Positions 1-64,000 of a stretch of 64,000 nt of DNA are shown here, in pieces. Source of the stretch: Rhodamnia argentea (Eukaryota; Streptophyta; Magnoliopsida; Myrtales; Myrtaceae). A program made the translations under genes and the position numbers. The stretch covers positions 35,139,826 to 35,203,825 of the forward strand of contig NC_063150.1 of assembly GCF_020921035.1 (NCBI RefSeq), in the 5' to 3' direction. The notes under the pieces are model-generated. The model was not told the DNA's origin. It ran no database searches and saw only the letters and a list, made by a program, of their open reading frames with translations. Numbering within the stretch: the first letter of the stretch is position 1; every line of letters begins with the position of its first letter.

Positions 1-228
1 ATTTTTTGGTTATTGCACCTAATATGATTTTTTCTTCTGTCATTGTGGCTAATTCAAATTGTTGCACTCTTTTCTATGATTGGTGTGCAATGTCAGAGGA
101 TTTCCCTAGGATTCTTTATTGGATTGAGCCTACCTGACATGCCGCTTCTGTAAATCAAACAGAAATTCTGCAATGTATCATCCATGCTATTGTCATCAGT
201 TCCTGATTGTCATAATCATTTTCTACAG

Positions 229-3200
229 GTACAGGATCTCTCTATTTTCACGATGGAAGCAAAGAGGCATGTTTGCTGCCTGCATGTGGACTGCTCAACT
301 GCTTCTAGTTCTTAGCAAAATGGATTCTGTGTTCGTATATGTTCCCGAGTTTTATCTCGAATCTCTTGTAAGATCTTAAATTTCATTTAACTCAAATGTT
401 TGTGTTCTATTCGGTCTATTCACTGTCCAGTTAATTTGGTATTTGCAGCTTCCCTCGCACATTTCATGTGCATCTTAATAGAATTTTGGATTTGTACTTC
501 AAATTTGGATGTCAACAGAGGAAGCTTGGGTTCTCAATGACATTTTATGATCTTTTCAACTTCAGAACTAACTTGTCTCTTGCATTATGCATTTCCTTTA
601 GTAGCAATGCTTTTGTTACCTGTTATCTTCATCTTTTCATGCATGCTTGATGAATAGACAAAGTAAAAGGACACCCTAGGACACAAGCTCCTGCCCTGTG
701 AGGAAGGACATTCTGACCTGCTAGTATTTCAAAGGCAATTTTCATGAGAGCATCCATGACATCCCAGTCATATCTACGCAAGCTTAAAATAAAAATGAGG
801 ATCGATTTCTTGATTAGAAATGTGTGAATACATGGCCAATTTATTTCACTTATGTTCTGTTGTCATAATGTAAGTGAACCTGTAGATGCTGTGATGCCCT
901 GATAACTGACATGTTATATTGTTATCATTGCGCTTGCACTCTCATTGAGTGATTGCTTAATTTATTTGGTTTTTCTCTTGGAGTAATTCGTGAGGATTGC
1001 TGTACTCATAGGGTATCGATTAGCTAACTCGAAAAGACAAATTCAAAATTCAGATTCATGCTCTTTGACAATGCTCTTTAAGATGTTTGAGTCACTGACA
1101 GTTGCCTCTGTCGTTGCAGGTTGACTGCTTTCATGTTTTACGTAGGAGCGATCCACCATTTGTCCCTTCAGCTATATTTATTAAGCAAGGACTGGCTTCA
1201 TTTGTATGTTCTGCTCCATTTTTTTCCTATTTCTCCTTAAAATTCTAGGGCTCTTCAAGTCATGATAAGTGATTTCCGGGGCTGCGTTTGTTATTATGCA
1301 TGTACTGTGCTTAAACTGTAGCCTGATTATTTGCTGTTATTATATTGCATGGTGCCTACCAATTGAAAATTGCTATATGTAATTGACATACTCTCGTGGC
1401 TTCTGGAAAATTTGGAGCAAAGTAACCCATTGACTTGTCACTGGTTTGATATATGGTTTCTTTCATTGGGGATGTCCACATAAAGTGTGCATGTGCATAT
1501 AAACACACATAGTTATGGAGAATCCTTGGACAATGCAAGTATGGTCATGTTTGAAGAGAATTACTCGTTAGGTCAGAATAATGTCGAGCAGTACTTTCTA
1601 TCTATTGTTGTTTCTTTTTCATGTGATCAAGGAGGGTTTGTTTGAGTAATGGGCTTGTCATATAGATTTTTCTTTTGTTCTCTCTTTTTTTTTTTTTTTT
1701 TTGGTACAGGAGGTGTTTCTCGGAAAAGCTTTAAATAGATGAAATCTGTTGCTTCAGACCCAAGATATGAGGAAACTATCAAGAAAAATCAACTGAATGG
1801 ACCAATTATTGGATGTAGATAAGAGTTTGTTGTGACGGTGGGACTGAGATAGATGAGGTTAGGTCATGAATATATATTCTGAACTGTATCTCCGGAGTGT
1901 TCTGTTTGGACATTGAAAGCTCTCCTGCAGTTCTCGATCAGTTACTTCTTTGACTTGGACTGTCCAAATGTCAGGAACCCATTTGGATGGGCTTTGGGGT
2001 GGCTTTGAGCTATTCAATTAGCCGCCCGTGAATTGTCTGCCAAGATAGAAACAATTTTGTACTTATAACAAGTGGCGAAGAAATGGTGTTGACAGCACTA
2101 CTGTCAGTATTTTTTAAAGATAATTTGTGTAGTGTTAAAAAAAAATGTCACACATATGAACGTATAAGTGAAAGTTAAAAGCTAAGCCAAGCCAAACTCA
2201 TACACTCATTCGACGAGTATTTCCATATTTTTTCTAGAAGAGGACTTTTGGATGTCAGAATTGACTGGTGTGCATCTCTGTTTGACAGCTATGGCATTTT
2301 GCAGAATAAATATTATTGTAAGACTGCTGTTCTTGACTTTTATATAGCCATCTTCGTTAATTGCATGGGAGTAAGTTTTTTGTTTGTGTTGATCAGGTCA
2401 CTTTCCTAGTAATGCATTTCAACGATGCAAGAATATCAAGTGCAGATCTTAAGGATCTTCTTCTTCAGTCTATTTCGGTCTTGGTGCAATACAAGGAATT
2501 CTTGGAGGACTTTGAGAACAATGAGGCTGCCATCCAAAACCTACCGACCACGTTGCTGTCATCATTTGACAACAGATGTTGGATCCCGGTAACTAACATT
2601 CTTCTAAGGTTATGCAAGGGCTCTGGTTTTGGTTCTTCAAAGAATGGAGAATCATCATCATCATCATCGGTTGTTTTCCAGGTGAGTTGTAAATTCTCTC
2701 TTTCTGTCCCTCCCTCTGTCCCTTGTGAGACTTCTTCCTGACTAGAATTCTTGCCTCTTGCTCAATAGAGTTTGCTGCGAGAAGCTTGTGTCAATGATGA
2801 AGTCCTATTCTCAACTTTTCTTAATCAGCTATTTAATACTTTGAGCTGGACAATGACAGAATTTTCTGTCTCAATTCGTGAGGTCAAAGACAAGTATCAG
2901 GTATTTCAAAGAAATTTCCGACTGTCAAACATCAATGCTTTGTTTGTTTGGCTTATGTAGGTTATTGATATGGAGGCTTAAGTTGACAATTGTGCTAGTG
3001 GATATCTATCACATAAATGTAGACATATGATAGACCTCTTTAGCCTTGTTTATAACATGCCTATAGTGTGCGGTGCTGCAGAAGCGAAACAGTTGGAGAA
3101 CTGCAGGATCAATAGAAAAAATACGCTTGGAGTTGCAGAGAACTTAGAAGTAGAGTTTGGAATCGGAAAGGACGATTAGTTTTGTAGTATGTTGTAGATC

Positions 3201-3837
3201 ATGGTGTGTGGGATGGTGGATGCGTGTAATCAAAGGAGTGGTACTAGAGGGCTACACCTTTGTATTGTAATTTGGATCACTAATTCAAGTCTACAATTTG
3301 AAGTGCGAAATTGGATTGTAGTATTTTGTAGATCATGGTGCGTGGGACAGTATATGACTGTAGTCAAACAAGTGGTAATTGAGGAGCAGACCTTCATAGT
3401 GCAAATTTGGATCACTAATTCAAGTCTACAGTTTGAAGTGTGAATTTGAATCTTTCACCAAAGAAAATTTATTCAACTGGTGAACTGTAATCTGGAGCAT
3501 GACACAATTACAGATTGCCAGCGACTTACAATGCCAAATGTGGTATTTCGGACAATCGGCAAAGTCGGCCGATAGAAAAATGAATAATCAGCAGAGCAAA
3601 TCATCGATCAATGAAGAAGGAAGTCGAGTCGAGAACTACGTCGGGATGTAGGGACTTGAGCTTGAGCTGTCTGTGCCATCGAGATGAAGCAACTTTTCTC
3701 AAGTTAAGACAACAGGAATTGGAAGAGGTGAAGCTGTGTGCAACTCAGAGGCAAAGCCTGGAATGTTAGATCCTACAATAGAATAAGAAGACTCGCATGC
3801 AAATTATGTTAATAGTATTGGTCCTAGAACTTGGCCC

Positions 3838-3897
<60 letters not shown>

Positions 3898-4559
3898 CAA
3901 GTTCTGAGAAGAGAAAAAGAAAAAATGTTAGATGGGCTAGTCTGCTGTCTCAATTTTTTGATCTTTTATATTGTTCCATATTCTGAAAATACTTAATTGT
4001 GTTCTAATGGAACATTCGGAAGAAGTCTTCCCACAACGTACTGTGTTCTAGGTAACTTGAACTGTGTTTTTTTTTTTTTTTTGCTCCGCCTCCTGTGAGG
4101 ATCTGCATCTCGGGCAACCTTAGTTTCACCTTGTAATGTGCGAATGAAGTAGATAAAACACTACAAATGAGATTATTGAATGGAGTAGATAAAACACCAG
4201 TAAATTAAAGGCTTAATTTGATTTAGCAGTACCGTATTCTGTTCTATTGTAGTTGCATTAATCAGGTCTATAACTTGTGGAATCATGTCATGTAATATGT
4301 CGGATCTGAGCTGTCTTTCAGTCCCCAACTTTTAAAAGCCCACCAATCCTGTTCTATTAATTGTAAGGCATAGTGAAAACCTCACTTTGTTGTGGGAGAA
4401 ATCTAGACTTTAGACTTCCCTGCATTGGTTATTTGAAAGCAAGTTATATGCAGCATGAGCACTTTTGCCTACATGTGCACTTTGGCGTAAGTTAAGTTGG
4501 ATTCTTTTGCATAGCGTTGTTGTGTGTTTCTAACAGGTTCACTGCTACAAGATTGCTGT

Positions 4560-4602
<43 letters not shown>

Positions 4603-6128
4603 GCGTGCAGAATGATTTGAGAAGCTTCATTACTCACTGTTCGGCAACATTCTGCAGGTATTGGATTTCCATCAGCGAAAGTGCAGTGTCATATTTGATC
4701 TTTCTTGCAATCTTGCAAGGGTTTTGGAGTTCTGTACTCATGAAGTCCCTCAAGCGTTTCTGTCTGGAACTGATACAAATCTACGAAGGCTGACTGAGTT
4801 AATTGTGTTCAGCTTGAACCATATATCTTCTAGGGCGTATGCTGAGTTTGATCTGTAAGTTTTTGTGCCATTGATGTCTCATTCACCTCTTCTTGTTCTC
4901 TGATTTAGGCCAGTTATTTACATTACTTGTGATGTCTACTTGATTGTCTGTTGAGGGCTATGAATCTCCAAGCGGTCATGTGGGCCTCTCAAGTGATGCT
5001 TGTTTCTCCAGCCAAGTGATTTCTTACTTGGCTTTCCATTGCCAGGCATAAAATTCAGTCGAATGGAGCGCTAAATAGTTAATTCAGTACATTAAGAGTT
5101 ACCTAATCTTTTTATTTGTCCCTTGTAGGTCGTTGAAAAAACACATTCAATCTTCGGAGAAAGTGAACCGGGGGATGCTTTTGGCACCTCTTGTAGGGAT
5201 TATCTTAAATCTGTTGGATGCTAGTGGGGAGAAATCTTGCTGGGATCATAACGATGTAGTGAGTGTGTTTGCGAGCGCAGACTGCTCCAACACAGTTCAT
5301 CATGGATTCCAATTCCTTTTGCAGCACAATTGGGTGAGTAATTTGGCTAGTCTAACCTTCCAAATAATTCACCTGTTGGGGTCACAATCTCAACTTACAA
5401 ATTCGGTGCTGGGTTGTGCTGTCAAAATAGTGGTTGCGTTGCTGTCAAGTTAGGAATAAATAATGTAAATGCAGGGTTTTGTGTTTTGTGATGGCTAATT
5501 TTAGTTGTCGATTCCACTTGAACTGTCCCTTTTCCATTCTTTTCTGCTTTTGTTCACTTCATGTGGAGGTCTGCATCGTGCCCCTTCCCCATGATAAACT
5601 GAAAAAATCCTTGTTGCTGTTTTCATGATATAGTTCTATCTTTTTAATCAAGTTTTTAGGGTGACATGAAGATACATTCTGTCGTTAAGATGCATATATC
5701 TTCACCTTTCTCTCTGACCGATTATTCATTCTGTTGCTACTGCCAAACTTGACTGCTTTGATCTAAGTTTGGCTATCTGCTGACATTTACCCACTGAGCA
5801 CTTCCTACTCATTTTGCAGGCCAAGTTCTTCCGAAGTGATGCTTACGTCCCACAGATTGCACAGCTAGAGAGTTTCGTAAGTCAGCTCATCTGCCAGACC
5901 GAGTTAAAGGAAGTTGAGGGCGCCGGACACAAGGAAGAGAAGGATTCTGACGATGAAATGTGCTGTATTTGTTATGAATCCGTCGCAAATGCACGGTTCG
6001 TGCCTTGCTGCCACAGATCGTGCTATGGCTGCATAACCAGACATCTCCTCAATTGCCAGAGATGCTTCTTCTGCAAAGCAAGCATCTCAGAGGTCGTACA
6101 GATTGGAGAGGGCACATACAATAAGTAG
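229..6128 (+). CDS. RKP: E3 ubiquitin-protein ligase RKP (KPC1-like), C-terminal exons
   Basis: 3' part of a RING-type ubiquitin ligase gene; earlier exons lie outside the window. Exons, joined by GT-AG introns with conserved phase: 229-367 (start could be 235), 1120-1203, 2397-2681, 2769-2900, 4658-4854, 5129-5333 and 5820-6128 (stop TAG), about 449 residues. The last exon carries a C-terminal C3HC4 RING: CCIC, then CCHRSC, then CQRCFFC. The joined product follows, in order and almost without gaps, my memory of Arabidopsis RKP (RELATED TO KPC1), including the Ser run GESSSSSS and the phrase RWKQRGMFAACMW. KPC1-type ligases target CDK inhibitors of the KRP/p27 class in the cytoplasm; the N-terminal SPRY domain would lie upstream. 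Introns hold a 134-bp tandem repeat and (AT)n and (CT)n tracts. No frame break is seen. Confidence 0.93.
3182..3447. repeat. Two-copy tandem repeat, about 134 bp, in RKP intron
   Basis: Two adjacent diverged units begin at 3182 and 3316. Both open with TTGTAGTAT.TTGTAGATCATGG and close with TTGGATCACTAATTCAAGTCTACA. The repeat lies in the long intron between the exons ending at 2900 and starting at 4658. The short ORFs over it are by-products of the repeat. Confidence 0.8.
3855..3893. repeat. (AT)n microsatellite in RKP intron
   Basis: A nearly pure AT dinucleotide run follows an A run in the intron between 2900 and 4658. A (CT)n run at 4563-4600 lies near the 3' end of the same intron, upstream of the acceptor at 4656-4657. 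Confidence 0.9.
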
Positions 6129-6830
6129 CATCCTCCCTTAAATTAGATAAGGTAGAAAATTAAAAGAAAAAAGGTAACCTCTTGTTTCTTGGCACAAGAA
6201 TAATATGTTGTCGTGCAGATTTAGCTGGCCGATGACTTTCACATAGTTGCCTGCTGCCTGGTGTTGATGCCAACTCTTCTGAATCCACATAGGTAGAGAG
6301 GGGAAAGAACTACCTAGGAAAGTTAATTCAATTCAAGTATTTATACCTGTGTATATGTCATACCAGAGAACTGCAAAGGGCACTGGCATTTTAGTCGAAA
6401 TTTTGTAGAGGAATATCGAGGGGCGTTTCCTTCTGTAAATACGAGTTGTAAAGGGGCAAGCAGAATCTTGTGTCAACCCAAAGTTAAATTCTGGACTCTC
6501 AACTCTCTGTCCACGAGGGACTTCTGAGAAGCTTTAGGACAGGAGAAAAGTTTGGCAACTGTCTCAAGATTTGGTCTTATCTGGATGGTTTGTATTCATC
6601 ACCATCGCAAGAGTGTTTTGCATTTGCCCTCTTTGGTCCAAACAGAAGGCCACGTCTTGCCCGACCCACCCCAATCCCCCTTGTTCTGTTTCGCTTTTTT
6701 GAATACCATCGGATTCGCCTCTCCGTTGTCGTCCTGCTGATGGATCATCAGCTATTTCGGTGAATGCTTGATGATCATATCAAACCGAAGTGGTAGCATG
6801 AAATTGCAGTTTGTAGCTATAAAAAGGGTC
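6129..6830 (+). other. RKP 3' untranslated and downstream region
   Basis: Non-coding sequence after the RKP stop. It contains AAGAATAATATG at about 6197, a possible weak polyadenylation context. The 62-codon ORF at 6552 has no recognisable features. No gene is supported. Confidence 0.45.
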
Positions 6831-6837
6831 TTCACCT

Positions 6838-7200
6838 GGCTAAGTCGAGATTGTTACCAAAAATTTTAAATTGTGCTCACTGTGAAAAATTTAACTTAAA
6901 ACTTATTTTTTGATGCAAAAAAAAAAAATCTCAAATTTGTACCAATGTGTCATATTTTCTTTAAATTTATATCAGTGTGACATTTATTCAAATTTTTGTT
7001 TGTGACACAAAAAATTTTAAATTTGTATCCATATGATCCATTTACCTCAAAATTTCTTGCAAATATGTCATATGGGTATAGTTTGGAGCTTGTAGTGTCA
7101 CAAGAAAAAGGTAAAGATTAATTTGTCACACTGATATAACTTTTGAGTTTTCTGTGTAAAAAAAAAAAGGTTTGGAGTAGATTTGTGTTTAGGGTTTTTT
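6838..7200. repeat. AT-rich element with repeated TTTGTRNCAATGTGTCA-like units
   Basis: The motif 'AAATTTGTACCAATGTGTCATATTT' or variants recurs here at a spacing of 50-60 bp, first in one orientation and then inverted near 7100-7160. This is the same style of subterminal repeat seen in the MULE-type elements at 12193, 20010 and 43269. The ends and target duplication are not clear, so it is probably a decayed copy. No gene is seen between 7200 and 7780. Confidence 0.45.
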
Positions 7201-7779
7201 TTTTAGGTTTTTTCCCTTAAAAAGAAATAAGAGGGAAAGCTAGTCTGGTTGATTTCTTTGAGCGGTTCAAACGGTTGGACCGGTTCAGAGAGGGAGAGAG
7301 AGAGCGCAAAAGAATAGGATAAGAGTGCCGAGGTTCATCTTTAGGGTGGATGGACATGGACTCATGGTACCCATTAAATGGACTAAATAAATGTCTTAAA
7401 TATTTATACGATGCAAACAAATGTCGACGGCAAAAGCAGTGAAAGCCTGATACGGACGGGGAGGGGACACATGGGGGGTGGTGGGGGCGCAGGCCGTGTG
7501 TTGGAAAACTTGAATCGGCATTCAATTGGAATCCAACACTTTCTTTTAATTGCTGGGGATAAAAGTGGTGGCAGGTCAACATTAAATGATTCGTGCGAAT
7601 GCCGACACCAGCAACTTACAATCGAAACCCGACGGAAAATCTGCACCCTTTTCCTCGATTCCGCCAGCCTTTTGTCGAGTCGGTGCAACTTTCTAGAAAA
7701 AAGAAAATTATGAAAGTGTGTGTAGTGCCCATCATCTTAAAAAAGTATGTTTGAGTGTTTTGATCGATGATGAATTTGT

Positions 7780-8010
7780 ATGAACCACGGTTCAAGGTGT
7801 GGAGTTCGATTTCTCCTCCTCCTCCTCCTCCTCCTCGTGGTTACCAGCTCGAATCTGCTTACTACAGTAGTTTATGGGATTAGGCACCGTACGGCCGAAC
7901 ATTTTGTAGCACTGTGGGGTGCCCATATGGTCATATCCAATGAGGGTCCGCTGCACGGATCGATCGCCCCTCCCCTTGTCTTAGGACAGGTTCCATGTTT
8001 CGACGATTAA
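7780..8010 (+). CDS. Hypothetical small secreted protein ORF (weak)
   Basis: A 76-codon ORF opens with a signal-peptide-like segment: a basic start, then a run of eight Leu and VV. The C-terminal half (residues 34-76) is rich in Gly, Pro and His. I recognise no CLE, IDA, CEP or PSY peptide motif. The Leu run is encoded by a (CTC)n microsatellite, so the hydrophobic segment may be chance. There is no clear TATA box. It lies just downstream of the PROPEP gene, which is on the other strand. I list it only because small secreted peptides are easily missed. Confidence 0.15.
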   Translation: MNHGSRCGVRFLLLLLLLLVVTSSNLLTTVVYGIRHRTAEHFVALWGAHMVISNEGPLHGSIAPPLVLGQVPCFDD

Positions 8011-8565
8011 AATTATTTACCGTACGAAAAATCAGCAAGGAACGCTTGATTAAACTGCATCTTAATATCAGCTACTTGCTTTACACGCTAGTATGGATCT
8101 TGAAACATGATTCTTCAGTATGGTACCGAGTGTATTTGAGTATGCTTAGAAACAATTTGTTGTCCTTTCCTGAGTTGGATGAGTTGGTTCAATCCAATGT
8201 TCTTTGTGTTGCTCCATCCTATATCACGAGGTTAAAAAAAAAAAAAACACTCGATGAACCTCTTTGACAATATTACCCAAATATGCTCAGATCATAGACA
8301 AAACAATAGCAAAAAAAAAAAAAAAAAACCTGGCAGGGTAAACTGAACTAAATTCCTAGAGGTGCATCATTACATGCATGTGCGGATTTCCAATGCTAGA
8401 TTAGCACACAACAGAAGAGACTGGAAAATATGTGACATTCATGCTGGATAAAAAAAAAAAAAGAGAGAAGGAAAAGGACAAAAATGTGTCTGCATGTATC
8501 TAATGGAAGCAGCCATCAACGCACGACACAAACGATAATGAGAGATGGAATGTGGCTACGAACGA

Positions 8566-8850
8566 TCAGTTGGTTTGGCCTCCGCTGCCGGTGCTTATGG
8601 GTGGCCTCGTCGGCCGCCTTCGCCGGGGCGTCGCCCAACTCTCTTCTTCATAATACCCTTCTTCTCGTTCTTCTTCTCCTTCGTCCTGCATGCATTTATT
8701 CCGAGCAAAGAAAGATCTCGATGTACACCAAGATCGGCTTATGAAAATGATGCGACGGACCGTCCGTGCATCATGTATCAACTCCAAAGTCAACATGCAC
8801 GTAATTTAAACACAAACACAAGCACTTGTATACTGGAATTATATATATTT

Positions 8851-8883
<33 letters not shown>

Positions 8884-9117
8884 GAGAGAGAGAGAGTTGA
8901 GCTGAGCTGAGCTGAGCTGATGTAGTAGTACTAGTAGCGTCTCGCGGCACGGTGCTTGCGAACTGTGCCGATCCGGGGATCTCCCGGCAGTCGAGCCGGG
9001 GTCGAACTGGAAACCCAAGCACTTGAGGAGGGCAGTGATGCACGTTTGAAGGCAATGGCAAGGGCTGCACCGCTCCAGTCCTCCCCCTCTTCTTCCCTCT
9101 CCTTCTGAAGTCTCCAT
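8566..9117 (-). CDS. PROPEP: PROPEP: precursor of a plant elicitor peptide (Pep)
   Basis: Two-exon model: exon 1 9117-8932 (62 codons), intron 8931-8686 (GTACTA...ATGCAG, phase 0, containing a (CT)n tract), exon 2 8685-8566 (39 codons plus TGA), 101 aa in total. PROPEPs are small cytosolic precursors, about 90-110 aa in Arabidopsis; damage and metacaspase cleavage release a C-terminal peptide of about 23 aa that activates PEPR receptor kinases. Exon 1 has the family's N-terminal amphipathic motif, here CLQTCITALLKCLGF (compare CLDQTLRAILKCLGL in PROPEP1). Exon 2 is acidic, then basic (PRRRRPTR), and ends in STGSGGQTN directly before the stop, matching the Pep signature SSGRxGxxN at Ser, the two key Gly and the terminal Asn. 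Residues 79-101 would be the 23-mer. Arg and Pro of the signature are replaced by Ser and Gly. There is no signal peptide, as usual for the family. Homology is confident; the donor site is inferred. Confidence 0.82.
8853..8922. repeat. (GA)n tract followed by GAGCT pentamer repeat in PROPEP intron
   Basis: A GA run with one interruption is followed by four copies of TGAGC. On the PROPEP strand it reads as a CT-rich run, so it lies well upstream of the acceptor. It encodes the spurious Leu-Ser runs in overlapping ORFs. Confidence 0.85.
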
Positions 9118-9192
9118 GCCCTCTCTCTCTCTCTCTCTCTCTAAAACAGGTTGTAGGCTTTCTCGAACAGGTTGGGCCCTGGAAAACTATTC

Positions 9193-9239
9193 GGTCAAGC
9201 TGGGCTTGGCCCGTTTCCCATTCATTGGGCCAGAGCCCA
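9193..9239 (-). promoter_or_regulatory. W-box and TGGGCY (site II) cluster upstream of PROPEP
   Basis: On the minus strand, 76 bp upstream of the PROPEP ATG, TTGACC (9198-9193) is a W-box core bound by WRKY factors, which are known to drive PROPEP induction. Several TGGGCC/TGGGCT motifs, in either orientation, lie at 9173-9178, 9201-9206, 9226-9231 and 9233-9239. Between these and the ATG a (CT)n/(GA)n tract (9119-9142) would form the leader. No clear TATA box is seen. Confidence 0.4.
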
Positions 9240-9645
9240 GCATCGAAACAGTGATCTTTTAGCCGTGATTTTCCAGGCGATTTTCATTAAATGAGAGAAC
9301 TGGAAGTAGTATTTCAGATATTCCTAATTTCGCTTCTTCTTCTTTTTTCCCCCCACGTGAAGGCACATGAAAAGGGGCACCGTTTCACGATGGTTTGCCG
9401 ATCTCCTTTTATTAGTTCAAAATTGAATAAATGGAAATAAAAATAATATTAAAGATATTCTTCTTATTGCTTTCCGACAAAATCGCCGGGCGCCGGCTAT
9501 CCTCGCCGCCCCGAGCAACAAGAAAGATGAAGAAATGCTAGCAAGAGGGTTTCCAGCTATCGAGCACCTGGGTGTCGCGTCCGAGCAGAGAGCATCACGA
9601 CGTGAGCTAGCCATTGTGCGCTTCGATCCGACGTTGCCTTTCTGG

Positions 9646-10478
9646 TAGAGGTGACAAAATGGGTATGGAACCCACATTTTAACCCACATTTTGATTAGGC
9701 ACGTCATAAATGAGATGCCGTAAGTTTTGAAAGTATGCATTAGTGGATTATAAATGAGTTACTTAACAATTTAATGGGTTTTAAATGGATTGAGAACTAA
9801 CCCATTTCTAACTCATATGAAAAATAGAGAACTTTTTGACCTGCCTTCTAGTAGTAGCTAAAGTGCCCAATGCATCAGGTGCAGTTGGAGACCTCACGAC
9901 AATCTATACAATTTTTATACATTTTTTCAAAGTTTTTGAATTTTTTTATAATCTTTTATTATATATATTTTTCCTTTTTTTTTTTTTTTTTTTTCTGAGA
10001 CGTCTGGCAAGGACCTAGCCACTAAGCGAGGGCAGCAAAGCCCTCGTCAACAGTAGGCAGGGGATGCAACCTTTGCCCAGACGGCCATTGGGCGAAGGCC
10101 ACTATCGGTGAGGGCTTCAAGCACCTCGTTGGACTTAGAAGAAAAAAAAGAAAATAAACTATAAAAATATAAGAAAATTATTTTTTTAAAGAAATTTATA
10201 AAAATTGTCCATAAGATTTGTATTGCATGGAGGTGATTTTGCAATATAATAGTTTAAAAAATTAAGAAATAAGTTTTCCTAAATTAAGTTAAATATGAAA
10301 GTGTTTTAGCATTATTGGCCGGATCGAGTATTTGTTGGGTATGCATCGGGCCGGATATGAGCCGCTAGATTTGTATGTATGAAAATAGATCAAAACGAAT
10401 TAAATAGGTCAATTTAGGTCAAACCATTTTCGACCCGATCCGCCTATTTGAGTGATCTACTTTCGAGCACTTCACCTA
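9646..10478. mobile_element. Possible hAT-like element with inner inverted repeat
   Basis: The left end TAGAGGTGACAAAAT and the right end (reverse complement TAGGTGAAGTGCT) resemble hAT termini (TAGRGGTG). No matching 8-bp target duplication is visible. Inside, 9885-10245 has its own AT-rich inverted arms (...ACAATTTTTATACATTTTTTC / AAATTTATAAAAATTGTCC) around a GC-rich core (about 10000-10125). The assignment is weak. Confidence 0.35.
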
Positions 10479-12192
10479 GTCTTATATGGAAATCTTACCG
10501 TCAACTTAGGCAAACTTGCACTAATACAAAGCCTTTTTCCGAGATGAAACATATGAACAATCTGGCTTTTCGCATCTTCTCACGTACTTTCCGGCTTTCC
10601 TCATGTATCAAAACCCTCGCATGAATTTACGAGAGATAATTAGCATTAAACAATCTTAACACCGCCCAAAGCATGCATGAACCTCGACCTCCCCGACGCC
10701 AACCATCCCATAAGGCCTAACACGGCATAACAACGTTAGGGTTAGGGACTAATCCAAGCAGGTGACCTAGTTAAACTCACTCGGTTTCCGTATGGACACA
10801 GACGAAGTATCGATTAAACTACACGAAAAGAACACCTTAATCGTACCGACGTGTCGGGATATGAGACGACAATCGAGCATTAGAACTCGTAATTAAACGA
10901 AGTGGTTGCGGTCAAAGTGGCTGCATGTTGACCCTAACACCCAACGGAAGCTTCATTGGGTGGCTCGGCAAGATCAAAAGTATTAGTTTCTTAATCAGTC
11001 CGAGGAGAGCAACGGCCATAAACAAATGTAGAATGTCGTACGAGGTGTCGAAACATTGGGTTGGAATCTCAGGTATGAAAGCGACAAAACTTAGTATCAA
11101 AGTTTGTTTAGTTAAAGCTTAATTTCCTCAGCCAATGGGTGCTTAAAAGGTGATCAAACCTCGTTTAGCTACACAGGAAGATTCAATTTAGTCTTGTTGA
11201 CTTCACTATGTTCTACAAGAACTCCTCCTTTACTAATGTCGAGAAGAAGGCGGGATCTAGGGCCGTGTTCCATCTGCTCGATTGATTATTCATTTCTTCC
11301 TACGACTCAAATCCGAATTGACCGTGTTTTTTTGGGGAATCTTGGAACCTATGCTTCCTTATAGACCTGTGCATTCGTGCCACATATAGTTCTACATCAC
11401 AAAAACTATTGATCTCATATAGAAAATGTACATGAACATTAGAAAGATATTTGGATTCTCAACGCTATTAACGATCGACCGTCATTAGGGGCGAAATTAC
11501 CCAGGTATGACCCGGTTAAAGTAGGTAGATGACTTCACAAATATTGGTCAAGCACTCAATTACATTAGTAGTCGTAAGCATGTTTTCATCACGTAGCTAC
11601 TTAAAACCTAATTCATGCCATGACCAGTCTCTTTCCAATATAAATATCTTAAATTTTGAGAATCTTGGACATGGTGAATATTCTACATCGATCATGTAAC
11701 TACAATGCCACGTACCCAGCAAAGAAGAAAAAAAAAAAACAATCTTACTTAAAATATCCAATCATGAAGAGTCGGTGTCCATAGGATCAACCTTTGGCAC
11801 TTGAAGGGTTAAATGAGAGAGAGTGTGGCGTACCAAACTAAACTTTGTTAAATTTTCGAGAGAATTATTGAAGATGTGTTTTCGTCTTGTGGGAAACGTA
11901 TGAATCCAATGGGCAGTTCTGATTTCGGGCACCGTCAAAGGGTGGCGGGGACACGAATTTTAGGGTTTCGTCGAAACCGGTCCGCCGACAGAGGCCGCTT
12001 TCTCGTGCTAAAAAATGGAGATTCGAGAGACAAAAATCTGGCAGCCCCATCTCTGGATGCCCCCTGAGGAGAACATTTATTAGCCGGTGGTACTTAGGTT
12101 TTGGTCCTATTGTAGCTAAGAAAAAGAAAGAAAATGATTGGACAATGCCATGCAGTGCTAAGCAATTTTGCTATCTGTATGAAATAAATAAA
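10479..12192. other. Intergenic region, no gene recognised
   Basis: Mixed-composition DNA without a long ORF or recognisable protein. Short ORFs on both strands at 10912-11122 and 11865-12067 are mirror images of each other and show no family features. Composition resembles the diverged non-coding parts of retrotransposons, but I see no termini. Confidence 0.4.
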
Positions 12193-12584
12193 GAGTTAAT
12201 ACCAAAATCCCAAACCGTGATAAATTTATTCAAAATTAATTTTTTTTACCACAAAGAATTTCAAGCTGGTACACATGTACCAGGCTTACCCTCCGTCAGT
12301 TTCTATTAGATTTTATCATCAAATTGCCGATTTGGATGACCTGCGAAAGTTAATGAGCGTACCAGTTTGAGATTTTTACCCTCCATTTATCATATATATC
12401 ATTTTGAAATTTTTCATGATAATAATTAAATTTATTAGGGTGGGTTTTTTAGCGGTCAAAAAAATTAATTTTGGATAAATTTGTCATACGTGTATCAATT
12501 TGAGATTTTATGTAATAAAAAATTAATTTTGAATAAATTTATCATATTTATGTATCGGTTTGAAATTCTTCGCGGTCTTAACTC
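12193..12584. mobile_element. Small Mutator-like (MITE-type) element, family M1
   Basis: Inverted ends: GAGTTAATACC at left and GGTCTTAACTC at right. Subterminal copies of 'AAATTT.TCA.A.GTGTA..GGTTTG' lie in opposite orientations in the two halves. It is flanked by near-identical 9-bp sequences, ATAAATAAA (12184-12192) and ATAATTAAA (12585-12593), one mismatch, as expected for an old MULE target duplication. Same family as 18763-21399, 20010-20832 and 43269-43663. Confidence 0.65.
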
Positions 12585-13024
12585 ATAATTAAAGTAAATT
12601 ACTTATGTTTCTTTTCCCTAAAGGACAGATGAATAAAGTCAGTCTCCAATAGAGCATTCAATTCAAACCTTCACGTCTTCCAATGCCTTTAACTTTTTTT
12701 TTTTTTTGGTTCTGGGTCGATATTCCAATGCCTTAACGTAGGCAGCAAGCCTTTTTGCCACCGCTCGCCTTCCACGTCGCTTCACATTCACACACCTTTA
12801 GCATTTCACTTCCCTTCACGTTTAAATTTGCATTTTGCACCCTGTTCTAACCCTCAAGAGTCTATGTTATCGTATATAGTCTCTCTTAGGACAGTTTGGT
12901 TTTACAAACTACATTGAAACTGTCGAATTTTCCCTCCATCGTGTTATTTTGGTGTAAATTTCCTGCAAGTCAGTCTTAGATAACCGGGTTGTTTAAAAAC
13001 GATAATAACCGGCATAAATAAGTG

Positions 13025-13534
13025 GGCATAATACCCTGAAAAACTTCCAACTTTAGCTCTTATCCCAATTTTATCTTTTGCCTCATAGAAAAACTCAAAG
13101 CTATTCTTATTCTGCCATAAACTCTCTTTTTTTGGTCTCATAAAAAAACTCTAACTTTATATCCAGTTTCAATTTTACTCTTAATTTTTTTGTCTCATAA
13201 AAAATTATAGCTTTAGGTCTAGTTTTTTTATACGGATGGTTAATGGGGGTAGATTTGTGACTCAAGTAGAAATTTATGATTTTTTTTTATTAAATCGTAA
13301 AGAACTTATGGTAAAACCGGGTCTCGACGGTAAAATGAGGACAAAACCTAAAGTTGAGAGTTTTTCATAAGACCAAAAAATGCTTAGGGTAGAATTGAGA
13401 GATGAACTAGTGTTTAAAATTTTTTATGAAAAAAATTAGGGTAGAATTGAGATTGTGGAGGGTTTTTTTTATGAGACAAAAAGTAAAATTGGGAGAAGAG
13501 CTAAAGTTGAGGGTTTTTTTTAGGGTATTAGGCC
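13025..13534. mobile_element. Small MULE-like element, family M2, with 10-bp target duplication
   Basis: Left end GGCATAATACCCTGAAAAAC and right end, reverse-complemented, GGCCTAATACCC. A perfect 10-bp direct repeat TAAATAAGTG flanks it (13015-13024 and 13535-13544). The arms carry repeated 'CCAACTTTAGCTC..ATCCCAATTTTA' and 'TTTGTCTCATAAAAAA' units. There is no coding capacity. Related elements lie at 52273-52986 and 60876-61371. Confidence 0.75.
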
Positions 13535-13544
13535 TAAATAAGTG

Positions 13545-14995
13545 TGAGCGAAGTCAATCTTTGTATCTCGCGGTTTAGGAGAAGGACAAAAACGCGAGCT
13601 ACAGTGAAAAGTTCGTGATTGCAATGCTTACTTTTCTAATGTAAGCATTGTCGCCATTAGAAAATCAACGTTGTGTTGGACACATAAGTTGACCTAGGTA
13701 TATCAGCCGGACCTCCAACATACTTGGTTTCAAACTCCAAATTTCCAATCATGTCAAGTGAGTGCTAGCAAAATTCAGTCAACCCACATTAAGATTTTTC
13801 GAAACGCTAACAAGTCGGGAGAGGGCTTCGTTCGTGGTACCGGTAACGATCGGATGATCATATTCAAGTCGGGCTGCCTTCACTTTCCTCAAGTATTGAG
13901 CGGTAGTTCCGCGCTATGCCAACATTATCAATATGCGATGACGCGGCGGGTGATCAATGCCTTATGTCTTCTTTTCAAGTCGACGAGATCCCAGTGTTTC
14001 AGAGGCATTGATTTCACGAGAAGCAAAATGGGATCACAACCCTAAAGGCTTCACACGGCTATATTTATCTTCACGGGAACTAGATTTGCATGAATATGAG
14101 CCGGGCGCATACACGTACAAACTTCGGAGCTTTTTATAGGTTTTCTATCATTGAAAGCTGCTAGCTTGACAGTTTAATAGTACAATTGGTTATTTTTTGA
14201 GAACTGCTAGCATGACGATCTGATAATATTGTCATTATTCCCGACCATACGATGTTTCCATTAATAAGTACTTTATGCAAAACACGCGATGATGATACAT
14301 GTGGATCTACGGTCGGAAATAATTGACGATCTTGTCAGGTTGTTAGGAAAGTATTTTCCTTATTTTTTACCACACGATTTCTCAATAAATGAATGCTTTA
14401 TGCAAAATACGGGATGATAATACATGAATCTACGATTGAATTGTATCGTACGTGTAAATTACTATCGGGGAGGGCATTTCCATATACACTGTCCAAGGCA
14501 CTTAAAAGAACATGCACATCTCATTGTCACAACGCCCCCAACCACGCAATTTACAAAAATTCTTTCTTTTTACTCTCTCTCTCTCTCTCTCTCTCCTCCG
14601 TATTCATTCATGCAAAGTCGCCGCCAACTACTCTCCCGTACCCCTCTTCCCACGTGAAACTCCTCCTACTCAATATTTATTATGGTTTCGACCCAAAAAA
14701 TATATATAAATATTTATTTATTATGGAGCTCTAATTTCCCCCTTCTTAATAATAACCCTTTTATTTTATTTTTTTTTGGGTTCGAAACCACCCTTTGATT
14801 GATTGATGCACCACCTTGCTTCTTCACCTTCTCCCTGAAATAAATAAATAAGAACACCCCTTTAACCTTCCCCCCTTTCGACCCAAACGCAGAAAAAATT
14901 ACAACCCCCCCTCCTCCTCTCCCCCCCCCAAAACACACACACACACACACAAGGAAGACCTTTCGACTTATAACGCATTACCATCAGCATCAACT
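13545..14995. other. Intergenic region upstream of CYP78A
   Basis: No gene is recognised. Two diverged direct repeats of about 55 bp lie at 14261-14315 and 14384-14436 (shared core CTTTATGCAAAA.ACG.GATGAT.ATACATG). A (CT)n run is at 14574-14595, and C/A-rich low complexity at 14905-14951 with (CA)n at 14933-14951. Confidence 0.5.
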
Positions 14996-15020
14996 CTCTC
15001 TCTCTCTCTGGCTCTCTGTC

Positions 15021-15030
15021 TATATATCGC
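15021..15030 (+). promoter_or_regulatory. TATA box of the CYP78A gene
   Basis: TATATATCGC lies 119 bp upstream of the start codon at 15140, followed by a CT-rich leader including (CT)n at 15061-15082. This is the usual arrangement of a plant core promoter with a pyrimidine-rich 5' UTR. Confidence 0.6.
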
Positions 15031-15139
15031 TTCCTCTCTCCTCACTCCAACTTCACCACTTTCTCTCTCTCTCTCTCTCTCTAGACCCGGCTTTAAACCT
15101 TAAAACTTTCCCCGAACGAGAGAGACTGAAGAACCAAGG

Positions 15140-17200
15140 ATGGCGGACGTGGGGATGATGACGATGAGCAAGGACGGTAGCAGCTGGTGGCTCCTCGCCC
15201 TCCCTTCCCCTGCCTTCTCCTCCTCCTCCGACCGCCTCCTTCACGATGCCTACGTCCTCCTTCCCTCCCTTCTCCTCGCCTTCCTCGCTCTCTCCCTCCT
15301 CACTTGGGCCCTCTCCCCCGGCGGCATCGCCTGGACCCACGGCAGGAACCGCATGGGCCCTCTCCCCATCCCCGGGCCCCGTGGCCTCCCCGTCTTCGGC
15401 AGCCTCCTCGCCCTCCGCAGCCTCCCCCACCGCGCCCTCGCCTCCGCCGCCGCCTCCCCGGACGGTGCCCAGCTCACGGCCTTCAGCCTCGGGTCGACCC
15501 CGGCCGTCGTCTCCTCCGACCCGCGGACCGCCCGTGAGATCCTCTCCTCCCCCGCCTTCGCCGACCGCCCGCTCAAGCGCTCCGCCCGCAGCCTCATGTT
15601 CGAGCGGGCCATCGGGTTCGCCCCCGCCGGCGCCTACTGGCGGCTCCTCCGCCGCGTCGCCGCGTCCCACCTCTTCGCCCCGCGCCGCGTCTCGGCACAC
15701 GGGCCGGCCCGCCTGCGCGACTGCGCCGCGATGGCGGTTCGCATCGCCGCCGAGCAGAAGGCCCGCGGCTTCGTGGTGCTCCGGGATCACCTTCAGCTGG
15801 CCTCGCTGAACAGCGTCATGGGGAGCGTGTTCGGGAAGCGATACGACGCCGCCCGCGACGCCGAAGAGCTCGAGGACCTGAGGTCGATGGTGAGGGAAGG
15901 GTTCGAGCTGCTGGGGGCGTTCAACTGGTCCGACTACGTGCCCTGGCTGCGCTACGTGTACGACCCGTTCCGCGTGGACGAGCGTTGCGCGAGGCTCGTC
16001 CCGAGAGTGAAACGTTTCGTCGGCGGCATCATCGCGGATCACCGGCAGAAGAATAACGACTGCGACGACGAGGTCGCCTCCGACGAGGCTGATTTTGTCG
16101 ATGTCTTGCTCTCTCTGGATGGCGACGAGAAGCTCGATGAAGATGACATGGTCGCCATCTTATGGGTACGTTGACCTACGATTCGTCACATCATTTAACG
16201 AATTCATTTAAATAATCGCGACATGCCCATGTCGATTTTTTATTAGCCCGGTCCTTTTCTTTGTGGGCCATTGTCGGATGAAATAATCGTATTTTTTTAA
16301 TGGTGACCAAACCTTGATCATCACAAGGAAAAGCCAAGAAACGGAGAGATTTGAAAAATAATCTTGGGATTAGTTACCTCTGCGGGCATTCGATTGTTTA
16401 TTTCCATTATTCCTTTTGTTTGGTTTCAAATTGAAGTGGTACAACGTAATTTGATCGTAACGTCCCGGATAGTAATAGCATCGTGTCGCTGTCGACTGCG
16501 CACGAGATGTGAAAGGTCAATTCATGGCCGCCGTTATTTCGTGTTAACGATCATTGAATTAGGTGAGAACTGTCCGTTTGCGCAGGAAATGATCTTCAGA
16601 GGCACGGACACGACGGCTCTGTTAACCGAGTGGATCATGGCCGAGCTGGTGTTGCACCCGCGAGTCCAAGAGGCGCTCCGGGAAGAGCTCGCCGACGCCG
16701 CCTCCCGCGCCGGCGGGAGAGTCCTGACCGACGCCGACATGGCCGGGCTGCCCTACCTGCAGGCCGTGGTCAAGGAAGGCCTGCGGATGCACCCTCCGGG
16801 CCCGCTCCTCTCGTGGGCACGGCTCTCCACGGCGGACGTCCAGCTCGGCAACGGGATGGTGGTCCCCGCCGGCACGACGGCCATGGTCAACATGTGGGCC
16901 ATCGCGCGCGACCCTGGGGTCTGGGAGGACCCGCACTCGTTCCGGCCCGAGCGGTTCCTGGAGCACGACGTCGATGTGCGCGGGGGCGACCTGAGGCTCG
17001 CCCCGTTCGGGTCCGGACGCCGGGTCTGCCCTGGGAAGAATCTCGGCCTGGCAACGGTGACCATGTGGGTGGCCGAACTGGTGCGCCGCTTCAAGTGGGC
17101 GGAGAACGCGGGTCGCCCAGTCGACCTGAGCGAGGTCTTGAAGCTGTCCTGCGAGATGAAGCATCCCTTGCACGCGGTGGCCGTGGAGAGAAATCGATAA
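15140..17200 (+). CDS. Cytochrome P450, CYP78A subfamily
   Basis: Exon 1 15140-16165, intron 16166-16585 (GTACGT...GCGCAG), exon 2 16586-17200; 546 aa. An N-terminal membrane anchor (about residues 35-60) is followed by the Pro-rich hinge [16 protein letters not shown], the I-helix FRGTDTT (348-352 for GTDTT), the K-helix ExxR (EGLR, 406-409) and the haem loop [10 protein letters not shown] with Cys490. [28 protein letters not shown] and the single intron after a Trp codon before EMIFRGTDT are CYP78A hallmarks. CYP78A enzymes (KLUH and relatives) are ER monooxygenases that make a still unidentified mobile growth signal controlling organ and seed size. Both exons are extremely GC-rich, with G or C at nearly every third position, unlike the other genes here. 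Its neighbour PROPEP suggests it is the CYP78A7-type member. Confidence 0.92.
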
Positions 17201-17480
17201 AAGGGTTCAGTCTTGATTAGGGTTTAGACAATAGCACTTCCACTCTCTATGTAATGGCGGTAGTATTGTTCTTCTAGTTTTTTTTTTTTTTTTTGCTATT
17301 TTTTTTCGAGTTTATCTAGGATTTTGTCGGACTTGTATATCTCTTAGCAATTTGTGGGTGTTGGGAATTTGTGTTTTTATTACCTTTTGGGTAGGGGACT
17401 CCAGTTTTGGGATGTCTTTGTAAGGGGTCCTATAGTTCCATATATGCTTTGTGAATTATAATAGCTGGAATATTATATCG
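17201..17480 (+). other. CYP78A 3' untranslated region
   Basis: AT-rich trailer after the stop codon, with a T run at 17279-17295 and AATTATAATAGC near 17455 that could serve as a polyadenylation signal. From here to 18430 I see no gene or clear repeat. Confidence 0.4.
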
Positions 17481-18434
17481 ACTTTGCTGCTTGGCGCGAA
17501 AATTCTTCTTTTACATCCGAAGATTATTCGGATTTTAATTTTGGGGTGAAACCCCTAACTAAATAATCGTAATGTCGAAATGTATTTGTAATCATGAACT
17601 TGGGAACTTGGGAATGACAAACGATGGTATATCTTTGTTGGAAAGAGTTCAATGAATTCGCTAATGGAATTTATCAAATTCAATGTTGAAGTGTAATACA
17701 CCCCACTAATAATTTCCATAGGTAATTAGGTAGAGATAACAAATTCTCATCCATTGATTAAAATTAAGTTTTACTCAATTCTACTACACACTATGCAAAC
17801 TAGTGTCCATATATAAAATGTCCAAAACACCCCTCATTAAGACAATACCAAACAGATAATGAAGTCAGATGGATTTTTACTGTAGGGCGACTTTACATCT
17901 CAACCGACATCGAATGCATGCTTAATTCCTGTCTTGCTTCTACATGATTTTCGCCAAATTGAGGTTTTGTAGGTCCATGTCACCATCCGTCTGTCTCTAC
18001 CCTAACTTCAAATTTGTAATTGCTTGACGAACGGCCTAATCTTTTATTTCCACTTGCCATTTTGATGTAATAATGAAAGAAAGCTCACACGCTTTTTGTG
18101 TCTTAACTACTTCCATACATCCTTCACCTAAATGAACAAGTTAGGACAGACAAAAGAGAGTGACTCATATATTGTTTTTCTCTTTTGACACATTTAATGT
18201 AACTTTCGAAATATAAGTAAATAATATACGTGAAACTAACATATAGGACAAACCAACGATCGGTTAGGTTCGAGCGACCCAGCCTTGCCCGAAGAGGAGG
18301 GATTTGGTCCGAGGATGCCGATTGTTACTGGGTGCTCACCAGCCTAAAGCCACCACCGCCATGCGCTCTCTCTTCGATTATTTCAAGATCCGATGCACAT
18401 CAAGGAGTTTGTATGTCCTTCTCTCGCGTGCTCG

Positions 18435-18665
18435 CTTGCTCATAGGAATTAGCACAAAATGAGTGATTAGAAAAATATCTTTCTCAAATGATCGCAAGTA
18501 TCGTTTGAAATAGTTAGTTAATAAAAAATATTTTTATGAGGAACAATAATTTGTGTCTAATATTTACGTAGACGATGAATTTTTTTCATTCATTCATATT
18601 TTTGTAAGCGATATAAGTGATTTTTCTGAAAAATATTTATCAAATCACTTATTTTTTTTACAAAA
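18435..18665. mobile_element. Decayed MITE-like inverted repeat
   Basis: The two halves are imperfect inverted copies: GTGATTAGAAAAATATCTTTCTCAAATGAT against ATAAGTGATTTTTCTGAAAAATATTTATC, around GAATTTTTTTCATTCATTCATATTTTTG. The same vocabulary (GAAAAATATTTTTC, TTCATTCATTTT, AAGYGATATAA) occurs in the MITEs near 24130, 27957 and 31655. Ends are not defined. Confidence 0.4.
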
Positions 18666-18825
18666 AAAAGATGACTTAAGTACATCAAAATTGTCCTTAT
18701 AGCTTGATGAAGACTTCAAAGAAGAAAAGAACATGTTTGATGACTTCACCATCTTGGAATTTTTAATGTAATTTCATGAAAAACCTCAAATTGATATATA
18801 TATATATATATATATATGATAAATT

Positions 18826-21061
18826 GGGGAAATTACCAAAAAAGTCCTAAACCTATTGCAATTGTGCCAATTCAATCTTAAACTTTTTTTTTTTACTGAT
18901 TAAGTCCTAAACCTTTTGCTATTGTGCCAATTCAGTCCATCCGGCGAATTTTGGCCGGCCGGTGCTGACGTGGACGCCGGTCGGCCGGCGACATAATATT
19001 TTAATAATTTTTTTCATTTTTTTTCCAAATTTACGGATTTTATTTTTATTTTTATTTTATTTTATTTTTACTTCTCCTTCCCAGTTCAGATCTGCACTCT
19101 TTCCTCCTTCATCCATGTCGTTGGTGATTTAAAAAAAAAAAAAATCCATGTCGTCGGTTGGCCAAATCGATCGATCGATCGAGAGAGAGAGTTCTTGGGG
19201 AAGAGAGTTCAGGTGCGAGCACAAGACCAAACCGTCGTGCCGCTTGCCGTCGTCGCAACCCGAGGGGGTTGGCCTCGGGTGTGGGGGTATACCTTTTGTA
19301 AAAGGAGGAAGCTTTCCTTTTGGACTCTCACGGTCTCTTCACTGGTTCTCGTTTGGGGTGAAGAGAAAAGGAGAAGGGAAAAAAAAAGAAAGAAAGGAGA
19401 GGGAGAGAATCTGAGGCGCAAGGGAGCTCTGCAGAGGAGGAAGAAGCAGTAGAGTTGGAAAAAAAAAAAAAAAAAGCTCGTTCACAAGGGAGAGGGAGAG
19501 CTCTGTGATTTTTGCAGGGCGAGAAAGGTCTTTCTTTCCTGGGGAGGTCTCGAAGGAAGAGTCTCTGAAGCAAAAAACAGAGCAGTTCAGACTTCAGAGA
19601 GCAAAAAAAAAAAAAAAATCGTGAGCAAGAGTGAGAGATCGAGCCAAGTTTTTGAGTCCAGACAATAGATCCAGACCTAGTTAACGTGTACACGCTTCTT
19701 TTCGACTGTGTTGTGCCTTTTTATGCTTCGTTTTGATGAAATCGCAGTGACCGGACCTTGCTCGAACCTCGTCGGGGCCGTGATCCGCGGCCTTCGAACG
19801 GACGTCATCACGCGCGGTCGAATCCGTTTGGGTAAGTCGTTCGGCCTTTATTTCTCCTGTTGCGGTGTTGTGGCTCGGTCCTGGCGGTTGGAGTTGGTGG
19901 ATGGCGCCGTTGATGGGGAGGCGGTTCCTGTGGAGGTCCAAGAGGGAGGACCTGTGAAAAGCATCGTGGAGAAGACGACCTCCTGGGCTGGGAAGGGGGA
20001 AATAAAAAAGGGTTAATACCATGAAAAACCCTAAACCGGTACACCCGTGACAAATTTACCCCAAACTATTTTTTTGACCACGAAAAACCCCAAACTGGTA
20101 CATATGTGACAAATTTACCACAAACTATTTTTTTTACCACCAAAAACCCTAAACTGGTATATTTGTGACAAATTTACCCTAAACTAATTATTTTGACCAC
20201 GAAATACCCTAAACTGGTACACATGTGACAAATTCACCCCCCGTTAAATCGTCACTTTGTTTTGGCCTTTGGTCCGCTACTGTATGGGAGGACACAACCC
20301 TTGGTGCTCCACCCATCCGTGCGCGATGGATGGTGTCATCGTACAAGAAGAGACTACTGAAGGAAGGAGGTTCACGATTTGACATAAATAGGTAAGCCTT
20401 AGGGGCAGCCGGCGGCGAAGATCCCGACCATGGAGACCATGGGGATAACCTGGTAACAATGATACGGAAAGCAAGTCTTCGATCTTACAAAGAAAGGCGA
20501 TGGCTCGAAGACCTCGTCTCTAATGCTTTTGCCTTCCACGAGACCGCACCTGTCGGATCTGAAGATCGCCTATCTCAAATTGATAAACCTGTAACAAATA
20601 GAGGGTTAAAGCCCTATATTGGTATACCCGTCAACTATCACATGTCACTAAATCAACAATTTGATAGTTAAATTTAATGAAAATTAACGGAGGGTAAATT
20701 TGTCACATGTGTACCAGTTTAGGGTAAATTTGTCACTGGTGTACCGGTTTGGGATTTTTTGTGGTCAAAAAAATAATTTAGGGTAAATTTGTCACAAGTG
20801 TACCGGTTTGGGGTTTTTCATGGTATTAACCCAATAAAAAATAAAAAATTCCGAAAATTAGAAAAAATAAATAAATAATATTAAAATATTATGTCGCCGG
20901 CCGGCCGGCGTCCACGTCAGCGCCGGCCGGCCAAAATTCGTCGGATGGACTGAATTGGCACAATAGCAAAAGGTTTAGGACTTAATCGGTAAAAAAAAAA
21001 GGTTTAGGACTCGAATTGGCACAATTGCAATAGGTTTATGACTTTTTTGGTAATTTCCCCC
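18826..21061. mobile_element. Pack-MULE-like element with long inverted repeats (middle layer)
   Basis: Terminal inverted repeats of about 200 bp begin GGGGAAATTACCAAAAAAGTC and run through GCAATTGTGCCAATTC to the palindromic GCCGGCCGG block and GACATAATATTTTAAT (left 18826-19025, right 20875-21061). A perfect 9-bp target duplication TGATAAATT flanks it (18817-18825 and 21062-21070), diagnostic of Mutator-like elements. There is no transposase. The interior 19080-20000 is GC-richer than the surroundings and looks like captured host sequence (5'-leader-like GA/CT tracts, then a short open stretch at 19708-20016), as in Pack-MULEs. I do not recognise the source gene. A second MULE is inserted at 20010. 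Confidence 0.85.
20010..20832. mobile_element. MULE of family M1 nested in the Pack-MULE (youngest layer)
   Basis: Near-perfect inverted ends: GGGTTAATACCATGAAAAAC at left; the right end, reverse-complemented, reads the same for 20 bases. Flanked by a perfect 9-bp duplication AATAAAAAA (20001-20009 and 20833-20841). The left arm holds four, and the right arm three, copies of a unit of about 55 bp (ACCCTAAACTGGTACA..TGTGACAAATTTACC). The core 20250-20660 is unrelated, moderately GC-rich DNA, probably captured. The high similarity of its arms makes it the youngest of the three layers. Confidence 0.85.
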
Positions 21062-21404
21062 TGATAAATTTATCCCAAATTAATTACTTAACCATAAAAA
21101 TTCTATATTGATATACCCGTGACGAATTTACCATCCATTAATTTTTGTTAAATTTTATCGTTAAATTGCTAGATTAGATGACATGTGGCAATTGACATAT
21201 ATACCAATTCAAGATTTTTACCCTCTGTTTATCATATGTGTATCACTTTGAAGTTTTGGTGATAAATTTGTTACAAATGTATTAGTTTGAAATTTTTTGT
21301 GATAAAAAATTTAGTTTGGGATAAATTTGTCGGGCGTGTACCAATTTGGGGTAAAATTTTCACACATGTACCAATCAGGAGTTTTTCGTGGTATTAACCT
21401 ACAA

Positions 21405-21740
21405 GAAAGGAAAAATGATTCATGAATTTTAGTACAATATATAATGTGGTTCCTGAACAATGTGGTCCATAAATTGTAGTTCAATGTGCAATATAGTTCA
21501 TGAGCTTTTAATTTGTTCAATATAATCTTTGAACTTCTAAACTATGAGAAAATGTTTAATGTTATCGATGAACTTGAACTAATGGAAGGACAATATTAAA
21601 CATCTTTATATAATTCACGAAATAAGTTGAACATGTTTCAAAAGTTTAAGGGTTGTATTGAACAAATTAAAAGTTCGAAAATTATATTATATAATGAATT
21701 AAATTTTATTGTTCATATTGAATATATTAAAAGTTTATAT
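21405..21740. repeat. AT-rich repeat with TTCATGAATTTT.GTTCAATAT units
   Basis: Units such as 'GTTCATGAGCTTTTAATTTGTTCAATAT' recur and then appear inverted (ATTGAACAAATTAAAAGTTCG). A similar sequence occurs at 49370-49500. It looks like another non-autonomous inverted-repeat element without clear ends. Confidence 0.45.
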
Positions 21741-23050
21741 ATTATTAAGTGGAAGATAGAAATCATTGTTGTCATTATAAAAGCAAAAATAAATAAATAA
21801 AAATAACTCTTTAGAGAGAGGGAGATGGCTGTGTATCTCGTGGCTTGGGCTTTGGGATATCTGTGTGCGTGTGTGTGTGGTTGGGGAAGAACGACAGGTC
21901 TCTTCTCGCCGACACAGTCAAACCAAAGACCGTATGATCGCAATCCTGCTGATATGACTGCTCCTCGTCTTTTTGAACAGCTTGCCCTCTCTTCTCTGAC
22001 ACCGTCTTCTCTTTACCCCCCAAGCTCGCTAACTTTTTGTGTCCGAACCTTTTCTCGATGCACTTGGAGAACAAAAATTCTCAGTAATTCCAAAATTTAC
22101 GATGAGAATTGGTTACCATCTAAGTTCATCTTGAAAGATGAAACATATATATCCTAAAGCAACATGTTACTTATGACTATGATTTCTTGTGTGTCCACAA
22201 TTGGTAACTCAGACTCAGATAAATCTTTCGAAAACTCAGATCGAGGAATGTTTACGAGGCTCCTGCCGCAAGTGAGACTCGAAGTGAGATTGTGGTCACT
22301 TTGCAATAATTCGGCGCATGCATAAGATTTCGGTTTTGCTTGAAATCCTAGGGTTCAGGAGTTTTTTTCCCCGTGTCTTTCATGGCGCTACATATTCTAA
22401 CTAGTGAAAATATCTATACATCAATCATTGACAAGTAGCCCATCTAGTCCTACCATCAACCCCGACAACGTCAGTGTTAGCCACCCGCATGGATCCAAAA
22501 GGCGTCCTGCTGTAATTTGCGTCTGTATGCAACTTTATCTCTCACTATAGCAATAATCCAAAGCCGAACCGATCAAAGACACATCTATCGAGCAGCAAGT
22601 CCATTTCAGCTCCAAATAATACCGAATCAAGGGCAGCCCGACTCGAGCCCTCGGTCAGCATCACAGACATGACTAATGTCCAACATAATTTGTAGCTACG
22701 AATCACATCGATCGAATCGCGTAATTTTCTATTTATGGTCGATGCACATGATCCATGACACTTGGTTTTGATTCTACATTTGTGGAAAACCAATTTTTTT
22801 TTTTTTCCGACACAACGGGTCGTGTGCTACCTGGTGTACCGGGGCGAAGGAAGGGGTTGCTTCTGTCAGGTCGCTGTTAGGTAGAGCTTGGTGGTGTCAG
22901 ATGGGGGCAGTGCATGGAAAAGGAGGACCTAGGAGTTCGGAAGAGGAGAGAGCGAAACCACGTGAAAATGGCAATTATTTACTGTACCTCCTCAATTTGT
23001 TGTCGCGAGTTACGTCCCCATCATCCCATCCCATCCATCATTTTTATCTG
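21741..23050. other. Intergenic region, no gene recognised
   Basis: Short ORFs on both strands at 21811-22157, 22545-22793 and 22901-23153 overlap each other in antisense and show no domain. No terminal repeats seen. Confidence 0.4.
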
Positions 23051-24124
23051 CTCGACGATAAGCACAGTTCGTGTACTCCCTATCGCGCCCAAGTTGACGC
23101 CATCCCCATCCAATAGTCTCGCCGCTGCGGCCTCCCCGCTTCGCGTCGCCTGAGTTATCGAATCACACCGCGGGCATGTGTATCGTAAACCGGCATGTCC
23201 CCATGTGTCGCTCGTTAATCCACTCGAGTCGTAGACAGAAAGTTTTTAGAGAAGAGCTCGTACTGTCGTTAATCTCGCTTTCCATCTAACGATAGAGATC
23301 TATTTTCACAGCTTAATCCCACCTGCTAATCTAGTGGCGACGAAGATTCACTCCCGCCTAGTAATCCAACAGTAAAGAGGGTCAATCCCTATCTCGATCA
23401 ATCCGACCATAGAGATATATCTTGGTAGATACGAGTCCTTGCCTCACGATCCAATAGTGTAGACGGAGTCTCACTGACCAGTAAGATGATTTCTTGTCTC
23501 TTTGGATTGATGACGTGACAATCTGTCCATGACACGCGAGGATGATTCGCGTCATTTTATCAAATACCACAACCTTTTGACGACGACTCTATGTGCCATA
23601 AAACCTTCAGTACGTCCCTTTTCTCGTGTATTGTCTTTTTTTCGATAACCCATTCCTATGAACGCATAGATTCGACCGATTGAAGGCCTATGGATCCTTG
23701 CGAATCTAGTGAACTGGTCAAAGCACAGTGACACAAGGAGCAAGTTTGTGTTCAATTTTGGCGGGACTTGAGAAGGACACATCTAGTGGGGCTGGAAATC
23801 TCATGATGCCGCGACGGACGATGGCAAACCCAAAGGTTAGGGAGAAGACGGCTATCGGCTTTATAAATACGAGATGTCGAGGGAGACATGTGTTAGTTTA
23901 AGTTATTGATTTTGTTTCTCGCGGTACCCATTTCATGGCCGCATATATTTCGCGGTTAAGCAATAGGAAACGAACTAAGCCGACTCTTTGTTCTTCGTCC
24001 TTAGGGATGGCCTCGGGGCGGTGCCGAGTCGGGATTGAGGATTGCATTTTCCCTGCTCATCCGACCACCCGCCCCGCAAAGGCAAAGAACTATCTTACAA
24101 ATCAGGATTTCACACATCATCTAA

Positions 24125-24345
24125 GAATAGGTGTGTTTCACGAAAAACTTAAAATTTGAAAATGTTTTTTTCAAAAGGAATAAATTATATTGCTTAGAAA
24201 AATTAGTCTCGACATCAATTTATACCTAACTATACTCAATGGATGAAATTTTTTATTTATTTATTCTAGTGAGCAATATAATCAATCGCTTTTTTAGAAT
24301 ATATTTATCGCAGCTTGAGCTTCCCATGAAATAAAATAAACATAC
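24125..24345. mobile_element. MITE shared by both duplication copies (copy A)
   Basis: Inverted ends GTTTCACGAAAAACTTAAAATTTG at left and a GAAATAAAATAAACA-like right end. The counterpart in copy B (31655-31900) is better preserved: GTTTCACGAAAAATTTTGA at left and CAAATTTTCGTGAAACAAAC at right. Its presence in both copies means it inserted before the duplication. Confidence 0.5.
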
Positions 24346-25586
24346 CCTTATTTTCTATTGCAGCACGTTATGCTTAAGCGACAAATCATTAGTTTCCAAA
24401 TTGAGTTTGACTAAATATTTTTAGTGGTTCGTGTCTCGTAGTCAAGGACATAATGTCACTTTGACTTTGCAGCCCCATAAACTAAAATTATTCTTGTCCT
24501 TTCATTTATAACAATCTCCTTCCACATCTTGCACGCCTATTCACGTGTACCCTTGACAAACAAAGAAAAGGTTAAAATCTAGGAATTAGGGAATTTGGTC
24601 AATTTATTATAAAGAAGTCTTGATTACTTTCTTTTTTGTCTTGCATAAGTTTGGAAATTGGCACAAATGTTGATTTCCTCGCATATATGTGCTCTCATTA
24701 AAAGTGATTAAATTATTGACATGGTTCAATTACATCTCGAAAGCAATTTGTCCACCAAAATCGATCCTTCTCACCAAATTTGCCGAAATTTCTTGATTCA
24801 TTGAAAGAACTCATATATAGACATGATCAAATGGAATTGGGGGTCCAAAACCGACTCGTTGACCGGCCTGTTGACCGGGCCCATGATTCCAACCCGTTAT
24901 TTAAAAAAAAAAGGGGGGGGGAGGGGAGGTCCGGGGAGAAAGAACCGCTGGGCCTGGGAACCGAAATCGACCCTTTCAAGAGCCGGTTCCTGTTCCACCT
25001 TTTCTAGGAATTGGAACCGGCGGTTTGGACGAACCGGCCACCTTTACCCATATAAAAGGGTGCATTTTGAAAGATATGAAAGAAAAACCCGTTTTTCCTC
25101 TACCTTTCGATAAAATGAATCATAGTTAAAATTTTGTGATCTATTTCGTGGAAGAGGCACACGTTAATTGCCAATTGGAGCAATTTTGTTTTCATGTGTC
25201 TACAACTTACGTGAAGGCTTGCTTCTGCATTAATATTCATAGTTATCTGTATTTTTTTTTTTTTTTTTTGTGGGGGATAGGAATTCGGGATTCATGTCTA
25301 GCTCTTGACATGCATGCATCGCACGGACAGGGGGCTCAGTTGAGCACGTGGGCCCAGATGACTATGTTTCCCCTTGTTATTTTCCTTTAATCAACATGCG
25401 ACGACAAACTACGATGTTCTTTTATTTTCTATTTTCGATCGATTTAATTGAATCAATGAAGTGACAGATTTACCTTCAGAGCACTAGACGACGAAATAGA
25501 GGGAGTGAGATATTTTTAAGATTAGCTCTCTTTCGTACTATGTGTAACCAACACGCTGAAAATTAACATACTTATCTCGCTATCGA

Positions 25587-26838
25587 GGCTTCATTCGTTT
25601 CACGAAAATAAGTTTTAAGAAATATTTTTCAAATTTTTTGACATTTAATTCACAAAAAAAAAGTCAATTAAGGAAAACATTTTCTACCATGAGGAAAAAA
25701 AAAAAACGGATTCAAAAGTGGGGAAAATTGACTTTCTTTTTCTTTTGAAGAAGGGGAAAATATTTTCTCTCATCTTTCGTTCATCTCTTCACTCATTCAC
25801 ATTCCCTTTCTTATTAATTATCTTTAAAAGAGTCAAAAACTTTAATTTTCTTTTATTGTTTTCTCTCCTTCTTCTCAGTTGGGCGTTAGCCATGGTGACA
25901 ACTTGCGCCCCAGGTCGGCTAACCTCGAGCTCTCCAAATCAAGGCAAACTCGAGCTCGCATGCGGCTAGTCGTCCGCCCATTAAAAAGAATGCACGAAGA
26001 AACGATTTTTCATACCGAATGGCGAAAAATATTTTCCAGTAAGTGATTTTCTAGAAAAATAATAATATTTCTTGGTATTTGGCTGAATCTAGATAATATT
26101 TTATGTGTTTGGGATGGAGCATCTGATTTGATTTTCTTAGAAAACATACCAAATATTTCGAGTTTTTTTTTTTTAATTACTATTGTTTCTTGTTTCCTTT
26201 TTACTTTATCCCCAACCTCACCCTCCAACGCCTCATTTGAATCTTTCTAACTCTGCCCGGTCGACGCCGCCGAGGAGTCGCCCCTGCCTCCGAACTCGCA
26301 CCCTCGGCGACAGGCAGCGTCGGCGAATGTGCGGACTTGCTGCCAAGGATGATCTCGAGGTCCGTGAGCGATTCGTTGGAGAACTGCTATTTCGTCGCGA
26401 GGATCGAGGGTTTCCTTGAGCTCGAGTCTCACCGGCCTCGGGTGAGGCTCCACCTCGCTCGATCTGGGGAGTTTGAGCTCATCCGAGGCCTAGGTTGGCG
26501 AGCGAAGATGAAGAGAAGGCGAGGCGAGGAAGTCGTCTCCGAAGAGGCAGCGATCGGACGCGAGAGGGAGCTCGGTGGGGGGCAGCAGAGGGTAGCACAG
26601 AAAGATATTGGTGGGGTAGCCGGATTTCGCAGGGGTGGGGAGGCGGCAGGGAGAGCGGACGAATATGATAGAGATAGAGAGAATGGTTTCCAGAACACGA
26701 GAAAATTGATTTCCTTTTTTCATTTTTGAAATTGACTGAAAATATTTTTCTTGATTAATTTATTTTTCCATGAACCGAAACCAAAAAGTCCAGAAAACTA
26801 CTTGCTCAAAGTTGTTCCCTTTGAAATAAATGAAGCCT
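25587..26838. mobile_element. 1.25-kb inverted-repeat insertion with GC-rich captured core
   Basis: Left end GGCTTCATTCGTTTC and right end, reverse-complemented, GGCTTCATTTATTTC. Copy B of the duplication (about 32630-32645, ATCTGTTAAATACG) has the uninterrupted site, so this is an insertion after duplication. Two GC-rich cores (25875-25975 and 26240-26690) contrast with the AT-rich arms and resemble captured gene pieces. ORFs there overlap on both strands and match nothing I know. Confidence 0.6.
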
Positions 26839-27119
26839 AAATACAATCGATGCTTACATCATTGACAAGATCGAAAAGGGGTTGGCATCTATCGGCCGTG
26901 GGAAAGGGATTTTGGTGGCACTGTCGTGAAATTGACACTGCCGAGACATGTTCTAGATGAAATCTGTACGAAATCTGAAACCGCTTGCTCCTTTCTTTTA
27001 CGACTAATCTCAGGCACGACTCTGACGTGACATTAGCATGAACACAAATCCAAGATGATGGGACAGAGGGTGCAAAGAAGAATTCATGCACAATCTTGAC
27101 AAAATACATAAATGTCCGT

Positions 27120-27955
27120 TTGAAATAGGGTAAATTCTAAGCTAGAAGTTCATGCGAATGGCGGCAAGAGACTGAAAAGGAAGCCATGGAAATCAAAGTG
27201 CCGTTGTTAATCATTATTTTCTCGCCCAAAAATCAAAATCATCGTTCTACTTTTTTTTTATATACCAAATTCATCCTCATTTTTTCTTTTGTAAAGGTCC
27301 ACTATCAAGTCTTTCCGTTAAGTTTTAACCGTGGGAATGTTGAGTTAACCGTCGCAGTTATGAATTGGCCAATCTAAAAACACATGTCACTTTTCACCCA
27401 TTACTTGTAATGATAAATTACTAAACATCATCGCTTAATTTTGAAGGAAAATCTGTAACCACTTGTCAATTTACTAATTGAGAAAACTTGTACTTGTAGT
27501 TGAGAAATTACTACCTTAAGGTGAAAACTTACTTGATATGACATTTTACTATTTACTTTTTCTCTATGGAAATCTGCCAAGAATGTTCAAACGTTACTAA
27601 AAGCTCTGATAAACTAAAATTAATCTTTCACTTCTGAAAGCTAAAAAGGCTATGAAGTTACTAAAGACTAAAATATGGAATTTTATTTGTCATAATAACG
27701 ATTTCAACTTGAAAGTTCACGCGCCTGCAAAGGTCGAACAGTTTCTTGGTCTTGCTAAATCAGCAATTAATTGGAGCGGCCAAACATTGTCCCGCTCAGC
27801 GCCGGCGAATGGATGCGGGGGTACCTGTAAAAATATGAAAAGAACCGTAGCCGGTGCCAACTAAAAGAAAGTTAATCATCGGAACGGGAGTTACTTGAAT
27901 CTCTATGGAATCATTTCCTTAGTTATAATTGCAAGACTTGATAAGATTAATGGTG
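27120..27955. other. Intergenic region, no gene recognised
   Basis: AT-rich DNA. The 70-codon ORF at 27652-27864 has no domain and no promoter signals. Nothing else supported. Confidence 0.4.
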
Positions 27956-27956
27956 G

Positions 27957-28156
27957 GTTTGTTTCATGGAAATGTCAAGATTTGGAGCTCATCTTTTGAA
28001 AAAAAATTTATTGTATCTCTTAAAAACATTAGTCAACGAAAAATGTTTCCATTATCGATAACAATTCAGGCCTAACTATTTTCGTGAGTGATTCAAACGA
28101 TTACTTATTCGAAAATATTTTTTAAATCTTGAATTTTTGGTGAAACAAACACCTAG
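27957..28156. mobile_element. MITE with GGTTTGTTTCA termini
   Basis: Left TGGGTTTGTTTCATGGAAAT and right GGTGAAACAAACACC are inverted copies; inward, TCAAGATTT is shared by both arms. It contains the GAAAAATGTTT / GAAAATATTTTT vocabulary of the MITEs at 24125 and 31655. The target duplication could not be settled. Confidence 0.55.
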
Positions 28157-29080
28157 GAAGCACCGACACTCTCTCGACACTCTCCAACATACGACCAACA
28201 CGTGATCGGTGCTCCGGATACACCGGTGACACGTGAGTCCAGCATCTCAACGCTCCATTTCGACACGCATGGAGTTAATTTTAAGCATTTTCAATAGATT
28301 AGGTGTCAAAATATAAATCTATCAAAACTATACATACTTAAGTCATATACCCAGCTATCCCAAAGTAATATACCACGCTAGCCCAAAAAAATCTAATCGT
28401 AAATCCCTAATAGAAAAAGAAGAAGAAGAAACTCACCACCGATTTTTTTATATACACATGATAATTTATCATATAAATAAAAATGTATATTTAATATACA
28501 ACATGTCTCAATGTGTGGAAATTCTCTACTTTTTTTTTTTTAAATGACGCGTTGGCATATCGTGTCGTGTAGCGTCACATCGCACGTCTCGTGTAAATGC
28601 TACTTAGACAAACACATCCTAAAAGGAAATCCTCATTTCCAGGACGCAAACACACACTCATGGACACTCAAAAGAGTCCGTGAATATGAAGAATGTCTCA
28701 TTTATGACAAAAGAAAAATGTCTCGTTGAACTGTCTGATTGTGAATCGGTGAATCATGCTGTCTTTGCCATAAGACAAATGTGCGTTACAGTGCTGTGTG
28801 ATTAAAGAATGCCTAGCCACATAAAGTAAAAATTCCCTAACAAGGATTCACTCTCTCACCCCAAAAAGGTCAAAGGAAACCTGCTGTAAATGCCCCTTCA
28901 ACGTTGCCAACTAGGAAAAGAAAGCTGTCGCGCTAAAGTCACGTTAAGAGGATGAGATGTCATAACCTATGAATCTCCACTTCATTCCCATGCTGTAATC
29001 CTGAGAATACGACTTTACCCCAAAAGTAATTTGAGTAATGTTGGCCAACTTGGACATTGAAACTTTGCATACCAAACTCT
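28157..29080. other. Intergenic region upstream of the MADS-box remnant
   Basis: 28160-28260 and 28540-28620 carry related ACACG/GTGTCG-rich sequence in opposite orientation, perhaps the arms of another decayed element. The 61-codon ORF at 28544 lies within this arm. No gene is recognised. Confidence 0.35.
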
Positions 29081-29083
29081 CCA

Positions 29084-29089
29084 TATAAA
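29084..29089 (+). promoter_or_regulatory. TATA box upstream of the MADS-box ORF
   Basis: CATATAAAC lies 106 bp before the ATG at 29195. It is a well-formed core promoter motif, suggesting the gene body was once functional. Confidence 0.45.
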
Positions 29090-29194
29090 CTCCCTTCGGG
29101 TCACTTCAGCCTTGACATAACGAACCGAGGACTATAGTCTTCTCTTCCTCCTAATACTACCTTGGATTGTCTTGCCTGATTCTTCTCGTACCCC

Positions 29195-29491
29195 ATGGCA
29201 AAGAAACCGAGCTCGGGTCGCCAGAAAATCACCATCTCGAAAATTCCCAAGAAGAACCATCTCCGAGTGACCTTCTCGAAATGGAGATCCAGGCCTTTTA
29301 AGAAAGCGAGCGAGCTCCGCACTCTTTGTGGGGTCGATATTGGAATCGTAGTCTTCTCTTCCGCCAGCAAGGTCTTCTCCTTTGTTCATCCGGATGTCGA
29401 GTTCGTCATCGACCGGTCCCCCACCCAACCCCCATCTCCCCCCCCCACCCAACACCCACCCACACACTCGGGGCTAGTGCCGGCTCATTGA
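29195..29491 (+). pseudogene. Type I (M-alpha, AGL62-like) MADS-box gene, truncated and damaged
   Basis: Single-exon ORF of 98 codons. Residues 7-74 form a MADS domain: GRQKITISKI, TFSKWRS, FKKASEL, TLCGVDIGIVVFS, KVFSF.HP.VE.VIDR, closest to the M-alpha group of AGL62, which acts in central cell and endosperm development. M-alpha proteins normally run well over 150 residues. Here the frame turns into a Pro/Thr/His low-complexity stretch (C-run at 29420-29465) and stops at 29489. Beyond it, another frame reads AN.LRDLDYV, reminiscent of the lost C-terminal region. Conserved positions are changed (KRRSGLFKK-type to KWRSRPFKK; ELCTLCG to ELRTLCG), including DNA-contact residues. I infer a decaying pseudogene; a short functional protein is less likely. 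Confidence 0.7.
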
Positions 29492-30064
29492 AGCTGACTG
29501 GAACGCGAACCTGCGCGACTTGGATTATGTGAGCTTGAGAAATTTGTTGCGCTCAATTTGTGCTCTGTCTCTTTTTTTGGCTTCTTGATTTCTGTGTTTC
29601 AATGTCGTATAAATAAGTTTGGACTGATCAAATTTGAGAAATTTGTTCATGTTTTTTTTTGGTAAGGTGAAATTTGCTCATGTTGGTGTTTGCAGAACTT
29701 GCTAAAGTTGAATGTTTAGTCGATTTGTTCATGTTCTGAGTCCTCTTCATGGCTTCGGATGTTTATCTTTGAGACATAAATAAAACTTTGATGTTGACCG
29801 CGGGGGAAAAAAAAAGTCTACTTGATTTCACAGGGTTTAGTATAGCATGTGAAAGGGTCGACGCTTATTTATTGCTGCAATTATTGCTATTTAGCACACG
29901 TTATTTCAGTATTTAAGATCGTTTTAATTTTGCTTTTATCCGCAAGGGAAAAATATTAATCCTTCTTTGATTTGCTTGATAGTGAAGCAATCAAGAGACG
30001 GGATGCTTTTTCTGACGGGAGTTGAATTGAATCAAGAGAAATCCCGAATTTTTATTTGCACGAT
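29492..30064. other. MADS-box downstream region
   Basis: Sequence between the MADS remnant and duplication copy B. It may contain the frame-shifted 3' end of the MADS gene (29493-29570). No other gene or repeat is recognised. Confidence 0.35.
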
Positions 30065-30690
30065 TAGCATAGTTCGTGTCCTGTATCACATCCTAGTCTT
30101 TTTTTCTTTTGGTTGAAGTATCATGTCCTAGGTGACTCGACCCATCCAATAATCTCCGTGCCGCGTGTCACGAGCCGATACTTAGACGCCTAAACTCAGC
30201 CTTTCCCTATGAATTGCGCTCTCGAATCCCAAAGAAAAACTGTTTAGAGAAAAGCTCTAGAAAGAACATATTTCTATTGCTGAAATGAGGATTTGACATC
30301 CCTACTTCTGTGAGAGTCCCTCTAATTGCAACCGTTGATTTTACCTTTCGTTTGACGGTAGAATATATTCTCACAAGCTAATCTTACCTGCCAATCTAAT
30401 GGTGGAGATTCACTCCAACCTAACAGTAGGGATGTTCAATCCCCATTTGAATCAATCCGATGATAGAGTTACATCTTAATGAATACTAATTCTTGTCTCA
30501 GGATCCAACAGTGTGGATTGAGTCTCACCCACCGATCCAATGTTTTTTTTTTTTTTGGGGGTCTCTTTTGGATTGATGGCGTGGCGATCCATCCGTGACA
30601 CTCCGAGGATTCATGTCATTTTATCGAATAGCATGATCTTACGACGATGACGACATATGCCGTAAATCCTTAACTTTTGTCCCTTTTTTC

Positions 30691-31086
30691 TAGGGGTGAT
30701 CGGCTTTTGGTTTGGTTCGATCCCAGCCCCCAAATTATGGGACTGAGAATCGGACAAGATCGATCGGATCTCGGGTTATGATCCAATGGAACCGATGAAT
30801 TGTTAGAAGGTGTGAGTAACACCGACTTTAATTTTATTTATAATTAAATTTACATTTAAGAAATAAAAAAAAGTACAAATGGATTATTGGGTCTACATTT
30901 AATATACAAAAAATAAATAAAAAATAATTGATCTGGTCCGAGCATTCCGGTTCCTCCTAGAACCGGAAATCGAATCGAAAATCATTGGTTCCAATTTTGT
31001 GAAATCGGGAATCAAACCGAACCGGATGATTCGATCCAATACGAGCGATTCCCGGTTTGATTGGTCCGTCTTGTTCACCCCCACTA
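30691..31086. mobile_element. hAT-type MITE with perfect 8-bp target duplication
   Basis: Left end TAGGGGTGATCGG, right end (reverse complement) TAGTGGGGGTGAACAAG. Flanked by CTTTTTTC on both sides (30683-30690, 31087-31094). Arms contain GGTTTGRTT / AACCGGA-type inverted motifs. Copy A of the duplication shows the empty site (near 23610-23630). No coding capacity. Confidence 0.8.
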
Positions 31087-31409
31087 CTTTTTTCTTGTAT
31101 TGACTTTTTCTCGATAATTTATAGATATGACGTGAATCTCATAACTGATCAAAGCATCGTGACGTAAAGTAGTTTGTGTGCAGTTTTGGCGAGACTTGGG
31201 AAGGACTCAACTAGTTCCTGGGGTTGGAAATCACACAATGCTGCGACGGACGATGTCAAACTTAAAGGTTAGGAGGAACACGACGAAGTCATGATCTGTC
31301 TTTCGACTTAAGACATATGAGATGTCAGGAGAGACTTATTGTTAGTTTAAGTAAATCATGGGTGGTGTCGACTGTCGATTTTGTCTCTCTTAACGCACAT
31401 TTCATGGCC

Positions 31410-31410
<1 letters not shown>

Positions 31411-31476
<66 letters not shown>
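31411..31476. repeat. (CA)n(TA)n compound microsatellite
   Basis: About 24 CA units followed by TA units inside duplication copy B. Copy A lacks an expanded run at the matching place (about 23937-23950), so it grew after the duplication. Confidence 0.9.
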
Positions 31477-31654
31477 TTCTGCCGTTAAGCAATAGGAAAT
31501 GAACTATCCGACTCTTCGTTCTTCGTCCTTGGGGATGGCCACCGGGTGGTGCCGAGTCCGGTTCGAGGATTGCATTTTTTCCGCCCATCCGACCATCACC
31601 CTCCCAAGGCAAAGAACTACCTTACAAATCGAAATTTCCAACATCATATAAACC

Positions 31655-31900
31655 TGCCTTTGTTTCACGAAAAATTTTGATATTTGAAAAAAAATTCAAA
31701 AATAATCAGTCATATCGCTTAGAAAAATTAGTCTACGAAAAAATTTTTCATCGTCAATACCAATTTAAAGTTAACAGTTTTCTTAGATGATGAAAATATT
31801 TTTCGTTCATTCATTTTAATAAGTGATATAAATAATTACTTTTAGAAAAATATTTTTCAAAATTTCAAATTTTCGTGAAACAAACATAGCTTTATTTTCT
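31655..31900. mobile_element. MITE shared by both duplication copies (copy B)
   Basis: Left GTTTCACGAAAAATTTTGA and right CAAATTTTCGTGAAACAAAC are inverted copies; the centre has ATTCATTTTAATAAGTGATATAA. Counterpart of 24125-24345. Confidence 0.6.
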
Positions 31901-32740
31901 ATTGCCGCAAAATTATGCTAAAGCAACAGGTCAATAATTTCGAAATTGATTTTGACCAAATATGACTAATACTAATAGTACATGTCTTATAGTCAAAGAC
32001 ATAATATGTCTCTTTGACTTTTCAGCCTATATATATAAAATAGATGTTGTCCAAACTCCTTAATTCCTAGATTTTAACCTTTTCTGTTTCTTTGTCCAAA
32101 AGGGCACACGTGGAAGAAGAGTGCAATAAAGGAAAGGACAAGCATGTTTTGGTCGACACAATGAGTATTAAATGACCTTACTATTGACTAGGATTTATCT
32201 CAACATGTCTTGATTATTTTCTTTCTCTTGCGGAACTTTCGAAAATGGCACAAACGTTTGATTTCCTCGCTTTTGTCTGTTCTCCTCCCAAGAGATTAAA
32301 TCATTCGACAAGGGCTCAATTATATCCCGAAAGCGATTTGTTTACCAAACATAGACCGTTCTCACGAAAATCACCGAAATTTCTTGATCCGCTGCCAAAA
32401 GACCCGTAAGATAGATTTCGAAAGATACAACAAAGAACTTGTTTTTTCCCGATCCTTCGATAAAATGAATAATAGTTGATATTTTGTGACCTCCTACGTT
32501 GTTTTTTCATTTTCTATTTAATTGAATTGTTGAAGAGATAGATTTGCCTCCAGAGCACTGGTTAAGCATCAAAATAAAAAGGGAGCGATATTTTCGACAT
32601 TCAATCTCTTTCGTATTATGTTAGAATATTTATCTGTTAAATACGATTGATGCGTAAATTGTGGACAAGATCCAAAAGAGGTCGGCTTCTACCAGCCGTG
32701 GGAAAAGGCATCTTTTGGCGGAACCGTCGTGAAATTGGCG

Positions 32741-33414
32741 TGCCAATTAGCTGTGAAAGAGACTGGTCTTCAAACGCCAATTCCCCCTTTTACCGGCGTA
32801 AACAAAATCTTACAGTAGGAAAATTACGAATGATTACGACATGTACCGCGTTCTACACTCTTTTGAGCCTGGAGCCTGCAATATTACGAGTGATTACGGC
32901 ATGTACCGCCAGCGTAAACAAAATCTTACAGTAAGCAATCCCCGTGTATCCTTCGTCTAAAGAGAGTGCGTAGATTCATATAATCCTAAACATTATGGGT
33001 AGATTTTTCTTTACTCTAACGGTATAGGCTCTAACATTTCAAATATTATCACTTGGGTCGAGATGATCGGACACTTTCGGCCCATATTGTCATATTGCCT
33101 TGAGTTTGGATGGGCCTGACACGGCCCGGACCTCAGAAAGGATCATTCTTGTCAGTGTAGAGCAAGGGCCCATATTGTTATATTTCCTCGAAGCTCGGGC
33201 GGGCCTGGATCCGGCCCAAATAGAATGATTAAGCCCATTAAAACTTCGTGCAATGACACGAGGCGCCCCCCCCGCCCCCTCTCCCTCTCTCTCTCTCTCT
33301 GCGTTCTACACTTCTTCTTCTTCAGGACAATTGCACAGAGGACATTGAGGTCGTCGGTACGCTGCCAACAATAGCTCAAGCTCTGTCCGTCTGTCTGATA
33401 ATTTCATCCTAACA
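32741..33414. other. Region upstream of DRG1, with short duplications
   Basis: Two small local duplications: ATTACGARTGATTACGRCATGTACCGC at 32825-32850 and 32882-32910, and a GGGCCCATATTGT.ATATT..CTYG unit near 33077-33110 and 33168-33195. The second overlaps TGGGCC/GGCCCA motifs typical of promoters of ribosome- and growth-related genes, fitting its place before DRG1. A CT run (33281-33300) is probably in the DRG1 leader. Confidence 0.4.
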
Positions 33415-36400
33415 ATGGCGACTGTGATGCAGAAAATCAAGGACATCGAAGATGAGGTGCTTTAATTACATCGCGCTCAATCGCAGCTGCCATTGAACTT
33501 GTTTTTGTTTTGTTTTGTTTTGTTTTTTTTTGGAGAACTTTCTGGTCTCGATAATTGTTACCCGTAGGATTTCTAGTTGATGCGGATGATTGCCAATTGA
33601 ATTCGAGGGTTTCTGTATCGCAGAAATCGCAGCTAGTTGTAGTGGCTGTGTTGACAAATATTGCTTGATTGGGCAATTTAGGCCGCGCACTTATTTGGCT
33701 AGGAATCACCTTTTTGTTTGTCAGATGCTTTCTGTGTGTTACCACCTAGTTATGGAGTTTGAATTCTTCTTCTTCTTGTTTTTTTTTTTTTTTGCCCTTG
33801 TGGATTAAGTTTGCGGATGTTGTTTGATAAAAATCCTTGATTTACCGTGGGTCCTAAACTCTGAAGTAGAAATTGCCATTATCCGCGCTTGTATCACACG
33901 AGTTTCATGGATATATGTGGAGTCTCCTATTAAATAAAATTGAACGGGTCAAGAGTGTTAGCGTGAAAACTTCCTATTATCGTAGAGTGACGGCATTTTG
34001 TGGATATGAGGCTTCAATGAATTCTTTTAGTGATGATTTCTTAGTTGTTTTTGTTCTTCAATGCTTTTAGCGCAATCCATCTGGCTATGTAGGGCTGGTT
34101 TTGGTGAAGGGAGGTCTTTTCCTATCTGTAAGATGAAATCAATACCAATCAAATCAGAGCCCCATCGTTGTTTGTCGTTCTTCACCTCTCATATCCCGAA
34201 CTGGGGGTGGTCATAGGTTGGAATCCTCCTTGTGGAGGGTTCTCAACTGAAGTCCCTTTCGTTATGGAGCAGTGAATTGAATGATCAAACAGGGATGCTA
34301 ACTTTTTGGCTACTTTCTCTCTCATTCTATTTCCTGGTTTAGACTTTAGAGTCCTTTGCTTAGCAGTTTTCAATAAATGGGATTGGTTTGATAGATTCTA
34401 TTGGTTCCACAAAGTATACGCCGCAAGCTGGAACGAAACTAATGTGTATAGGGTTTGCAACGCAAGGCTTCCCATTTTTGTTTTGCGCAATAGTGAAACA
34501 GTCTATTGAATTAATGAAGGAAGAATGGCAGAATAGATGGTTGGACACTCTTCATTGGTGGCTATTGGTAAGCATTTGTAAGTATAAGATCGATATTGAG
34601 TTAGGTCGCCACTTACATCGTGTTTTGTTAGGAGTTCTTTTTCCACTTGTTGGAGTAGGATTTAGAATTATTAGTTGTCACCCATTTCATCAAATTTGAT
34701 TACATTTATTTGGTCGTTATAAGAACCCATGACTTAGAAGAAGTATTACAACAAAATGAAAATCTGTAACTTGTGTAATTTGTTTTGACTTCGGTCTTGA
34801 TAATTTCCACCTTAATATTCTCCAGTTCATTATAAACAAAGCATTAACGGAAAGATATTTAAGTACCTAGTACTTCTAAATCCTTTATGAAAAAAAAAAA
34901 AAAAAGAATTTGGTTAAATAATGAAAGTCTTGAATGAGAACGATATCTCGAACTTTATGTGCCGCTGCAAATTCTCTCTGTCATACTTGGGTATATGTAG
35001 ATTAACTTGAAAAATGCAATTGAGTAATGAGGTTTGATAACTTACGTGGATTTGCTTCTGAGAAGATGGTGTGATCTATAGTGCTGTGACTTTCACCTGC
35101 TTTTGAACAGAAAAAGATTTATACCGTCGACAGTTTTAGTTGACATTGTGTACAAATTATGCCTCTGTTTTTATTATCGATATACTCCCATAGGACGGCC
35201 TCTGTAGAATTATTATAGTTAAAGACATTCATATGAATAGCTTGAACTGACAGTTTGGATATCACTTTTTGTGTACTGCAGATGGCTAGGACTCAAAAGA
35301 ACAAGGCTACTGCCCATCATTTGGGTTTGCTTAAGGTACACTTTTCTTTTCCAATTGTATATGATCCTTAGTTGTTTGATCTTGCGCATTATTTCTGAGA
35401 ATATATTCTGAAAGGTGGCCAGGGGAATACAGTATATGCCTCGTGGGACATTTTTTTTAACTGCTTTAGAAAGGACCGATCCATGACCACGAAATTTAAG
35501 GAAACGTTCCTCGCTGCGGAAGAGATTTCTTTTCTTACAACTAGTAGGAGTGCCCTGGAATTTTTTTTTTTCGTGAAGCTGCTAGTGACCCTAACTAAGT
35601 GGGTTGAAGCTCGCTATTTGGTCCAAATCGGTGAAATGACGGCATATGAGGCTGCAAAGTTTATTGGCATCTCGAGTAACTGGCTGAGCCGCTAAAGTAG
35701 CCAAGGGTTGGGCTGTTCGCCCATTAAAGCTAAAACTTTTGAGACAGCTAACTCTGGGAGTATGTCTTGTCAGGCTAAACTTGCGAAACTACGGAGGGAA
35801 CTCCTTGAACCTTCTTCCAAGGGAGGCGGGGGTGCTGGTGAAGGATTCGATGTCACCAAAAGCGGAGATGCTAGAGTTGGTTTGGTGGGTTTCCCGTCAG
35901 TTGGGAAGTCTACTCTCTTGAATAAGCTGACTGGGACGTTTTCAGAGGTATGTTGAGGTTTTTAGTCCCTTGTTTCTACTTGATGAATTGATGCACTCCG
36001 TGTGGTCATCAAAGAGGAAAGATAATAAGCTCGATACAATATTTCTGTACAATCATTTTTATCGCTCTTGTGCCAGTTTCTCCCTGTAATTGAAAGATCT
36101 ACGGATAACAACGGTATATGAGTTTGTAATATGCTATTTGAAATTCAAAGAAACAGCTTCCAAGGAGTCTCAAATAATTGGTTATGTATATTTCATTGTT
36201 TATTCTATTCTCGACGTTTCTTTGGCAGTTGTATGTTCCAAGGGACCATAAACATGATCCTTGCCCCAACCTCTGCTTCTCTCTCTTTCTCTGTCCCTCA
36301 CACGCACACACGCGCGAGCGTGAGCACATGGACATGCACACCGTCATTTGCGGGCAAGTGAACCTCTATAGGCTGAGGAGGGTTTCTCCTGTGGGTGCGT

Positions 36401-39400
36401 GTGTATGTATTTGCGTGACATCTCATCTGGCGAATAGTCAAACTACTCATGAGCTTGCAATGTAATCATCAGAACTAGAGGAAGTGTGGAATAGGTTGTT
36501 CAATCATCCTACTGTTTGGCCGTAGTTTCCTGTACCATTATCATAATAAGCTGTCAATCATGGGTTCATTTCCATTTTTTGCGACTGGAATTCCAGTTCT
36601 ACTAGTTTGACCAAATCATTGCCACTGGCAAAGCTGTGAATCATGGGAATGATCTGATAGCAGAATAAGAATAGTTTGTAAGCTGAAATTCTTAATTTCT
36701 ATCTCCCGATCTGCTAGAAAGTATGTTTAACCAAGTAGGCTTGCAAAAAATAATTCTTTTGTTATGTGTTTAGCCTGGGGGAATATGCACCTACATATTT
36801 TCTAGTCTTCTTTGTGACTGTTTCTATGCATAATGTGATTTTAATCATACGCTTAGCATTATAGATGTGAGCTTTTGCAGTTTTCTTGTCTATCTCTACT
36901 CGAGGGATTGTGCATAAAGACTTATGTTGGACATTAAATGAGTTGTCTCTACATAGATTTGATTATCATCCAAGTTAATATTTTTGTCAACATCATAGTC
37001 ACTTTGTCCTTAGTGTGGTTTTTTTCCCCCTACAACAACTGCTAGAGCCAATGGTGCTTTCAGTTGCAGTGACATCCTTGCTGATTTTTTTACTCTTTTT
37101 GGCTTGAAGGTTGCTTCATATGAATTTACTACTCTTACTTGTATCCCTGGAGTGATCGTGTACCGTGGAGCTAAAATTCAGGTAAACTTCTTTCCAGTTC
37201 ATATTTAGGAGTGTCTCAACAATAAGGTGTCCCACAACCAAAACTATGAGCTAAACATAGTGGTGTGGTTTCAGAAGGCATCTCTCTTCTTGGTTTGTTA
37301 TGTGAAGACTTTGCATTACTTTAGCTTCTAGTGATTGTACTTTAAATTAGGTGATAAACAACGCTAGTCCCACTTTTTGGGGGTGTTGCAAAATGTATAT
37401 AAGCCATGGACATTCTCCGTATGTACAATGTAGGTCACCTGTTATGCACATTTTGTTGTTAACTTATTTTCTTTCCATGGATCATTAAGATTCCCCTTTC
37501 TGAGAATCAGTGAAATCATCTTGATTTCCCATAGAGATGGTCTATCATAATGCTAAACATGTGTTTTATTGTAATTGGCAGTTACTAGATCTTCCTGGTA
37601 TTATTGAGGGAGCCAAGGATGGAAAGGGTAGAGGCAGACAGGTAAAACATGGTTACATATGTCTTCCTTGTGCTGGCAATGCATTTAATTTGTTAGTTAT
37701 TATTCCTACACTGGGATAGTTGTTTGCTGTGAAGGCTCTCTGTGTTTAATGAGAAAAGATGGTCTATCTTCCTATCTTTAGTTTGCCTTATTATAATTGT
37801 AGTTGTGCAGCATCCTTTTTATTCATCATGAATCCATATGTATAACACCGTACAAGTGGGGCTGTCTGGCTAGAGAAGACCCTTACTCAACTCCTGCAAA
37901 TTTGTTGTTGTTATTAGCCCAGTCGTCAGAATTTTCTGGTGGCATGTTTGAACCATTTCCATGATATTTTTTGGGCCTTGAGTCTAATAGATTCATAATT
38001 GAGACATTTATTATGAAGCTTATGGAAAATAAGATTCTGTCAATATTCTCCTTTCAAATTTACTGGAAGGGAATTTTGTAGTGGCATAAGATACATGTTA
38101 TATGTCAATGACAGAATCTAATTCAACATCAACATCAACATCACCTTTATTCCAAACTAGTTGGGGTCGGCGGTTGATGAACCAAAAAATAAATAAAATA
38201 AAAGCAAGATTGATTGAGGGAAAATAAATAATTATATAAAAATAAAAATATGTAAATATGTATAGGGAAAAAAGACTAAAAAGGATAGTCCGGAACATAG
38301 GAATTCTGCCCCTCCACAATGCTAATAGCTTTCTTCCATTCCGTTCTAAGACAGATCGTACACCAATCTATTTTCTACTTTATTAAATCTTATTTTACTA
38401 CTTTCCCCCAGGTAAGTTTCGGCTGACCTCTTCCTTTTTACATGTCATGCTTTTGGTAACAAATTTCTGTTTTTACCGGAGCATCTAGGGATCTCTCAAG
38501 AATATGTCCAAACCATCTCAATTTATGTTCTCTCATCTTTTTCGCCACCGGTACTACTCTAACTTTTCGTCGAATATCTTCATTTCTTATCTTATCCATC
38601 CTTGTATAATCATGCATCCACCTTAACATCCTCATTTCCGCTACTCTCATTTTATGCTCATGTTGCCTCTGTGCTGGCCAACATTCAGCTCCATATAGCA
38701 TTGCAGGCTTTATTGCTATTTTATAAAATTTTCCTTTTAACTTAAGAGGGATTTTGCGATCACACAAAAACCCCGATGCACTGCGCCATTTTATCCAACC
38801 CGCTCCGATTCTATGGTTTACATCTTCATCAATCTCTCCCTCTTTTTGCAATATTGATCCCGGATATCTAAAAGCGTCTTTTTTGGGTACCTCCTTTCTG
38901 AACAAATTCACGGATTCTTGATCTCCTCCTCTTGTTGTGTCGAACTCACACATCACGTATTCGGTCTTACTTCTACTTAACGTAAATCCTTTAGACTCCA
39001 ACGTGCTTCTCCATAATTCTAATTTAGCACCAATCCAGCTCCTGGTCTCATCAATAAGCACAATATCATCTGCAAATAGCATGCACCACGACACCTTATC
39101 TTGGATATCTTTTGTTAGCTTATCCATAACTAGGGCAAAAAAATAAGGACTCAAAGCGGAACCTTGGTGTAAGCGTAATTGGAAAATAACTTGATGTGCC
39201 ATTACAAGCCTTCACACATGTAGTAACACCATCATACATATCCTTGATTGCCTCTACATACTTTGAAGGTACTTTTTTCTTCTCAAGAACCCACCACAGG
39301 ACCTTTCTTGGAACCCTATCATACGCCTTCTCGAGATCAATAAACATCATATGGAGGTCCTTCTTTTCTCGATATCTCTCCATCAACTATCGTATCAAGA

Positions 39401-41308
39401 AGATAGCCTCCATGGTAGATTTTCCTGGCATAAATCCAAATTGATTTACAGAGACCTTGGTCCCTATTCTGTCAATGACAGAATCTAATTATCTGGAAAA
39501 AAAAAAATCACAATACAACTAGATCAACTTCCTGTTTTTGTTTCATTGGGTGTTAATTAATTAGTGAAGGAAGGTCTGAATTTCTCGGGGCGACTTACTG
39601 ATTTATTCAGAGCATTACTTGTCAAATGTCAGTTACTGGTTTAACCGGTCAATCAAGTACTACAAATATTCCAAAGGAGAATAGAGAAGAAAAGAAATTT
39701 AATGGTACTTGTCATTTATTCTATGTAGACAAGCTAGAATTTAATCTACCAATACACCACATCCTTGAACTGTTCAGGAACTTTGCTGGAGTTATTGAAC
39801 CTGAAAGTGCCCATCACAGATGAGGGAGGATCCATTTTCACTGAGGGTTCAGAAATTGTTTCTATTGACAATAGACCAATTAACAGTTACGCTGACACTT
39901 TTTATACAGTTTAGGAGCTATATGTTTCCCCTGGCACGTGCTATATCGAAAATGGCAAATTTTATTTGGCACATTTGTGATTGTCTTATGATTTTTATGG
40001 CAGAAGGTGTATATCCATTTCGAGGTTTTCCTAAAATTGGGAATCTTGAGGCCTGTTGGAAATACAGATATCACTTGTTATATTTCCTTTTCTAGGTTTT
40101 TGACTATAACTTGCTCTTTTGTCTTTCCAGGTTATCAGCACGGCTAGAACATGCAACTGCATTTTGATTGTTCTTGATGCGATAAAGCCAATTACTCACA
40201 AGCGTCTGATAGAGAAAGAGCTTGAGGGATTTGGAATCAGGTATATGTGTGGTCAGATTATGTGTGCTTGACAATAACCACACTGGTAACAGTAAAATTA
40301 GAAGCTTCTAAATCTATGGGCTGTACAGTAATCATTGTCCTGTTCTTTAGTATACACTATAGTTGTTGCAGGTACTTTATCATGGTAGCAATGTAAAGAT
40401 TATTAGGTGTTCTCATTGTCCAAACATACTTCCTCCTCCTCTGAATAGTCCCTCTCCTTTATAGTCATTATAATTAGGGATGTCCGAGGGCCAGGATGGA
40501 GCCGGGGGTTGCATCCCTCTTCCCTGGCCTGCAGGGGATCTACTTTTGCCATCCCGCCCTGCACCTCCAAGGCAAGTATTGCATGCGATGCAGTAATAAC
40601 TGTTGCATGAGATGCATCAACGCTTTGGCAATTAGCATGTGTATGAGACACAGCATTTGTGTCCGCTTTTATCGCAAGTACATCTTTGTGATTTGGTGGA
40701 CTAAATGGAATGCCTGTCAAGAATCTTTGTAGAATGACCAGATCGCTTGAGTTTATAAATTTTCCAATGTATGGAGACTGACAATCAAGGGTACTTGACT
40801 TGAAATTGGTTTCAGTAGAAAAAAAGGTGGAACCTACATCACTGGTGAGGTCGAGCATATAGTTTGACAAGTGGGGATTTCTTCTACAATGTCACATTCT
40901 GGGTCAGCGAAGTTCAGTCTAAAAGCAACATACTTTATGTGGATTTGTTTGGGGTTTGCACGATGCCATTATCACATGGATATTAGCTGTTATGCTGATA
41001 TAAGAACTGAATTGCATGAACGATGCTTTGAAACGCATTATGCTATGTCAGTGATGCGAGGTTGAGTGTATAGTTTGACAAGTGGGGATTGCTTCTACAA
41101 TGTCATATTCAGGGGTCAGCAAAGTTCAGTCTAAAAGGAACATACTTTTTGTGGATTTGTTTGGGTTTTGCACGTTGCCATTATCACGTGGATATTAGCC
41201 GTTATGCTGATCTAAGAAACTGAATTGCATGAACGATGCTTTGAAACGCATTATGTTATGTCAGTTATCGAAATCTCCAGGAGCATTCTCGCTAATTTTA
41301 GATGAATA

Positions 41309-41368
<60 letters not shown>

Positions 41369-42734
41369 TTCAACGCATGGTTTGAGCATCCTGCATTTAT
41401 TTTTACTGCAGAGAAGATTCGACCTGCATAAATTCTTAAAACTGTGGATGATCACACAATTTTTTTTTTTTGCTTTTTCGGTCTTGATTTTGTGTGTTAA
41501 TAACTAGAAATGAGAATTTCTTTCTTTCTTCTTCTTAACAGGCTGAACAAGGAGCCACCTAATCTAACGTTCAGGAAGAAAGATAAAGGTGGCATTAATC
41601 TCACATCAACAGTTGCAAACACTCATCTGGATCTTGATACTGTGAAGGCCATCTGTAGCGAATATCGGATACATAATGCTGATATTACTCTTAGATGCGA
41701 CGCGACTGCAGACGACCTTATAGATGTTATTGAGGGCAGTCGGAAATATATTCCATGCATCTATGTCATAAACAAGATTGACCAAATCACACTAGAAGAG
41801 CTAGAGATATTGGACAAACTTCCTCATTACTGTCCAGTCAGGTAACTCAAATATTCTCTTATGCTGGTCCTTTTTGACTTTTGATTCTTATGCTCAAGTC
41901 ATACGTTTTTTTTTCCCCTAAACTCTATTCATACTTTACCAATTAAGGATTAGTTGTTCAATTTTGTTCCAAGTGGGTAGTTTCTGGAGATTATAGAAAT
42001 CACTCGCATGGTTGTAAGCTATTTCTTGGGTTATTCTGTGTCCCCTCCTCGTGTTGTCTGATGTCAGTCTATAGGTTGCCCGATTGTAAATTAGTTTTTT
42101 TATTTCAACTGATCATATACTGCTTCATGGTTGCACTGCAGTGCTCACCTTGAATGGAATCTTGATGGTCTGTTGGAGAAAGTATGGGAGTATTTGGATT
42201 TAACTCGTATATATACAAAGCCAAAAGGAATGAATCCAGACTATGAAGACCCCGTCATTCTATCATCAAGGAAGAGGACAGTTGAGGATTTCTGCACCCG
42301 GATACACAAGGATATGGTCAAACAGTTCAAGTAGTAAGTAGAAACCGAGACTTCAGCTTCATCCTTAATCCTTTTGTTGATATGTGGTCTTATTAGGTGC
42401 AAATTCTGACGATTCCCACATTTGTGAGCGTTATATAATAAAATTTAAATTCAATTTTCTTGGCCTTCTTACTACTGCTTACGCGAGCTTTTGCTTTGCT
42501 TACATATGCAGCGCTCTAGTCTGGGGTTCAAGTGTCAAGCACAAGCCTCAAAGAGTTGGCAAGGTGAATCTTCACTTCTCGACTCAATCGTGAAGCTCTT
42601 GCTCCCTCCCTTTCTTTTACGTTATTCAAGGAGTTAGTTGCTGTGACTAATTTAAATGTTTGGTGATGCTTTCCATGGATTAGGAGCATGAACTCGAAGA
42701 CGAAGACGTCGTTCAGATCATCAAGAAGGTGTAA
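33415..42734 (+). CDS. DRG1: Developmentally regulated GTP-binding protein 1 (DRG1)
   Basis: Ten exons: 33415-33456, 35282-35335, 35774-35947, 37110-37181, 37582-37641, 40131-40240, 41542-41841, 42142-42333, 42512-42563, 42684-42734; 368 aa with all phases consistent and every intron GT-AG. An OBG-family GTPase that, with its partner DFRP1, associates with translating ribosomes. G1 is GFPSVGKST (71-79), G3 DLPG (117-120), G4 NKID (248-251); a C-terminal TGS domain (about 290-366) ends in [17 protein letters not shown] and [11 protein letters not shown]. The N-terminus [18 protein letters not shown] (from Met15) is shared with animal DRG1; exon 2 begins exactly at this second Met. It is DRG1-type, not the DRG2-type of other plant paralogues. 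Intron 5 holds an antisense LINE, intron 6 a 211-bp tandem repeat. Confidence 0.95.
38103..39490 (-). mobile_element. 5'-truncated LINE (RTE-like) in DRG1 intron 5, with its target duplication
   Basis: A perfect 21-bp direct repeat flanks the insert: 38103-38123 and 39470-39490 (TGTCAATGACAGAATC...). The insert 38124-39469 is antisense to DRG1. Its 3' end, at the low-coordinate side, is a TGATGT-type short tandem tail instead of poly(A), with GGTTCATC.ACCGCCGACCCC just upstream of it. It encodes the reverse transcriptase region (see the coding entry). The 5' half is missing. Confidence 0.88.
38438..39386 (-). pseudogene. LINE reverse transcriptase fragment
   Basis: Two overlapping open frames on the minus strand. 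The upstream one (39386-39120) has [19 protein letters not shown], the RT domain's early motif. The downstream one (39202-38438) has [17 protein letters not shown] and the catalytic FADD ([11 protein letters not shown]), then the LINE RT tail, including [16 protein letters not shown] and [11 protein letters not shown] frameshift near 39150-39200 separates them, and a TAG just before 39386 cuts off [14 protein letters not shown]-like sequence upstream. Plant RTE-type LINEs have this order. Endonuclease domain absent. Confidence 0.85.
40849..41269. repeat. Two-copy tandem repeat, 211 bp, in DRG1 intron 6
   Basis: Units at 40849-41059 and 41060-41269, roughly 90% alike by eye, each with TATAGTTTGACAAGTGGGGATT, GTTCAGTCTAAAAG and GAACGATGCTTTGAAACGCA. 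It lies between exons 6 and 7, just upstream of a (TA)n(TG)n microsatellite (41310-41368). Confidence 0.85.
41310..41368. repeat. (TA)n(TG)n compound microsatellite
   Basis: A run of TA then about 20 TG units in DRG1 intron 6. Useful as a marker; no coding role. Confidence 0.9.
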
Positions 42735-43268
42735 CTTTCACGCTAGGGGAACCTTTGGGAAACCCCAAACAGATGATTCGGTGCGGAATAGCAGGTGGTG
42801 ACGATCTGATGTCTGTCGCAAACTCATTCTGTTGGACCAGAAAATGGTGTAACGCATGCAATTTTGAGTGGTTGATTAGTTCAACTGGAGTTAGCGTTTA
42901 ACTTATGTCTATTAGCTCAAGTTTGTAAATTGTCTTGGCGATACTAGTAAACTTTTCCAGGGACAAGTAACTTTTTTATTAAAATTTGCTGTATGCTTCT
43001 TGTGCTCGGTAAATTTTCACACGCAATAATAGATTTCGGTAATTATATTAATTACATTTTCACTATTAATAACATTTCATTTAGGTAAATGCATATTGAT
43101 ATATCGGCCATTGCCATAAGTACGATTTTCATTCCAGTTATATGCATATAAAACCAGAAGGTGAAGTTTTGGGAGGTTACAATAAAGGGTCAAATGATCA
43201 AATAGCGTGCAAGATCACTCTCCATATTTTCCTTAATGTGAAAATATATTAATATTGATATAGATTTG
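42735..43268 (+). other. DRG1 3' untranslated and downstream region
   Basis: Trailer after the TAA. AATAAT near 43025 and ATTAAAAT near 42977 are candidate poly(A) signals. No further gene. Confidence 0.4.
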
Positions 43269-43663
43269 AGTTAATGCCACTAGAAATTCTAAATTGATAC
43301 ATTTATAATAAATTTATCTTAGATTAATTTTTTGACCATACTCATGATAAGTTTACTTCAAATTAAGTTTGTGTTCACAAAAAATTCAAATTAGTATATT
43401 TATGATAAATTTATTTTCGTTAATTTTCATTAGATTGGGTTAATATTCGGAAAAACGCCAAATTGGTTTGCCAAACGGAGTGGAAATACTCCAAATAGAT
43501 ATACCCATCAACAATCACGTGGCAATTTAATGGTAAAATTTTGATGGAAATTAAGGGTAAATTTATTGTATATATATATACTAATTTGAAGTTTTTAGTG
43601 ATTAAAAAATTAATTTAAAGTAAATTTATGACAGATATCGGTTTGTAATTTTTCGTCATGTTA
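43269..43663. mobile_element. Decayed family M1 MULE-type element
   Basis: Left GAGTTAATGCCACTAGAAATTC, right TTTTTCGTCATGTTATCC; arms with 'TTGATACATTTATAATAAATTTATCTTAGATTAA'-type units in opposite orientation. A second partial start (GGGTTAATATTCGGAAAAACGCC at 43437) suggests a further copy or fragment inside. Old and divergent. Confidence 0.5.
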
Positions 43664-44338
43664 TCCTATAAATTTTGATGTATTGAAAACATGATTCTTT
43701 TTAGTTCTTTTTATATTTAGTTAGCGAAACACAAATGAATTTCACACCTACACGTACGACGTCCGAGAGGGTTCCTGCAAGAGAACACTATCAATTTCTT
43801 CACTGTCTTTGCTCTGCCGCTGAAAAACTTCCAGCGCAGCCAGACTGACCAAGCAAAGCATAACGCAACTTGCTTTGTATATCGAAGAGTCACGCACCCA
43901 CAATCTTCCCAGCAGGTATCCTTATGATTCATCTCGGTTTATGGCTTTCTAGGATCGTCATACTGTGTGGCCCTTCCTATCCAACCGAAGTCGTCGATTT
44001 TGTGCGGGGTGTGCCTGTAAAATTCTGCCACACTTCTTCAGAACCTACCAAGAAAATCCTTGTTTTTCCCCTTGTAAATCTTCCCTTTGATGAATTCTTC
44101 TGTAGTGGGATGTTTGATATTTAAACGTGTTTCTTGTGTCGTTAGGCTGTTCTTGACAGCGTCTTATGGTGGCGCAGAAAAAAAAGTTTGGTTCTTGGGT
44201 TGTCCTGGCTCTCAAATTTTGTTTCTATGGGAGACATTGAAAGTTCAGATGCATCACCTTGTGCTACTACAGTCCAGCATGTAGAATGTGTTTTTCCCGG
44301 GAAGTGTTTGATTTTTGGTTTTGGTATAGTAGTGAGCA

Positions 44339-47111
44339 ATGGGCAGAGTCTTTCTTGGCATGCCGGGACCATGGGCCGATGACAATCGCGAAGCATCTGA
44401 CCATTATACGGCGAAAATTGGTGGACTGCCCGTTAGTAACTTCTGATTTTCTCTTGGGTTGTTGTTGTTTGTCACATGATGTTTCGTTTGAAGTGTATGA
44501 CTCTTTTCGTTTGTCACAGGACTGGCCTTCTCCATTAATTGCCTGGGGATCAGATTTTCTCGAGTGCAGCATATGTGGAAATAAACTTTGTCTCGTCGGA
44601 CAGGTTTTATTTTGGTCTCTCATCTATGAGGACAATTATGCTAGGGAACTGTGTTATGAGCAAGAGATCATGTGTGCTTGTAGGTTCCTGCTCCCATAAC
44701 CAGTGAAAATTTGAAAGTTGAAGACCGTGTGCTTTACATCTTTGGTTGCATAGCTCCAAAATGTGGGAGCAGTCCCTTGAGGTCTCCTCTAAATTTGGCG
44801 ATTTATTTGCTTGAGTATTGATTTTAAGAAAAATTCTAAGTGGCTCTCAATGCTAAGAAAAATGACTTGTAGCTGGCGAGCAATTCGTATTCAGAGATCT
44901 TATGAAGACAAAGAATCAAACTCCACTTGTTGCGATGCGGTAGTGGCTGCCACGCACTCTGTTTCAGCCGGGGAAAATGACTGGTGGAATGATTTGGATG
45001 AGAATGATGAAGACGCGGATTTAGAGGAGCTAGGAAGGGCACTTGCAGAAGCTGCAACTGTCACTTCCAACTCAAAGAAACCGAATAGGCATGAGAATTC
45101 TGAGAAAATAGCAAAATCGTCACCTTCAAGGCCAATATCAAGACAAGTAGATGATTCTTTACCTGGTACAGATTTTCCATGAAAGAAGTCTATTAATGGT
45201 ACCAACTTTGCTGCTATGGTTATCCACCTGATGGCTTAATTGAAATAACCTATCTGCTGATTGCAGTGATGCCTTGCTTTTATATTTATACCTTGGAAGA
45301 GCCTTGTTCGAAGGATGTCACATCTGCTTGTTTGAACTTTTCATCTCTTTCCATCAATGTTGACAATCATGTACGAGAAGAAGTATTGGAGGATGAACGT
45401 TATGAGTATGATAGAGCTTTAATGGCTGACCGGTCTTACTTCAAGTTTAAGAAACGGTTGGATGTTTATCCAGAACAATGTTTCAGGTGCTCATCTCTAC
45501 TAAGTGGCATACAGCTAACACAAGTAAAATTCGACTTGTTGTTTTGGTCTTGCTAGAAACAATTATAGTTGCATATAAGTTATGATAAATAGGATTGGGT
45601 TTTTGACAATCTATGTATTATATGAAGCTAGACAAAATAGAGGACTCTTGGAGCTTCTTGAATCTTGGATTTTACTGACCAATTACACCTCATCTTTTTG
45701 AGTGTTATTGTTTTGGAAGATTTGGCTTAGGTGGCAGATTATGAATGAATCTTGTGAACTTATGCCTTATAATTCTAGTATGATAATGAACAATTTGCAT
45801 GGAAAGGTGTAATTCGTCTTCAATATGACGACTCTATGGAACAGATATAGTGAAGTCTTGCTAAACAAGAGATTTAGTTTTTCATTTTACTTGACATAAT
45901 CCGATTCATGTTAATTGATAGCAGAAATAGACCAGTATATAGCCCAAACACCACTCGAGTTTTTCATCTAGAGAATTTTTTTTTCCCTGTCTTTAGAAAT
46001 TGATGCTTCTTGGAGAAAGGAAGATCTAACATTCTGGAGTAAGCAGAGAAACATAAATTCAGTCAATATGATTGATGTATATTTTGGATTCAAAAATTTT
46101 GGAAAGATTGCACCCTTATCATCTAAAGTACAGGTAAATGATATGCCATACCCTTGCTGTGACTGAATGTTTAGATATTCAAATGGAGGGAAGCCACTGT
46201 TGGCTACTAAAGAGATAGGAGATCCTGGGAGATGCAAACTCTGTGGTGGCCCAAGACAATTTGAGATGCAGCTTATGCCGCCGTTGTTATATTTTCTGCA
46301 TGAAGCTGCTGATGATTCTCAGAAAGAGGCACTGGAGAATTGGAACTGGATGACAGCAATTATATATACTTGTTCCAAGGTACAAACCACCTCCTCAAAT
46401 TGTTGTGCATGAATGCTTTTTTTCTGGATGTTGTTTTGTAAGTCCAATGACTTTAGAGCGGTGGCGGTCAGTGAAACTCTTAGTGATAGATGTTGGTTTC
46501 ACACTTTTCTAGAATCCAGTCTATAAAAAAGAAAGGACTTTGGGGGAGTTAATGTTTTCCTTATAAAAGAAAGAACCTCTTTGCTAGATTTGCTATTTTG
46601 GTTGGATGAAGTTTGTGTATTTCTTTTGGTTTTGGATTTTTTCATGAAACCCAAAAGGTTCATTACCTTTTTGACACCCCATGTTTTGTTCGCTATTGTT
46701 ATCCTTATTATGAGGTTAGCTGCTCTTAAGGAGCACCTGCTTTCAAGTGTTCAGTTGAAAAGGGTTTGGCCCTTCTCATTTCGATTTTGGTTCCATACTG
46801 CTCCACTAAAGATATATAACTAAGTCTTAAGAGCATAATCGCTTTCACAAGTTTTTGTATGCTCGTTAAGCTCATGTATGAAATGTGTGTGTATAATTGT
46901 TCCTCCTTGCATTCCTCAGAGCTGTTATGACTCACAAAATGAAGAGTTCAGAAGGGGGGAGTGGATTGTTACTGAGGAAGCTGTATTAGTACAATGCGAG
47001 AAATCATTGAAGCAAGCTGTACTTGATTACATATCTCATTACACGGCCTTGCCATCGCACGGCTCCTTTTCTCGGGGAGCAAATTCTGGGTGTCCAGATC
47101 AGATGAATTGA
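44339..47111 (+). CDS. PDCD2-like protein (PDCD2 C-terminal domain)
   Basis: Seven exons: 44339-44431, 44520-44603, 44684-44781, 44873-45165, 45267-45486, 46175-46379, 46920-47111; 394 aa, phases consistent. The ATG is the first after an in-frame stop at 44333. The start ([25 protein letters not shown]) and paired-Cys zinc-binding segment ([22 protein letters not shown]) are typical of PDCD2/PDCD2L/Tsr4 proteins. An acidic linker ([20 protein letters not shown]) precedes the C-terminal domain: [70 protein letters not shown] and a final EEAVLVQ segment. In yeast and animals this family chaperones ribosomal protein uS5 in small-subunit assembly; the plant role is inferred. Matches my memory of At5g64830 throughout. 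Confidence 0.93.
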
Positions 47112-47623
47112 TTTTTGCGACAGTAATGCATTTCAATACTTATTGCGTAACTTCTGGGATCTCTCTGATATGGAGCTCTGGATAGTGGTACCATAAAAGT
47201 GAATGAAAAGATTTGACTGAAGAGAAGATTATACTTATTACCACAATGTGCAAGAAAGCTCTCTGAAAAGGAAACTCTTTTGCTCATGTTTGGGTGCACA
47301 GCTGTCTTTTGAAAGCATATTTTTGACTGATCCTGTCATATTTTTTGCTGAGGGGACATCAAAGAGTGCCAAAGCATATGCAAGCATATATTGCGGTTCC
47401 ATGTTTCATCTCTATGGTGATTGATTTTGATCACAAACTTTTCTGGCAAAGAAGGAAACGAAGGCTCATATATGCTTGCATGACTTGGTAAAGCTGTAAC
47501 TTTTGTCGTATTGTAAATAACAGTATGCCATAGAAATTGTAAAAACAAGCAGAAATATACACGCATATGTTCGGTACACATAGATTTACAGTTTCTCGGT
47601 AATCTTCCCTGTCATTTGTCCCC

Positions 47624-49147
47624 TTAAAGCCTTCGCCTAGTGAGCTTCGCCCTCAATCCATGTTTCATGTGAAGTATGATGGAATTAGAAGGTCTCACAG
47701 GGTGACCTTCCACAACATGAACTTCGTAGTTAATTATTACAGCGGCTGTGACCGTTTTCATCTGCGTGAAAGCCATTTCTTTTCCCAGACAAGTTCTCGG
47801 TCCGGCATTAAATGCCAAGAACTTGTACGACGGCTCGTGCCTAATTCCTCCTCTCTCCGAAATCCACCTCTCCGGTCTAAATTCCAAGCAATCCTCTCCC
47901 CATACTGACTTCATCCTCCCCATTGAATACAGATGGAAGAGTATTTTCGTGCCGGGATCGACTGTGTGTCCACTGGGAAGTACGTCAGCCTTTACAGGGC
48001 ACTTGTGTTGGAATGGAACCGGTGGGTACAGCCTCAAAGATTCGCACAGCGCACCATGTAAATAAACCATCTTGTCCATATGCTCACCAATCTTGAACAC
48101 ACTAAGATTTTCTTCTTCCTTCGGGATTACAGATCTGATCTCCTCTACGATTCTCATTTCAACAGACGGGTTCATGGAAAGAGCCCAAAAAAACCACGTG
48201 AGAGCTGAACTAGTGGTATCTTTTCCGGCGACCATGAAATTCAAAATCGTGTCCCTAAGGAACTTGTCATTGCACTCTAAAGCACCCAATGTCTCATTTT
48301 CCACCATATAAGATGTCAATAAATCTGCACCATTTTCATCTCCCTTCGCTTCTCTGGTTCCTTCTCTCAGTTCAACTCTCTTCAGCACTATGTAATTCCC
48401 TACAATTTGGTCCATATCTTCCCAAGCTCGTCTCAGTTTCTCCTCCACTCCAATCCCCAACAACCTCTGCAGAGTCCCGAACCACTCGGGGTACAAATGG
48501 CGATAGAAAATCACCTCCTCGGCATCATCCAATGCCTTGGAAAACGGGACTTCGGGGAATTCGACGGATAAGCTGCCGGGGTCGAACCCAGTGACGAATT
48601 TGCAAGCAGAATCAAAGGTGAACCTCTGGAACAAATCCTGCAAATCCACCGTAACACCTCTCCGAGACAATTCGTCGAACACCTTGAGCAGGCCATTCTC
48701 CACCTTGTCACTGGTCGTCGTCGCCAGGAACCGATGGAACCGTTGGTCGTTCATTAACGCCTGAGCGACCCTTCTCTGCATCCTCCACCGATCGGAGTCG
48801 GAGTTGAAGATCCCGTCACCCAAAACGTCGAACACCCTCTTGAACTCGGGCCCTTTCGGGAAGTTCCCAAAGTTGGTGCTCATGATGTAGTGGACGTTGG
48901 CGGGATCGGCGGTGAACAGCATGTCCATGCCGGAAAACCAGAGTAACCGCAAGAGGAAGTTGCAGCGGCTCCGCTCAAGAATGCCTGTGGCCCAGTCGTG
49001 GACGCGGCTCAGGTTGAGGAGGAGCTCCGGTAGCATCCCCACGAGCGGCCAATTCCTGGGGAGCCCATCACCTCTTTTGCCGAGGAGGCGAAGGACCGCG
49101 AAGCAAATTCCGGCCAAGAATATCTCCAAGAAACCTATCAATGCCAT
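47624..49147 (-). CDS. Cytochrome P450 CYP96A, alkane hydroxylase-like
   Basis: Intronless 507-aa ORF, tail-to-tail with the PDCD2-like gene (512 bp between stops). An N-terminal anchor is followed by NWPLVGMLPELL, DMLFTADPANVHYI, NFGNFPKGPEFKRVFDVLG, the I-helix AGKDTTSS, ESLRLYPPVPF (K-helix ExxR), YSMGRMKSVWGED and the haem loop FNAGPRTCLG with Cys453. These match CYP96A, the family of MAH1 (CYP96A15), which hydroxylates alkanes to secondary alcohols and ketones in stem wax at the ER; other members act in suberin or fatty acid hydroxylation. Lack of introns is usual for the CYP86 clan A-type group. All key residues are present. The substrate cannot be told from sequence. Confidence 0.93.
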   Translation of the reverse strand: MALIGFLEIFLAGICFAVLRLLGKRGDGLPRNWPLVGMLPELLLNLSRVHDWATGILERSRCNFLLRLLWFSGMDMLFTADPANVHYIMSTNFGNFPKGPEFKRVFDVLGDGIFNSDSDRWRMQRRVAQALMNDQRFHRFLATTTSDKVENGLLKVFDELSRRGVTVDLQDLFQRFTFDSACKFVTGFDPGSLSVEFPEVPFSKALDDAEEVIFYRHLYPEWFGTLQRLLGIGVEEKLRRAWEDMDQIVGNYIVLKRVELREGTREAKGDENGADLLTSYMVENETLGALECNDKFLRDTILNFMVAGKDTTSSALTWFFWALSMNPSVEMRIVEEIRSVIPKEEENLSVFKIGEHMDKMVYLHGALCESLRLYPPVPFQHKCPVKADVLPSGHTVDPGTKILFHLYSMGRMKSVWGEDCLEFRPERWISERGGIRHEPSYKFLAFNAGPRTCLGKEMAFTQMKTVTAAVIINYEVHVVEGHPVRPSNSIILHMKHGLRAKLTRRRL

Positions 49148-49559
49148 TGAAGCTTCTCACTCACTCTCTCTCTGTCTCTCTGTGGTTATGTAGAGAGAGA
49201 ATTGGTGACATGACACTGACAGGGGACGACGTCGACGAGTAGTTGGCGGGATTTATCATCGCATTGAGGCTGAGACCAACTGCCATAGAAACGCAAGGAT
49301 GATAAGATTGGTGGTGGACCATGGCCATCACCTCCTATAATTTCATCTTACCGTGCAATTTGATTCATGAATTTCTCATTTGTTATATGTGATTCCTGAA
49401 TTTTGATACACGTTCAACTTAGTCCATAGACTAATAAATACGTTCAATATTGCAAGCTTATGAATCACATTGCACATGGAGTTAAAGTTTAAGAATCATT
49501 CGTGTCGTTTTCTTATGTTTTTACTCATATCCACTTATAAATTAACACCGTATCCTGTG
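49148..49559. other. CYP96A upstream region
   Basis: CT-rich leader (49157-49187) on the CYP96A side, then AT-rich DNA. 49370-49500 contains TTCATGAATTTCTCATTTGTTATATGTG-like and inverted units also seen at 21405-21740, so a decayed repeat may occupy the distal promoter. Confidence 0.4.
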
Positions 49560-50965
49560 AAAATTGTGTCGAATTTGAGCCCGTTGATTAAACACAATTT
49601 AAAGCTAAGTCCAACCGAATGAACAAATTTCAATCGGCTTTGATTTTGTTTGAACTTGCAATAATTTTCTTGCATGCGTGTTCAGCCGTTGTGCATGAGG
49701 CTTGTTGTTTTCTCATTTTTATCTACTCCAAAAGAGGGATCTCCTACAACCTTAATAGGCGTGCTAGAGACTTGAATTCATTCAGATGGCGGATTAGGTG
49801 CTGCTAAGAAAATATTAGGTATGAAGATTTTGGATGACGGGGCTACAGGAGTTTTGTGGCTGTCTAAAAAACAAAAGAAATATATATTTATATATTGAGA
49901 AGATTGTGATGTATGTTAGTATTCCCATATGCAAAATCTGGAAGTACACTTTTAGCTGTGCACTTTGAACTTTCTAATGAATTATTATCACAGATTGAGG
50001 AAAAAGAGGAGCATATGTCATGTGTTCTTTATTCTAGTGCAGTGGGTAGAATTATGTATGTCATGGTTGGCACTAAGCCTGACATTTCACAAGTTGTGAG
50101 CGTTGTTAGCTGTTACATAAAAGCCTAGTTATGTGAGTGTTGTTAGTTGTGACATAAAGGCCTAGTTAGATATTTAAATGGGACAACAAACTGTTAGTAT
50201 AATGTATAGAGGGACAATAATGGCAATGAGACCATAAGTCGGATCGTGCTGGTGACTTGGATGACCACAAGTCATTAGCAGGGAGAGAATTTACACTTGC
50301 AGGTGGTGCAGTGAGTTGGAATGTATCCTTATAAGAAGATGACGACTTATCTTCAATTGCGGCAGAGTACAAGGTACTGACCTTTGTGGTGGAGCAGGGG
50401 ATATGGCTAACCTTGGTTTGGAGTAGAAAAGCGTCACTATTCAGTTTGATAGCTAAGTTGCGATATATCTAGCTTATAATCCGATTTATCATGAGCGAAC
50501 AAAGCATATCGATATCGGATGTCATTTTATCCGAGATGTCGTAGCAAAGGGCGAGGTTGCTGTAAAGAAAATTGCAACAACAGAAAACCCGACTGACATG
50601 AAGTGGAAACTTGGTCCTTTGGCGAAGCTCGAGCTTTGCTAAAGCTCAATAGTGCCTGTCGTGGAGAGCCAGAATAAAATGAGCACTATGGCCTGGTTAA
50701 AATTGCTAAAAATGTCGAACCAACGTGGAGAATCATTAAAATTGTCTCTTGATTTTGAGCTAGTTGATTAAACACGATCCAAAGCGAGTCCGACCGAATA
50801 AACAAAATCGAACGGCTTCATCGAATTTGTTCAAACCTGCAATAAATTCATTTGCATGCGTGTACAGCCGCTGCACATGAGGTTTGTTGTTATCTCATCT
50901 ATTTTAGCTGTAGAAGATAGTTATACGACAACCTTAGACTACGCATGCTAGAGACTTAAATTCAT
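49560..50965 (+). mobile_element. Internally deleted Copia-type retroelement with LTR-like direct repeats
   Basis: Direct repeats of about 225 bp, 49560-49781 and 50738-50965, share GTTGATTAAACAC, AAGTCCAACCGAATGAACAAA-like and TGCATGCGTGT.CAGCCG blocks. They flank about 950 bp of Copia pol remnant. I could not fix TG...CA ends, PBS or target duplication, so the LTR call rests on the paired repeats and the pol content between them. Confidence 0.6.
49913..50640 (+). pseudogene. Copia polyprotein remnant (end of RT and RNase H)
   Basis: First frame: LSNELLSQIEEKEEHMS, YSSAVGRIMYVMVGTKPDIS, the conserved end of the Copia RT region. After stop codons the RNase H part continues in shifting frames: RYLNGTTN, DRAGDLDDHKSLAGREFTLAGGAVSW, AAEYK, then ERTKHIDI..HFIRDVVAKGEVAVKKIATTENPTD. 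No intact frame remains; gag, protease and integrase are absent. Confidence 0.8.
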
Positions 50966-51330
50966 GCACGCATCCAGCCACGGATGGAGGACTTCACAAG
51001 AACAAGTACTATAAGTTTTATACGGCAAGTGAATGTCATAACTTTTTTTTTTTTATCATTTTTTTTATCAGTTTTGTTCGATCATTTGAGTGCCTTACCT
51101 TATGTACAGAGCTTACTTGAATGTCATAAATTTTTTTTTTCCGATCTTTTAAATGTCATGTAACTTTGCAATCAATCACTTCAATGCCATATAATTCAAA
51201 AACATTCACCACAATTGCCATACCATGTCGGATTTGCGGACTTAGTTGAATGTTATTAAAAAGTTATGGTATTCAAGTGATTAATCGAAAATCATGACAC
51301 TTAAGTAAATAATTTATAGAAGTTTAGTGT
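50966..51330. repeat. AT-rich inverted-repeat element
   Basis: Left arm ATGTCATAACTTTTTTTTTTTTATCA..GATCATTTGAGTGCC and right arm, inverted, ..TTAATCACTTGAATACCATAACTTTTTAATAACATT. Typical short non-autonomous element; limits uncertain. Confidence 0.45.
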
Positions 51331-52272
51331 AATTCTAGGATTAGGAAACACTCGAGTGTACAAGCGATTGTAATCGTGTGAGCTTTACCAGTGAATTATT
51401 GGTGACTAGCTTTTCCATGGACGTAGGTTTCAACATTCGAATGGAACCACGTAAATACCTCGTGTCATTATTGTTCTTCGTATTAATTTTCTCCAATAAT
51501 TTCATGTCTCAATATATTTGCGAAGATCAGTTCCGTCTTATAACGTTTCTGATGACATGGAGTCAAATTAAAAAGAGTGTCTTCTTCTTCCACCGGCCAT
51601 GGACAACAGCGTCACTGGCAAGCCATAGACGAGCTACCGATGCCGACCGCGGTCCATGGCCGCCATCAGCTTTGTTCGGCCAGATTTGGTTGGCGTTTGC
51701 AGATTGAGGTAGGCGAGGCCATATCCGAACTCCTTGAGATCCAAATCTAGAGAAGCAACGGCGGAGCCAACCACGAGCAATGATGGAAAGGTGGCTCAGG
51801 CCTACCACGAGGGATGCCAGAAGGGGTGGAGGTTGCACGACGGTGAGCCACGCTGCTGTCTAGTCATGGGCCAGACCTGGACCACACGCTTTCTTTAGAA
51901 CGAGCAGTGATGGAGCCGACCAGCAGCGACGGCGAAGGGTTGGCTCGGGCCAACCGCAAGCAACGCCGAGAGGAGCGGAGATTGTTCGATGGGATGGGTT
52001 GATGGGAGTGACGCTGCTGTCTAGATCCGCGGCCATTGTTCAAAAATGGAAACCACTCGCTTTCGTTAGGCTCCTCCGCCTTTGTCATTCACAACCTGTT
52101 GCTCGTCTAGATCTGCAGCCATGGTGAACTCGGCTCCGCTGTTACTTGTCCAGATCAGGGCCTAACGCGGCCTGGCCTAACCGACCAACCGGTGATGTCG
52201 ATGGTGCATGCCGGCAACAAACGCAAGATACGATGGCTGGATAGGTCGTGTCCCGTGGTTGGAGGAAGAACC
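51331..52272. other. GC-rich, gene-free stretch
   Basis: 51590-52200 is GC-rich and shows a loose internal repeat (GATGGAGCCGACC.GCAGCGACGGCG / GCGGAGCCAACCACGAGCAATGATG; CACGCTGCTGTCTAG at 51850 and 52010). ORFs on both strands overlap. It resembles the scrambled GC-rich cores carried by the MULE-type elements here. No gene is recognised. Confidence 0.4.
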
Positions 52273-52986
52273 GAGAAAAAAATCCTCAACTTTAGCATAT
52301 GTCCCAATTATACTCAATTTTTTTGTGTCATAAAAAATCCTAAACTTCTACGTTTGTCCCAATTCTACCGGCTTAATACCCACAAAAACTCCAACTTTAG
52401 CATATGTCCCAATTTTGACCAAAAAAAAAAAAAAGCATATGTTCCAATTATATCATTTTTTTGTCTCATAAAAAATCTTTAATTTTTACTTTTGTCCCAA
52501 TTTTACCATCATCGACTTTTCGTCCATAATCACCATTAGTTAAACCTATGTGACTCTAATTTTCTTACCGAACTTATCAATGAACCTTCTGAAACCCACC
52601 GTCTTGAGTGGTTACGTATCTCCCGATAATGTGTAGGAGAAGCGGATAACGGAAGAGAAGTTGATGGTTTTTTTTATCTTAACTTTTCTGAGGTGTAATT
52701 CATTAACGATGTGAAAATACCACGTAGGATTAACCAACGGTGATTATGGGCGAAAGGCTAACGGTGATAGAATTGGGATAAAAATAAAACTTGTGGATGT
52801 TTTATGACACAAAAAAAAAAGTTTTAGATATAATTTGGACATATGCTAAAGTTGATAATTTTTTTTAGGTATTAGGCCGATTGAATAGGGACAAAAATAA
52901 AAGTTTGGTGTTTTCTAGAAGACAAAAATAAGTTTTGGATATAATGGAGACATATGCTAAAATTGAGGGATTTTTTTGGGTATTTC
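52273..52986. mobile_element. Two nested family M2 inverted-repeat elements
   Basis: The outer arms are 52273-52369 (ATCCTCAACTTTAGCATATG, TTTGTGTCATAAAAAATCC) and the inverted 52879-52986. Inside is a second copy, 52370-52878, with ends GGCTTAATACC and GGTATTAGGCC. Both share the 'AACTTTAGCATATGTCCCAATT' units with 13025-13534. No clean target duplication for the inner copy, so recombination is an alternative to insertion. Confidence 0.6.
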
Positions 52987-53321
52987 TTTAATTCAAAGTC
53001 AATGTCCACAAGTCAACCTATCATTTATAATTTGACATAACTATATAAATGCACGGCCCATTGTTAACTGACGGGGGCATTGTGCAACCACTAAATATTT
53101 CCTCCTCGAATAGTGAATAGTCCCGAACTCATAAACTAGAAGCAAAGCACGGGCGGGCCCGGTTCGGGGTTGCCTCAAGCACAATCAGATTGGGCCGAGA
53201 CCTATAGCTATAGGCCCTTGTGGCCCGAGTTTGACATGGGTAGGTCCGTGGGATGCTAGGTCATAATCAAGTCTTCTTCTTATCGGAATGAAATCTAGTT
53301 AGATGGTAAAAAAATAGCGAG
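52987..53321. other. Intergenic stretch
   Basis: No gene. 53150-53270 has GGGCC-rich sequence similar to the block upstream of DRG1 (33077-33230), suggesting a shared old repeat. Confidence 0.35.
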
Positions 53322-53845
53322 AAAATTCCAAATAAAGGCTCCAAGTGCTCTCATTTTTTAAATAAGGGCATGAAGTAGTCATTATTTCCAATAAAAGCTT
53401 GAAGTGGCCATGACTATTTCAAATAAGGGCATAACCTCGCCGATCGGATGAATATTCCAGTCGATCATGGGTACTTTCGGTAAAACACAATTTTAACTTA
53501 ATTTTTAGTTAAATTAAATTAAAATAAAAAAAAAACTAAAACTAAAATAACAAAAAAGAGGAAAACATAGGCGGGAGGGGGCTGCCCTCCGACCCGTGGT
53601 CATTGACCATTACCCAAGTCTAAGGGATGGGCGCAACCCTTGGCCGGTCCATTGCGACCCTCACCCGGATATGGGAGAGGGTTGGGGCCCTCTCCTGGTT
53701 ACGGCGAGGGCCTGCTGACCCTCGCCTCTAGTCAACGGGGTCATCGGCCCTCGCCGAGATGCCGGCAACCCCGCCGACCGTCATCATCGCCTAATAGGCA
53801 TTGGGGAGGCGTTCACGGGTGAGAGGTAGCGCTCCCACATGTGTC

Positions 53846-53893
<48 letters not shown>

Positions 53894-54139
53894 TTTTTGA
53901 AAAAATAAAAAAAGAAATAATAAATAATAAAATAATAAAAATATTAAATGACAAAAATGCCCTTATTAATTGTGAGTCGGGCCCTTTTTTAAGATTAATA
54001 AGGTCATTTTAAGTCCTTATTTGAAATAATGTCCACTTCAGCCCTTTATTTGAGACAATGAGAGCACTGTAGGTTTTTATTTAAAACAATATCACTTTCA
54101 TGCTTTTATTTGAGAAAATGGAGGCATTTTGGGCTCCTC
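53322..54139. mobile_element. Inverted-repeat element with GC-rich core and (CT)n
   Basis: Left arm AAATTCCAAATAAAGGCTCC / TTTTAAATAAGGGCATGAAG; right arm inverted, ending ATTTTGGGCTCCTC, with several units of AAATAAGGGCATGAAGT-type in each arm. The core 53575-53830 is very GC-rich and followed by (CT)n (53848-53889). No transposase. Confidence 0.6.
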
Positions 54140-54674
54140 TTTTTTTTTTTTTTTAATTTTAATTTTAAGTTTTACCAAAAATAGCTGGACCGTATGAGAT
54201 TGTTAGCACTTAATGACGTGAGAATCGAATTCGCATTGTATATTTAATGCCCTCACATTTACCATTGAATGTTAAACCCGGCCTTATTAATACTCGTCCT
54301 TCATCCTCATTTATCATCATTTTATCTCTTGCTCTTCCACAATCATTTGTTGATTAGAGCAAGTTTGAGCAAGAGGATAGGGAAGATAGAAACAAATCCA
54401 AGATTTCTCTTCTGGGTCAAATCAACTAAATTTTGATGGATAGATAGCGCTGCTGCTGGTTTGAGAAGCGGACGAATATCCTCAACGTTGGACTCGTTCA
54501 AGCGTGAGCAAAACCAATGCCCCAAGAATAGCATGGATTGGAATTGAACGTGCACGAACCACAACTTCAGCGACAAGAATGAGTAACGAGAAAGGAAGAA
54601 GAAACAAAAAGAAAAAAGAGAAAATCTATGTGAACTGTGGTCATGATTCCACTTGCCAAACGAGAATCAGAGAC

Positions 54675-55256
54675 ATGAGAAAGCTTGGCAGAATCACCAA
54701 ACTGTTTGTTTTCTGGGTTTTGGTCTCACTCCACGCTCAAGCTCTCTCCACAGAAATAGGAGATGGAGGCCAAAAGCATGCTGAAGCCGAAGAGGAGAAG
54801 AAGCCATCCATTGCAAAGGTGGTCACGGGCGCAGTTTCTCTCCTCAGAAAATCCCAAAAGATTTCATGGATCAAGATCAAGACCATCATGAACAGCATGC
54901 AGCTCCAGTTCTTCCCGCCAGATCTAGAGTAAGTGATCACAGACTTTGGCTAATGATAGATACCCATCATTCTCGTTCACGACTGGAAGCTTCAGTATCA
55001 TAAGCAAAGCTTGAAAAAATATGTTGGAAACAGCTTTAGAAGCAGGGACGGAGCGGCTGTCGATGACCAGAACAATGCAGGCTCGAAAGTGAAACAGGTG
55101 GTCGAGAAGAGCTTTGGGACTAGCAAAGTGGCGGTGGAGGAGACTGCGAAATCCGCGGCTGAGGTCGTGGGAAAAGCGGTGCGCAAGACGGCGGAGAAGG
55201 TTAAAGAAAGCATGTCCGATGATGATGAAGGCGAAGAGTCGAGATCGGAGCTTTAA
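54675..55256 (+). CDS. Small secreted or membrane protein with charged helical tail
   Basis: Exon 1 54675-54928 (donor GA|GTAAGT), exon 2 55010-55256 (acceptor AAAG|CTTG), 166 aa. I choose Met at 54675 because it opens a signal-peptide-like stretch (RKLGRITKLFVFWVLVSLHA); the 57 extra upstream codons are basic and unlike a leader. The middle AKVVTGAVSLLRKS, IKTIMNSMQLQFFPPDLD is a motif I associate with a plant-specific uncharacterised family. The tail (residues about 110-166) is Lys/Glu/Ala-rich with repeats of roughly 11 residues (VKQVVEKSFG, VEETAKSAAEV, VRKTAEKVKES), like LEA-type amphipathic helices, ending in DDDEGEE. Function unknown. The exon 2 acceptor fits phase but is non-consensus in its pyrimidine tract. 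Confidence 0.7.
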
Positions 55257-56288
55257 CAAAAAGATCGGTCGAATGATGTGGTTGTATTAGTTTCCTTTTC
55301 CTTCCCCTTTTCTCCCTCGAATGTTGTACTAGTTGATCAGCAAATTCTTGGATTATCTCCATGAATCAAAGCTGCATTTGCACGCACAAGGAATTATGCT
55401 CTTGATCTTAATCCCATCTCAGTGTCTCCAGATGTGCTCTCTTTAATAGAAAAACAAAATGCAAACAATGCAGGTTTTTTTTTCGATGTGAACCGTCACT
55501 GGTTAACAAAAGTTCCTAAAGAGAGAAATTCAATCGAGGAAAGTTGAAACACTTTCGAAAACTTAAACCGCGAAAGTCCGATGAAATAGTCAACACTAAT
55601 TTGATCTTTTCGCAGAAAAAATCGGGAAAAGCCATATAACTTGGGAAGTTTTCCGAGTTTAATTTCTCCGGTTAGTATCAGCAACAAGGACATTCAATTT
55701 CTGTCCCTTTGGTAGCCAGTAAAGTCTGCGAACAAAAACAAGAATTACCATGTAATGTAGAAAATGAGATTAGCAATTGAATTTGGCCTCTGTCAACTCA
55801 ATCAGACATGTTAATCAAGGACACCACAGCAAGCAGAACTACTAATCTCTAGATAAATCTGACAGGCCGTGCTAGAAGTCTACAATGCGGATTTCGACAC
55901 AAGCTTGTTCGGGAGAGTGAGATTACCCAATCCAAGTGGATGGATTTTGTTTCCCTAATGGACTCAGAAGGTAGCCCAAAACCAAATTTCAGAGTAGAGT
56001 AACGCATCTTTGTTTTGCTGGGAAAGAATGATTCTTATATTAGGTTGAAAAATAGTGTGACAAGTTGATTGCAACAAATGCTTTGTACTTCCCGATTCAT
56101 CTAGATATCATACATGCTCTCTAAACCTGTACTGGACACCTCGTAAGGCAACAATACCCAACAAAGAAAGAATCTATTAACCCCATTACAAGCGAAATAA
56201 CAAAGCAAACAAATTGAAGAAATCATGCCACATTTCCAATAGCAAGGCATGATCTGTTCATGTCCCAAGATGCAAGAGGCGGACACTA
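55257..56288. other. Convergent 3' regions
   Basis: 3' UTR of the small-protein gene (to about 55450) meets the LIP1 3' UTR (from 56288 downwards). No other gene is seen. Confidence 0.45.
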
Positions 56289-59200
56289 TCAGACGTTGAT
56301 GTCGGCACGCTTTGATCTGCCTGTGCTGGTGAATTCAGAGGAACTACTGTATGAAAATCTCGGAAACGTATAGTTCTCGGATACCAAAACTGGCTGCTGA
56401 GGATATAAAGTGGGAGGTGGTGTAAGATTATGCTGTGCCGGAAGAGGAGGGAGAGAGTTATAGTTGTAGGCACCACTGTTCACACTGCATAAAAAAACAA
56501 AACCTCGGTAAGAAGAAAAACTGCATGTTCTGTTTTATCTACTCCTATGGTTATGACAAAAGTATACTCTAGACAAACAGCAACATCATAGCATCAAAAT
56601 TCCACACATTTTATCCTCACAGTAGATTCCAAACTAGAATTGCATCAAAAGGGAAACGTCATACATGAAAAAGATACTCAAGTCACACAAAATCACATCT
56701 TCTTGCAATCAAAAGGGTAATAAAAAACAGGAAAGAGGAGAGAGGGGGAGAGAGGAGGTGTTGGGGGGGTGGGGTTGTTTGCATCATTAATAGTTTGCTT
56801 TGCTTTCTGTGTCGTTAGAAAGGTCAAGAACTTCTCCAAGGAACATCCCATCTAATCAATTAATGCTGGCACTAACCACATGCGAACATAGAAACTATCC
56901 AACAGCTCAATGATGAATGAAGTTTCTAGAACATTTTAAGGTTGACAGTCATTTGCAAGCAAAGTTGAGAAAAAGGCAATATGAGGGAACCTCGTATTCT
57001 TGTAAAACTGTTCATCATCGCTCAAATCATCATCCAAACGCTGGGAAGTTCTCTGCACTGGAGAGACAGACCATGGATTGGCTGAAGGCAAGTCATCTGA
57101 GATATACCTTCTCCTGATTAACTGAAAAAAGAGGGCTCAATTTCAAATCAAGCAAGAGAAGAACAATCTCTAAGATGAACAGGATAAGTACACCTACCGT
57201 CTGAAAGAATTTCACTATAGCTTCCTTGTCATATCTTGATTCTTTGGCAGCCTGCATTGTCAAATTGTAGAATTCATTAATTAAATATACTTATTATTGA
57301 CTCTGAATAAGTACAGAGAAGACAACCAACACTAGGTGAGTACTTCTTGTGATAAGTTATTCTTGAAATCATCAATTAACTACCGCTCCAATCAGAACTA
57401 TTCTCAGTTCTCACAACAGCATATTTTCGATAAACATGACCCTCATAAAATTGGAGGACTAAAGTGGGCAACTTTATGCAGATGATGCCAAGTACTTGCA
57501 CATCTTTCCAAGTGTATAAGACAGCACATGCTCCATTAGATCCGACCAAGTTCTTTCACAAGGTAACTTTATTCCAAAAATCAATCTAGCGGAACATTTC
57601 AGGGAACTTGACATTAAATGTCCAACAAAAATTAAGGAGAAATTCACAAAAGCCTGCATTTATTACATCAAAGAAGGGAAATCAGAGACTTGGCTAAAAT
57701 AAAGTTTGATTACAGCAAGGAAATTAATCACTTGCAAAGGTAGATATAGATCAAACAGTTAGCAGAAAGTTATTAGCGAAATCAGATGAATGCTTAAGCT
57801 GAGATTATTACCGCAAGGAGTCCACCACTGCCTGGAAATGTCTCTGTCAGTGGAAGTTCCTCACTGGATGGCAGTAAACCTTGCTTCTCAACCCACTGGC
57901 GAGCAGCATCCACAAGATTACCACTGCTTCCTCTTATACCATCTTTTGCAGCTACATCTGCTTTGTTACCAATAACAAGGTATGGAACAGGAAGGCCACA
58001 AGGACCTCCAGATCCTAGAGGAGCAGAGAATGTTCCAGTTGCAGCTATTTCAGTTGCCCATTTCTGCAAGCTTGATTTCGTCCTTCTTTGAGAGAGATCA
58101 TGGACAAAAATAACACCTATCGTTGATAAGAATACACAGTTACACATGGATAGTGAAGAACTCGGACAAGTTTAGTTACACACTACCAGTCACAGATAGA
58201 TACATATAACTACATTGATGCGACGTGAATGTAAAATCGCATATGGATGTGATTCACTCATTCTACCTCCTGTCCCAGAAATAACTTAAGCCTGTCAATT
58301 TCCAAATATAAAACCAAAGATTAATGCTTGTTGCCAAAAGAATGTGAAGATTTGTTTGATGTTCATCCAGTAAACATTAAATAAACACTACTCACAAGCA
58401 AACGTGGTAAGAAGCTCTTAATCCCTTTTAAACCGACAAAATTTAAACTGCCGACACTCCATTCAGATGCTGCAAGAACCACAGCTTAAGATGTAACAAC
58501 CAAACCAAGTGTGTATTTGCAGACCTGCAAATGTAATGTCATAAAACAGACAGTAGAGATGAAAGAAGTAGAGGCTTGCCCTTTTTTTAACTCATACTGA
58601 AAGGATTGCCATTTTAATTCACACAACTTAACAATGAAATAGCAGATCTGTACATGCAAAAGTAAATTTAACCATAATATAGTAGATCTGGACATACAAA
58701 AATAAACTTATTCTCACCATTTATCTGAGAATAGAAAAGAGATCTGCAATCTTTGTAACGATCATGGCCTGACATGTCCCAAAGTTCAACAAAAAAATCT
58801 CTGTCAGCATCACCACTACTGCTGGTTGAAGAGCTACCAGAGTTTCCATAAGAAATAAGCTGGATCAAAGAAAAAAAAATTAGTGTAAAGCTTGATGTCC
58901 AGAAATATCAACAGTCTCCTATGAAGGCAATCATAGTTTGAGCATACCTTCAAACTAACTGCGCAACCAATTGTTTGGACAGGACGGGCAATGGAAAATC
59001 CTTTGACGATCAGATGGACGAGAGATGTTTTTCCCACTCCTAGCAATATAGTAAAAGCAATAGATGCATAAACACAATCGATGCATGTGTCACTCATATA
59101 TTTCTACATTTCCATGTGCTGAACAAAACATAAAAGAGTACATTATAAGAGCAGCGCATAAGCAATTCACTCCAGGTCAAAATTATATCTCTATTTATCA

Positions 59201-60223
59201 TTTTTTTTTCCTATATATTAACTAAGTGCAAATCCTGCAAAAAGAGAGTTCAAAGAAAGGTCCCCGTAGACCAATTATTTGGTTCAAATCTCAATGGAAA
59301 TAACAGTGAAGCCATATGCACTCTCCAACAGAGGAAATATGGATTTGTTCATGTGCTGTATAAGTATCTTCTTTTTCAGGAACTCTTCATAATTACCAGT
59401 GAGAAAACTGCAACATGGAGGATTTGTATAGACACGGTACGAGCTTCCTCCATCTTAATGATGACATATCTACAATCCAGAGGGACCCATGAACAATTAT
59501 CAACATCAACATCACCTTTAACTCAAACTGGTTGGGGTCGGCAGTCGATGAACCCAAAAATAAATAAAATAGAAGCAAAACTGATTGAGGAAAAATAAAT
59601 TATAATAGAAAATAAATTTCAGCAGTGTAACTCCTTGTTCTAACAAAGTAAGGAACGAACCCATGATGTTAACTATATAAAGTGGGAAGAACAAACGCAG
59701 AGATTCTCATTTCCAGAAACCCAAGATAATCAAGAAGACTTAACTCTAGTTCCCACATACTCGGCGAATGGTCCTACTGCCTTTTATCTTAATACTAATG
59801 TGCTTCCGGATTATCTTAGAGAACGATTACTATGACATCTAACATAGAATGGAAATCTCAATAATCTTAGTCCTTGGGAGGGAAATTCCACACTCACTCT
59901 CACCCTGCTTTTCCCGCTACAATTGTTTAGGGCTTCATCGTCGCAATTCTCCTGCATTTCCTCCCCAATGTGAAATCACTAAGAAGATTTACTTTGACAG
60001 CTCCGACAGGGCCAACTAACAATTCAACCCATCATCAGATCACAACCTCCCAGATTTTCCAAATATACACGTTAAAAATCAGAAAAACAACCGAAAGAAG
60101 ATTCATCAGCGTCAGCATCAGAATGAACTCACCTGAATCGCCAACAACAAGTACCCGGACCTGCCCACAAGGCAGTCCACCATTATGCTCCTTGACCTCC
60201 TTCTCGCGTCCCCTCCAAAACAT
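56289..60223 (-). CDS. LIP1: Small GTPase LIP1 (LIGHT INSENSITIVE PERIOD 1)
   Basis: Seven exons, minus strand: 60223-60133, 59039-58948, 58859-58718, 58116-57812, 57251-57198, 57121-56991, 56484-56289; 336 aa, phases all consistent. An atypical Ras-superfamily GTPase that, in Arabidopsis, modulates the circadian clock under light and trichome/pavement cell shape. P-loop GDSGVGKT (28-35); switch II WDMSGHDR (88-95), with SGHD where Rab proteins have AGQE; NKAD (159-162). A C-terminal extension (LPPLPAQHNLTPPPTLYPQQ) ends in RADINV with no prenylation Cys, as in Arabidopsis LIP1. Start: MFWRGREKE fits the family better than the Met four codons upstream (60235). Intron 1 holds a LINE 3' fragment. 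Confidence 0.95.
59497..59615 (-). mobile_element. 3'-end fragment of an RTE-like LINE in LIP1 intron 1
   Basis: Closely matches the 3' end of the DRG1-intron LINE (38124-38250): TCAACATCAACATCACCTTTA, CAAACT.GTTGGGGTCGGC, GATGAACC.AAAAATAAATAAAAT. Same orientation relative to the window. No RT sequence; either a very short truncated insertion or a SINE using the LINE tail. Confidence 0.7.
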
Positions 60224-60780
60224 GTTTCCTCGCAAGAACCCTCCAACTAAAACCGGCCTTCGCAGATACGCGACTCAACCTCTTCCCGTACACCAATCAT
60301 ATCCTCATGAAAAAAGCTCTCAATCCCCACATTAGGTCATGAATCAACCTAATCCCCAAAGCCGAGAAAACCACGGCACAAATCCTCTCCAACACAAAAG
60401 AGCGAGTCCTCCGAATCCCGAGCTTAGCAGATATGCCCAGAGAACTGACCTCGTCGAAACCTCCCAGAAAATGGGGGGGTTCGCTCGATCAACCAACTGG
60501 GTGTCCGTCGAATTCGATTGCCTTGAAACAGCACGCGCGAAATCAAGCGATCCCGATATCAAGAAGACGAGACTCGATCGAACCCGACGGTACGACGAAG
60601 ACGCTACTGAGTCCAACGGAGCTGGGAAAAAAATCAATCCGCGAGCACCCGAAGCTCGAACAACATGCGAAGCCGCGATGAATCGACAAGAGCGTGGCCC
60701 ATGGAAATGAGATCTCGCAAAAGGGCAGGAGAAATTGCCACTCGAGCGTTCCAATTCGGATCGAAGGCGATGCTAGATCT
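60224..60780 (-). promoter_or_regulatory. LIP1 leader with upstream ORFs
   Basis: GC-rich sequence immediately upstream of the LIP1 ATG. On the LIP1 strand it contains a 136-codon open frame (60754-60344) and short uORFs, e.g. ATGACC then TAA at about 60340. If transcription starts above 60754 these could reduce LIP1 translation. A leader intron could remove them; this is not resolvable here. Confidence 0.35.
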
Positions 60781-60875
60781 GCCTCCTATTCACTGCTTAA
60801 CTCTCTCCCCCTCTCCTCCTGCAAACTTTTTTTTTTTTTTTGGGACAGACGCATAATCTCCTTTTTTTTTACAGA

Positions 60876-61371
60876 CTAATTAAAAAAAAAAAACAACTTT
60901 TAGATCTACTTCCAATCATGCCCGAAATATTTTTTTTGTCTAAAAAAAAACTTAAACTTTATATCCAGTTCAAATCTGCTACAAACTTTTCTTTTGCCTA
61001 AAAGATCCCAAACTTTACGTGCGGTCTTAAACCTACCCTGAACTTTTTTTTTTGTCTAAAATAAATTATTAATTTTTACTCTAATCTCAAATCTATCCTC
61101 ATTAACCCTCTATCCAAAATTCGTCATTAGTGGTTTTTAATTTTCATATCTTAGAATGGTTACTTTCTATATTGCTTTACTAATGTAAATTTATTATCGA
61201 CGGGAAAATGCTACATCATAGTTGGGATTGAACCATGGGGCAGAGAATAGATTGAAAGTTAGTTTTTCTTCGGACAAAACAAATTTTGGGATAGATTTAA
61301 GACTGTACTAAAAGTTTGGAAATTTTCGTGAGATAAAAAAATTTCGGGTTGAATTGAGACTAGGCCTTTGT
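60876..61371. mobile_element. Family M2-like inverted-repeat element between LIP1 and NAA60
   Basis: Left arm carries repeated TTTTTTGTCTAAAA..AACTT.A.ATCCAGTT units; the right arm has the inverse (GGGATAGATTTAAGACTGTAC, GAGATAAAAAAATTT..GGGTTGAATTGAGACTAGGCC). Related to 13025-13534. Ends imprecise. Confidence 0.5.
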
Positions 61372-63679
61372 TAGAAAGCTCTTATAAATTCCAAGTTTAT
61401 TGAAAATGACTTTCACATCTCTCGACAATTTTAATAAATTTTGTAATATAATCCAAATTGCTCATTTTCTCCTTTATTAATCCCCAAAAACTTTGCGTGC
61501 GAAGAGTTTGCGTGCTATACCTTTTTTGCTCAAAAGAAAATATTTTTAAAAAATTCTTAAGATAAGACGGTGGTCTTACGAGCACGAAAAATACACGACA
61601 CCTTCTTATTTGCATACTACTATAATTGACTTATTTACGACGTTAAATTCCAATATTTCAAATAGGATAATTACAGGAGCCCGCTCTATTTAGCCTAGAT
61701 CAAGATTTGACAGATTCTTTTTGGTTTCTTTTGGTCAAAAAGATCTAACAGATTCTAGAAAATAAAATTACATATACGAGGAAAGAGGTCCAAACTAGAA
61801 AAATTAAAGTAAAGTAAAGCAAAGCAAAAGGTGAGCAGAGAATATTAAGGTGGGAGCGCGCGAGTCCCATGTTGACAAGTTGGGGAAGAACCTGACAAAA
61901 ACGCAGGATGAGCCATGCCGTTTTAGATTCGGTGCCATTTTCACCTCCTCCAATTTGCCCACCAAAGAAGGAATTTTTACACACTGATCGATCGATCGAT
62001 CGACGGCTCGATCAACTACGCCTCGTCTCCTCATCGGGATGATCTAGATATCTCCTCCGATTCTCCACTCTCTGGTCAACAATTTCATCCTGAATTTCAC
62101 AGCTCTTGTCTCGCTCGCCTTCGATCGCGTTCGTTCCCTCGTTCGGTTCTTCGTGGGATCCGGATGTGCCGTGCGCTATGTACATGGTGGTATGAGATCA
62201 GTGTGTGCTTAGTGCGTCTCTAGTGCTCGGCTTGATGAATTGTTGTCCGGATTTCGCGATTGGGTTGGCCTCTCCTGCTCTTATGGTTGCTTTCCGGAAT
62301 TTCTGTTCGCAAATGTTTGCTAATTATCAAGGATCAGCAATTCGGCGTCCACTTGGGAGCTTCTGTTGTTTTTGCGGACGGCGTTGTTGGGCATGTTTTG
62401 TTTGCTTTCAAGTGATGATTATTCCTTAGATGTTTTGGATTTGTCGTGTTTGGACTGCATGATGATTGGCTCATGGTGTGTGTGGGATAAAACAGAGAAG
62501 CGGTTTTGCCAGAGGCTTATATCTGAAGCGGTCACCTGTAATTTGGCAATCACATCAACACTCTCGGAAACAAAAGACACAAACTAAAAAAACAGAGCCT
62601 TTTCTGTGTGCTGTAACTTGCGTTATTTGCCCTTACTTAGCCAATTTGGCAATTGTCTGAAACATTTTTTCCTGGAAAAAATAGCTGTTGTGCAAGTGGT
62701 CAAACCATGTTTCTTGTGTGTCAAGAGAGTAATAGAGTTACTTGGGTAGTAGCTCTGGATATTACATCTGCACCTTTTTAATATCGTTGAATCATACTTT
62801 TTCACTCTGGTTGAGCATAGCTCTTTCTACTGACGAAAGGGATGACAGCATTTCGAATATCAAGCTTTTGAGGATTAGCCGCATAAGTAGAATGGTCGAC
62901 TGTCCTGCCTTTATCTTGTGAAGAGACTCAAATCTGGTCATCTTTTATTCTATTGTTGTGCTTTTCTTGCTATGCTAGCTGGCTGTTTCAGCTTACTTCA
63001 ACTTGGAGCGTGTTTAGTGGCTGCACAATTACCTTTCCGGTGAAAATGAATTCTAATGTTTTTTTTTTTTCACTTCACCAAAAAAAAAAAAAAAAAAACT
63101 TACTCATGCGAACCTTGTAATGAGAAAAAGAAAGGAACCTTGGAGAGTAAAAAAGTTACAGGATTACAAGGAGTTCATGCCAAGAACCAGTTTCTCTCTT
63201 TCCTCTTGCTTACCTGAGCATCTGTGAACTTAACTAAGTCATTTGCTATCAGATATAAAGGTTGTCGTGCCCAAAATCATATCTGATGGGTATGTTCAGC
63301 CTTGGTACTAGGAGCCTGCAGAGGAAAAATAGAACAGTTAAGCCGTTGCTTTTAGCGTTTCATTTATCTCTTTGTGCAAATAAAACACTAATATCCATTT
63401 GGCTTGTGACACGATGCTCTACATTGCCTCTATTATGTCGGGCTGTGGTGTCTCTGATTCGAACTCCGATATTTATATATTCTCATTCTTCCGCCTTTTA
63501 ATGATGAACATGTATATAATCCGATTAATAAGAGAGCTCTAAGCGGAATTGCCAATGTTGGTTTACAGTTCTTACTGCATGGATGTGGCGGCTGATGGGG
63601 CGTAAATGGGAACAGCGGTCTTACCACGAGTTCTCCGCATATATCCAGTTTTTGCTGGGGATTAGCATCTTGGTAGACA
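61372..63679 (+). other. Probable promoter and 5' leader of the NAA60-type gene
   Basis: 61980-62200 is CG- and CT-rich (GATCGATC repeat at 61986-62003), like a plant first exon; no protein-coding start is supported. 62200-63660 is T-rich and intron-like, with poly(A)/(T) runs at 63059-63098. I infer a non-coding first exon and a leader intron for the gene starting at 63680. Short ORFs here show no domain. Confidence 0.4.
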
Positions 63680-64000
63680 ATGGTCCCGCTAACCTGTTGC
63701 CATTCGACCGTAAGCTATAGGCCAATACGTCCATCTGATCTTGAAATCTTGGAGCAGATTCATGGGGATATATTTCCCATTAGGTAGTTTAGCCCTGTAA
63801 AACTTTGATCTTTTGAGGGTTTTTAATTGATGTGGTTCGGTAGATCGACTAGTCACTTTTCTTAGATTAGCAGTTGGATCTACAGGTATGAATCTGAGTT
63901 CTTCCAAGATGTTGTCCATGGACATGGTATAGTGTCTTGGGCAGCTGTTGACCATAGCCGTGGTGATGGAAAAGGTGATGAGCTAATAGGATTCGTAACA
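63680..64000 (+). CDS. NAA60: N-alpha-acetyltransferase 60 / MCC1-type GNAT, N-terminal part
   Basis: First coding exons: 63680-63783 and 63886 to the window end (GT-AG intron between, phase kept through a split Arg codon). The product begins MVPLTCCHSTVSYRPIRPSD, then LEILEQIHGDIFPIR|YESEFFQDVVHGHGIVSW, AAVDHSRGDGKGDELIGFVT. YRPIRPSDLE..IH...FPIRYE.EFF is the hallmark start of the NAA60/MCC1 GNAT family. In Arabidopsis these are HISTONE ACETYLTRANSFERASE MCC1 and NAA60, the latter an N-terminal acetyltransferase at membranes. The acetyl-CoA motif and the membrane-binding C-terminus lie beyond the window. Divergent from LIP1. Confidence 0.88.

Follow-up and report, generated by a model that had tools for sequence, protein, structure and literature searches.

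A predicted two-exon PROPEP gene with a C-terminal Pep in Rhodamnia argentea

Introduction

PROPEP genes are short, evolve fast and are easily missed by gene finders. In those parts of the published work that are cited here, the family is described as having cytosolic precursors that are cut by metacaspases on wounding (PMC12629630), and the Pep is reported to bind PEPR, which is then joined by BAK1 (PMC6749341). Peps are reported to share little sequence across plant families and to carry family-specific motifs; the divergence of these motifs at the family level, the co-evolution of the receptor and the family-limited perception of Peps have all been published, and SxGxxxxxN has been given as the rule for all eight AtPeps (PMC4526913). 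In the Rosaceae PROPEPs described, the Pep and the N-terminal portion lie on two exons, and the Ser at position 15, which is critical in AtPep1, is rarely replaced and then by a similar hydroxylic residue (PMC5782389). The Pep2 of Amygdaleae, represented in peach by PpPep2, has the sequence YVQRITLRAARPEISTGSGAQTN and ends in STGSGAQTN (PMC5782389); PpPep2 has also been synthesised and used (PMC8132438).

The DNA analysed here, called the window, is a stretch of 64 kb (C1:35139826-35203825) from the 346.66-Mb assembly of R. argentea, which consists of 74 contigs. A preliminary description of the window had claimed an unrecognised, divergent PROPEP gene at positions 8566-9117. Based on the results of this study, the gene is real and was correctly identified, and its novelty was overstated.

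Results

Gene model

Translation of 9117-8932 and 8685-8566 placed both open frames, the intron (GT...AG) and the product of 101 aa where they had been claimed. The features of the predicted gene, in window coordinates, are as follows.

8932..9117, minus strand: predicted PROPEP exon 1, with 62 codons for the N-terminal portion of the precursor; matches PF17232 by itself
9013..9054, minus strand: conserved segment C-L-Q-T-C-I-T-A-L-L-K-C-L-G, residues 22-35, in the exon 1 sequence
8686..8931, minus strand: predicted phase-0 intron of 246 nt with GT...AG ends; its 5' part contains a tract of CT repeats
8566..8685, minus strand: predicted PROPEP exon 2, 39 codons and stop; raises the PF17232 score when joined
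8569..8637, minus strand: predicted 23-residue Pep, WATPRRRRPTRPPISTGSGGQTN, its length set by analogy with AtPep1
9121..9142, minus strand: GA microsatellite, 3 bases upstream of the start codon

Exon 1 translates as METSEGEGRRGGGLERCSPCHCLQTCITALLKCLGFQFDPGSTAGRSPDRHSSQAPCRETLL and exon 2 as DEGEEEREEGYYEEESWATPRRRRPTRPPISTGSGGQTN, followed by a stop. The conserved segment of exon 1 continues with F, so that both the CLQTCITALLKCLGF and the STGSGGQTN-stop of the preliminary description are present in the sequence. Residues M1, E5, P19, C20, A29, L31, C33, L34 and G35 do not vary among the three copies of exon 1 in this genome. The intron begins with GTACTACTAC and ends with ATGCATGCAG. As had been claimed, the exons can be joined in phase 0 to give 101 aa; however, the donor CTA/GTACTA (the slash marks the junction) is weak, the acceptor being TGCATGCAG/GA, and many alternative in-frame joins are possible at this locus. 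For these two reasons, the exact junction is the least certain part of the gene model.

The N-terminus of the precursor, METSEGEGRRGGG, contains no hydrophobic stretch by inspection, and the precursor appears on the same inspection to be made without a signal peptide; it is probably disordered. W-boxes were not enriched in the 1.5 kb upstream (4 found, a number held by 16% of random window stretches), and an Rfam scan at the gathering threshold and a tRNA scan of the 64-kb window were both empty.

Other features of the window and genome

A cytochrome P450 frame of 510 codons runs without interruption through 47627-49156 on the minus strand (PF00067, 205.4 bits); among the best 84 of 337 candidates scored, the highest-scoring copy elsewhere in the genome shows only 42% identity to it. 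A second P450 occurs in two pieces on the plus strand (15104-16171 and 16355-17197, PF00067 profile positions 2-266 and 269-440), and the window also holds a MADS-box DNA-binding domain (PF00319; 29180-29488, plus) and a reverse-transcriptase fragment (PF00078; 38441-39211, minus), which we take to come probably from a non-LTR retrotransposon. Terpene synthases are abundant in the genome, with 126 exon-level PF01397 matches and clusters at, e.g., C3:30.83-30.94 Mb, C9:16.4-17.0 Mb and C10:18.3-18.8 Mb. Many of the C10 matches span one in-frame TAG, where perhaps only a short intron is read through.

Profile evidence

The joined 101-aa product matched the Pfam profile for PROPEPs, PF17232 (Pep1_7; 82 positions, curated cut-off 26.2 bits), with 37.8 bits (E=2.7e-9). 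The alignment to the profile covered its positions 2-82 and residues 5-97 of the protein, the last four residues lying beyond the match. Exon 1 alone reached 33.7 bits (E=5.3e-8, profile 2-43) and thus passed the cut-off, the intron-retained frame reached 32.4 bits, and exon 2 alone matched no Pfam family. Adding exon 2 to exon 1 brought 4.1 bits and carried the match to profile position 82, which modestly supports the predicted exon join. None of the seven controls (six shuffles and one reversal of the 101-aa protein) matched any family. A PDB sequence search with the precursor returned no match, nor did one with AtPep1, so that this search was uninformative. The SxGxxxxxN signature stands at the very C-terminus (STGSGGQTN-stop), with S15, G17 and N23 in register, and the layout of an N-terminal part and a Pep on separate exons recurs in the anatomy of the window gene, with the splice predicted from sequence.

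Related loci in the genome

A genome search with the 101-aa protein (E up to 0.001) found only the window's own two exons. A scan with PF17232 (E up to 1) gave four places from five candidates scored, with the window ranked first.

C1, window exon 1: 31.6 bits, the only place over the cut-off
C11:2583014: 24.0 bits, under the cut-off
C2:33030780: 21.6 bits, under the cut-off
C3:24318670: 21.3 bits, under the cut-off

The profile had no match in 14 control genomes, which says little about plants. The C3 place (profile 22-64) was rejected: its forward frames are a serine-rich stretch of a long frame, with no PROPEP-like exon 1. A Pep-like end was absent there in all six frames, as judged by a pattern (S/G/T/A at position 15, or two spaced Gly) that also missed the C2 end.

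The C2 copy (C2:33030908-33029893, minus strand) has two exons. Its exon 1 starts with MEESGGTPPFTWLNPCVLVQEAVKAMLSCLGL and has the sequence MEESGG...NPCVLVQEAVKAMLSCLGL, and some 0.7 kb further downstream, in the same orientation, is a frame ending in EDNPATFVESAVTKPPINTGTGPQTN-stop. A phase-0 join from ATG/GTCTCT to CGCAG/GAG is possible and would give 114 aa, with exon 2 then opening with acidic residues; this junction was picked from several, and other in-frame joins exist there. The 114-aa product scored 18.4 bits and its exon 1 alone 18.6 bits against PF17232. A score below 26.2 bits counts, on its own, against PROPEP identity, and it is the Pep end that decides: it reads TKPPINTGTGPQTN in the C2 copy and TRPPISTGSGGQTN in the window. 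When the window's last 14 residues were compared with 5532 C-terminal 14-mers from the window and 12 loci, the C2 end scored 58 and the next best 18. The alignment score between the C2 and window exon 1s was reached by none of 500 shuffles, and a genome search with the C2 protein (E up to 1) found only its own two exons. The C2 copy shares with the window gene the two exons, the possible phase-0 join and 9 of the last 12 residues, and is unlike it in having Asn at position 15 (Ser in the window Pep), Pro at 20 and no Arg cluster. In both genes a GA repeat directly precedes the ATG, and the intron carries a CT tract in its 5' portion; since repeats of this kind are common, this is weak evidence of kinship. 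From its sequence, we regard the C2 place as a second predicted PROPEP. Since its peptide has one basic residue in the last 23, it would need another cut.

The idea of a chromosome block duplicated between the window and C2 received no support from the single gene used to test it, the neighbouring P450 at 47627-49156, as none of 13 matches at E up to 1e-60 fell on C2 (among the best 84 of 337 candidates scored).

The degenerate DNA pattern TG-x-G-x-Q-x-N-stop had six matches genome-wide, against 22 for a reversed control pattern, and as such is not enriched in the genome. Two of the six are the Pep ends of the window gene and the C2 copy, both about 0.3-0.7 kb downstream of a PF17232-like exon 1 on the same strand. 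These data bear on whether two unrelated open frames could have been assembled by chance into something resembling a PROPEP. The missing profile match of exon 2 alone, and the fact that the exons were joined by eye where many joins are possible, would fit such an assembly, but exon 1 passes the curated cut-off unaided, C2 repeats the pairing of exon 1 with exon 2 (58 against 18 among the 14-mers), and a third of the genome-wide pattern matches sit just downstream of such exon 1s. We therefore consider a chance assembly extremely improbable, and the second locus has in practice already refuted it. With the PF17232 match, the negative controls and a second copy with a like ending, the claim that this is a two-exon PROPEP gene encoding a C-terminal Pep was upheld, and the identity of the window locus as a PROPEP gene is strongly supported at the sequence level.

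On C11, a PROPEP-like exon 1 (C11:2583014-2583142; MMEGENSSHSYMDHHPCSLVRLARIAFLKCLGLDF...) scored 26.1 bits against the cut-off of 26.2, and when it was aligned with exon 1 of the window gene, 0 of 500 shuffles reached the score obtained. Neither C-terminal patterns nor scores revealed an exon 2 in the 9.5 kb examined, about 8.9 kb of it downstream. This copy may be a remnant; alternatively, it may have an exon 2 that has diverged too far, or lies too far away, to be recognised.

Comparison with known Peps

The predicted window Pep carries RRRR at Pep positions 5-8, as the preliminary description had noted for the 23-residue C-terminus. Its end differs by one residue from that of PpPep2 (STGSGAQTN). 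Between PpPep2/AmyPep2a and the window Pep, the C-termini (PEISTGSGAQTN and PPISTGSGGQTN, respectively) are identical at 10 of 12 residues, Ser-Gly included, and the whole Peps at 12 of 23; the comparison covers the Pep. In both, the Pep and the N-terminal part are on two exons. The window Pep is unlike PpPep2 in its RRRR cluster and in having Pro13 for the Glu13 and Gly20 for the Ala20 of peach. With PpPep1 (..RQPITTGGGGQIN), 8 of the last 12 residues are identical, and with AtPep1 5 of 12, the Arg18-Pro19 of AtPep1 being Ser-Gly in the window Pep. Residues S15, G17, G20 and N23 of the window Pep are kept in register with AtPep1.

The strings SGGQTN, GSGGQTN and STGSGGQTN were not found in the literature searched, which took in few subscription papers, and TGSGGQ was not found among the matches listed. 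Matches for PROPEP with Myrtaceae were unrelated by title, and those with Eucalyptus yielded a review only.

The replacement of Arg-Pro by Ser-Gly had been taken as the mark of an unusual and perhaps undescribed Pep. This could not be maintained, for PpPep2 of peach has the same Ser-Gly and shares 10 of the last 12 residues, and the window Pep is a good but ordinary further member of the PROPEP family. The related proposal of an undescribed recognition class, in which the Pep would be perceived only within its own order through Ser18-Gly19, is compatible with the window gene being an ordinary PROPEP, and family-limited perception is reported (PMC4526913). The ligand also differs from AtPep1, with 5 of the last 12 residues identical. 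Nevertheless, the Rosaceae Pep2, reported to act in peach, has the same Ser-Gly (PMC5782389, PMC8132438), so that these two residues alone do not mark one new order, and we hold this proposal to be quite unlikely.

It could also be supposed that the window gene was recently silenced, its frames surviving while expression or splicing was lost and no Pep being made. The weak donor would agree with this, and the C11 copy, in which no exon 2 could be recognised over 8.9 kb downstream of exon 1, hints that PROPEP copies may be decaying here. However, the frames of both exons are intact, S15, G17, G20 and N23 are retained in the Pep end, and its last 12 residues agree with PpPep2 at 10 positions, unlike the outcome of free decay. 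A silenced gene is thus very unlikely in our estimation.

PEPR receptor

The AtPEPR1 ectodomain used as query is identical to 5gr8_A. At least nine matches were obtained at E up to 1e-80 (best 64 of 1824 candidates scored), among them one clear PEPR orthologue at C2:24514379-24516439, which scored 757.9 bits with 55% identity to the AtPEPR1 ectodomain. The LRR receptor kinase ranked second reached 402.7 bits. The frame of the orthologue continues into the kinase domain over two frames, as with an intron. An Arg of LRR18 in PEPR1 is reported to hold the peptide C-terminus (PMC6749341). The LRR stretch concerned reads RRFILREN in AtPEPR1 and RRLILREN in the PEPR of this genome. The residue in question is presumably Arg487. 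The preliminary description had suggested a search of PEPR orthologues for ligand-contact changes matching the Pep; within the Arg stretch near the peptide C-terminus, to which the check was confined, RRxILREN is retained.

Discussion

The gene anatomy, the membership in the profile family, the second copy with a like Pep end and the PEPR orthologue with its Arg stretch kept are established. We consider it very probable that the window locus is a PROPEP gene whose small precursor ends in a Pep phytocytokine. Splicing, processing, release, binding and activity of this Pep would then follow by analogy with described members of the family. The precursor would be made in the cytosol, and wounding or infection would activate type II metacaspases; as these enzymes cleave after basic residues, the RRRR cluster is the likeliest region. 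The released C-terminal peptide, of about 15-23 residues and ending in STGSGGQTN, would reach the apoplast and bind the ectodomain of this genome's PEPR, with its last residue, Asn, placed at the conserved RRxILREN Arg stretch, and the PEPR-bound Pep would recruit BAK1/SERK and lead to pattern-triggered immunity.

The RRRR cluster at Pep positions 5-8 could plausibly contain the metacaspase site, as a cluster of four basic residues in Propep3 is reported likely to hold the AtMC9 cut (PMC12629630). A cut right after RRRR would leave the 15-residue PTRPPISTGSGGQTN, and the 15-residue core AtPep1(9-23) is reported to suffice for activity (PMC4526913). The Pro that follows RRRR may make the earlier Arg bonds better cut sites.

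The least ordinary points are the C2 partner, in which Asn takes the place of the critical Ser15, and the orphan exon 1 on C11. They could belong to a small set of Peps diverging in function, with Ser15 and a multi-Arg cut region in the window Pep as against Asn15, Pro20 and no Arg cluster in the C2 Pep. In that case, separate proteases might process the two Peps, or their strength of binding to the single PEPR might differ, one acting as agonist and the other as weak or competing ligand, and the C11 copy might make the precursor N-terminus without a Pep. As a whole, this scenario is tentative and in our view unlikely.

The understanding of the PROPEP family is unchanged by the window gene; of the 23 positions of its Pep, 11 are unlike those of the main Prunus Pep2, with the core kept. 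The analysis provides, in one genome, a concrete candidate sequence for an elicitor together with the matching receptor.
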